Shown here: piece by piece, positions 1-45,969 of the stretch
How the letters are laid out: every line of letters begins with the position of its first letter
Numbering within the stretch: position 1 is the first letter of the stretch
Assembly: GCA_902607475.1 (NCBI GenBank)
Contig: CACLKH010000006.1
Location: 1-45,969, forward strand
Origin: an uncultured Alphaproteobacteria bacterium
GTDB taxonomy: Bacteria > Pseudomonadota > Alphaproteobacteria > GCA-002720895
Length of the DNA: 45,969 bases
Direction of reading: 5' to 3'
Position numbers and translations under genes: made by a program
Notes under the pieces: generated by a model
The model's database searches: none
What the model was told of the DNA's origin: nothing
The model's input: the letters and a program-made list of their open reading frames with translations, nothing else

Positions 1-414
1 AACTTTATATTCTCTAATAAATGAATTTTTAGGTAGTTCAAGATATCTTGCTAAGCTACCTGAATTAGTTAGTAATAAAAGTCCTTCAGAATTAAAATCT
101 AATCTTCCTACAGTCACTACTCTTGGTAAATTCTTTGGTAAATCTTCGAAAATAGTTTTTCTACCTAACGGGTCATAATTTGTCGTCAATTTTCCAGTTG
201 GTTTATAATATTTCCATAATCTCGTTTCTTTTTTTGAATTTATTTTTTTATTATCAACTTTAATTAAATCTTTAACAGTTGCTCGTTCAGGAATAGAAGT
301 AAGAATTTTGTTATTCAATTTAACCCGACCTTCTTTGATTAATAATTCGGCTTTTCTTCTCGAACAAACACCAGCGTCTGCTATTAATTTTGATACTTTA
401 AAAGTTTTTATCAC
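1..414 (-). CDS. rluB: Pseudouridine synthase, RluB/RsuA family (partial, C-terminus runs off window start)
   Basis: Reverse-strand reading from GTG at 414 gives VIKTFKVSKLIADAGVCSRRKAELLIKEGRVKLNNK... (S4 domain) followed by ...GRLDFNSEGLLLLTNSG..., the RsuA/RluB catalytic motif. Confidence 0.85.
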   Translation of the reverse strand, partial: MIKTFKVSKLIADAGVCSRRKAELLIKEGRVKLNNKILTSIPERATVKDLIKVDNKKINSKKETRLWKYYKPTGKLTTNYDPLGRKTIFEDLPKNLPRVVTVGRLDFNSEGLLLLTNSGSLARYLELPKNSFIREYKV

Positions 415-423
415 TTTACATTA

Positions 424-1146
424 TTATTTTTGGCAAGCTTTAATAAATGCTTTGAAAATTTTTTTATCGTAATTGCTAATAAAAAACTCAGGATGCCATT
501 GAATTCCTAAAAAAAATTTGTGATTATCTAATTCTATTCCCTCTATTATTCCATCTTCTGCAATAGCATTTATATTAAGGTTTTTTCCTACTTTTTTAAT
601 TGCCTGATGATGTGCACTATTAACTCTAAACTCTTTTTTTTTGACAATTTTATATAACTTACTTTTAAGACTTATTTGAACTTTGTGACTAAATTTATTT
701 CTTGGCTGAGATTGCTCATGTTTTATATTTGTTTTGTCAATATGTTGAATTAAAGAACCATTTAAAGCAACATTTAATAATTGTTGGCCTCCACAAATTC
801 CTAAAATTGGTTTATTTTTTTTTAAAGCCAGTCTAGCCATTTTAATTTCAAAATTAGTTCTTGGTTTGTCTATACGAACAATAGATTTGTCCTTTTTTTC
901 ACCATATATTTTTGGATCAATATCAAAGTCACCACCAGTAATTAAAATACCGTCAATTAAATCAAAGTAATAATCTGCTAGTTCTGGTTTAGATGGCAAC
1001 ATTAGAGGAAGACCATAGGAATTTATAACGCTATTAATGTAGTTAATTCTTATAGCGTACCAAGGAAATTTTGAATAAGTTTTTTTTGTCCCTGTATCAA
1101 TTGAAATTCCAATTATAGGTTTTTTATATTTTTTTATTTTTTTCAC
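424..1146 (-). CDS. Class I glutamine amidotransferase, gamma-glutamyl-GABA hydrolase-like (peptidase C26)
   Basis: Motifs GILITGGDFDIDP, ILGICGGQQLLNVALNGSLIQHI and GIQWHPEF. Confidence 0.85.
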   Translation of the reverse strand: MKKIKKYKKPIIGISIDTGTKKTYSKFPWYAIRINYINSVINSYGLPLMLPSKPELADYYFDLIDGILITGGDFDIDPKIYGEKKDKSIVRIDKPRTNFEIKMARLALKKNKPILGICGGQQLLNVALNGSLIQHIDKTNIKHEQSQPRNKFSHKVQISLKSKLYKIVKKKEFRVNSAHHQAIKKVGKNLNINAIAEDGIIEGIELDNHKFFLGIQWHPEFFISNYDKKIFKAFIKACQK

Positions 1147-1165
1147 TTTATGTATTTATAATAGT

Positions 1166-1642
1166 TTGTTTAATAATTTTTTTTATAAAATTTTGTTAGT
1201 AAATAAAAAAATAATTGAAGAATTAAAAAAATTAGCTTTAAATGCAAAAAAAAATGATGAAGTTCCAATTTCAGCAATTATTGCTAAAAAAAATAAAATC
1301 ATTTTCTCAGCTTATAATACATGTCATAAATCTAATAATCCACTAAACCATGCAGAAATGATTGTTATTAATCATGCACTGAAAAAAACAAAAAAAAGAT
1401 TTTTAGATGAATTTGATATTTATTCTTCTCTTGAACCATGCGCATTATGTGCTAGCGCTATATCTTTTTGTAGAATTAAAAGGGTTTTCTTTTGTGCTTA
1501 TGATACTAAATTTGGAGCTATTGCTAATGGAGTTAAAATATTTGATAAAAAAAATTCAATGTTTAGACCTAAAATAATTGGCGGTATAGAAGAAAAGTTT
1601 TTTTCTCAATTATTAAAAGATTTTTTTAAATTAAAAAGATAG
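1166..1642 (+). CDS. tadA: tRNA-specific adenosine deaminase (TadA-like)
   Basis: Zn-deaminase motifs HAEM and SSLEPCALCASAI; ORF length 158 aa. Confidence 0.88.
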   Translation: MFNNFFYKILLVNKKIIEELKKLALNAKKNDEVPISAIIAKKNKIIFSAYNTCHKSNNPLNHAEMIVINHALKKTKKRFLDEFDIYSSLEPCALCASAISFCRIKRVFFCAYDTKFGAIANGVKIFDKKNSMFRPKIIGGIEEKFFSQLLKDFFKLKR

Positions 1643-2920
1643 CTATTTTAATTTTTTTGCTCTAAAACCAATATCTTTTCTAAAAAAACTATTTTTCCAT
1701 TTTATTTTTTTTACTACTTCATAAGCTTTTTTTTTTGCATTACTAAAATTTTTATCTCTTGAAGTAACAGCCAATACTCTTCCTCCTGTTGCAATTATAT
1801 TATTTTGATTATCTAAATCTGTTCCTGAGTGAAAAATTTTTGTAGTTTCATAGTCATTTATTAGGTTTAGGTTTTTTATAATACTATTTTTTTTAAATTT
1901 TCCCGGATATCCTTTATTAACCATAACTATACTTATTGCGTATTCTTTTTTCCATTTAATTTTTGTTTTATTTAATTTTTTATTAACACAATTATTTAAA
2001 ATTTTTAATAAATCTGATTTTAATAAAAATATTAAAGGCTGACATTCTGGATCACCGAAACGAACGTTATACTCTATTAAATAAATTTTTCCTTTTACTA
2101 ACATTAGCCCTGCATATAAGACACCACTAAACGGTCTTTTTTCTTTATTCATTGCTTTAATTGTTGGTTCAATTATTTCTTTATTAATTTTATTTTGAAT
2201 ATTTCTTTTTAAGTATGGAAGAGGACAATATGCTCCCATACCTCCTGTATTTGGTCCTTTATCGTTCTCATAAATTCTTTTGTGGTCTTGTGATAACAAA
2301 AGAGGATTATAATTTTTTCCATCTACCAATGCTAAACAACTTATTTCTTCTCCAACAAGATAATCTTCTATAACTACTTCTTTACCAGACATACCTAATT
2401 TTTTTTTTATCATGAGATCTCCTAGGGTTTTTTTTGCTTCAAATTTACTTTTTATTATAAATACGCCTTTTCCACCTGCTAAACCACTTGCTTTAATTAC
2501 TATCGGATAATTAATGTTTTGAGTATAATTAACAGCATCTTTATAATTTTTAAATTTTTTATAATCTGCCGTTGGTATATTATTTCTTTTACAAAAATCC
2601 TTAGCAAAACTTTTTGAAGATTCGAGTATTGAAGCTTTTTTATTTGGTCCAAAAACTTTTATTTTTAGTTTATTAAGTTTATCTACAATTCCATTTACAA
2701 TGGGTTCTTCAGGACCAACAATTACAAAATTAATTTTTTTTTTTTTTATAAATTTTTTTATGGAATTAAAGTTATTAATTTTAATATTTACACATTCTGC
2801 TACGGATTTAATCCCTGCATTTCCAGGAATACAAAATAATTTTTTGCATAAAGGTGATTTAGATATTGCCCAACACAATGCATGTTCTCTTCCACCAGAT
2901 CCTAAAACTAAAACTTTCAA
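1643..2920 (-). CDS. purD: Phosphoribosylamine-glycine ligase
   Basis: MKVLVLGSGGREHALCWAI start, ATP-grasp motifs KASGLAGGKGV, GPNTGGMGAY, RFGDPECQP. Confidence 0.96.
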   Translation of the reverse strand: MKVLVLGSGGREHALCWAISKSPLCKKLFCIPGNAGIKSVAECVNIKINNFNSIKKFIKKKKINFVIVGPEEPIVNGIVDKLNKLKIKVFGPNKKASILESSKSFAKDFCKRNNIPTADYKKFKNYKDAVNYTQNINYPIVIKASGLAGGKGVFIIKSKFEAKKTLGDLMIKKKLGMSGKEVVIEDYLVGEEISCLALVDGKNYNPLLLSQDHKRIYENDKGPNTGGMGAYCPLPYLKRNIQNKINKEIIEPTIKAMNKEKRPFSGVLYAGLMLVKGKIYLIEYNVRFGDPECQPLIFLLKSDLLKILNNCVNKKLNKTKIKWKKEYAISIVMVNKGYPGKFKKNSIIKNLNLINDYETTKIFHSGTDLDNQNNIIATGGRVLAVTSRDKNFSNAKKKAYEVVKKIKWKNSFFRKDIGFRAKKLK

Positions 2921-2974
2921 TTAAATTTTTTTATATTAATTTTTTTTAATAAATTTATCATAATTATAAATAAA

Positions 2975-4207
2975 ATGGCTGACAATAAATTAATAGATAA
3001 ATTAGATAATGATAACATTCCAGTATTTAGTGTATCAGAAATAACCAGTGAAATTACAGGTCTACTTGAAGCTAAATACAGCTATGTAAAAATAAAAGGA
3101 GAAATTTCTGGAGAAACTGGGAATAAATATCCTGAGATTTATTTTACTCTTAAAGACGAAGAAAATGTGATTAGTGCAATTATTAAAAGAAATAAAATTT
3201 CACATTTAAAATTTTTGCCTGAAGATGGTTTAGAAGTTATTTGCAGTGGAAAAATAACTGCGTATACAAAAAGAGATTCTAAATTTCAAATTGATGTTGA
3301 CTCTATATCTGTGCAGGGAGAAGGACAACTTCTTAAAATTAAAGAAGAACTTCGTAAAAAATTAGAAATTGAGGGTTTGTTTGATACTAAATACAAAAAA
3401 GACATTCCATTTATTCCAAATAAAATAGGTATAATAACTTCTCCATCTGGATCTGTAATCAAAGACATGCAAAGAATTATTTTTGAAAGATTTTCAGTCC
3501 CAATTGAATTATATAAAGCAACAGTTCAAGGTAAGAAAGCTGTTAAAGATATAATAGAAGGAATTAAATATTTTAATAACCAACCAACTAATTTAAAAGC
3601 TGATGTCTTAATAATTGCTAGGGGCGGTGGAAGTATTGAAGATCTATGGTGTTTTAATAATGAAGGTTTAGTAAGATCAGTTTTTAATTCAAAAATTCCT
3701 ATTATTTCTGCTATAGGCCACGAACCTGATATAAATATAATAGATTATGTTGCAGATATAAGTTTAGCTACTCCGTCACATGCTGCAAAAATAGTCGTTC
3801 CTGAAAGAAAAGAATTATTATTGAGGGTAAAAAATATTTTTAAGAGTTTTGAAAATAATTATTCTAATTTTTTTTTAAGTAAAATTAAAAATTTAGATTA
3901 TTGTTTTAGTAAATTGCAGAAACCAGATGCTTTATATAATTTTAAAACAGATTCTTTTTTTAAACTTAAAGTAAGATTTGTTAATTCAGAAAAAAATTTT
4001 TTTAGTTTATTAAATGATAAATTAAAAAATATAGTAGGAAAATTAGATATTGGTTCCCATCAAAATACATTAAAAAGAGGATATGCTTATATAAAAAATT
4101 TAAAAAATAATTTATTTATAAAAAGCGTTAAAGATGTTAAAGATAAAACTAATCTTAAAATTACATTTCATGATGGAAGTATTGAAGCAATTTCAAAAAA
4201 AAAATAA
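2975..4207 (+). CDS. xseA: Exodeoxyribonuclease VII large subunit
   Basis: N-terminal OB-fold and GIITSPSGSVIKDM, IIARGGGSIEDLWCFN, SAIGHEPD motifs. Confidence 0.95.
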   Translation: MADNKLIDKLDNDNIPVFSVSEITSEITGLLEAKYSYVKIKGEISGETGNKYPEIYFTLKDEENVISAIIKRNKISHLKFLPEDGLEVICSGKITAYTKRDSKFQIDVDSISVQGEGQLLKIKEELRKKLEIEGLFDTKYKKDIPFIPNKIGIITSPSGSVIKDMQRIIFERFSVPIELYKATVQGKKAVKDIIEGIKYFNNQPTNLKADVLIIARGGGSIEDLWCFNNEGLVRSVFNSKIPIISAIGHEPDINIIDYVADISLATPSHAAKIVVPERKELLLRVKNIFKSFENNYSNFFLSKIKNLDYCFSKLQKPDALYNFKTDSFFKLKVRFVNSEKNFFSLLNDKLKNIVGKLDIGSHQNTLKRGYAYIKNLKNNLFIKSVKDVKDKTNLKITFHDGSIEAISKKK

Positions 4208-5042
4208 TAATTTTCTAAAAGTTTTTTTTTTATTTTTACTTATTTTTTTTTGTACTTTACAAATTTCTTTAGCTAAAATCTTTTCAGATTTTTTGGAAAT
4301 TAATGGAAGTTTTGCTCAAGGCGGTCTTTTATTTGGAAAAACTAATTCTAAAAATAAAGTTTTTTTTAATAATAAAAAAATTTTTGTTAATGACAGTGGA
4401 GATTTTGTTTTAGCTATAGGAAGAGATGAAAAATTAGAAAATTTAATTTTAATTGAAGGGCCAAAAAAAAAAGAAACTCATAAAATTAAAATCTCTAAAA
4501 GAAAATATAAAATACAAAGAATTGATGGGCTTCCGAAAAATAAAGTAACACCTAGTAAGGAAGAACTTAAAAGAATTAAAAAAGAATCAAAAAAAATCTC
4601 TATTTCAAAAAATATATTTCTTAACGAAACTTTTTATAAAAGCGGATTTATTTGGCCAGTAAAGGGTATTATTACTGGCAAATATGGAAATCAAAGAATT
4701 TTAAATGGACAACCTAGAAGACCTCACTATGGATTAGATATAGCAGCTTCTTTAGGCACAAAAGTATTTTCCCCATCTGATGCTGAAGTTAGTTTAACTA
4801 TGGAAGATACATTTTTTAATGGAAAAATGATAATTTTAAATCATGGTTTAGGTTTGAATTCAATATATTCGCATTTAAAAACAATTCATGTAAATGAGGG
4901 AGAAAAAATTAAAAAAGGAGACTTGATAGCAGAAGTTGGAAGTACCGGAAGATCTACAGGACCACACCTGGATTGGAGAATAAATGTTTTTAACGTTGCA
5001 ATTGATCCTGAATTGTTATTATTAGATCAACCAGAATTTTAA
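4170..5042 (+). CDS. M23-family metallopeptidase (LytM/EnvC-type) with signal peptide
   Basis: C-terminal GKYGNQRI...PHYGLDIAA..., LNHGLGLNSIYSHL, GRSTGPHLDWRI; hydrophobic N-terminal segment. Probable start ATG 4170, overlapping the xseA 3' end. Confidence 0.88.
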   Translation: MMEVLKQFQKKNNNFLKVFFLFLLIFFCTLQISLAKIFSDFLEINGSFAQGGLLFGKTNSKNKVFFNNKKIFVNDSGDFVLAIGRDEKLENLILIEGPKKKETHKIKISKRKYKIQRIDGLPKNKVTPSKEELKRIKKESKKISISKNIFLNETFYKSGFIWPVKGIITGKYGNQRILNGQPRRPHYGLDIAASLGTKVFSPSDAEVSLTMEDTFFNGKMIILNHGLGLNSIYSHLKTIHVNEGEKIKKGDLIAEVGSTGRSTGPHLDWRINVFNVAIDPELLLLDQPEF

Positions 5043-5043
5043 T

Positions 5044-5910
5044 TTACCACCTTCTGTGTAACCATAGCCACTGTCCTGGATTTTTTCTAATCCATTTTTC
5101 CATTATCAAATTAACTTCAGTCATTATTTGTACAGGTGTTTTACTCTTACCATTTTTTGTGATTTTTAATGGATCATGAAAGGTGATTTTAAAGTTTGTA
5201 TTCTTTATTCTTTCTACTTCAACAGGCACAACCAATGATTTTATTCTAAGACATAATTGAGCTAAAGCATCAGATGTCATTGCAGGTTTATTAAAAAATG
5301 GTACTTTAATTCCATCGTTCATTTTTTGGTCAATAACTAATCCAATACTTGTACCTTTTTTTAAAGAATAAATTAGTTGTTTTGCTCCTTCTTTACCCTT
5401 TGGTGCCATAGGTAAATTTGATCTTAAATATTTTATAAGGAAATTTACAATAGGATTATTTGGTCTCCTAAAAATTGATAAAACCGGAACACCATTTTTA
5501 ATTGATGCAATAGGAGAAATTTCCCAATTTGCTAAGTGTCCTGAAAAAAATATTGCTGGCGTTTTAGTTTTTTTTATAAGTAGAAGATTTTTTTTTCCGT
5601 AAACTTGAATTTTATTATTTTTTTCTGGATCTAATTTTGATAAATGTGGGTATTCACCAACAACTTTTCCTAAATTTTTCCACATATCTTTTATAATTTT
5701 TTTTATTTCGTTTTCACTTTTTTCTGGCATTACATTTTTTATATTATTATATGCTTTTTTTGTAACCCCAAGCTTAGGACCAATGAGCGATGCTAACTTT
5801 CCCATTAAAAAAGAAGAAATATTTAATGGTAAAATCCTTAAAAAAATAAAAATTAATAACAGTCCAACGCCTTCTATAAAATAAATAATTTTTTTTTTTA
5901 ATTTATACAA
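5044..5910 (-). CDS. lpxL: Lysophospholipid/lipid A acyltransferase, LpxL/HtrB family
   Basis: HX4E motif in FFSGHLANWEI, IDQKMNDGIKVPFF, NPGQWLWLHRRW. Confidence 0.88.
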   Translation of the reverse strand: MYKLKKKIIYFIEGVGLLLIFIFLRILPLNISSFLMGKLASLIGPKLGVTKKAYNNIKNVMPEKSENEIKKIIKDMWKNLGKVVGEYPHLSKLDPEKNNKIQVYGKKNLLLIKKTKTPAIFFSGHLANWEISPIASIKNGVPVLSIFRRPNNPIVNFLIKYLRSNLPMAPKGKEGAKQLIYSLKKGTSIGLVIDQKMNDGIKVPFFNKPAMTSDALAQLCLRIKSLVVPVEVERIKNTNFKITFHDPLKITKNGKSKTPVQIMTEVNLIMEKWIRKNPGQWLWLHRRW

Positions 5911-6916
5911 TTTTACTTTTTTTCAAAAAATTAATTAAATTCTTTTCTTCTTTTATTTCAATTTTTAAATCTAAAAAAAAAATTTGCTTTCTTTGCTCAA
6001 CATTTATTCTTTGTTTATCTTTTAAAGTTGAAACAAGTACAGCGTTATTTTTTTTTGCATAATTAATAATGTTATTCATTTCTTTTTTATTGTAAGAATA
6101 ATGATCGGGATAAGGAAAAAATTTTATAATATTCAATTTTTGGTTTTTTAATGAAGAATGAAATCTTTCTGATCTACCTATACCTGAGAAACCAGCTATT
6201 TTTTTATTTTTTAATTGTGAAAAATTTTTTATTTTCGAATTAGCATGAATAATAGTAATTTTATTTTTTATTTTCTTTTCTATATCATTTTCATCTTTAT
6301 TAAAAATAATTAACATATCTGATTTTTTTATACCAGAACTTATAGTTTCTCTTAATGGTCCTGATGGCAAAAGAAATTGATTACCAAATCCAAATCCACC
6401 ATCTACAATCATAATTTTTAAATTTTGATGAATTGAATAATTTTGTAAACCATCATCTAAAATAACTACATCAGCTCCATTAAGAGTAGCCATTAAAGTT
6501 CCTTCAAATTTATTTTTTGATACCCAAGTAGTAGTTTCTTTAGCAAGTAGCAAAGCCTCATCTCCTACATCTTTATAAGAATGTTTTTTTAAATCTACTT
6601 TGATTGGTCCACGCAAATTGCCAAGATAGCCTCTAGAAACAACATGTGCGTTAATTTTTTCTTTTTTTAAAAGATTTACTAGATATATTACAAAAGGTGT
6701 TTTGCCAGATCCCCCTGTATTTATATTTCCTATACTAATAACAGGGACACCTACTTTATTGGTTTTTGTTAATTTTTTGTCAAACTTAGAAACAAGATAA
6801 TATATAAAAGTAAAAGGTAATAATAAAAGAATAATAATTTTTTCTATTAAATTATTCTTTTTTTGCCAAAAACTTGGGTATCCTAATTTAAATAATTTTA
6901 AAAATTTTTGTAACAA
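5903..6916 (-). CDS. lpxK: Tetraacyldisaccharide 4'-kinase
   Basis: VPVISIGNINTGGSGKTPFVIYL (P-loop), SRGYLGN, VILDDGLQN. Confidence 0.94.
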   Translation of the reverse strand: MLQKFLKLFKLGYPSFWQKKNNLIEKIIILLLLPFTFIYYLVSKFDKKLTKTNKVGVPVISIGNINTGGSGKTPFVIYLVNLLKKEKINAHVVSRGYLGNLRGPIKVDLKKHSYKDVGDEALLLAKETTTWVSKNKFEGTLMATLNGADVVILDDGLQNYSIHQNLKIMIVDGGFGFGNQFLLPSGPLRETISSGIKKSDMLIIFNKDENDIEKKIKNKITIIHANSKIKNFSQLKNKKIAGFSGIGRSERFHSSLKNQKLNIIKFFPYPDHYSYNKKEMNNIINYAKKNNAVLVSTLKDKQRINVEQRKQIFFLDLKIEIKEEKNLINFLKKSKIV

Positions 6917-6930
6917 TTTAATCTAATATT

Positions 6931-7602
6931 TTAATTACAATAACGATCTGCTTTTTTAGTTAATTTTAAAAGATTATTTTCTAATTTTTTAGATAATTTT
7001 AAGTCTTCATTAGTTGAAATATTTTTTTTAATCTTTATTGGTTTTCCCCAAATAAAACATCCTTTTCCAAATGGTAAAGCAACTAAAAACTTGTCCCAAC
7101 TATTTAAAAAAAATTTTTTTTTCACAGAATATGATAAAGGAACAATTTTGTGTCCTGTTAAACTTGCAATTTTAATAATTGCTGAATTTACCTTCATTCT
7201 TGGTCCTCTTGGTCCATCCGGAGTCATTCCAATAGAAATTTCCGATTTAAGTGATTTAATAATATTTCTAATAGCTTCTGAACCACCTTTTGAAGTTGAA
7301 CCTGTTATTGTTTCTATATTAAAATATTTCACAGTTTTAGAGAGTAACTGACCATCTGAATGAGCACTAATTAAAACATTAATTTTCTTTTCTTTGTTCC
7401 AGCTTAATGGCATCATTAATAGTCTTCCATGCCAAAAACAAAGTATAAAAGATTCGTTTTTTTTCCATAAATTTTCAACATATTTTTTATTTATAAAAGT
7501 CCAGCTATTAGTAAATGAAACAAATTTTATATACTTCGCTCCTATCCAGCATATAACGCTATATGCTAACTTTGTTCTGAGAATTTTTTTATAGCTTAAC
7601 AC
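6931..7602 (-). CDS. DUF374-type lysophospholipid acyltransferase
   Basis: LCFWHGRLLMMPL, SAHSDGQLLSKTV, TPDGPRGPRMKV. Confidence 0.87.
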   Translation of the reverse strand: MLSYKKILRTKLAYSVICWIGAKYIKFVSFTNSWTFINKKYVENLWKKNESFILCFWHGRLLMMPLSWNKEKKINVLISAHSDGQLLSKTVKYFNIETITGSTSKGGSEAIRNIIKSLKSEISIGMTPDGPRGPRMKVNSAIIKIASLTGHKIVPLSYSVKKKFFLNSWDKFLVALPFGKGCFIWGKPIKIKKNISTNEDLKLSKKLENNLLKLTKKADRYCN

Positions 7603-7611
7603 CCGTTTAAA

Positions 7612-9420
7612 CTAATTTTTTTTACCTATGTAATCTTCTAAGTTTACTATTTTATTTGTTGAACTTTTCTGTCCTTCAAATTGAAGTTTATATAATTTAG
7701 AATAGACGTTTTTGTTTTTCATCAGAGTTTTATGATTTCCTTTTTCTAGAACTTTTCCATTATGTATAACATATATTAAATCTGCATCAAGAATTGTTGA
7801 AAGCCTATGAGCAATTACTAAAGTTGTTTTATTTTTCATTAATTTTTTAAGACTTTTTTGTATATCTTTTTCTGAACGTGAATCTAAAGATGAAGTTGCT
7901 TCATCTAATAATAAAATTGGAGCATTTTTTAAAATAGCTCTAGCAATTGCTATCTTTTGTCTTTGCCCGCCTGATAATTGTATACCATGTTCTCCAACTA
8001 AAGATTTATAGCCATTCTTAAAAGATGTAATAAATTCATGAGCATCAGCTTTTTTTGCAGCTTCATATAATTGTTTTTCAGTACAATTTGGATTACCGTA
8101 AGCAATATTAGATCTAATAGTATCGTCAAATAATGTAACTTCTTGGCTAACTAAAGCCATTTTTTTTCTTAAACTATGAACTTTATAATTTTTTATATTT
8201 TTTTTATCAATTATAATTTTACCATCATTTGAATCATAAAATCTTGGGATTAGGTTAAGAATAGTTGATTTTCCCGCACCTGTTTTGCCAACTAACGCAA
8301 CAGTCTTTCCTCCTGGAATTTTTAAATTAATTTCATTTAATGCATGAGAAGTTTTTGAACCATAGGAGAATTTAACTTTCTTAAATTCTATTTCTCCTTT
8401 TTTGTGAACGTACTCTTTTGCATTTGGTAAATCTGTAATTTCTGGTTTTTGGTCAAGTAAATTAAATATTCTATCAGCCGCTGCTAAACCATCTTGTATA
8501 TTTACATTAAAATTTGCTAATCTTTTTAATGGTTGATAAGCCATTAACAATGCTGTTATAAACGAAAAGAAAGTACCAGGAGTAGTAGCACCACTTATAA
8601 CTTTAGAACCTCCGTAAAAAATAACAAGGGCAATTGCAATGCCACCAAGAGATTCAAGGATAGGCCTAGTTCTTGATCTAATTCTTACAGATTTATAAAT
8701 TAAATTAAATAAATCCTCTACAATTTTTTTTGCTCTTCTCTTTTCATATTTTTGCATTGTATATGCTTTAACATATCTTGCGCTTTGGAAAATTTGACTT
8801 AGCAAACTTGCAAAAGAACCTATTTCGGTTTGAGTGGACGTCGAAATTTTCCTTATTCTTCTACCAATATAAAGTATTGGGAGAACTGCAGCTGGAAATA
8901 CGAAAAAAGCAATAATAGCTAGAAACCAATCTTGATAAAACATTAAAGCAACCAAAAAAATTAATGTCATCGAGTCTTTAGCTATTCCTGTAAGTGCTGT
9001 AGATACAGATGCTCGGAGCAATCCAACGTCATAAGTAAAACGGGATATTAATTTTCCTGAAGAATTTTTATGAAAAAAATTTAAATCTGCATTCATCAGA
9101 TGAGAAAACAACCTATATCTTACATCAGAAATAATTCTTTCTCCTGAGTATTCCATATAAATAGACTCACCATAAGACGCTAAACCTTTTACGATTGCTA
9201 TTGTCATAACTGCAATTGGTACTAAAAGTAATAATTCAGTATTTTTATTTAAAAAAACTTCATCAAGTACTGGTTGCATTAACCAAGCATTTGTAGCAGT
9301 TGCAGCAGCTACTATAGCCATACATATTGCTGCAATGAACATTTTTCCAAAATAAGGTCTTACATGTTCCTTAATTAATCTTTTTACAAGTTTGATACTT
9401 CTTTCGCTTTTATGTTCCAT
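7612..9420 (-). CDS. msbA: ABC transporter, fused permease/ATPase, MsbA-like lipid exporter
   Basis: Walker A GKTGAGKST, signature LSGGQRQKIAIARAIL, Walker B ILLLDEATSSLD; six-TM N-terminal half; adjacent to lipid A genes. Confidence 0.87.
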   Translation of the reverse strand: MEHKSERSIKLVKRLIKEHVRPYFGKMFIAAICMAIVAAATATNAWLMQPVLDEVFLNKNTELLLLVPIAVMTIAIVKGLASYGESIYMEYSGERIISDVRYRLFSHLMNADLNFFHKNSSGKLISRFTYDVGLLRASVSTALTGIAKDSMTLIFLVALMFYQDWFLAIIAFFVFPAAVLPILYIGRRIRKISTSTQTEIGSFASLLSQIFQSARYVKAYTMQKYEKRRAKKIVEDLFNLIYKSVRIRSRTRPILESLGGIAIALVIFYGGSKVISGATTPGTFFSFITALLMAYQPLKRLANFNVNIQDGLAAADRIFNLLDQKPEITDLPNAKEYVHKKGEIEFKKVKFSYGSKTSHALNEINLKIPGGKTVALVGKTGAGKSTILNLIPRFYDSNDGKIIIDKKNIKNYKVHSLRKKMALVSQEVTLFDDTIRSNIAYGNPNCTEKQLYEAAKKADAHEFITSFKNGYKSLVGEHGIQLSGGQRQKIAIARAILKNAPILLLDEATSSLDSRSEKDIQKSLKKLMKNKTTLVIAHRLSTILDADLIYVIHNGKVLEKGNHKTLMKNKNVYSKLYKLQFEGQKSSTNKIVNLEDYIGKKN

Positions 9421-9425
9421 AAAGA

Positions 9426-10763
9426 TTATCCAGCTACTATCATATCTTCAATCAACATAGTTGGAGAATTTAATCCCTGTTTAAATTCAAGATCATTTGC
9501 TAAAATTATTTTTTTAAACATCTCATTTAAATTATCTGCAATTGTAATTCCATTAATAGGGTATGTAATTTCTCCTTTATCTATCCAAAAACCTGAACCT
9601 CCTCTACTATAATCACCGTTTGTTAAATTGACACTTGAACCCATTAACTCTGTTAAATAGACACCTTTTTTAATATTTCCAATTAAATTTTTTGGAGAAA
9701 TATTACCTGGCTCAAAGTAAAGATTAGTTGGATTAGGAGTAGGTGGACTTGAAATATTTCTTGAAGCATGTGCTGTTGATTTTAGTCTCAGTTGGTGAGC
9801 TGTGGCTAAATCTAAAAACCATGTTTTTAATTTACCATTCTTAATTATTTGTGTTTTTTTAGTTTCTAAACCTTCTCCGTCAAAAGGTTTAGATTGCAAA
9901 CCTCTTTTTTTTAAAGGATTATCAATAATATTGATATTAGATGAAAATATTTTTTTATTTAACTTTTTTTTTAAAAAACTTGTTCCTCTAGTTATAGAAT
10001 TTCCATTTATAGCACTTGAAAGATGTTTTAAAAAACTATTTGCAACTCTTGGTGAAAAAATAACAGGAATTTTTGATGTTTTTATTTTTTTTGGATTAAT
10101 TTTTTTAACTGCTAGTTCCCCAGCTTTTTTTCCAACTAAGGAAGTTTTTGTTAAATCTTTTTCGAATACACTACTTGCAAATTCATATTCTCTTTCCATT
10201 GATGTACCATGTCCGGCAATTAAAACTGCATAAATATCGTAGCTTGATGATTGATAGCTAACATTTAATCCATTACTATTAAATAAATATATTTTTGATT
10301 TGTTCCATCCGATCTCAGCTCCTTCTGAATTAGTTACACCTTTAACGTTTAGCCCAGCATTTTCGGCTTCAATAACTTTATCTTTTAACGATTTAATTGT
10401 TGGTTCTTTGTTATCAAAAATTTCTAAATTTGGAATTTTTTTTATTAAATCTTTTTTTTTTGCAATGGAGCAATATGGATCTTTGGGAACAGCTCCAACC
10501 ATTTTTGAAGCTTTATAAACTAGGTCTTCTAAATTTTTTTTAGTTAGATCATTTGAAGAAACAATAACTTGTTTCTTATTTTTTATAAAACGTAAACCTA
10601 AGTCTTTACTCTCAGATCTTTCTAATTTTTCAATTTTTTTGAATCTACAACCAACATCAATATTTGTATTTTCAACGTATACAACATCAACACTATCAGC
10701 GCCCGATTTTTTTGATTTTTTAATTAAAAAATCAACTTTTTCATTTATTTGAATTTTATTCAT
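9426..10763 (-). CDS. pmbA: TldE/PmbA-family metalloprotease subunit
   Basis: TldD/PmbA-family C-terminus GSSVNLTNGDYSRGGSGFWIDKGEITYPI; IFSPRVANSFL. Confidence 0.9.
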   Translation of the reverse strand: MNKIQINEKVDFLIKKSKKSGADSVDVVYVENTNIDVGCRFKKIEKLERSESKDLGLRFIKNKKQVIVSSNDLTKKNLEDLVYKASKMVGAVPKDPYCSIAKKKDLIKKIPNLEIFDNKEPTIKSLKDKVIEAENAGLNVKGVTNSEGAEIGWNKSKIYLFNSNGLNVSYQSSSYDIYAVLIAGHGTSMEREYEFASSVFEKDLTKTSLVGKKAGELAVKKINPKKIKTSKIPVIFSPRVANSFLKHLSSAINGNSITRGTSFLKKKLNKKIFSSNINIIDNPLKKRGLQSKPFDGEGLETKKTQIIKNGKLKTWFLDLATAHQLRLKSTAHASRNISSPPTPNPTNLYFEPGNISPKNLIGNIKKGVYLTELMGSSVNLTNGDYSRGGSGFWIDKGEITYPINGITIADNLNEMFKKIILANDLEFKQGLNSPTMLIEDMIVAG

Positions 10764-10784
10764 TTTTTTAAAATTATATAAATA

Positions 10785-11648
10785 TTATATATAGTTTAAA
10801 AATAAACTAATTGTTATAAAAAAACCGTACCAAGAATTCATTTGAAAAATTTTAATAAAATTTTTAGATTTTAATTTTTGAATTTTGAAAAATTCATACA
10901 AAATCTTTAAAGCAAATAACACAAGAACAATAAAAAAAATAAAATTAATATTGTTTAATATTGCAAGGAAAGAAAAAATTCCTATAAAGCATAAATAAAA
11001 TAATGTTATCCAAAATTTAATATTTTGTTCTAAGTATATTGCTAATGATTTAACGCCAATTTTTTTGTCATCTTCCTTATCTTGATATGCATAAATTGTA
11101 TCATATCCTAAAGTCCAGAAAATACAGGCCAAGTATAATAATAAACTCTGATTATCAAATATTCCTTTAGCAGCTGTCCAAGAAATTAAAATGCTAAAAT
11201 TAAAAACAATTGCCAGGAAAAGCTGAGGAAAATATGTATATCTTTTCATGAGTGGATAAAATAAAATTAATGGGAAAGCGATAAAACCAAGTAAAATGCA
11301 CGTAGGATTTAAAGTTAATAATATTGAAAGTCCAATAGATAAAAAAATAATAAATAAGATAATTGCATCAGTAATTTCTAAATTTTGAGATGCTAATGGA
11401 CGATACTTGGTTCTTTTAACATTTTTATCAAATTTTCTATCGATTATATCATTTATAATACACCCTGCTGATCTCATTATAAAAGAGCCATATGCAAATA
11501 ATAAAATTAGATAAATATCGATTTCTTCTTTTAATACAATTAAGATTGACCAAATTGCTGGAAATATTAATAACATTATTCCAGTTGGTTTATTTATTCT
11601 TATTAGAATGAGAAAATTTTTTAAGTAATATAAAATATATTTAAACAT
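10785..11648 (-). CDS. ubiA: 4-hydroxybenzoate polyprenyltransferase
   Basis: INKPTGIMLLIFPAIW, NDIIDRKFDKNVKRTKYRPLAS, YDTIYAYQDKEDDKKIGVKS. Confidence 0.95.
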   Translation of the reverse strand: MFKYILYYLKNFLILIRINKPTGIMLLIFPAIWSILIVLKEEIDIYLILLFAYGSFIMRSAGCIINDIIDRKFDKNVKRTKYRPLASQNLEITDAIILFIIFLSIGLSILLTLNPTCILLGFIAFPLILFYPLMKRYTYFPQLFLAIVFNFSILISWTAAKGIFDNQSLLLYLACIFWTLGYDTIYAYQDKEDDKKIGVKSLAIYLEQNIKFWITLFYLCFIGIFSFLAILNNINFIFFIVLVLFALKILYEFFKIQKLKSKNFIKIFQMNSWYGFFITISLFLNYI

Positions 11649-11654
11649 AAAAAT

Positions 11655-12386
11655 TTGAAAGATATTCTGCCATTAAAAAGATTATTTATAAAGACTGAAT
11701 TTAAAGAGAAATCTTTAATTAATCTATCAGTTTCAAATACACATTATATATCAAATGTATTAAGAATGAGAGAAAAACAAAAACTTTCGATTTTTAATGG
11801 TTTTCAAGGGGAATGGGAAGGAATTATAAAAAGTTTAAATAAGAAAAAAGGTTTAATCTTAATTGATAAACAAATAAAAAAACAGGAAGAAGACAATTTA
11901 ATAAATATTATTTATGTCCCAATTAAAGGTCATAGAAATTATTATTTAATAGAAAAAATCACGGAGTTAGGTATTTCTAATATTTATCCAATTATCTCAG
12001 AACATTCTGTTATTAAAAAATTTAATTATAAAAGAGCAAACGCTTGCGCTGTAGCAGCTTCACAACAATCAGGAAGAATTAGCGTGCCTAAAATACATGA
12101 ATTTAAAAGCTTAAAAAGCATCCTATCTTCGTGGAATAAAAAAGATCAAATTATTTTTTGTGATGAAACAGAAAAGAATTTTTTTTTTAATGATTTATTT
12201 AAATCAAAGCCAAAAGAAAAAATAAACACTATACTTATTGGACCTGAAGGTGGATTTTCTTTATCAGAAAAAATTTTTTTAAAAAATTTGAATTATATTT
12301 ATAGTTTAACTTTAGGAAAAAGAATTTTAAGGGCTGATACTGCAGCAATCAGTGCTCTAACTTTGTTGATAGATAAAAAAAAATAA
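11655..12386 (+). CDS. rsmE: 16S rRNA (uracil1498-N3)-methyltransferase
   Basis: HYISNVLRMREKQKLSIFNG, ILIGPEGGFS, LTLGKRILRADTAAISAL. TTG start. Confidence 0.93.
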   Translation: MKDILPLKRLFIKTEFKEKSLINLSVSNTHYISNVLRMREKQKLSIFNGFQGEWEGIIKSLNKKKGLILIDKQIKKQEEDNLINIIYVPIKGHRNYYLIEKITELGISNIYPIISEHSVIKKFNYKRANACAVAASQQSGRISVPKIHEFKSLKSILSSWNKKDQIIFCDETEKNFFFNDLFKSKPKEKINTILIGPEGGFSLSEKIFLKNLNYIYSLTLGKRILRADTAAISALTLLIDKKK

Positions 12387-12388
12387 AT

Positions 12389-13732
12389 ATGAATAAAATT
12401 TTAAAGAATAAGAAAGAAATAATTGAATATTTTGAAAAAGGAGCCAAGCCTAAACAGTTTTGGAAAATTGGAACCGAGCATGAAAAATTTCTTTTTGATT
12501 TAAATACTTTAGAACCAATTGATTATTATGGAAAAAATGGAATTAAATCTTTATTTAAATTACTAAAAAAAAAGGGGTGGAAAGAAGTAATTGAAGATAA
12601 AAATCCTATTGCTTTAAAAAATAAAGGATCAACAATATCGTTGGAGCCTAGATGTCAAATTGAATTATCTGGAGGAACAGTTAAAAGTGTTCATGAAACT
12701 TGTAAACAGGCAAAAACTTATTTGGATCAACTAAAAACCATTTGTACAAAAAAAAAATTAGGAATCCTTGGTATGGGTTATTACCCGAAAAATTTTAAAA
12801 AAAAAGAAGGATGGGTTCCAAAAAAAAGATATTTAATTATGAAAAAAAGAATGAAAATAACAGGATCTCATGGATTAGAAATGATGTCTTCAACTTGTTG
12901 CATACAAACAAATCTGGATTATGAAAATGAAAATGATATGTTTAAAAAAGTAAGAATAGGATTTGCTTTACAACCATTTGTTACAGCTTTATTTGCTAAT
13001 TCTTCAATTATAAATAAAAAAAAATCTAAATTTTTAAGTTATAGAAGTTATGTTTGGTCGAATACCGATAAAAAAAGATGTGGTATAATTCCAGAAGTTT
13101 TTTCAAAAAAATTTACATTTGAAAAGTATGTTTCTTATTTATTGAAAGTACCAATGTATTTTGTTGTAAAAGATGGAAAATATATTGAGGTAGGTAATCA
13201 AAATTTTGAAGATTTTTTAAATGGTAAATTAAAAAAAATTCCTAAACAATTACCTACTTTAAAAGATTTAGAAAACCACATTAGTACAATTTTTACAGAT
13301 GTTAGAATAAAACAATATATTGAAATGCGAGGCGCTGATAGTGGATCGTGGGATAGAATATGTTCTTTGCCTGCTTTTTGGGTAGGGCTTTTATATAATA
13401 AAACAATTTTAGATCAAACTTTTTTAATGTTAAAAAATTGGAAGTTAGAAGAAATTTATCAACTAAATAAAGATGTTCAAAAATATGGACTAAAATCAAA
13501 ATTAAGGGGAAAAAAAATTCAAAACATATGTATTGAAATTTTAAAATTAGCTCAAAAAGGATTAAGTTTAAGAAATTATTTAAATAAAAATAAAAAAAAT
13601 GAAGAACATTTTTTAAATACTTTATTTGACATAGCTAATTCAGGACGTACTCCTGCTGAAGAATTAATTGATGAGTACGTTGATAAAAATAATAATTGTT
13701 CTGATAAAATATTTGTTGATAATTCATATTAA
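12389..13732 (+). CDS. gshA: Glutamate-cysteine ligase (GCS2/plant-alphaproteobacterial type)
   Basis: WKIGTEHEKF, SLEPRCQIELSGG, SHGLEMMSSTCCIQTNLDY, EMRGADSGSWDRICSLPAFWVGL. Confidence 0.93.
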   Translation: MNKILKNKKEIIEYFEKGAKPKQFWKIGTEHEKFLFDLNTLEPIDYYGKNGIKSLFKLLKKKGWKEVIEDKNPIALKNKGSTISLEPRCQIELSGGTVKSVHETCKQAKTYLDQLKTICTKKKLGILGMGYYPKNFKKKEGWVPKKRYLIMKKRMKITGSHGLEMMSSTCCIQTNLDYENENDMFKKVRIGFALQPFVTALFANSSIINKKKSKFLSYRSYVWSNTDKKRCGIIPEVFSKKFTFEKYVSYLLKVPMYFVVKDGKYIEVGNQNFEDFLNGKLKKIPKQLPTLKDLENHISTIFTDVRIKQYIEMRGADSGSWDRICSLPAFWVGLLYNKTILDQTFLMLKNWKLEEIYQLNKDVQKYGLKSKLRGKKIQNICIEILKLAQKGLSLRNYLNKNKKNEEHFLNTLFDIANSGRTPAEELIDEYVDKNNNCSDKIFVDNSY

Positions 13733-13760
13733 AAAATTTTAAATAATTATTAAAAAAAAA

Positions 13761-14054
13761 ATGAAAAAAAGATTTAAAAATTTAAAGGAAGTTAGAAAAA
13801 ATATTGATAATGTCGATGCTCGTTTAGTTAAGTTAATTGCAGAAAGAGAGTTTTATGCAAGGGAAGCTGTAAAATTTAAAATAGATAGGCGCCAAATAAT
13901 TGATAGAAAAAGAATTAATACTGTACTAAGTAGAGTAAAAAAATTATCAAAAAAATATAAGGTCAATAGTCCAACTGTAGAAAAAATTTGGAAATTAATG
14001 ATTCAAAACTTTATTATTCTAGAAAAAAAATTATTTAAAAAATCAAAAGAATAA
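13761..14054 (+). CDS. Chorismate mutase (AroQ type)
   Basis: 97 aa helical ORF: LKEVRKNIDNVDARLVKLIAEREFYAREAVKFK...RVKKLSKKYKV...IWKLMIQNFI. Confidence 0.82.
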   Translation: MKKRFKNLKEVRKNIDNVDARLVKLIAEREFYAREAVKFKIDRRQIIDRKRINTVLSRVKKLSKKYKVNSPTVEKIWKLMIQNFIILEKKLFKKSKE

Positions 14055-14064
14055 TTCTTAATTA

Positions 14065-15498
14065 TTAGACGTCTGTTCCACCAACTAAAATCTCATCAAC
14101 CAAAATTGTAGGCTGTCCGACACCAACAGGAACACCTTGACCTTCTTTTCCACAAGTACCTATACCTCCGTCAAGGGCCATATTGTTTCCAACTAATGAA
14201 ATTTTTTTTAGAACTTCTTCACCTTTTCCAATTAATGTTGCATCTTTAACAGGTTTAGTAACTTTTCCATTTTCAATCATGTATGCTTCTGATGCTGAAA
14301 ATTCAAATTGCCCAGATGTTATATCTACACTTCCACCTGAAAAATTAACTGCATATAATCCTTTTTTAACTGATTTAAATATATCTTCTTGAGGAACATT
14401 TCCTGAAAGCATGTAAGTATTAGTCATTCTTGGCATTGGAAGATATTCATAACTTTCTCTTCTACCATTTCCAGTTGAATTTGTTTTCATTAATCTTGCA
14501 TTTAATCTATCTTGCATGTGTCCTACCATAATTCCATTTTCAATTAAGGTAGTACATTGACTTGGAGTACCTTCGTCATCAACTGTTATCGAACCTCTTC
14601 TATTATTAATTGTTCCATCATCAACTATAGTTACATTTTTAGATGCAATTTTTTTTCCAAGAAGATTTGAAAACACAGATATTTTTTTTCTATTAAAATC
14701 ACCCTCTAGTCCATGACCAATTGCCTCATGGAGAATAATACCAGGCCAACCAGGGCCTAAAACAATTGGCATTTTTCCAGCTGGAGCCGGTCTAGATTTC
14801 AAATTAGTTACTGCTTGTCTCAAAGCATCTTTTGTTTGTTCTTTCCAAATTTTTTCATTGAAGAAATTTACATAATTTTTTCTTCCACCAGCACCGCTTA
14901 ATCCAGTTTCCATTCTTTTTCCATCATCAACAGTTACAGATATATTTAATCTAACTAACGGTCTAATATCACCGCAGTGATAACCTCCTCTTCTTAATAT
15001 ATGAACTACTTGCCATTCTCCATGAAGAGATGCAGAAACTTGTTTAACTCTTTTATCTAATTTTCTTGCATATTCATCTATAGATTTTAAAAGTTTTGTT
15101 TTTTGCTCAGAACTAAAATCATTCATAGGATTTAGATTAGAATAATGTTTTTTATTAGTCCTTATGGGATCAATTATTTTTGATTTAGAAGAAGATGATA
15201 AAATCGATTGAACAGTTTTGCCTGCATTTTTAATACTTGTTTCACTTATATCTGAAGAATGTGAATATGCAGATGTTTCATCTTTGACAGAACGTAGTCC
15301 AAAACCCTTATCCGTTGATGTACTGGCATTTTTTATTTTTTTATCATCATATACATAACTTTCTGATTGTTTAAATTCTAAGTAGAGTTCACCATCATCA
15401 GCTTTTCTTAACGATTCATTTACAATTTTTTCTGTTTTTCCAAAATCTAGGCCTTCATTTTTGAAAAAAAGGTCATATGAATTATATGTATTCTTCAT
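14065..15498 (-). CDS. tldD: TldD metalloprotease
   Basis: HEAIGHGLEGDFNRK metal-binding motif, GSITVDDEGTPSQ, GGSVDITSGQFEFSASEAYMIENGKVT. Confidence 0.95.
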   Translation of the reverse strand: MKNTYNSYDLFFKNEGLDFGKTEKIVNESLRKADDGELYLEFKQSESYVYDDKKIKNASTSTDKGFGLRSVKDETSAYSHSSDISETSIKNAGKTVQSILSSSSKSKIIDPIRTNKKHYSNLNPMNDFSSEQKTKLLKSIDEYARKLDKRVKQVSASLHGEWQVVHILRRGGYHCGDIRPLVRLNISVTVDDGKRMETGLSGAGGRKNYVNFFNEKIWKEQTKDALRQAVTNLKSRPAPAGKMPIVLGPGWPGIILHEAIGHGLEGDFNRKKISVFSNLLGKKIASKNVTIVDDGTINNRRGSITVDDEGTPSQCTTLIENGIMVGHMQDRLNARLMKTNSTGNGRRESYEYLPMPRMTNTYMLSGNVPQEDIFKSVKKGLYAVNFSGGSVDITSGQFEFSASEAYMIENGKVTKPVKDATLIGKGEEVLKKISLVGNNMALDGGIGTCGKEGQGVPVGVGQPTILVDEILVGGTDV

Positions 15499-15608
15499 AA
15501 TTTTTCATTTTTATAATAATATAGTTGATATAAATAAATATACGTCTTTTTTTTGTTGATAAAGTTATATTTTCTTTTAATTTATTAGTGAGTATAGGGA
15601 GATTATTT

Positions 15609-16448
15609 GTGAAAAAAGTTTTATTTTTTTTAACAAGTCTATTTAGTTTCAGTGGCACTACATTTGCAGATGGTGGGCCTAAACCCTGGCAATTAGGTTT
15701 TAGACCTCCAGCTACTTCCACCATGGAAAAAGTAGTAGAATTCCACGACAGTTTTATAAATCCTATTATTATCGCTATTGCTCTTTTTGTAATAGGTTTA
15801 ATGGTATATATAATTGTAAGATTTAGTGAGAAAAACAACCCTAAGCCAACTAAAACAACTCATAATACAACTTTGGAAGTTTTATGGACTGCTATACCTG
15901 CTATAATATTAATTATAATCGCAATTCCTGCTTTTAAACTCTTATATTATTCTCACTATAATCCAAATACGGAAATGACTATCAAAGCAATTGGCAATCA
16001 ATGGTATTGGTCTTATGAATATCCAGACCATGGCATTACTTTTGATAGTAATATGCTTTGTGGCACCAAAGAAGAGTGTGATGAATTATCAAAAGAAACA
16101 GGAAAAAATTATGTACGATTGTTAGATGTTGACGAACCACTTGTTTTGCCAGTAAATAAAAAAATAAAGGTTATTGCTACAGCAACAGACGTTATTCATA
16201 GTTTTTCAGTTTCTGCATTTGGAATAAAAATCGATGGAGTCCCTGGAAGAGCTCAAGATACTTGGTTTGAAATTCTTAAAGAAGGCACATACTATGGCCA
16301 GTGTTCAGAACTTTGTGGAATGTTGCATGGGTTTATGCCTGTAATGGTTAAAGCTGTATCAGATTCTGAATTTGACAATTGGGTCCAAAATAAAAAAGCT
16401 GCAGCAAAAAAAAATGAAGAAATTAAAAAAGTAGAAATTTTTAAATAA
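15609..16448 (+). CDS. coxB: Cytochrome c oxidase subunit II
   Basis: QWYWSYEYP, ATDVIHSFSV, CuA motif YYGQCSELCGMLHGFMPVMV; signal peptide MKKVLFFLTSLFSFSGTTFA from GTG 15609 (ORF track extends to 15588). Confidence 0.96.
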   Translation: MKKVLFFLTSLFSFSGTTFADGGPKPWQLGFRPPATSTMEKVVEFHDSFINPIIIAIALFVIGLMVYIIVRFSEKNNPKPTKTTHNTTLEVLWTAIPAIILIIIAIPAFKLLYYSHYNPNTEMTIKAIGNQWYWSYEYPDHGITFDSNMLCGTKEECDELSKETGKNYVRLLDVDEPLVLPVNKKIKVIATATDVIHSFSVSAFGIKIDGVPGRAQDTWFEILKEGTYYGQCSELCGMLHGFMPVMVKAVSDSEFDNWVQNKKAAAKKNEEIKKVEIFK

Positions 16449-16457
16449 TTAGATTTT

Positions 16458-17279
16458 ATGAAGTTTGAAAAACACAATTATCATTTAGTTGATCCTAGTC
16501 CTTGGCCAGCCATTGGCGCGATTGGATGTATTATCCTTGCTTTCGGGGCTGTGATTTATTTTGGAGACGGCCTTACATTTGGTGCAGAAGAGACAACACG
16601 TGGATCAATGTTACCAATGCTTATTGGATTGGGATTAGTCTTATTTACCATGGCTGCCTGGTGGAAAGATGTTGTAAAAGAATCTCATAGCGGCTTTCAC
16701 AATGAAATAGTTCAAATTGGTTTGAAATACGGAATGGTATTGTTCATTGCCTCAGAAGTGTGTTTTTTCGTCGCTTTTTTTTGGGCTTTTTTTGATCCTA
16801 GCTTATATCCAGGTTATAGAGAAGCTATAGGCGGAGTATGGCCACCCGAAGGTGTTGAAACAATGCACGCAATGGGAATACCACTTTTAAATACCATTAT
16901 TTTATTAAGCTCTGGCGCAACATTAACATGGGCGCATCACGGCTTAAGAGAAAATAACAGAAAACAACTTATTTTAGGTTTAATTATTACCTTGGCTTTG
17001 GGATGGACTTTTACTGCTTTTCAAGCTTATGAATATCATCATGCAAAATTTGCTTTTACTGAAGGTATATATTCTTCAACCTTTTTTATGGCCACAGGTT
17101 TTCATGGTTTTCACGTTATAGTTGGTTCTCTTTTTTTATTGGTTTGTTTAATTCGTTCTATAAAAGGACATTTTACTCCAGACCATCATGTAGGTTTTGA
17201 AGCAGCTGCATGGTACTGGCATTTTGTGGACGTAGTATGGATTTTTCTATTTACCGTTGTATATTGGTGGGGAGCATAA
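16458..17279 (+). CDS. coxC: Cytochrome c oxidase subunit III
   Basis: HNYHLVDPSPWP, GMVLFIASEVCFFVAFFWAFF, GFHGFHVIVGSLFL, AAAWYWHFVDVVWIFLF. Confidence 0.96.
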   Translation: MKFEKHNYHLVDPSPWPAIGAIGCIILAFGAVIYFGDGLTFGAEETTRGSMLPMLIGLGLVLFTMAAWWKDVVKESHSGFHNEIVQIGLKYGMVLFIASEVCFFVAFFWAFFDPSLYPGYREAIGGVWPPEGVETMHAMGIPLLNTIILLSSGATLTWAHHGLRENNRKQLILGLIITLALGWTFTAFQAYEYHHAKFAFTEGIYSSTFFMATGFHGFHVIVGSLFLLVCLIRSIKGHFTPDHHVGFEAAAWYWHFVDVVWIFLFTVVYWWGA

Positions 17280-17285
17280 TAAAAA

Positions 17286-18872
17286 ATGATTTATTCTAGT
17301 ACAGCAGAACACCACGGTCATGGGCATCCAACAGGATGGAGGAGATGGCTATACTCAACCAATCATAAAGATATAGGAACAATGTATCTAATATTTGCCT
17401 TTGTTGCAGGTTTAATTGGTCTTTCTATGTCTTTAACAATGCGTGCAGAATTAGCAGAACCAGGATTACAAGTTTTGGGCGGAGATCACCAACTTTATAA
17501 CACCCTTATTTCAATGCATGGATTAATCATGATTTTTGCCATGATTATGCCTGCGATGATAGGAGGTTTTGGTAATTGGTTTGTTCCAATTATGATTGGA
17601 GCGCCTGATATGGCGTTTCCTCGGATGAATAATATAAGTTTTTGGTTATTAATACCGGCTTTTCTTATGCTAATGATGGCATATAAAACAGGGATGGGAT
17701 CAGGTTGGACCTTTTATCCGCCGTTAAGTTCCAAAATAGGACACCCCGGAAATTCAGTTGATTATTTAATTTTAGGCATACATTTGCTAGGCGCTTCTTC
17801 AATCTTAGGAGCAATAAATTTTATAACTACAATATTTAATATGCGTGCCCCTGGGATGACACTTCATAAGATGCCATTATTTGTTTGGGCGATTTTAGTA
17901 ACTGTTTTTTTATTACTATTATCACTTCCTGTCCTTGCAGGAGGAATTACGATGCTTTTAACAGATAGAAATTTTGGTACAGCTTTTTTTGATCCAGCAG
18001 GAGGAGGGGATCCAGTTTTATTTCAACATCTATTTTGGTTTTTTGGACATCCAGAAGTATATGTTTTAATTGTTCCAGGCTTTGGTGTTATTAGTCATAT
18101 TGTTTCAACATTTTCAAAAAAACCAATTTTTGGATACTTAGGTATGGCTTATGCGATGGTTGCAATAGGTGTTATTGGATTTGCAGTTTGGGCTCATCAT
18201 ATGTACACCGCTGGTATGGATATAGATACAAGAGCATATTTTAATGCAGCAACTTTAGTTATAGCCGTTCCAACAGGTATAAAAATTTTTAGTTGGCTAG
18301 CAACTATGTGGGGCGGTTCAATTAGTTTTAAAACTCCAATGTTATGGGCCTTAGGATTTATCTTTTTATTTACTGTTGGAGGAGTTACAGGTGTTGTTTT
18401 ATCAAATGCAGGTTTGGATTTTGCACTTCATGACACTTATTATGTTGTTGGGCATTTTCATTACACAATGTCAATAGCTGCTGTTTTTGGTATATTTGGA
18501 GCTTTTTATTATTGGTTTTCTAAAATGACTGGCAAAGAATATTCTGAGAGTTTAGGGAAGTTACATTTTTGGTTAACATTTATTGGTGTTAATGTTACTT
18601 TTTTTCCAATGCATTTCTTAGGTTTAGCTGGAATGCCTAGACGAGTTCCAGATTACCCAGATGCATATGCGGGATGGCAAGGAGTTGCTTCAATGGGTGC
18701 ATATATAAGTGCTGCTGGTACTCTTTTATTTATCTATATTGTAATTAAAGCATTTATGAGCAGTAAAAAAGCTGCTGCAAATCCATGGGGTGAAGGTGCT
18801 ACAACATTAGAATGGTCAGTAAGCTCACCACCACCATTCCATACTTTTGGTGATAAAGTTCCAAAAACATAG
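17286..18872 (+). CDS. coxA: Cytochrome c oxidase subunit I (aa3 type)
   Basis: [59 protein letters not shown]. Confidence 0.98.
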
Positions 18873-18905
18873 TTTTATTTAAATTTTTTTCTTAAAATCC
18901 TATTA

Positions 18906-19826
18906 ATGGTAGCAAAAATAATATCTGCTAATAAAAAATTATCAGAGAATTCTGAATATATATTATTTTTTAAAGATTATTTTAGTTTAGTTAAACCAAA
19001 AGTAATGACGCTTGTTGTTTTTACAGCTTTTGTTTCCATTTTTGTTGCACCTGTATCAATCCATCCTTGGATTGCTTTTGTTTCAATATTTTGCATTGCT
19101 CTGGGATCCGGTGCCGCTGGTGCTTTTAATATGTGGTATGAAAGTGATTTAGATTTCAAAATGTTAAGAACACGTAGGAGAGCCCTACCATCAAATAAAA
19201 TTAAAAAAAGCGAAGCATTGGGCATTGCTATTTTCTTAACTTTAGTCTCAGTTTATGTTATGGCGGTTGCTATTAATTATTATGCTGCAGCATTTTTAGC
19301 TTTTTCAATCTTTTTTTATGTAGTTATTTACACCATGTGGCTAAAACCAAAAACAAAATATAATATAGTAATTGGCGGTGCGGCAGGAGCCTTCCCACCA
19401 TTAATTGGTTGGCTGTCCGTAACTAACAGTCTTGATATTTTACCTTTATTAATGTTTTTGATAATTTTTATGTGGACGCCTCCGCATTTTTGGGCTTTAT
19501 CTATCCATTGTCTAAAAGATTATAAATCTGCTGGTTTTCCAATGTTACCAGTAATATCTGGTGTTAAAAAAACTAAAGAACAAATTGTTATATATTCTAT
19601 TTTAATGTTTTTAATAACATTGTTGCCTTTTGTTCTAGGATACTTTGGTGTTGTTTATTTATTAACTTCCATAATTCTGGGATTATATTTTATTTATCAT
19701 TCTTTTAAGGTTTATTTAGATAAAAGTAATAAAGATAAACCTATAAAAATGTTTCTTTACTCTATTATTTATCTATATATTTTATTTTTAAGTATGATTA
19801 TTGATCATTTAAATTTATTTGCTTAA
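18906..19826 (+). CDS. ctaB: Heme O synthase (protoheme IX farnesyltransferase)
   Basis: YFSLVKPKVMTLVVFTAF, NMWYESDLDFKMLRTRRRALPSNKI, TPPHFWALSI. Confidence 0.95.
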   Translation: MVAKIISANKKLSENSEYILFFKDYFSLVKPKVMTLVVFTAFVSIFVAPVSIHPWIAFVSIFCIALGSGAAGAFNMWYESDLDFKMLRTRRRALPSNKIKKSEALGIAIFLTLVSVYVMAVAINYYAAAFLAFSIFFYVVIYTMWLKPKTKYNIVIGGAAGAFPPLIGWLSVTNSLDILPLLMFLIIFMWTPPHFWALSIHCLKDYKSAGFPMLPVISGVKKTKEQIVIYSILMFLITLLPFVLGYFGVVYLLTSIILGLYFIYHSFKVYLDKSNKDKPIKMFLYSIIYLYILFLSMIIDHLNLFA

Positions 19827-19828
19827 TT

Positions 19829-19948
19829 ATGAGAAGAAAATTTACAGATGAAGAATTAAAAAAAAGAAAAGCTAAAAACTTAGCTTTACTAATAATTTTG
19901 CTCACATTAGTTTTGATTTTTTATGTAATGACTTGGGTTAAACTTTAG
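19829..19948 (+). CDS. 39-aa single-TM protein between ctaB and ctaG (CoxF-like small oxidase assembly protein)
   Basis: Read directly, absent from ORF track: ATG19829 MRRKFTDEELKKRKAKNLALLIILLTLVLIFYVMTWVKL, TAG 19946-19948. Position and topology resemble small CtaB-CtaG-intervening proteins. Confidence 0.75.
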   Translation: MRRKFTDEELKKRKAKNLALLIILLTLVLIFYVMTWVKL

Positions 19949-19956
19949 GCATTTAT

Positions 19957-20514
19957 ATGAAAAAGAATAATTTGAAAATTACTTTTAGCCTTATATTTCT
20001 TGTAAGCTTTATGTTTTTTTTAACTTTTGCCGCAGTTCCTTTATATAAATTATTTTGCCAGGTTACTGGATACGGAGGAACACCAAAAATAGTTAATGTT
20101 AAAGATCAAATAAATATTTCTGAAAAGAAAATAAAAATTGAATTTAATTCTGATGTAAATAAAAAATTAAATTGGTCTTTTAAACCTGAACAAAGAAGTA
20201 TGGAATCTAAAATCGGTGATTCTATATTAGCTTTTTACAAAGCTAAAAATAATGGAAATAAAAGTATAACAGGTATTGCGACATACAATATTCTTCCATT
20301 TGAAGCAGCACAATACTTTAATAAAGTTGACTGTTTTTGTTTTGAGAATCAAACATTAGAACCTGGAGAAGAAGTTTTATTGCCTGTAAATTTTTATATT
20401 GATCCTAAAATTTTAGATGATCCTAGCGTTAAACATTTAAATAGTATTATTTTGTCATATACTTTTTTTCAGTCTGACGAAAATTTAGAAAAAATTTCAG
20501 AAAATAATAACTAA
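19957..20514 (+). CDS. ctaG: Cytochrome c oxidase assembly protein CtaG/Cox11
   Basis: AAVPLYKLFCQVTGYGGT, YFNKVDCFCFENQTLEPGEEVLLPVNFYIDP. Confidence 0.96.
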   Translation: MKKNNLKITFSLIFLVSFMFFLTFAAVPLYKLFCQVTGYGGTPKIVNVKDQINISEKKIKIEFNSDVNKKLNWSFKPEQRSMESKIGDSILAFYKAKNNGNKSITGIATYNILPFEAAQYFNKVDCFCFENQTLEPGEEVLLPVNFYIDPKILDDPSVKHLNSIILSYTFFQSDENLEKISENNN

Positions 20515-20519
20515 ATTTT

Positions 20520-20861
20520 GTGAAAAAAAAACCTTCACTAATATATATTCTTAAAAATTTACGTTGTCCTGAATGTGGTGAAAAATCTGTTTTTCAAAGT
20601 TTTTTAAAAATCAAAGAAAAATGTGATTGCGGTTTAAAATTATCAAATCTGGATATTGGAGATGGCCCAAGTTTCTTTGCTATGTTTTTTTTAAATATTT
20701 TTATAATTTTACTTGCAATTATAGTTGAAATAAAATTTTCTCCGCCACTTTGGATACATCTTGTTTTATGGTGTCCTTTAATAATAATTTTGTCAATTAT
20801 ATTCATAAGATATTTAAAAGTGCTTTTTATATTTTTAAATTTTAAATATAGGAATAAATAA
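20520..20861 (+). CDS. DUF983 family protein
   Basis: N-terminal CPECGEKSVFQSFLKIKEKCDCGL zinc-ribbon-like segment then two TM helices; between ctaG and surf1. Confidence 0.83.
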   Translation: MKKKPSLIYILKNLRCPECGEKSVFQSFLKIKEKCDCGLKLSNLDIGDGPSFFAMFFLNIFIILLAIIVEIKFSPPLWIHLVLWCPLIIILSIIFIRYLKVLFIFLNFKYRNK

Positions 20862-21539
20862 ATGTTATTAAAAATAAAAAAAACCTTCACTCTAATTTCA
20901 ATAATAATTTCTTTAATTTGTTTTAGTTTAAGCGTTTGGCAAATTAAAAGACTTAAGTGGAAGGAAGACCTAATTAGTAATATAGAAAAAGCTTACAACA
21001 CAGACTCAATAAATATAAACAAGCTAACTGGTGATTTAAAAAATTTTAAATTTAAAAATGTTTATCTGGAAGGTATTTTTATAAATGAAAAGAGTATGTT
21101 TTTAGGTCCAAGGGTTAATAAGGACCAAGTTGGCTATCATTTAATAACTCCCTTTTTACTTAAAGATGGTAGATATATTTTAACTAATCGTGGTTGGCTT
21201 AAAGAGATAATAAAGATTAAAGAACAAAAAAAAGAATATTTAATTAAAGGTATTTTAAAAGAGTCAGATATTAAAAATGTTTTCACGCCAAAAAATAATA
21301 TGGAGAAAAATTTATGGTTTTACATAAGTACTAAACAAATGTCTGAATTCTCAGAAATAAAGTTAGTTGATAATATTTTTGTGGATTTAATTGAAAGCAA
21401 TCCTAGTGATAAGCTTACTATTATAAATTCTTCAATTCCAAAAATAGTAAATAACCATTTACAATATGCAATAACTTGGGCAATACTTGGATTATTATTT
21501 TTAGTTATGAATTACATTTATTCCAAAAGACACCGATGA
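20862..21539 (+). CDS. surf1: SURF1 family cytochrome oxidase biogenesis protein
   Basis: LSVWQIKRLKWKEDLI, LGPRVNKDQVGYHLITPF, ILTNRGWL, C-terminal HLQYAITWAILGL. Confidence 0.92.
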   Translation: MLLKIKKTFTLISIIISLICFSLSVWQIKRLKWKEDLISNIEKAYNTDSININKLTGDLKNFKFKNVYLEGIFINEKSMFLGPRVNKDQVGYHLITPFLLKDGRYILTNRGWLKEIIKIKEQKKEYLIKGILKESDIKNVFTPKNNMEKNLWFYISTKQMSEFSEIKLVDNIFVDLIESNPSDKLTIINSSIPKIVNNHLQYAITWAILGLLFLVMNYIYSKRHR

Positions 21540-23029
21540 AAACAAATTTTTACAAAGATTTAGAAAAAAAATATAAAGAGATTTCATTACTTTATGAGAC
21601 CATGGGAATTTTATACTGGGACAGATCAACTTTTATGCCAAAAAATAGTGTTGATGGAAGAACAGACCAATTAACTAATTTATATGTTTTATCTCATAAA
21701 ATGTTAAAAGATAAAAAGTTTTATAGCTACATAAAAAAATCAGAAAAAATTAAAAAATTAAACAACTGGGAAAAAAAAAATATAAAATTAATAAAAAAAG
21801 AATATAGGCTTAATAGTGTTTTAGATAAAAAATTGATAGAAAAAATTTCTAAAGCAACTTCAAACTGCGAAATGCAATGGAGAGTTTCTAAAGAGAATAA
21901 TAATTTTAATTCTATAGTTCCATATTTAGAAGAAGTAATAAAATTAAGAAAAATTGAAGCAAAAATAAAAAGTAAAGTTTTAAATTGTAGTTTATATGAT
22001 GCATTATTAAATGATTATGAGGATGACTTAAATTCAGATAAAATAGATAAAATTTTTAATCAATTGACTTCTTTTTTACCATTATTTCTAAAAGAAGTTT
22101 TAGATTTTCAAAAAAAAAATAAAAAAATAATTCATATTAAAGATAAAGTTAGCAGAGCTTTTCAAGAAAAGCTTGGCAGGTTATTAATGAAAAAAATAGG
22201 TTTTGATTTTTTATATGGAAGATTAGATGTTAGCATGCACCCATTTTGTGGAGGAGCATACAAAGATTCTAGAATAACAACGAGATACAATGAAAAAAAC
22301 TTTGTAGAAAGTCTTATGGGTGTTTTACATGAAACTGGACACGCTCTTTATAATTTAGGCCTTCCAGAAAAGTGGAAATATCAACCAGTTGGTAGCGCAT
22401 TAGGAACCGTAGTACATGAAAGTCAATCACTTTTTATGGAAATGCAAATTTGTCGAAGCTATGAATTTTTAAAATTTGCATCACCTTTTATTAAAAAAAT
22501 TTTTAATAAAAAAGGGGAAAAATGGGAAGCTAAAAATCTATATAAAATTTATACTTTTGTTAAACCAAGCTTTATAAGGGTTGATGCAGATGAAGTAACA
22601 TATCCTTTGCATGTTATTATAAGATATAAAATTGAAAAAGATCTTATTGAGGGAAATATTAAAGTTAAGGAAATTCCAAATATTTGGAATATGTATATGA
22701 AAAAATATTTAGGTATTGAAACCAAAAACAATAAAGAAGGATGTTTGCAAGATATTCATTGGTTTGATGGAACATTTGGGTATTTTCCAACATATACATT
22801 AGGAGCTCTTTATGCAGCACAATTATTTGCTGAAGCAAAAAAAGTAATACCAAATTTAAGTAATCAGATTATAAAAGGAAAATTTGATAAATTAATAAAA
22901 TGGTTAAGATGTAATATACACATGAAAGGATCGTTATGTAATAGCAGTGAACTGATTAAAAATATTACAAGAGAAGAATTAAATATTGAATATTTTAAAA
23001 AACATCTAATAAATAGGTATCTAAATTAA
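21536..23029 (+). CDS. Carboxypeptidase Taq (M32 family)
   Basis: HETGHALYNLG (HEXXH), DVSMHPFCGG, RVDADEVTYPLHVIIRYKIEKDLIEG; ATGA overlap with surf1. Confidence 0.92.
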   Translation: MKTNFYKDLEKKYKEISLLYETMGILYWDRSTFMPKNSVDGRTDQLTNLYVLSHKMLKDKKFYSYIKKSEKIKKLNNWEKKNIKLIKKEYRLNSVLDKKLIEKISKATSNCEMQWRVSKENNNFNSIVPYLEEVIKLRKIEAKIKSKVLNCSLYDALLNDYEDDLNSDKIDKIFNQLTSFLPLFLKEVLDFQKKNKKIIHIKDKVSRAFQEKLGRLLMKKIGFDFLYGRLDVSMHPFCGGAYKDSRITTRYNEKNFVESLMGVLHETGHALYNLGLPEKWKYQPVGSALGTVVHESQSLFMEMQICRSYEFLKFASPFIKKIFNKKGEKWEAKNLYKIYTFVKPSFIRVDADEVTYPLHVIIRYKIEKDLIEGNIKVKEIPNIWNMYMKKYLGIETKNNKEGCLQDIHWFDGTFGYFPTYTLGALYAAQLFAEAKKVIPNLSNQIIKGKFDKLIKWLRCNIHMKGSLCNSSELIKNITREELNIEYFKKHLINRYLN

Positions 23030-23050
23030 AAACACTTAATAAATATCGTT

Positions 23051-24454
23051 TTGTATTACGAAAGTACTAGAAATAATAAATTAAAAAAAAGATTCAGCGA
23101 AGTTTTACTTTTGGGTTTAGCTGAAGATGGAGGGTTATTTATTCCTAAAAAATGGCCTAAAGTTTCAAAAAAAGAACTTTTTAAATTTAAAAATATGAAC
23201 TACCAACAAATAGCATTTCATATTTCAAAAAAATTTATAGAAAATGAAATAAATGATAAGGATTTAAAAAAAATAATTGCAAAATCTTTTAAAAATTTTT
23301 CAAAAAAAAGTATAGCAACATGCAAAGACTTAAAAAACAATAAATGGATTTTAGAATTATTTCACGGCCCTACACTTGCTTTTAAAGATTATGCTCTTCA
23401 AGTAGTTGGAAATTTATTTGAACATGTGTTAAAGAAAGAAAAAAAAAGAATTACTATAATAGGTGCTACTTCTGGTGATACAGGTTCAGCAGCTATAAAT
23501 GCTTGTAAAAATAAAAGTACAATGGAACTCTTTATTTTTCATCCTTATAAAAAAGTTTCTAACATTCAAAGAAGACTAATGACAACTGTTAAATCAAAAA
23601 ATATACATAATATTGCAATAAGAGGAAATTTTGATGATTGTCAAAAAATAATTAAAAAATTATTTGTTGATGAGGGTTTAAAAAATAAATTTTATTTTTC
23701 AGCTATTAATTCTATTAATTGGGCTCGAATTTTATTTCAATTAATTTATTATTTTTATTGTGTATCAAAAATTAATGTAAAAAATGAAAAATTTATTTTT
23801 TCAGTACCTTCTGGAAATTTTGGAAATGTTTATTCTGGATATGTTGCAAAAAAGATTGGGTTGCCAATAGATAAATTAATTATAGCAACAAATGAGAATG
23901 ATGTTTTGTCAACTTTTACTAATAATGGTTATATTAAATTAAAAAATGTAAAACAAACTATCTCGCCTAGTATGGATATACAATTACCAAGCAATTTAGA
24001 AAGATTTATTTATGATTTATTTAGAAAAAACAATAAGTTAGTAATAGACCAACTTGATAAATTATATAAAAATAAAAAGATTTATATTAGTAAAAATAAA
24101 ATTAAACAAATTCAAAAATATTTTAAATCTTCTAGAGTAAATGAAAAAAATACTCTTTTGATTATACAAGAATTTTTTTATAAAAATAAAATTATTCTTG
24201 ATCCACATACAGCAGTTGGTGTAGCAGCCGAAAGAGAAAAAAGAATAAAAAATAAACCAGTAATATATATTTCTACAGCGCATCCTGCAAAATTTCCTGA
24301 GACAATTGCTAAAGCAATAAAAAAGAAAATAAATTTACCAAAAAAATATAAATCGTTACTAAAGTTAAAGGAAAATTACAAAATAATTAATTTAAATTAT
24401 AATAAAATTAAAAATTATTTAATTAATGAATCAAAGTTTGTAAAAAATGTATAA
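23051..24454 (+). CDS. thrC: Threonine synthase
   Basis: YYESTRNN start (TTG), ELFHGPTLAFKDYALQ PLP-lysine motif, GATSGDTGSAA, VPSGNFGNVYSGYVAKKIGLPI. Confidence 0.95.
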   Translation: MYYESTRNNKLKKRFSEVLLLGLAEDGGLFIPKKWPKVSKKELFKFKNMNYQQIAFHISKKFIENEINDKDLKKIIAKSFKNFSKKSIATCKDLKNNKWILELFHGPTLAFKDYALQVVGNLFEHVLKKEKKRITIIGATSGDTGSAAINACKNKSTMELFIFHPYKKVSNIQRRLMTTVKSKNIHNIAIRGNFDDCQKIIKKLFVDEGLKNKFYFSAINSINWARILFQLIYYFYCVSKINVKNEKFIFSVPSGNFGNVYSGYVAKKIGLPIDKLIIATNENDVLSTFTNNGYIKLKNVKQTISPSMDIQLPSNLERFIYDLFRKNNKLVIDQLDKLYKNKKIYISKNKIKQIQKYFKSSRVNEKNTLLIIQEFFYKNKIILDPHTAVGVAAEREKRIKNKPVIYISTAHPAKFPETIAKAIKKKINLPKKYKSLLKLKENYKIINLNYNKIKNYLINESKFVKNV

Positions 24455-25019
24455 TATTTTTTTAGTAAAAAAAGAAAAAGAGTTAATTGGAAAGAAAATT
24501 ATTCTTAGAAAACCAAAGAAGGAAAATTGGAGAGAATGGGCTGAATTAAGACAAAAATCCAAGGATTTTTTGCAACCCTGGGAGCCAAAGTGGCCAAATA
24601 ATTTTCTTACAAGAGAATCATTTAATATATTCATAAACTCGATTGAAATGTTATTAAAAAAAAAAACTAGTTATAATTTTTTTATTTTTCACAAAAAAAC
24701 AAATAATCTTATGGGCGGAATAAGTCTTACAAATTTTAAATCAGAAGGGTATAAAAGTACAACTATAGGATACTGGATGGGTCAAGAATATGCAGGTAAA
24801 GGTTATATGAGAGATACACTTACAATTATTAGCGATTATTGCTTTATTGACTTAGAATTAAATAGAATTGAAGCAGCATGCTTGCCAAAAAATTTATCGA
24901 GTAAGAATGTTTTACTAAATGTTGGTTTTAAAGTAGAAGGATATGCTGAGAAATATTTAAATATTAATGGAAAATTAGAAGATCACTTACTTTTAGCTAA
25001 AATAAAAAAAGGAATTTAA
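24447..25019 (+). CDS. GNAT N-acetyltransferase, RimJ/RimL-like
   Basis: GYWMGQEYAGKGYMRDTLTIISDYCF, LNRIEAACLPKNLSSKNVLLNVGFKVEGYAEKYL. Confidence 0.87.
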   Translation: MYNIFLVKKEKELIGKKIILRKPKKENWREWAELRQKSKDFLQPWEPKWPNNFLTRESFNIFINSIEMLLKKKTSYNFFIFHKKTNNLMGGISLTNFKSEGYKSTTIGYWMGQEYAGKGYMRDTLTIISDYCFIDLELNRIEAACLPKNLSSKNVLLNVGFKVEGYAEKYLNINGKLEDHLLLAKIKKGI

Positions 25020-25582
25020 CATTTACCAGAATTTAAACTAAGAAAATCAGGATTTATTCCAATAGATTTCATTGCTTCAGTCCATTTTTTTTCAGCTTTG
25101 CATTCAAAAATTAATTTTGAATTACCCGGAGCTACTAACCATCCATCATTTGATAATTCTTCCTCTAATTGACCTGCAAACCAACCAGCATAACCTAAAG
25201 CAAAAAGAGATTTCTTTGGTCCATTTCCTTTAACAATTGATTTAAGAATATTAATATTAGAAGTTAAAAAAATTTCACTATCAATTTTAATGGTTGTCTT
25301 ATCTTTGAATTCTGAAGTATGTAGAATAAACCCTTTTTTTATATCAACTGGGCCACCATATGTAATTGGAATATTATCTATATTTGAATTGTTCTTTAAT
25401 TCTTCATTATTTATTATATTATTTATTTTTGTTTCAATTATGGGTTGATTAATTACTATACCCATAGCCCCTTCACTTTTATGTGTAATTATATAAATTA
25501 CAGATTTATAAAACCTAGGATCAGCCATAGAAGGTGATGCTACTAAAAATTTACCAGATAAAAATTTCTTATTACTTTTCAT
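25016..25582 (-). CDS. YqgE/AlgH family protein
   Basis: FLSGKFLVASPSMADPRFYKSVIYIITHKSEGAMGIVINQPI, YGGPVD, GYAGWFAGQLEEELSNDGWL. Confidence 0.93.
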   Translation of the reverse strand: MKSNKKFLSGKFLVASPSMADPRFYKSVIYIITHKSEGAMGIVINQPIIETKINNIINNEELKNNSNIDNIPITYGGPVDIKKGFILHTSEFKDKTTIKIDSEIFLTSNINILKSIVKGNGPKKSLFALGYAGWFAGQLEEELSNDGWLVAPGNSKLIFECKAEKKWTEAMKSIGINPDFLSLNSGKC

Positions 25583-25661
25583 AATTTTTAAATAATCAAA
25601 TATATCATTTATTATAATAAAAATTAATGGATATTGTTTATAGTAAATTTAAATAATTAAA

Positions 25662-27311
25662 ATGCTTTTAACATTAATAAGAAATACTCTTCTTTTATTA
25701 CTTTTTATTATAAGTTTTTCATTTACTAGCTTAGCTCAAAAAAATAGTGAAAAAGCACTTATTAGCCATGAACATGTCTCTTTAGAATTAATTTCTTCCG
25801 TAAATTCAATATATAAAGAAAATAATTTACATTTGGGGCTTTATTTTAAATTAGATCCAGGGTGGAAGATTTATTGGAAATATCCTGGAAAAGCTGGATA
25901 TCCACCAAATATAGACTGGACAAAATCAAAAAATATTAAAGACCTTGAAATATTATGGCCAAAACCTGAAAAGTTTAAAATTCTTGGAATGGAGAGCATA
26001 GGATATTCAAAAGAAGTAATTTTACCAATTAAATTAATTCTAGAAAATAATAATGAAGAATTACTAATAAATTTTGATGTTGATTACTTAACTTGTAAAA
26101 AAACATGTATTCCTTTTAATGATAATTTAATATTAAATATTCCAATTGGAGATGGAGAAATATCAAAATATGGAAAAATTATAAATGAATATATAGACAA
26201 ATCAAATTATTCGAATTTTTCAAATTTTTTAAATCCAGATAATATTTTATTTTTTTTGTTTATTGCTTTTATTGGTGGCGTTATTTTAAATTTCATGCCT
26301 TGTGTATTTCCTGTTTTGTCCTTAAAGATTTATAATGTTTTATCTCAACAACAAGAAAACATAAATGACAAAACTATCAAAAGAAATTTTTTAGCAACAA
26401 TACTTGGAATAATATTTTCTTTTTTTATTTTATCTTTATTAATAGTTTTTTTAAAAAATATTGGTCATAGTCTTGGCTGGGGTTTTCAATTCCAATCTCC
26501 TATTTTTTTATTTTTTATGATTTTAATATTAATTCTTTTTTCATTAAATTTAATAGATGTTTTTTCTATAGATATTCCAATTATTTTTAAAAAATTTTTA
26601 AATAGAATTATTAATTTAAATAAAAAGAGTTCAGAATTTTTTCAAAACTTTTTTCTAGGATCTTTTATAACTATTTTATCTACACCATGTTCAGCTCCTT
26701 TTATAGGTACTGCGATAGGATTTGCATTTGTAAGTTCTAATCAAATAATTTTTTTAATTTTTTTTTGTATTAGTTTAGGATTATCTAGTCCTTATATTAT
26801 ATTAGCTACAAAGCCTCAAATTTTATCATTTTTACCAAAACCTGGATTGTGGATGAGAAAATTCAAATATTTTTTAAGTATTTTATTAATTTTAACAGCT
26901 ATATGGCTTTCTAAAACTCTATTAATTCAAATTAATACAATTAGCAATGATTCAAAAAATAATAACTGGATAGATTTTAATACTATTAAACTTAGTGAAT
27001 TAATTAATGAAAATAATATTATTTTTGTTGATATAACTGCAGACTGGTGTTTGACATGTTTTTATAACAAAAAAACTGTTTTAGATAGAAAAAAAGTTGA
27101 AAATATTTTTGAAATACACAATGTTAAAAAAATACGTGGTGATTTAACAAAACCTAATAGGGAAATTAATGAATATATAAATTCTTTCGGAAGATTTGGC
27201 ATACCATTTAATGTTATTTATAGTTCCTCTGTGCCTCAGGGTATATTATTGCCAGAAGTCTTGACTGTTCAAAACCTTTTGAGTACCTTTGAAAGTATAA
27301 AAAATGATTAA
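25662..27311 (+). CDS. DsbD/ScsB-like thiol:disulfide interchange protein
   Basis: Signal peptide, N-terminal periplasmic domain, DsbD TM motifs NFMPCVFPVLSLK and LSTPCSAPFIGTAIGFA, C-terminal thioredoxin-like DITADWCLTCFYNKKTVL. Confidence 0.92.
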   Translation: MLLTLIRNTLLLLLFIISFSFTSLAQKNSEKALISHEHVSLELISSVNSIYKENNLHLGLYFKLDPGWKIYWKYPGKAGYPPNIDWTKSKNIKDLEILWPKPEKFKILGMESIGYSKEVILPIKLILENNNEELLINFDVDYLTCKKTCIPFNDNLILNIPIGDGEISKYGKIINEYIDKSNYSNFSNFLNPDNILFFLFIAFIGGVILNFMPCVFPVLSLKIYNVLSQQQENINDKTIKRNFLATILGIIFSFFILSLLIVFLKNIGHSLGWGFQFQSPIFLFFMILILILFSLNLIDVFSIDIPIIFKKFLNRIINLNKKSSEFFQNFFLGSFITILSTPCSAPFIGTAIGFAFVSSNQIIFLIFFCISLGLSSPYIILATKPQILSFLPKPGLWMRKFKYFLSILLILTAIWLSKTLLIQINTISNDSKNNNWIDFNTIKLSELINENNIIFVDITADWCLTCFYNKKTVLDRKKVENIFEIHNVKKIRGDLTKPNREINEYINSFGRFGIPFNVIYSSSVPQGILLPEVLTVQNLLSTFESIKND

Positions 27312-27786
27312 AGAAGGAGATATATTTCCAAATAATAAAGTTACAGTTGTTGGTAGCGGAGAACCTAAAGAAATTGAAACTGATGAATTATTCTCTGAGA
27401 AAAAAGTAATTTTATTTGCTGTGCCTGGAGCCTTTACCCCAACCTGTAATAATTCGCACTTACCATCATTCATTGAAAAGTATGATGATATAAAAGATAA
27501 AGGAATAGACAATATAATATGCTTATCAGTTAATGATCAGTTTGTTTCAAAAGTTTGGAGAGATAGTAAATCTTTAAATGATGATTTTTTGTTTATAGCT
27601 GACGGTAACGCTCAAATAACTGATACATTAGGTATGGTTTTAGATTGTTCTGGTTTTGGAATGGGGAATAGATCTAATAGATATGTAATGCTTATTGAAA
27701 ATAAAATAGTTAAAAAGTTAATTATAGAAGAAAATCCAGGTGTTTGTGATTTAACAAATGCTTCTGAAATTTTAAAATCTATTTAA
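27304..27786 (+). CDS. Peroxiredoxin (Prx5-type)
   Basis: FAVPGAFTPTCNNSHLPSFI, LSVNDQFVSKVWRD, GMGNRSNRYVMLIENKIVKKLIIEE. Confidence 0.93.
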   Translation: MIKEGDIFPNNKVTVVGSGEPKEIETDELFSEKKVILFAVPGAFTPTCNNSHLPSFIEKYDDIKDKGIDNIICLSVNDQFVSKVWRDSKSLNDDFLFIADGNAQITDTLGMVLDCSGFGMGNRSNRYVMLIENKIVKKLIIEENPGVCDLTNASEILKSI

Positions 27787-28214
27787 GATTCTATCGCTTT
27801 TTTTGCCAACATATCTGCTTTTTCATTAAAAATATTTTCATCGTGGCCTTTAACCCACATCCAATGTATTTCATGATCTTGAATTTTTTCTTCTAATAAT
27901 TTCCATAAGTCAGAATTTTTAACATTCTTTTTATTCGAAGTTTTCCATCCATTTAATTTCCATTTTTTTATCCAAATAGTTATTCCGTCCTTAAGATACT
28001 TACTATCAGTATAAATATTAATTATTATTTTTTTTTTAAAGTACTTAATAGCTTTTATAGCAGCGGTTAATTCCATTTTATTATTAGTTGTATATTTTTC
28101 TGAACCACTAAATTCTTTTATATTTCCATTTCTATATTTGATTATGAATGCCCATCCACCTGGACCAGGATTTCCTAAGCATGATCCGTCAGTATAAATA
28201 TCTACTTTATCCAT
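27783..28214 (-). CDS. rnhA: Ribonuclease HI
   Basis: VDIYTDGSCLGNPGPGGWAFI, NNKMELTAAIKAI, IYTDSKYLKDGI, WVKGHDENIFNEKADMLA. Confidence 0.97.
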   Translation of the reverse strand: MDKVDIYTDGSCLGNPGPGGWAFIIKYRNGNIKEFSGSEKYTTNNKMELTAAIKAIKYFKKKIIINIYTDSKYLKDGITIWIKKWKLNGWKTSNKKNVKNSDLWKLLEEKIQDHEIHWMWVKGHDENIFNEKADMLAKKAIES

Positions 28215-28224
28215 TTGTAATTTT

Positions 28225-29175
28225 CTAAAAATAATTTTTTACATCATTAGATTGAAAGTATTTTAATTTATTTAGATATTCTCTTGGATTTTTTTTATAT
28301 TTTTTAGGAATTTTTTTATTTTGTGAGTCCATTAATCTTGATAAGTAAAATCTTAAACTACTTGCTCTTAAAAATAAATTAAGATAATTAATTTCTTCAT
28401 TTTTTATTTTTCTAATTGAATTATAACCTTTAATTAAATTTTTCATTTTATTTATATTTAATTTATTTTCATAACACCAGGCATTGATACATATTGATAA
28501 GTCATAACAAAAAAAATCATTACATGCGTTTGATAAATCTATTATTCCAACAATATTATTATTTTTAAAAAAAACATTATCTGGAAAAAGATCACCATGA
28601 ATAATCCCTCTAGGTAATTTTTTTGGCCAATTTTTTTTTATGTATTTAATTTCTTCTTTTAAAAAAAATGATTCACTTTTTGATAATTTAATTTTTTTTT
28701 TTCTTTTAATTAATTTATCCCATTCATTAAAAGAAAAATCATTTTTTTTTTTTTTTTTAAAACTCAAAGTTTTTTTATGTAATGTGGCCAAAGCCCTACC
28801 TAATTTATAACAATGTTGAAGATTAATTTTTTTTTCTATTTTTCCTTCAACAAAATCAATTATTGTAAATTGTTTATTTTTGTAAGAGTTTAATTGTTTA
28901 TTATTATTGTTATAAAGTATTTTTGGACATGGAAACTTTTTTTTTCTTAAAAAATTTACTAAATCAATGAAAAAAGATAAATTTTTTTCTTTTATTCTTT
29001 CTATAATTTTATTTTCGTAAATTGTTAAGACACACTTATTAGATTTTGTTTTAAAAAAATAATTTGTATTTTCTATACCTTCATTTATACCTTTAAAATA
29101 ATGAAGATCACCAAAAGAATAATTTTTTAGATACCTTTCAAGCTCTGATTTATTGATTTTTGTATAATATGCCAA
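28225..29175 (-). CDS. thrB: Homoserine kinase (type II, APH fold)
   Basis: KGINEGIENTNYFFKT, RGIIHGDLFPDNVFFKNNNIVGIIDLSNACNDFFCYDLSI. Confidence 0.92.
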   Translation of the reverse strand: MAYYTKINKSELERYLKNYSFGDLHYFKGINEGIENTNYFFKTKSNKCVLTIYENKIIERIKEKNLSFFIDLVNFLRKKKFPCPKILYNNNNKQLNSYKNKQFTIIDFVEGKIEKKINLQHCYKLGRALATLHKKTLSFKKKKKNDFSFNEWDKLIKRKKKIKLSKSESFFLKEEIKYIKKNWPKKLPRGIIHGDLFPDNVFFKNNNIVGIIDLSNACNDFFCYDLSICINAWCYENKLNINKMKNLIKGYNSIRKIKNEEINYLNLFLRASSLRFYLSRLMDSQNKKIPKKYKKNPREYLNKLKYFQSNDVKNYF

Positions 29176-29240
29176 TTTAATATTTTATAAAAAAAATTAA
29201 CGATGTTATATTTACAGTAGTTTAGATAAAAATATAAAAA

Positions 29241-29480
29241 ATGAATGAAAAAAAATCACCACAACTAGAACCCTACTCTGTAAATGTAGAAAAAGATAAA
29301 AAATATGCTTGGTGTTCATGTGGTTTGAGTTCAAAACAACCATATTGTGATGGATCTCATTCTGCAACAGAATTTAAACCTGTAATTTTTACAGCTAAGT
29401 CTACCGAAACTATTTATTTGTGCGGGTGCAAGCATACTAAAAAATCACCATTTTGTGATGGATCTCACAAGTTCTTATAA
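29241..29480 (+). CDS. Dual CDGSH iron-sulfur domain protein
   Basis: Two motifs: CSCGLSSKQPYCDGSH and CGCKHTKKSPFCDGSH. Confidence 0.94.
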   Translation: MNEKKSPQLEPYSVNVEKDKKYAWCSCGLSSKQPYCDGSHSATEFKPVIFTAKSTETIYLCGCKHTKKSPFCDGSHKFL

Positions 29481-30004
29481 TTTTTTTGCTCTTTTCTTGA
29501 TTTATAAAATAAATTTGTAATAGATTTACTAATTAGCTGATCATCTTTTGTTTCTTTTTCATTTTTTAAGAAATCTTTAATACTTTTAATTGAAATATCT
29601 AAAGCAATTTCTTTAATATCATCTATAGCCTGTTTTTTTGATTGTTCTATTCTGTCGTCTATTCTTTTTTTAAATCTCTCACTATAAATTTTTTCTTCAT
29701 TTAAAAGTCTATTTTCTAAATTTTTTGCTTCTTCATTAGCTTCATTAATTATTCTTTTTTTATCGTCGATCATTTTTTTAAGATTTTTTTTTGCCTCGTT
29801 TAAATTGTTTTCTGCTTCTTTTTTTAATTCTTTTGCTTCATTTATTGTTTTTTTAATTTCATCAATTCTTTTATCTAAAGATTCTATTAATACTTTTTTG
29901 GCTTTTTTAAAAGATAAAACTACAAAGATGAAAAAAGCAATTGCTACCCAAAAAGCTTCACTGTGTAAAAGTTTTATAAAGTTATCATTATGATAAAGTT
30001 CCAC
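29465..30004 (-). CDS. atpF: F0F1 ATP synthase subunit b
   Basis: N-terminal TM then long charged helix; adjacent to b', c and a genes. Confidence 0.88.
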   Translation of the reverse strand: MELYHNDNFIKLLHSEAFWVAIAFFIFVVLSFKKAKKVLIESLDKRIDEIKKTINEAKELKKEAENNLNEAKKNLKKMIDDKKRIINEANEEAKNLENRLLNEEKIYSERFKKRIDDRIEQSKKQAIDDIKEIALDISIKSIKDFLKNEKETKDDQLISKSITNLFYKSRKEQKNYKNL

Positions 30005-30498
30005 TAACTAACCTCTTCTAAATTTTTTTTTATTATTGATTTAAGTTTATTTTTTTGTCCACTTTTACCATTTGATATTTTTCTTATAATTTCTTCAGAT
30101 AAATTTAAAGAAATTTTTTTAATTTCTTTTAATACTTTTTTTTTATTATTAATAATTTCCTGTTCATTTTTTTCTAATTTTTGCTCAAGTCTTTTTTTTA
30201 ATAATTCAGTGCTATTATTTATTTTTTTGCTAGTTGTTTCTTTAAGATGATTAATTATTCCTCTAGCTTCATTTTCTATATTTTTTTTTGTTTCTTCATA
30301 TTCATTATTTATTATTTCAGTATCCTTATACATCTGTTCAGAAATATGAATGTTATTTTTAATTTCAGTCTCACGACTTTTAATGACCGATGATATTCTA
30401 GGTATAATAATCCTAGACATTATTAAATATAATATTAAGAAACTTACTACAAGCCAAAATATTTGACTTGGATAAGTTGTAATTTCCAACTGAGGCAT
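30004..30498 (-). CDS. atpG: F0F1 ATP synthase subunit b'
   Basis: MPQLEITTYPSQIFWLVVSFLILYLIMSRIIIPRISSVIKSRE, typical b' N-terminus; paralogous second b subunit upstream of atpF. Confidence 0.88.
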   Translation of the reverse strand: MPQLEITTYPSQIFWLVVSFLILYLIMSRIIIPRISSVIKSRETEIKNNIHISEQMYKDTEIINNEYEETKKNIENEARGIINHLKETTSKKINNSTELLKKRLEQKLEKNEQEIINNKKKVLKEIKKISLNLSEEIIRKISNGKSGQKNKLKSIIKKNLEEVS

Positions 30499-30516
30499 TT
30501 TTTAAAATTTAAAAAA

Positions 30517-30741
30517 TTATACAAATAGAAAAAAGAATGCAATTAATAAAGCATATAAAGCTACAGCTTCTACTAATGCAAAACCTAACATTCCAATCGG
30601 AAAAACCTGCGGACGTGCAGATGGGTTTCTACCTATAGTTGATACTAAGGCTGCAAAAATATGACCTATTCCTGCTCCAACTCCACCCAGACCAATCACC
30701 GCTAATCCGGCTCCAATTATTTTAGCTGCTTCTATTTCCAT
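30517..30741 (-). CDS. atpE: F0F1 ATP synthase subunit c
   Basis: GAGLAVIGLGGVGAGIGHIF...RNPSARPQVFPIGMLGFALVEAVALYALLIAFFFLF. Confidence 0.97.
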   Translation of the reverse strand: MEIEAAKIIGAGLAVIGLGGVGAGIGHIFAALVSTIGRNPSARPQVFPIGMLGFALVEAVALYALLIAFFFLFV

Positions 30742-30754
30742 ATATTCCTCCTAA

Positions 30755-31477
30755 TTAATGTAGATTAATAGATTCATTTAAATATAAACAAGTTAATATA
30801 GTAAACACATAAGCTTGTAAAAATGCAATAAGAACTTCTAATGCCGTTAAAGCAACGTCAACCATAAGTGGTGCAATGCCAAATATTCCTAAAGGAACTA
30901 TAAAACCTGCAAATATTTTTAACATTGTATGGCCAGCCATCATATTAGCAAACAATCTAACAGATAAGCTTATAGGTCTTGATAAATAAGATATTATTTC
31001 AATCGGTATCATCAAAGGAAGCATTATCATTGGAACACCCTTTGGTACAAACAAACCAAAAAATTTAAAACCGTGTATAAAAATCCCAAGCAAAGTAACA
31101 AGCAAAAAAACAAACATGGCCAGCACAAATGTAACAATTATGTGGCTTGTAAAAGTAAAACTGTAGGGCAACATACCAAGCATGTTACCAAAAAGTAAAA
31201 AAGTGAATAATGTAAATATTAAAGGAAAAAATTTACGTCCTTTATCCCCTATATTATCACTAACCATATTAGCAATAAATTCATAAAAAATTTCCGAAAT
31301 TGACTGAAACCGGCTAGGTATCAAACTTTTATTTTTTATAGATAACAATAATAACAAGGTAACAAAAATAATAGCTAAACTCATGAATAGTGAAGAATTT
31401 GTATATGAAATGTTTGTTTCAAATATCTCCAAAGGTATTAATTCTTTTATCTCAAATTGATGAATAGGATCGGCCAT
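30755..31477 (-). CDS. atpB: F0F1 ATP synthase subunit a
   Basis: LSRPISLSVRLFANMMAGHTMLKIFAGF; ALEVLIAFLQAYVFTILTCLYLNESI. Confidence 0.97.
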   Translation of the reverse strand: MADPIHQFEIKELIPLEIFETNISYTNSSLFMSLAIIFVTLLLLLSIKNKSLIPSRFQSISEIFYEFIANMVSDNIGDKGRKFFPLIFTLFTFLLFGNMLGMLPYSFTFTSHIIVTFVLAMFVFLLVTLLGIFIHGFKFFGLFVPKGVPMIMLPLMIPIEIISYLSRPISLSVRLFANMMAGHTMLKIFAGFIVPLGIFGIAPLMVDVALTALEVLIAFLQAYVFTILTCLYLNESINLH

Positions 31478-31495
31478 AATTAAAAAAAAAATTAT

Positions 31496-31813
31496 TTAGT
31501 GCAATTTATCATTTTTTTTTTTAAAACCAACCTCAAATCCTAATTTTTTTACAGATCTATAGACATTCATGATACCTGCAGCAAAACCAAGAATTAAAAA
31601 AATAATTAAGAAAATTGGTTTAGATTGGAAATAATTATCAAGAAAAATACCGATCACTAAAGCTATAATTATTGCAGATACTAATTCTACTCCTGATTTT
31701 AAATAAACTCCAAAATCTTTAATGTTTTTATTTTTTTTTTGATTTTTAATTTTTGAATTTAAATTCTTTAAGTTCTCAAGTCTTTTATTGAAGTCTTTAA
31801 GTTTTTTTTTCAA
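31496..31813 (-). CDS. atpI: AtpI family protein (AtpI/Fo assembly)
   Basis: Two-TM ORF SGVELVSAIIIALVIGIFLDNYFQSKPIFLIIFLILGFAAGIMNVYRSVK immediately upstream of atpB. Confidence 0.87.
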   Translation of the reverse strand: MKKKLKDFNKRLENLKNLNSKIKNQKKNKNIKDFGVYLKSGVELVSAIIIALVIGIFLDNYFQSKPIFLIIFLILGFAAGIMNVYRSVKKLGFEVGFKKKNDKLH

Positions 31814-31819
31814 AATTTA

Positions 31820-34273
31820 TCAACTTACTTCTCTAAGTTTTTGTGCTTCTTCAAGTTTAACTGAAATTAATTTTGATATTCCAGTTTCAGCCATAGTAAC
31901 ACCATACAATCTATCCATGTGTGCCATGGAAATAGGATTATGTGTAATTATTACAAATTTTGTTGATGTGTCATGGTTAATTTTTTTAATTACTCTACAA
32001 AATTTTTCAATATTTATGTCATCTAATGGAGCATCAACCTCATCTAAAACACAGATTGGGGAAGGATTCTGAAGAAAAACTGCTAAAATTAAAGCTGTGG
32101 CTGCCATGGTTTTTTCACCACCTGATAATAATGTCAAAGTGCTCATTTTTTTTCCTGGCGGTGATGCAAATACTTCTAAACCAGATAATAAAGGATCAGA
32201 TGAACCAACCATTTTTAAGAAAGCTTTACCGCCATCAAAAAATTGTGTAAATAAATTTTTAAAGTTCTGATTAACACCATCAAAACATTTATTTATTTTT
32301 TCCCTACCTTCTTTATTTATGTTTGATATTGTTTCTCTTAATTTTAAAATTGCTTTTTCTACATCAATTTTATCATTAACCATCTTTTCTATTTTTTTAT
32401 TAGTTTCTTTTGCTTCATTTTCTGCTGTAAAATTTATTGGTCCAATATTATCAAATTTTCTTTTTTCAATATTTAGATCATTTTGTAAAATATTCATTGC
32501 AGGAAGATCTTGTATATTAATTTTTTCTTGTTTTATAATATCTTCATTTAATTTTAATGAAAAATTATTTTCACTTTCTTGGTACGCGCTAGTTAAGTCA
32601 TTTTTTAAATACTCTAGATCCGTTTCTAATCTAGTTTTTTCTTCATGACTTTGTATTTTTTTGTCTGAATTTAATTTTATTTTTTCATCTATCTCTTTAG
32701 TTTGTCCTGGATCGATTATAATTTCTTTTTCTAATTGATTAATTTTTTCATTTAAAGAGTTTATTTTTGATTCAATATCAACATTATTTTTATTTATTTC
32801 TTCAGGTTTATTCTCTAAATTTTTTAATTCGTTGTTTGTAAATTTTTCTCTTTCAACTAATTTTTCTAAATGTTTTTTCGTATCATCTATCCTTTTACTC
32901 CATTTTTTGTGTTCTTCCTCAAAATCAAAAATTTTATCTAAATTTGTTAATTTTGAGAAATTATTTTTTATTTCAGTAAATGATGAAAATACACTGTTAA
33001 TTTTTTCAGAAATAATATCAAATGTACTTTTTATTGGATTTATTAATTCTTTATTTTTACTTATTAATTCGTCTATCTTAGAATTTAATTCAGTAGATTT
33101 AGACATAATAAATTCAATTTTTTTAATTTCATTTTCTATATCTTTTTTTAAATTAATAAAATTTTCTTTATCTGCATTTTTTTCACTGGTTGAGATTTTC
33201 ATATCAAGTTCTTTTGTTTCATTAAATATATTTTTTTGTAATTTTGACAAAGAAAAATTTGCATCTTCAAGAAACTTTTTTTCTCTTGATATATCATCTT
33301 CAAATTGTGTTAATCTATTTTTCAAGTTATCTTTTTGAATTGAAATTCTATTAATTTCGTCTAAATTTTGTTGTTTTTCTGCAAGATAATTTTGTTTTTC
33401 AATTTTTAAATTATTTAAATCTTTGTTTTTTTCATTATTTTTATTTAGAAATTTATTTTTTTTATTTTTATAATCTTCAAGCAAGGAATCAATTTTATTT
33501 ATTTCAAAATTAATTTTTTCAAGTCTTTCTTTTTTTTTTGAAATTTTACTTATATTGTTAATACATCTAATTTTTATTAAAGTAATTTCTAAGCTATTTA
33601 TTTTGTCTTTAATAGATTTATATTTTTCTGCTTCTTTTACTTGTTTTTCAAGAGTTTTACATTGATCTTTATGTGTTTTGATAATATCTTCTAATCTAGA
33701 AAGATTTATTTCCGCAGATTTTAATTTTAGTTCAGACTCGTGTCTTCTTGCATGCAGACCAGTAATTCCAGCTGCTTCTTCAAGTAATATTCTTCTTTCT
33801 TCTGGTTTAGAACTAATTAATTTATGGACCTGCCCTTGTGCTACTATAGATGTTGTATCAGGACCAGAAGAAGCATCTGCAAATAATAAATACACATCTT
33901 TTGCTCTTACTATTTTGTTATTTATATAATAAGTAGAGCCTTTTTCTCTTTCTATTTTTCTTTTTATTTCTATAGTTTCATAATTGTTAAACATTTCTGG
34001 AGCTTTCTTTTTTTTATTATCAATAGTAATTTCAATTTCTGCTAAATCATTTTGTGGTCTAATCGATGTTCCATTAAATATTACATCGTCCATTCCTTTA
34101 CCACGCATTTCTTTTGGAGATGTTTCACCCATTATCCATTTTAACGCATCAACAATATTTGATTTTCCACAACCATTTGGCCCAACTATTCCAGTTAATC
34201 CTTTTTCAATATTCAATTCTGTTCTTTCAACGAACGATTTAAAACCAATAATCTTTAATTTAGTAAAGTCCAT
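31820..34273 (-). CDS. smc: Chromosome segregation ATPase SMC (short; no recognisable hinge)
   Basis: N-terminal GFKSFVERTELNIEKGLTGIVGPNGCGKSNIVDALKWIMGE; C-terminal TLLSGGEKTMAATALILAVF, ICVLDEVDAPLDDINIEKF, FVIITHNPISMAHMDRLYGVTMAETGISKLISV. Confidence 0.94.
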   Translation of the reverse strand: MDFTKLKIIGFKSFVERTELNIEKGLTGIVGPNGCGKSNIVDALKWIMGETSPKEMRGKGMDDVIFNGTSIRPQNDLAEIEITIDNKKKKAPEMFNNYETIEIKRKIEREKGSTYYINNKIVRAKDVYLLFADASSGPDTTSIVAQGQVHKLISSKPEERRILLEEAAGITGLHARRHESELKLKSAEINLSRLEDIIKTHKDQCKTLEKQVKEAEKYKSIKDKINSLEITLIKIRCINNISKISKKKERLEKINFEINKIDSLLEDYKNKKNKFLNKNNEKNKDLNNLKIEKQNYLAEKQQNLDEINRISIQKDNLKNRLTQFEDDISREKKFLEDANFSLSKLQKNIFNETKELDMKISTSEKNADKENFINLKKDIENEIKKIEFIMSKSTELNSKIDELISKNKELINPIKSTFDIISEKINSVFSSFTEIKNNFSKLTNLDKIFDFEEEHKKWSKRIDDTKKHLEKLVEREKFTNNELKNLENKPEEINKNNVDIESKINSLNEKINQLEKEIIIDPGQTKEIDEKIKLNSDKKIQSHEEKTRLETDLEYLKNDLTSAYQESENNFSLKLNEDIIKQEKINIQDLPAMNILQNDLNIEKRKFDNIGPINFTAENEAKETNKKIEKMVNDKIDVEKAILKLRETISNINKEGREKINKCFDGVNQNFKNLFTQFFDGGKAFLKMVGSSDPLLSGLEVFASPPGKKMSTLTLLSGGEKTMAATALILAVFLQNPSPICVLDEVDAPLDDINIEKFCRVIKKINHDTSTKFVIITHNPISMAHMDRLYGVTMAETGISKLISVKLEEAQKLREVS

Positions 34274-34274
34274 G

Positions 34275-34868
34275 TCAATTAATTAAATTTTCAATAATTT
34301 TTTCAAAATTTTCATAACTCATATCACTATATTTTTTATTATTAATTATAAATGAGGGCGTTGAGTTTATATTATATTTTCTTTCAGCGAAAGTTCGGGT
34401 ATTTATAATGTTATCAACTATTTGCTCATCTTTAAAACAATTATTAATTTTACTTTCAGTTAAACCTGCTAATTTACCAATGTTTTTAAGTTTATCTATA
34501 AATGTATCATCACTTGTTACCCACTTTTTTTGAGTAGAAAGAATTAATTTAACAAAATCAAAATATTTTTCTTTAGGCGCACATTTTGCAAGTACAGATC
34601 CGAACAATGCTTGTTTATCTAAAGGAAAATCTCTATAAATAAATTTTATTTTATTTGTATCAATATAATTTTCTTTGATTTTAGGATAAATATCTTTATG
34701 AAAATTTGCGCAATGTATGCATGTCATCGATGCATATTCAATAACTGTAACTTTTGCATCTTTATTTCCTAAAAAAATTTCCTCGTTTGTTTTAGCATTT
34801 ATAATTTCATATTTCGGGAAAATGAGGAAAAAGAATATAATTAAAAATTTGCCAATATTGTATTTCAT
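34275..34868 (-). CDS. DsbA-family thiol:disulfide oxidoreductase (signal peptide)
   Basis: VIEYASMTCIHCANFHKDIYPKIKENYI (CxxC active site), STPSFIINNKKY. Confidence 0.9.
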   Translation of the reverse strand: MKYNIGKFLIIFFFLIFPKYEIINAKTNEEIFLGNKDAKVTVIEYASMTCIHCANFHKDIYPKIKENYIDTNKIKFIYRDFPLDKQALFGSVLAKCAPKEKYFDFVKLILSTQKKWVTSDDTFIDKLKNIGKLAGLTESKINNCFKDEQIVDNIINTRTFAERKYNINSTPSFIINNKKYSDMSYENFEKIIENLIN

Positions 34869-34932
34869 TTATTATTTACCACTAGATATAGTATAATTAT
34901 AAAAATTAATATCTTTATGAGCAAGGTTTAAT

Positions 34933-35397
34933 TTATTGTTCAAATAATGTTTTATTGAGTTTTTTTAATGCTGTTTTAATGTTATTTTTTTTAATTTTGT
35001 TAATTACTTTAGATTGAACTTTTTTACCCCTTTTTTTGGTAATTTTATCTTCTTTATAAGCGCCTTTAATACCAAAATCTTGTACCACACTAATTTTCGC
35101 AATTGCTTTATATCCAAAATATTGATTAAGTTTTTCAATTATTTCTTCATTTTTAAACTCTATTTCCATTGACTTTCCTCTCATTGTTTTTAAAAAAATT
35201 ATTCCATTTAAATTGTTTATTTCAGAAAAGACAATTTTTATTGGCCAACAAAATTTTGCTATATCATCTCCAATAATTTCTCTCCATTTTTTTATCAAAG
35301 ATATCTCAACAAAATTTTTTTCTTTTATATTTTTGTCTATAATTTTAGGTAGGCTACTTCCGACCTTTTTAAAATAACTTTGCTTTCTTTCTTTCAT
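34933..35397 (-). CDS. DUF721 / DciA-like protein
   Basis: ISLIKKWREIIGDDIAKFCWPIKIVF...IFLKTMRGKSMEIEFKNEEIIEKLNQYFGYKAIAKI; between dsbA and mutY as in other Alphaproteobacteria. Confidence 0.78.
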   Translation of the reverse strand: MKERKQSYFKKVGSSLPKIIDKNIKEKNFVEISLIKKWREIIGDDIAKFCWPIKIVFSEINNLNGIIFLKTMRGKSMEIEFKNEEIIEKLNQYFGYKAIAKISVVQDFGIKGAYKEDKITKKRGKKVQSKVINKIKKNNIKTALKKLNKTLFEQ

Positions 35398-35445
35398 AAT
35401 TTAATTTTTTTTTAAAATTTCTAATTTGTGATAATATCAAAAAAA

Positions 35446-36462
35446 ATGGCAAATTTAACTGATAACTTATTAAATTGGTATAGTAAAAATAAAAGAAAAC
35501 TTCCTTGGAGACAAAAAAAAAACAATATAAACCCTTATTTTATTTTGATAAGTGAAATAATGCTACAACAAACAAACGTAAATACTGTTATTCATTATTA
35601 TAAAAAATTTATTTTCAATTGGCCAACCATAGAATCCTTATCTAAAGCAAGATTAGACACAGTTTTGTTTATATGGCAAGGATTAGGTTATTACAACAGA
35701 GCAATTAATTTACATAAAACTGCAAAAATTATATGTAGTAAGTATAATGGTAAAATACCAAGCACTTACGATACTTTAATTCAATTACCTGGAATTGGGG
35801 AATATACTGCTAATGCTATTATGGCTTTAGCTTATAATAAAAATACAATTGGCATTGATGTAAATATTAGTAGAGTTATTTCTCGATTATATAATCTAAA
35901 TTTAAATAATAAGAAAGAGATATCTAAAAATCTCTGCAAATTATTGCCAACTAATAGATGCAATAATTTTATGCAAGGATTGATGGATGTTGGTGCAAAA
36001 ATATGTAAAAAAAAAAATATTAATTGTTTAATTTGTCCATTAAAAAAATACTGTAATTTTTATAATGAAAAAAAGAAAATAAAACTTGGTGTTTTAAGAA
36101 ATAAAAAAAAGAAATTTCTATTTGTTTATTTAATAAAATATAAGAATCAAATAATTTTAAAAAAAAGAATAAATACTAAATTTCTTCATGGCTTAATGGA
36201 GGTCCCAAATAATTTATTGGATAGCAAAACTTCTTTAAAAATAGCTAAAAAAAATGCACCATTTGAACTTAATTGGAAAATTGTACCAGGAAAATTGAAT
36301 TCTAAGATTAGTAATTTTGAATTAGAAATTAGATTTTTTCAGGCACAAGTTAAGAAAAAAATTTTTTTAAAAAACGCAATGTGGGTTGATAAGAATAAAA
36401 TCCAAAAAATACCAATCTCAACTTTAATGAAAAATATTTTGTCTTATTTAAATTTTGTATAA
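35446..36462 (+). CDS. mutY: A/G-specific adenine glycosylase
   Basis: LPWRQKKNNINPYFILISEIMLQQTNVNTVI, LPGIGEYTANAIMALAY, FeS ligands CKKKNINCLICPLKKYC. Confidence 0.96.
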   Translation: MANLTDNLLNWYSKNKRKLPWRQKKNNINPYFILISEIMLQQTNVNTVIHYYKKFIFNWPTIESLSKARLDTVLFIWQGLGYYNRAINLHKTAKIICSKYNGKIPSTYDTLIQLPGIGEYTANAIMALAYNKNTIGIDVNISRVISRLYNLNLNNKKEISKNLCKLLPTNRCNNFMQGLMDVGAKICKKKNINCLICPLKKYCNFYNEKKKIKLGVLRNKKKKFLFVYLIKYKNQIILKKRINTKFLHGLMEVPNNLLDSKTSLKIAKKNAPFELNWKIVPGKLNSKISNFELEIRFFQAQVKKKIFLKNAMWVDKNKIQKIPISTLMKNILSYLNFV

Positions 36463-37533
36463 ATCTGATCTAATTTTTTCTCTTAAAACATCTATACTTA
36501 TAGAATCTTGTTTTTCGTATTTATACCAAAATGTCCAGCCATTACATGATGGTAAATTAAGCAAATTAGCAGCAACACTATGTATTGAACCTTTGAAGTT
36601 TTCAGTAATAATTGATCCATCAACCCTAACTTTTGCATGCCATTTTTTTTTAAAATCATGAAGAATGTCTCCTGGTTTTATTAAGTTAAATTCTATTAAT
36701 CTTCCAAAAGGTATTCTTTTTTGCTGTCTTTTTTCATTTGTTTTTAACATTCTCATATTTTTTAATGGTTTAATTAATTCAATTCTTTTTTTAGCAAATT
36801 TTATGTATTTTTTTTCGCTTTCTATACCAATAAATTTTCTATTATATTTTTTTGATACTGCTCCTATAGTTCCTGTTCCAAAAAAAGGATCTAATATAAC
36901 ATCTCCAGGATTAGTTACAGATAATATAATTCTTGTAATAAGAGCCTCTGGTTTTTGAGTTGGATGAACCTTTTTACCTCTATATCTTAATCTTTCTGAA
37001 CCATTACAGATTGGAAACAACCAATCACTTCGCATTTGCAGATCATCGTTAAGTGATTTTAAAAGATTATAATTAAATGTATATTTAGAATTTTTACTTT
37101 TAGAACACCAAATTAAGGTTTCATGAGCATTTGAAAATCTTGTACCTCTAAAATTTGGCATTGGGTTTGTTTTGACCCAAATAATATCATTTAGAATCCA
37201 AAAATCTAAATCTTGTAATATTTTTCCAATTCTAAAAATGTTATGATATGTTCCTATAACCCAAATTGTCCCATCTTCTTTTAAGACTCTTTTAGCAGCA
37301 ATAACCCATTTTTTTGTAAAATCATCATATTCTTCAAAGTTTTTAAATTTGTCCCAATTTTCCTTTACGCCATTTACATTTGTATAATCCGGTCTTTTCA
37401 AATCTTTTTTTAGTTGCAGGTTATAAGGAGGATCAACAAATATTAAATCTACTGAATTTGAAGGTAATTTTCTCATTTCTTCTAAACAATTACCCTGATA
37501 TATTTTATTGGTAGTAGAATTTTTTATTTTCAT
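36448..37533 (-). CDS. ccrM: CcrM-like DNA adenine methyltransferase (predicted GANTC) with C-terminal RAMA-type domain
   Basis: DLIFVDPPYNLQL catalytic motif, HPTQKPEALI, DPFFGTGTIGAVSKKYNRKFIGIE; C-terminal IPFGRLIEFNLIKPGDILHDFKKKWHAKVRVDGSI...NGWTFWYKY. Confidence 0.94.
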   Translation of the reverse strand: MKIKNSTTNKIYQGNCLEEMRKLPSNSVDLIFVDPPYNLQLKKDLKRPDYTNVNGVKENWDKFKNFEEYDDFTKKWVIAAKRVLKEDGTIWVIGTYHNIFRIGKILQDLDFWILNDIIWVKTNPMPNFRGTRFSNAHETLIWCSKSKNSKYTFNYNLLKSLNDDLQMRSDWLFPICNGSERLRYRGKKVHPTQKPEALITRIILSVTNPGDVILDPFFGTGTIGAVSKKYNRKFIGIESEKKYIKFAKKRIELIKPLKNMRMLKTNEKRQQKRIPFGRLIEFNLIKPGDILHDFKKKWHAKVRVDGSIITENFKGSIHSVAANLLNLPSCNGWTFWYKYEKQDSISIDVLREKIRSDLYKI

Positions 37534-37551
37534 TTTGATCCCGATTATTTT

Positions 37552-38166
37552 TTATTTTATCATTTTTGTGATAGGTTTAAAAGATTTTCTATGATGTGGA
37601 GTTATGCCTAATAATTTTATCTTATCAATATGCAATTTTGTTCCATAACCTGAATTTTTATTCCAAAAAAAACCAGGATATTTGTAAGATAATTTTTTCA
37701 TTAAATTATCTCTTATAACTTTTGCAATTATTGAAGCTGATGCAATAGATATAGATTTATTATCTCCGTTTTTTATTGTTTTAACATTTGCTTTAATTTT
37801 TGGAGAATTAATTCCATCTACTAATACAAAATCAGCGCTAATTTTTAATGATGTATATGCTCTTTCCATAGCAATTAAAGAAGCTTGTAGAATATTTTTT
37901 TCTTCAATTTCTTTAACACTTGCTGCTCCTACACCAAATGGAATAATATTTACTAAAATATTATAAAGTTTTTCTCTAATTTTTTTTGATATTTTTTTTG
38001 AGTCATTAATCTTAATTATTTCCGGATGTTTTTTTAAAAAATTTTTCCATAAAGATCTCTTAATATATACTGCAACAGCTACAACAGGACCAGCAAGAGG
38101 TCCTCTTCCTACTTCATCTATTCCAACAACAATATTTCCAAATTTTTCTTCTATATCAAAATTCAT
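37552..38166 (-). CDS. rnhB: Ribonuclease HII
   Basis: VVGIDEVGRGPLAGPVVAVAV, NDSKKISKKIREKL, DFVLVDGI, HHRKSFKPI. Confidence 0.97.
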   Translation of the reverse strand: MNFDIEEKFGNIVVGIDEVGRGPLAGPVVAVAVYIKRSLWKNFLKKHPEIIKINDSKKISKKIREKLYNILVNIIPFGVGAASVKEIEEKNILQASLIAMERAYTSLKISADFVLVDGINSPKIKANVKTIKNGDNKSISIASASIIAKVIRDNLMKKLSYKYPGFFWNKNSGYGTKLHIDKIKLLGITPHHRKSFKPITKMIK

Positions 38167-38666
38167 TATTTTAGTTTTGGAAGAATTTCAATTAAATTAC
38201 ATGGTTTAAAAGCGGAATCTAACTGATATTTTATAATTTCATCCCATGCATCTTTACATGCAGAGGGAGAACCAGGTAATGAAAATAAATATTTGCCATT
38301 AGAGATTCCAGCGCATGCTCTTGATTGTATTGTTGAAGTTTTAATTTTTTTATAACTTAACATTCTAAAAACCTCACCAAAACCTGGAATATCTTTTTCA
38401 AAAAAAGATTTAAATACTTCAGGAGTTATATCTCTTTTAGTTAAACCTGTTCCACCAGTAGCTATAATTACATTTATATTTTTTTTCTTTAACCAAGCAT
38501 TTAAAATATTTTTTATTTCTATTTTGTTATCTTTACATATTTTTTTTTCTAATAAGTTATGATGTGAATTTAATATTTTACTTTTTAATATTTCGCCTGA
38601 TTTATCAGTTTTAGGATTTCTAGTATCAGATACCGTAAGAATTGCTATATTTAATTTTTTTTTCAT
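38166..38666 (-). CDS. moaB: MoaB/Mog-family molybdopterin adenylyltransferase
   Basis: VSDTRNPKTDKSGEIL, IIATGGTGLTKRDITPE, SLPGSPSACKDAWDEIIKYQL. Confidence 0.92.
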   Translation of the reverse strand: MKKKLNIAILTVSDTRNPKTDKSGEILKSKILNSHHNLLEKKICKDNKIEIKNILNAWLKKKNINVIIATGGTGLTKRDITPEVFKSFFEKDIPGFGEVFRMLSYKKIKTSTIQSRACAGISNGKYLFSLPGSPSACKDAWDEIIKYQLDSAFKPCNLIEILPKLK

Positions 38667-39382
38667 ATTTTAATTTGTAAACTTTTTATTTTTTCTTTAA
38701 CTTTCTTCAAATCTTCCCATGCAATCTTTTTTTTATTGGGAGACCTTAATAAATAACTTGGATGAAAAATACAAGTTGTAAATATTTTTTTTTTTAAAAA
38801 AGGGTTTTTATAATTAAACCACTTACCATGATTTTTAGTTATACCATTTTTTAATTTTAGTAAAGATTTCGATGCAACATTTCCGAAAAGCAAAAGTATT
38901 TTAGGTTTTATTATAGAAATATGCTCTTCAACGTATGGAAGAAAAAAATTAATTTCATTATCAGTAGGCGTTCTATTATTTGGTGGCCGCCAAGGAATGA
39001 TATTAGTTATGTAGGTATTATTTTTTCTATCGAGGCCAATAGCATTGATCATTTGATCAAGCTTTTTTCCTGCAGCTCCAACAAAAGGTTTTCCAAGCTT
39101 ATCTTCTTCATATCCAGGAGCTTCTCCAATAATCATAATATCAGATCTTAAGAAGCCATCATAAAATACAAAATTTTTTGCTTTTAATTTTAATTTGCAA
39201 TCTAAATTAATAATTTTTTTTTTTAATTCTTTTAATTTATCTTTTAATAATAATTTTTTTTGATTTTTAGTATAAAAATGATCTTCGAATCTTACTCTTG
39301 GCTTATTTTGAATATGAGATTCAATTCCTAATGATTTATAATAATTAAGTACTGCTAATGAACATTTTCTAATATTTGGCAT
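38663..39382 (-). CDS. Uracil-DNA glycosylase, family 4-like
   Basis: IMIIGEAPGYEEDKLGKPFVGAAGKKLDQMI, YITNIIPWRPPNNRTPTDNEI, FHPSYLLRSP. Confidence 0.9.
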   Translation of the reverse strand: MPNIRKCSLAVLNYYKSLGIESHIQNKPRVRFEDHFYTKNQKKLLLKDKLKELKKKIINLDCKLKLKAKNFVFYDGFLRSDIMIIGEAPGYEEDKLGKPFVGAAGKKLDQMINAIGLDRKNNTYITNIIPWRPPNNRTPTDNEINFFLPYVEEHISIIKPKILLLFGNVASKSLLKLKNGITKNHGKWFNYKNPFLKKKIFTTCIFHPSYLLRSPNKKKIAWEDLKKVKEKIKSLQIKI

Positions 39383-39433
39383 TTTCTTTTAATGTTGAAA
39401 TTTTTTGTTATGTTATGATACAACAATTTATTT

Positions 39434-39493
39434 ATGACTAAAGAAACAAATTTGATAACTTATTTATTTTTTCTTATATCTTTATATATATGA
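39434..39493 (+). CDS. Possible 19-codon upstream ORF ending in ATGA overlap with ETF-QO (speculative)
   Basis: ATG39434 MTKETNLITYLFFLISLYI, TGA 39491-39493 overlapping ATG 39490. Confidence 0.25.
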   Translation: MTKETNLITYLFFLISLYI

Positions 39494-41121
39494 CTAGAGA
39501 ATCAATGAATTTTGATGTTTTAATAATTGGAGCTGGTCCATCAGGACTTTCTGCGGGTATTAAACTTGCTCAATTAGCAAAAAAAAATAATAAAGAATTA
39601 AACATTGGTATTGTTGAAAAAGGCTCAGAAGTTGGTGCTCATATATTATCTGGAGCAGTTCTAGAAACAAAAGCATTAGATGAATTAATTCCTGATTGGA
39701 AAAGTAAAGATTCTCCTCTTAAAACTGAAGCAATAAAAGATAATTTTTTATTATTAACGAAAAATAAATCTTTTAAATTACCAACCCCACCGCAAATGAA
39801 AAATGATGGAAATTATATTATTAGTCTAGGAAACTTTTCTAGATGGCTAGCTAAACAAGCAGAAGAATTAGGGATAAATATTTTTCCTGGTTTTGCTGCT
39901 TCAGAAATTCTTTATGATGATAAGATAAATAAAGTTATTGGTATAAGAACAGGAGATCAAGGAATTGATAAAGAAGGAAAACAATTAGAAAATTTTCAAC
40001 AGGGCTACGATCTTTTTGCCAAACAAACAATTTTTGCTGAAGGATGTCACGGCTCATTAACAAAAAAATTAATTAATAAATATAATTTAAGAGAAAATTC
40101 AAATCCACAAACATATGGTATAGGTCTAAAAGAATTATGGGAAATAAATCCAGAAAATCATAAATTAGGAGAAGTAATTCATTCTATAGGATGGCCTTTG
40201 GATAATAAAACATATGGAGGATCTTTCCTTTATTATTTAGAAAATAATCAAGTATCAGTAGGCTTTGTTATAGGTTTAGATTATAAAAACCCATATTTAA
40301 GCCCATTTGATGAATTTCAAAGATTTAAAACACATCCAAAAATAAAAAAAATTTTTGAGGGTGGTAAAAGAATTTCTTATGGAGCACGAGCGTTAAATGA
40401 AGGAGGTTTTCAATCAATTCCAAAATTGACTGTGCCAGGAGGATTACTTGTAGGATGTACTGCAGGCTTTATGAATGTACCAAAGATAAAAGGAACTCAT
40501 ACTGCTATGAAATCAGGAATGATTGCTGCTGAAGAAATTTTTAAAAATATTTTTGATTCAAAAAGCATAGAAATTATTTCTTATGAAGAAGAAATTAAGA
40601 AATCATGGGTTTGGGACGAGCTTTACAGAGTAAGAAATATAAGGCCAGCATTCCAATGGGGGTTTTGGCCTGGTTTAATATATAGTGCAATTGATACTTT
40701 CGTCTTTAGAGGTAAAACCCCTTGGACTTTGAAACACCATGATGATCATAAATCTTTAAAAGAAGCAAAAAAATCTAAAAAAATTGATTATCCAAAACCA
40801 GATGGCATTATTACATTTGATAAATTATCATCAGTTTTTATTTCAAATACTAATCATGTTGAAAATCAACCATGTCATTTACAATTAAAAGATAAAAATA
40901 TTCCAATAAAATATAATTTAGAGAACTATGATGCACCTGAGCAAAGATATTGTCCTGCAGGCGTTTATGAAATAGTTGGATTAGAAAAAAATTCACCAAA
41001 ACTACAAATTAATGCTCAAAACTGCGTTCATTGTAAAACTTGCGATATAAAAGATCCAAATCAAAATATAAATTGGGTAACTCCTGAAGGAGGGGGAGGT
41101 CCTAGATATCCAAATATGTAG
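39490..41121 (+). CDS. Electron-transfer flavoprotein:ubiquinone oxidoreductase
   Basis: FDVLIIGAGPSGLSAGIKLAQL, VGAHILSGAVLETKALDEL, CPAGVYE, INAQNCVHCKTCDIKDPNQNINWVTPEGGGGPRY (4Fe-4S). Confidence 0.97.
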   Translation: MTRESMNFDVLIIGAGPSGLSAGIKLAQLAKKNNKELNIGIVEKGSEVGAHILSGAVLETKALDELIPDWKSKDSPLKTEAIKDNFLLLTKNKSFKLPTPPQMKNDGNYIISLGNFSRWLAKQAEELGINIFPGFAASEILYDDKINKVIGIRTGDQGIDKEGKQLENFQQGYDLFAKQTIFAEGCHGSLTKKLINKYNLRENSNPQTYGIGLKELWEINPENHKLGEVIHSIGWPLDNKTYGGSFLYYLENNQVSVGFVIGLDYKNPYLSPFDEFQRFKTHPKIKKIFEGGKRISYGARALNEGGFQSIPKLTVPGGLLVGCTAGFMNVPKIKGTHTAMKSGMIAAEEIFKNIFDSKSIEIISYEEEIKKSWVWDELYRVRNIRPAFQWGFWPGLIYSAIDTFVFRGKTPWTLKHHDDHKSLKEAKKSKKIDYPKPDGIITFDKLSSVFISNTNHVENQPCHLQLKDKNIPIKYNLENYDAPEQRYCPAGVYEIVGLEKNSPKLQINAQNCVHCKTCDIKDPNQNINWVTPEGGGGPRYPNM

Positions 41122-41138
41122 GTTTTTTTTTTAAAAAA

Positions 41139-42824
41139 ATGAAAAAATACTTTATTATAACTTTTTTTCTCTTTTTTTATTTTCAAAAATCTTTATTAGC
41201 AATAGATTTTGGTAATTATCTAGCTGGTGAAAGTGCATTAATTAATAAAGATAATAAAGCAGCTATACATTATTTTGAAAACTCAATTAATTTAAATAAA
41301 CTTGATACAAAATATGATCATGATATAGCTGAAAAATTATGTACTTTATATCTTTTAGAAGGCGACATAAATAATTGTATTTTATTAGGAAAAAAAATTG
41401 AAAAAAGTATTACTTCAAACAGTATTGAAAGTACAAATATTTTAATGGCTTTAGTTGTTGGAGATATAAAGAAAAAAAATATTAATTCCGCATTAAATAG
41501 ATTAAAAAAAATAAAAAAAACCTCTTATGAAAGATTTTCAGTTCCTATTATTGAAGCATGGTTAATTGCTCAGGAAAAAAAAAATCTTAATAAAGCAAAA
41601 AAAAAATTAGATGAATTAGAAAAAGACTATGTAATAAGTGGTTTAAGAAATTTAAATTTAGCTTTACTTCATGATTTTTTTAATAAAAATGACGAAGCAT
41701 TAATATATTATCAAAAATCTATAAATGCTTATACCCAGCCTTCTTATAGATTAGTAGAAATTTCAGCTAATGCTTTTGAAAGAAATGAAAATTTTGAAAA
41801 AGCGAAAGATATTTACATTAAGTTTTTATCTAACTCTAATGATAATTTATTGATTGAAAACTCACTAAAAAGAATTGAAAAAAAAGAAGTACCAAATAAA
41901 TTAATTATAAATTTAAATGACGTAATTGCAGAGCTATTTAGTACAATTGCTAGCACTTTTAATTCTGATTTTACAAATAATTTTTCAATAATTTATTCAC
42001 ATTTTTCTCTTTATCTAAAAAAGGATTTTGAAGTTGCACAACTTTATTTAGCTGAGCTATTGGAAAGCGATAAAAGATATCTAGATGCAAATAATTTGTA
42101 TAAAAACATAAAGCCATCATCAAATTTCTATTGGCATGCAAAATTAAAAAAAGCAAGAAATTTAGAATTATTAGGAGAAAACGAGAATTCAATATTAATT
42201 TTAAAAAAAATGTCAAATGAAAAAAAAGATAGATATGATGCTTTAAAACTTCTTGGAGATATATATAGAAATTATGATAAGTACAATGAGGCTATAAAAT
42301 TTTATAATGAAGGAGTATCAAGAATAAAACAAATTGAGGTAACTCATTGGGAACTTCTTTATTCAAGAGGAATTGCGTATGAAAGAAATAATGAATGGAA
42401 TTTAGCAGAAAAAGATTTTTTAAAAATTTTAGAACTTATACCAGACCAACCCGATGTTTTAAATTATTTAGGGTATTCATGGATTGAGCAAAATATTAAT
42501 TTAGATCAAGCTAAAAAATTTATTCTTAAGGCTGCAGATATTAGACCAATGGATCCATATATCATTGATAGTTTAGGATGGGCTTATTTTAATTTAAAAG
42601 AATATGATAAAGCAGTAAAAGAGCTTGAAAGAGCAATTAATTTAAAACCAACAGATCCAATTATTAATGATCATCTCGGAGATGCTTATTTAGAAGTTAA
42701 TAGAGAATTAGAGGCAATATACCAATGGAAGAAAGCAATTGATTTTAAACCAGAAAATGATTTAGAAAAAAAAATAGAAAAGAAGATAAAAAAATATGAT
42801 AATAATCAATTAAATCTCCTATAA
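41139..42824 (+). CDS. TPR-repeat protein with signal peptide
   Basis: N-terminal signal MKKYFIITFFLFFYFQKSLLA; multiple TPR-like repeats, e.g. PDQPDVLNYLGYSWIEQNINLDQAKKFILKAADIRPMDPYIIDSLGWAYFNLKEYDKAVKELERAINLKP. Confidence 0.88.
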   Translation: MKKYFIITFFLFFYFQKSLLAIDFGNYLAGESALINKDNKAAIHYFENSINLNKLDTKYDHDIAEKLCTLYLLEGDINNCILLGKKIEKSITSNSIESTNILMALVVGDIKKKNINSALNRLKKIKKTSYERFSVPIIEAWLIAQEKKNLNKAKKKLDELEKDYVISGLRNLNLALLHDFFNKNDEALIYYQKSINAYTQPSYRLVEISANAFERNENFEKAKDIYIKFLSNSNDNLLIENSLKRIEKKEVPNKLIINLNDVIAELFSTIASTFNSDFTNNFSIIYSHFSLYLKKDFEVAQLYLAELLESDKRYLDANNLYKNIKPSSNFYWHAKLKKARNLELLGENENSILILKKMSNEKKDRYDALKLLGDIYRNYDKYNEAIKFYNEGVSRIKQIEVTHWELLYSRGIAYERNNEWNLAEKDFLKILELIPDQPDVLNYLGYSWIEQNINLDQAKKFILKAADIRPMDPYIIDSLGWAYFNLKEYDKAVKELERAINLKPTDPIINDHLGDAYLEVNRELEAIYQWKKAIDFKPENDLEKKIEKKIKKYDNNQLNLL

Positions 42825-42828
42825 GTTA

Positions 42829-43678
42829 ATGTTAAGAAAAAAAATTTTTTAAATGTAAAGCATATGCTAAAATAAATTTGTTTCTTAATGTTTTAAATAA
42901 AACAAAAAATAATTTACATAAATTAAAAAGCTTAGTTTGTTTTATTGATTTGTATGACGAAATAGTAATAACAGAGAGTAAAGATTTTTCAATTAAAATT
43001 AAAGGCCCTTTTAAAAATTTTATAAAAAAAAATATTATTGAAAAAACTTTTTTTACTTTTTCAAATTTTATAAATTTAAAAACAAATTATAAAATATCTT
43101 TAAATAAAAAAATCCCAGTTTCTGCTGGTTTAGGAGGAGGTTCTGCTGATGCAGCTGCAGTTTTACAAGGTTTAAATCTTTTAAATAAAAAAAAAATAAA
43201 ACAAAAAAATTTATTTAAAATTGCCATGAAAATGGGTTCTGATGTGCCAGCTTGTTTATATAATAAAAATGTTTTTTTTTCTGGCCATGGTCAAATTTTA
43301 TCTAAAGCTCCAAAAATACCACAATTCTCAATATTATTAATTAATCCACGTAAAGAACTTTCAACAAAAAAAGTTTTTAGTATGTATAAAAGCAAAAAAT
43401 TAAAAAAAATTAGTAATTTAAAGTATAAAAACTTTTTTTCATGGATTTTAAAACAAAATAATGATTTACAGAAATATTCTGAAAAACTTGTACCAGAAAT
43501 TAAAGAAATGCTTATATTTTTAAATTCATCAAAAAATTGTTTTTTTTCAAAAATGACAGGTAGTGGGCCTACGGTTTATGGTTTATTTAGAAAAAAAATA
43601 GATGCGAAAAAAGTAAATCTTTTATTGAAAAAAAAACACCCTAAATGGTGGTCAGGGGTTTATTCAATTAAAACTTAG
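42829..43678 (+). CDS. ispE: 4-diphosphocytidyl-2-C-methyl-D-erythritol kinase; N-terminus apparently frameshifted at an A8T6 tract
   Basis: GHMP kinase motif VPVSAGLGGGSADAAAVLQGLN-like (IPVSAGLGGGSADAAAVLQG), MGSDVPACL, MTGSGPTVYGLF. In-frame upstream codons give EKKFFKCKAYAKINLFLNV after a TAA at 42833 with no ATG/GTG/TTG; ATG 42829 is one frame off. Confidence 0.9.
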
Positions 43679-43728
43679 TCTTTGAATAAATTTCCTTTTT
43701 AATATAATTTTATATTAATGCTTTTAAT

Positions 43729-43803
43729 TGGGGCGTCGCCAAGTGGTAAGGCACGAGTTTTTGGTACTCGCATTCGCAGGTTCGAATCCTGCCGCCCCAG
43801 CCA
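43729..43803 (+). tRNA. tRNA-Gln (anticodon TTG), 3' CCA encoded
   Basis: Cloverleaf read by eye: acceptor TGGGGCG/CGCCCCA, anticodon arm CGAGTTTTTGGTACTCG, T-arm GCAGGTTCGAATCCTGC, discriminator G, CCA 43801-43803. Confidence 0.95.
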
Positions 43804-44328
43804 TTAATTTAATATCCAAATATTGTAGGTGAGTACGGAAGCATATAAAACCCAAATGAGATATGGAATTAATAAGTATCCTGCAATTTTATCAATTTTT
43901 AAAAAATAAATTATATTAGAAAAAATCAAAAATATTAAAAATATTATTTCTAAAAAACTTAAGCCAATTTTTTGAATACCAAAAAAAATATATGTCCAAA
44001 GAATATTAAAGAATAGCTGTACCCAAAATATCTTAATTCCAATGGTTCTATCTGCACTTGGCTCACGTTTCCAAACTAACCATACTGATATTCCCATTAA
44101 AATATAAAGCGTTGTCCAAACAGGCCCAAAAACCCAATCAGGCGGATTAAAGCTTGGTTTGTTTAATGTTTGATACCAAGTTTCAACTGAAATAAATGTA
44201 AAATAACCACCTAAACCATTTCCAAAAATAAGACATAAAGATATGAAAAAGAATAGCCAAAGAATATTTTTTTTATCTGAATTTATTATCAATTGATAAT
44301 CTTCCTGAGCCTTTAAGAAAAATTGCAA
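43804..44328 (-). CDS. tspO: TspO/MBR (tryptophan-rich sensory protein) family
   Basis: VETWYQTLNKPSFNPPDWVFGPVWTTLYILMGISVWLVWK; true start may be TTG 44292 (MIINSDKKNILW...). Confidence 0.92.
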   Translation of the reverse strand: MQFFLKAQEDYQLIINSDKKNILWLFFFISLCLIFGNGLGGYFTFISVETWYQTLNKPSFNPPDWVFGPVWTTLYILMGISVWLVWKREPSADRTIGIKIFWVQLFFNILWTYIFFGIQKIGLSFLEIIFLIFLIFSNIIYFLKIDKIAGYLLIPYLIWVLYASVLTYNIWILN

Positions 44329-44710
44329 ATGTAATTACTCCCCACATTAAAGGATATTCATAACCTTCCTTGCTCCAAAAAAAACCATGTGGTAAATGAT
44401 ATAAAACAGCAAATGCCATAAATATAGTTACTGATAATGCAGCAATTCTTGTAAAAAAACCTAAAGCTATACAAATTCCACCTAAAAACTCAGTTAATGC
44501 AATTAAATAAGCTAAAAAAACACCTGTTAAAACAGGATTAGAATATTCTTTATCTAAAAAACTAATAAAACCATCAAGATTTCCATTAAATCCTTTATAT
44601 AATTTACCATATCCATGGGGAATTAATAAAATACCAGTTATGAATCTTATTAAAGGATATGATAAATATTCACCAATTGAGTCTAAATTTCTTAAAAATG
44701 GGTTTATCAT
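44273..44710 (-). CDS. DoxX family membrane protein
   Basis: PLIRFITGILLIPHGYGKLYKG, LIALTEFLGGICIALGFFTRIAALSV. Confidence 0.88.
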   Translation of the reverse strand: MINPFLRNLDSIGEYLSYPLIRFITGILLIPHGYGKLYKGFNGNLDGFISFLDKEYSNPVLTGVFLAYLIALTEFLGGICIALGFFTRIAALSVTIFMAFAVLYHLPHGFFWSKEGYEYPLMWGVITFAIFLKGSGRLSIDNKFR

Positions 44711-44756
44711 AAAATTTATTTTCTTTTATAATTATAATTTATTCATTGTAAGCACA

Positions 44757-45230
44757 TTGAAGCAGAAAAAAAATATAATAAAAAAATTTCCTATAAAAAT
44801 CAAATCCAATGGAGAATGGTTATATAAAAATAATTTAATAAAAAAAGAAGCTTTAGTAAAATTATTCGCATCAGTTTTAGTAGCTGATGAAAAAGGAAAT
44901 TTTTATTTAGAAACTCCAGCAGAAAAGGGGATGATTGAAGTTGAAGATGCACCTTTTGTAATAACTAATTTTCATGTAAAAGGTCTAAATAAAAAACAAG
45001 AAATTATATTTAAAACAAATATAGATGAAGAAATTGTTTTAAGTAAAAAGAATCCTTTATTTTATAAAAAAAATAAAGAAAGTTTTATTCCTTATATTGT
45101 TATTAGAAAAAGTATAAATGCTAAAATATTAAGATCTGTTTATTACCAAATAATAAATAAATTTATAGAAAAAAAATTAAAAAAGAATTTAAAAATTAAA
45201 AGTAAAGGACATGAATTTAGATTAAAATAA
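44757..45230 (+). CDS. DUF1285 family protein
   Basis: FPIKIKSNGEWLYKNNLIKKEALVKLFASVLVADEKGNFYLETPAEKGMIEVEDAPFVI; likely TTG start 44757; directly upstream of cca. Confidence 0.82.
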   Translation: MKQKKNIIKKFPIKIKSNGEWLYKNNLIKKEALVKLFASVLVADEKGNFYLETPAEKGMIEVEDAPFVITNFHVKGLNKKQEIIFKTNIDEEIVLSKKNPLFYKKNKESFIPYIVIRKSINAKILRSVYYQIINKFIEKKLKKNLKIKSKGHEFRLK

Positions 45231-45238
45231 AAAAACTT

Positions 45239-45969
45239 ATGAGATTATTAAATATAAAGAAATGGCAAACAGATAAAAATATTAAGTTTATATTTAATAT
45301 TTTAAACGAAAAGAATGAAGAAACACGATTTATTGGAGGTTGCTTAAGAAACTTAATTTTAAAAAAAAAAATTGATGACATTGATATTGCTACAACAATA
45401 CTACCTAACCAAGTGCTTAAAATATTAAAGAAGAAAAAGATTAAAACTATTACAAGTGGTATTAGCCATGGAACAATTATAGCAATTTTAAATAAAAAAA
45501 AAATTGAGATTACAACACTAAGAAAAGATATTAAAACTGATGGTAGACATGCAAAAGTAAAATTTACTAAAGACTGGATCGTTGATTCTAATAGAAGAGA
45601 TTTAACTATAAATGCTTTATCATGTAGTTTTGATGGAAAATTATATGATTATCATGGAGGTTTAAAAGATTTAAAAGAAGGAAATATTAGGTTTATAGGA
45701 GATCCTGAAGAAAGAATTAAAGAAGATTTTTTAAGAATACTCAGATATTTTAGATTTTATGGATTTTATGGAAAAAAAAGAATTAACAAAACTAATATAA
45801 AAGTTTTTAAAAAATTATCTTCAAATTTAAAAAAATTATCTTCTGAAAGAATTTATTCTGAGTTTAAAAAAATATTATTATCCAATAATTTGTATGAAGT
45901 TTTAAATTTAATGAAAGAAACTAAATTATTAAAATACATAATTATTGAGAATAATAATCTTAAAAGAAT
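45239..45969 (+). CDS. cca: CCA tRNA nucleotidyltransferase / poly(A) polymerase family (partial, runs off window end)
   Basis: Read directly, not in ORF track: MRLLNIKKWQTDKNIKFIFNILNEKNEETRFIGGCLRNLILKKKIDDIDIATTILP...HGTIIAILNKKKIEITTLRKD...RRDLTINALSCSFDGKLYDYHGGLKDLKEGNIRFIGDPEERIKEDFLRILRYFRF. Confidence 0.93.
   Translation, partial: MRLLNIKKWQTDKNIKFIFNILNEKNEETRFIGGCLRNLILKKKIDDIDIATTILPNQVLKILKKKKIKTITSGISHGTIIAILNKKKIEITTLRKDIKTDGRHAKVKFTKDWIVDSNRRDLTINALSCSFDGKLYDYHGGLKDLKEGNIRFIGDPEERIKEDFLRILRYFRFYGFYGKKRINKTNIKVFKKLSSNLKKLSSERIYSEFKKILLSNNLYEVLNLMKETKLLKYIIIENNNLKR

Follow-up and report, generated by a model that had tools for sequence, protein, structure and literature searches.

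We examined the translation start of ispE in a 45,969-nt stretch of DNA (the window), which is contig C6 of a draft genome of an uncultured member of the Alphaproteobacteria. The draft comprises 841 kb in 40 contigs and is 72% complete, with a G+C content of about 26% in the part sampled here; the closest named genomes in the public set are MAGs that carry the labels Alphaproteobacteria and Pelagibacteraceae. The ispE gene lies between an upstream gene, which we take to encode TPR-like repeats (the name given by the sequence-only reading), and a tRNA gene (Table 1).

Table 1. Features at the ispE start and its surroundings in the window
Feature	Position	Strand	Basis or remark
Upstream gene, TPR-like repeats (presumed)	41139..42824	+	ORF list; stop-to-ATG spacing near-identical in congeners
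Predicted ancestral ispE start, ATG then MLRKKIF-stop	42829..42852	+	Not in frame with the remainder of ispE as assembled; four-congener alignment
A8T6 homopolymer run	42837..42850	+	One base above what a continuous frame allows; absent from relatives
Reading frame of ispE (280 codons and a stop)	42836..43678	+	Open; no start codon before TTG 42878
K-I-N of the AK(I/L)N motif	42869..42877	+	Lys aligned with Lys10 of E. coli IspE (solved IspE chains)
TTG, earliest in-frame codon of ispE that could serve as a start	42878..42880	+	A start here loses the AKIN motif
tRNA-Gln (TTG), downstream of ispE	43729..43803	+	ARAGORN

The ATG at 42829-42831 sits 4 nt past the stop codon (TAA) of the upstream gene and begins the series ATG TTA AGA AAA AAA ATT TTT TAA, which ends at the stop codon at 42850-42852. 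The ispE frame is +1 relative to this ATG and reads *EKKFFKCKAYAKINLFLNV..., where the opening stop is the TAA at 42833-42835; its codons up to the motif are GAA AAA AAA TTT TTT AAA TGT AAA GCA TAT GCT AAA ATA. Both observations made in the sequence-only reading, that this frame holds no ATG, GTG or TTG before TTG 42878 and that the well-placed ATG encodes MLRKKIF-stop, were confirmed on the sequence. A noncanonical AUU, AUC or CUG start was also looked for, and none was found in frame before the AKIN motif. The run that separates the two frames consists of A8 (42837-42844) and T6 (42845-42850). That reading had further proposed that dropping one base restores the IspE N terminus; the one-base excess holds, but either half of the run, A or T, may contain the surplus base. 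If the T run were one base shorter, or if the ribosome slipped by +1 at UUU, the product would be MLRKKIFKCK..., which matches the KIFK and KILK of two congeners slightly better than MLRKKFFKCK does.

The gene encodes a true IspE, is conserved, and occurs in a single copy. The full frame scored 238 bits against PRK14608 (cut-off, 204) and 163 bits against TIGR00154 (cut-off, 138.7; both NCBIfam), contained both GHMP kinase domains, and aligned to solved IspE structures, and a single frame carried AKIN, the GLGGGSADAAA loop, and GSDVPA from the region of the catalytic Asp. The one element missing from this assembly is an in-frame start ahead of AKIN (between TAA 42833 and TTG 42878), which is present in all four congeneric genomes; its absence is a defect of this ispE copy and not a sign of another family. 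In E. coli IspE, Lys10 forms a hydrogen bond with the methylerythritol moiety of the substrate (PMC11541488). The Lys of the motif aligns with this residue, in a segment that the congeners retain; in the sequence-only reading, its Lys and Asn had been matched to the conserved substrate-binding AK(I/L)N. The gene encodes the sole GHMP kinase found in the source genome. No second ispE copy was found there, and constraint on ispE is thus not relaxed by redundancy. In comparison with the nearest congener (G004), dN was 0.105 and dS 0.727 (dN/dS, about 0.14), and the frame holds no further stop. Because the frame is open and under constraint, ispE is not decayed, and it follows that the one-base change is recent, rescued, or not real. 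As in genes rescued by slippage, the frame break falls inside an A/T run and the frame downstream of it is still under selection.

The ispE genes of the four congeners (G001 to G004; 72 to 81% protein identity) each have an in-frame ATG just past the stop of the upstream gene and span 284 codons, with the N termini MLKGKTFKCKAYAKVN, MPNIKSIKCKAFAKIN, MIERKILKCKAYAKIN and MVKAKIFKSKAYAKIN. The DNA alignment has a single gap; it faces the A/T run in the window, and the congeners are net one base shorter there. None of the four has the A8T6 run, and their longest single-base run at that place is 5 or less. As judged from this alignment, ATG 42829 is the ancestral ispE start, and the A8T6 run with its extra base is peculiar to this assembly and does not represent a conserved recoding site. 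The proposal that ATG 42829 is the true start and that one base in the run has shifted it out of frame is thereby backed by all four relatives, none of which begins at the internal TTG without AKIN. Searches for closer sequence yielded no match above about 80% identity among public genome contigs, no same-species sequence among viral contigs, and weak distant matches only among phage records; family and order searches added no further genomes with ispE.

If the gene instead started at TTG 42878, it would encode a 266-aa protein and nothing would be wrong with it. This codon is the first in-frame start, and the shorter form still exceeds the NCBIfam ispE cut-offs (219 bits for PRK14608 and 145 bits for TIGR00154). 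However, the profile scores are lower by about 18 bits, and a start there removes the conserved motif with its Lys and Asn, as had been pointed out from the sequence, including the Lys that aligns with the substrate-binding Lys10. All four congeners conserve the segment ahead of the TTG, with its substrate-contacting Lys, and two of them have the nonstart codons TTA and CTA at the position of the TTG. Since the upstream ATG and this N-terminal segment occur in every congener, TTG 42878 is not the ancestral start, and we give an internal start very little credence.

IspE belongs to the MEP pathway, and it had been expected to be essential here. This is reasonable for the genus, in which dxr was found in three, ispH in four, and ispG in three of five incomplete genomes. 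Neither dxr nor ispH was found in the 72% complete source assembly, which could be taken to mean that ispE is truly null as part of a loss of the pathway. It is important to note, however, that most genes on the G004 contig carrying ispH lack a good match in the sampled part of the source genome; the ispH region was probably not recovered, and the incompleteness of the assembly explains the lack of both genes well enough. Moreover, ispG of the source genome is open and of the same length as in the congeners, and the ispE frame shows no further decay. A true null is therefore very unlikely.

The position of the run leaves a slip-prone UUU UAA exactly where a shift of frame is needed, and the start could in principle be a programmed regulatory +1 frameshift or a phase-variable switch that controls IspE. 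The source genome offers a direct comparison in prfB (recognized by site and sequence; C1, L090 at about 5471-6530, minus strand), which has the classical +1 site CTTAGGGGGGGTCTTTGATTT, a textbook AGGGGG...CTTTGA with both slippery codon and stimulator. The two loci share the principle that a +1 slip of the P-site tRNA before a stop gives the needed frame. Unlike prfB, ispE has UAA instead of UGA and is not conserved at the site: the slippery UUU lies beside its stop, but no AGGGGG-like or other Shine-Dalgarno-like stimulator was found at the ispE UUU UAA, and none of G001 to G004 has the site. RNA structure at the ispE start did not exceed chance (z, -0.22). In addition, runs of 8 or more occur everywhere in the source genome, so A8T6 itself is not special. 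A programmed or phase-variable start is thus highly improbable; the one-base excess is real as assembly sequence, and the proposed recoding signal is not supported.

The main rival explanation is a weaker form of recoding. If the extra base were real, IspE might still be made at a reduced level, either by RNA polymerase dropping a base or by a ribosomal +1 slip, and such leaky bypass would be plausible. A shift of the P-site codon from UUU 42847-42849 to UUU 42848-42850 before UAA would yield exactly the conserved frame and residues (MLRKKIF-KCKAYAKIN...), and +1 frameshifting is in use at prfB of the same genome. Bypass of an inserted A in an 8A repeat is on record for a laboratory-evolved gene (M.HaeIII; PMC3812077). 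This case resembles ispE in that the indel is of one base and the homopolymer of about equal length, but it came from a laboratory library under selection, whereas bypass at ispE is a possibility. AT-rich endosymbionts also retain genes with frameshifts in homopolymers that are corrected by slippage (PMC3017870). The poly(A) genes of Buchnera and Blochmannia rescued in this way share with ispE a small AT-rich genome, a frame break in an A/T run, and no other decay, but there several genes are hit and some are common to species, while here a single gene, not conserved at the run, is affected, and the lineage is a marine one related to MAGs labelled Pelagibacteraceae rather than an insect endosymbiont. 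Against bypass, the stop codon comes after only 7 codons, and the site has the same lack of conservation, stimulatory RNA structure, and prfB-like Shine-Dalgarno element. Rescue in RNA would require a one-base deletion, a kind of transcription error that in E. coli and Buchnera was seldom tied to homopolymer runs, insertions prevailing there (PMC5574713). We therefore regard a real extra base with leaky expression as possible but rather unlikely, and the more specific proposal, in which a real A8T6 allele lowers or regulates the output of an essential IspE through a +1 slip at UUU-UAA or polymerase slippage just after the start, as improbable.

How often such breaks occur was assessed in 684 kb of the 841-kb source genome, 463 kb of G004, and 391 kb of G001 by comparing proteins with six-frame translations. 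For the source genome, this gave 431 homologue tests (173 with G004 proteins and 258 with G001 proteins, partly overlapping), and in none of them did a convincing frameshift inside a gene emerge. In the 304 kb of the source genome comparable to relatives, A/T runs of at least 8 in coding sequence number about 940, and no other disruptive frameshift was confirmed there, so that the ispE run represents about one in a thousand of these runs. A single bad run among so many fits a rare error. An apparent frameshift at L093:6822-7173 (G000) was rejected as probably a spurious ORF match, its query holding masked residues. Genuine cases of a missing start in the survey were ispE, prfB, and lgt; other "lost start" matches were discounted as antisense ORFs or stretch ends.

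The congeneric MAG G001 (the SP38 MAG) gave a different picture. About 10 of its 239 tested genes were split by frameshifts (in stretches L072, L076, L077, L078, L081, L088, and L089), mostly at A8 to A12 runs and in two cases beside Ns. Such indels thus do occur in draft genomes of this genus, and the gene content of G001 should be read with care. As a separate observation, the G001 homologue (L088:9523-10111) of a conserved gene at window positions 44640-45230 seems to be split close to an A10 run; the window ORF may itself be miscalled in its N-terminal part, as its G004 homologue also lacks an upstream start.

Taken together, we favor an isolated one-base homopolymer indel at the ispE start, most likely an assembly or consensus error and less likely a real, recent allele, possibly rescued in part by slippage, and not a conserved or programmed signal (probability, roughly 0.6). 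An ordinary ispE, with its ATG 4 nt behind the upstream stop, would have gained one surplus base in the A8T6 run, and this base would be an artefact of the draft genome. The single copy of the gene, the constraint on it, and the presence of its pathway in the genus favor an error, and we infer that the excess base is absent from the DNA of the cell. The case resembles known homopolymer indel artefacts of draft and metagenome assemblies, in which a one-base length error in an A/T run splits a conserved gene. It differs from them in that the source assembly is nearly free of others and that the break lies at the start codon and not inside the gene. Short-read consensus errors at A8 are uncommon, and the source assembly is otherwise clean of such breaks, so a real indel stays conceivable; slippage during replication is itself frequent at A8, which makes a genuine allele plausible. 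Thus, of the explanations raised in the sequence-only reading (error, slippage, or programmed frameshift), error is preferred over a leaky recent allele, and the programmed option did not hold up for want of conservation, structure, and stimulator.

The survey also turned up a start of another kind. In all four congeneric genomes holding lgt (prolipoprotein diacylglyceryl transferase), this gene begins with none of ATG, GTG or TTG (L107 in the source genome, at about 12.44 kb of C9, minus strand; also L105, L106, and L108). The opening is a GGAGA(T/A/C)TTAAA-like sequence, then ATT in three genomes or ATC in one, then ATA/ACA TTT CC. The arrangement resembles a conserved AUU/AUC start codon preceded by a Shine-Dalgarno-like GGAG, common to the genus. 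Compared with ispE, lgt may be the more interesting case of a start codon.

The ispE case matters mainly for annotation. Automatic gene calling picks the internal TTG and loses the substrate-binding residue, and metabolic reconstruction could consequently label ispE as truncated. If the A8T6 allele were true, ispE would be a marine-lineage counterpart of the slippage-rescued genes of insect endosymbionts.
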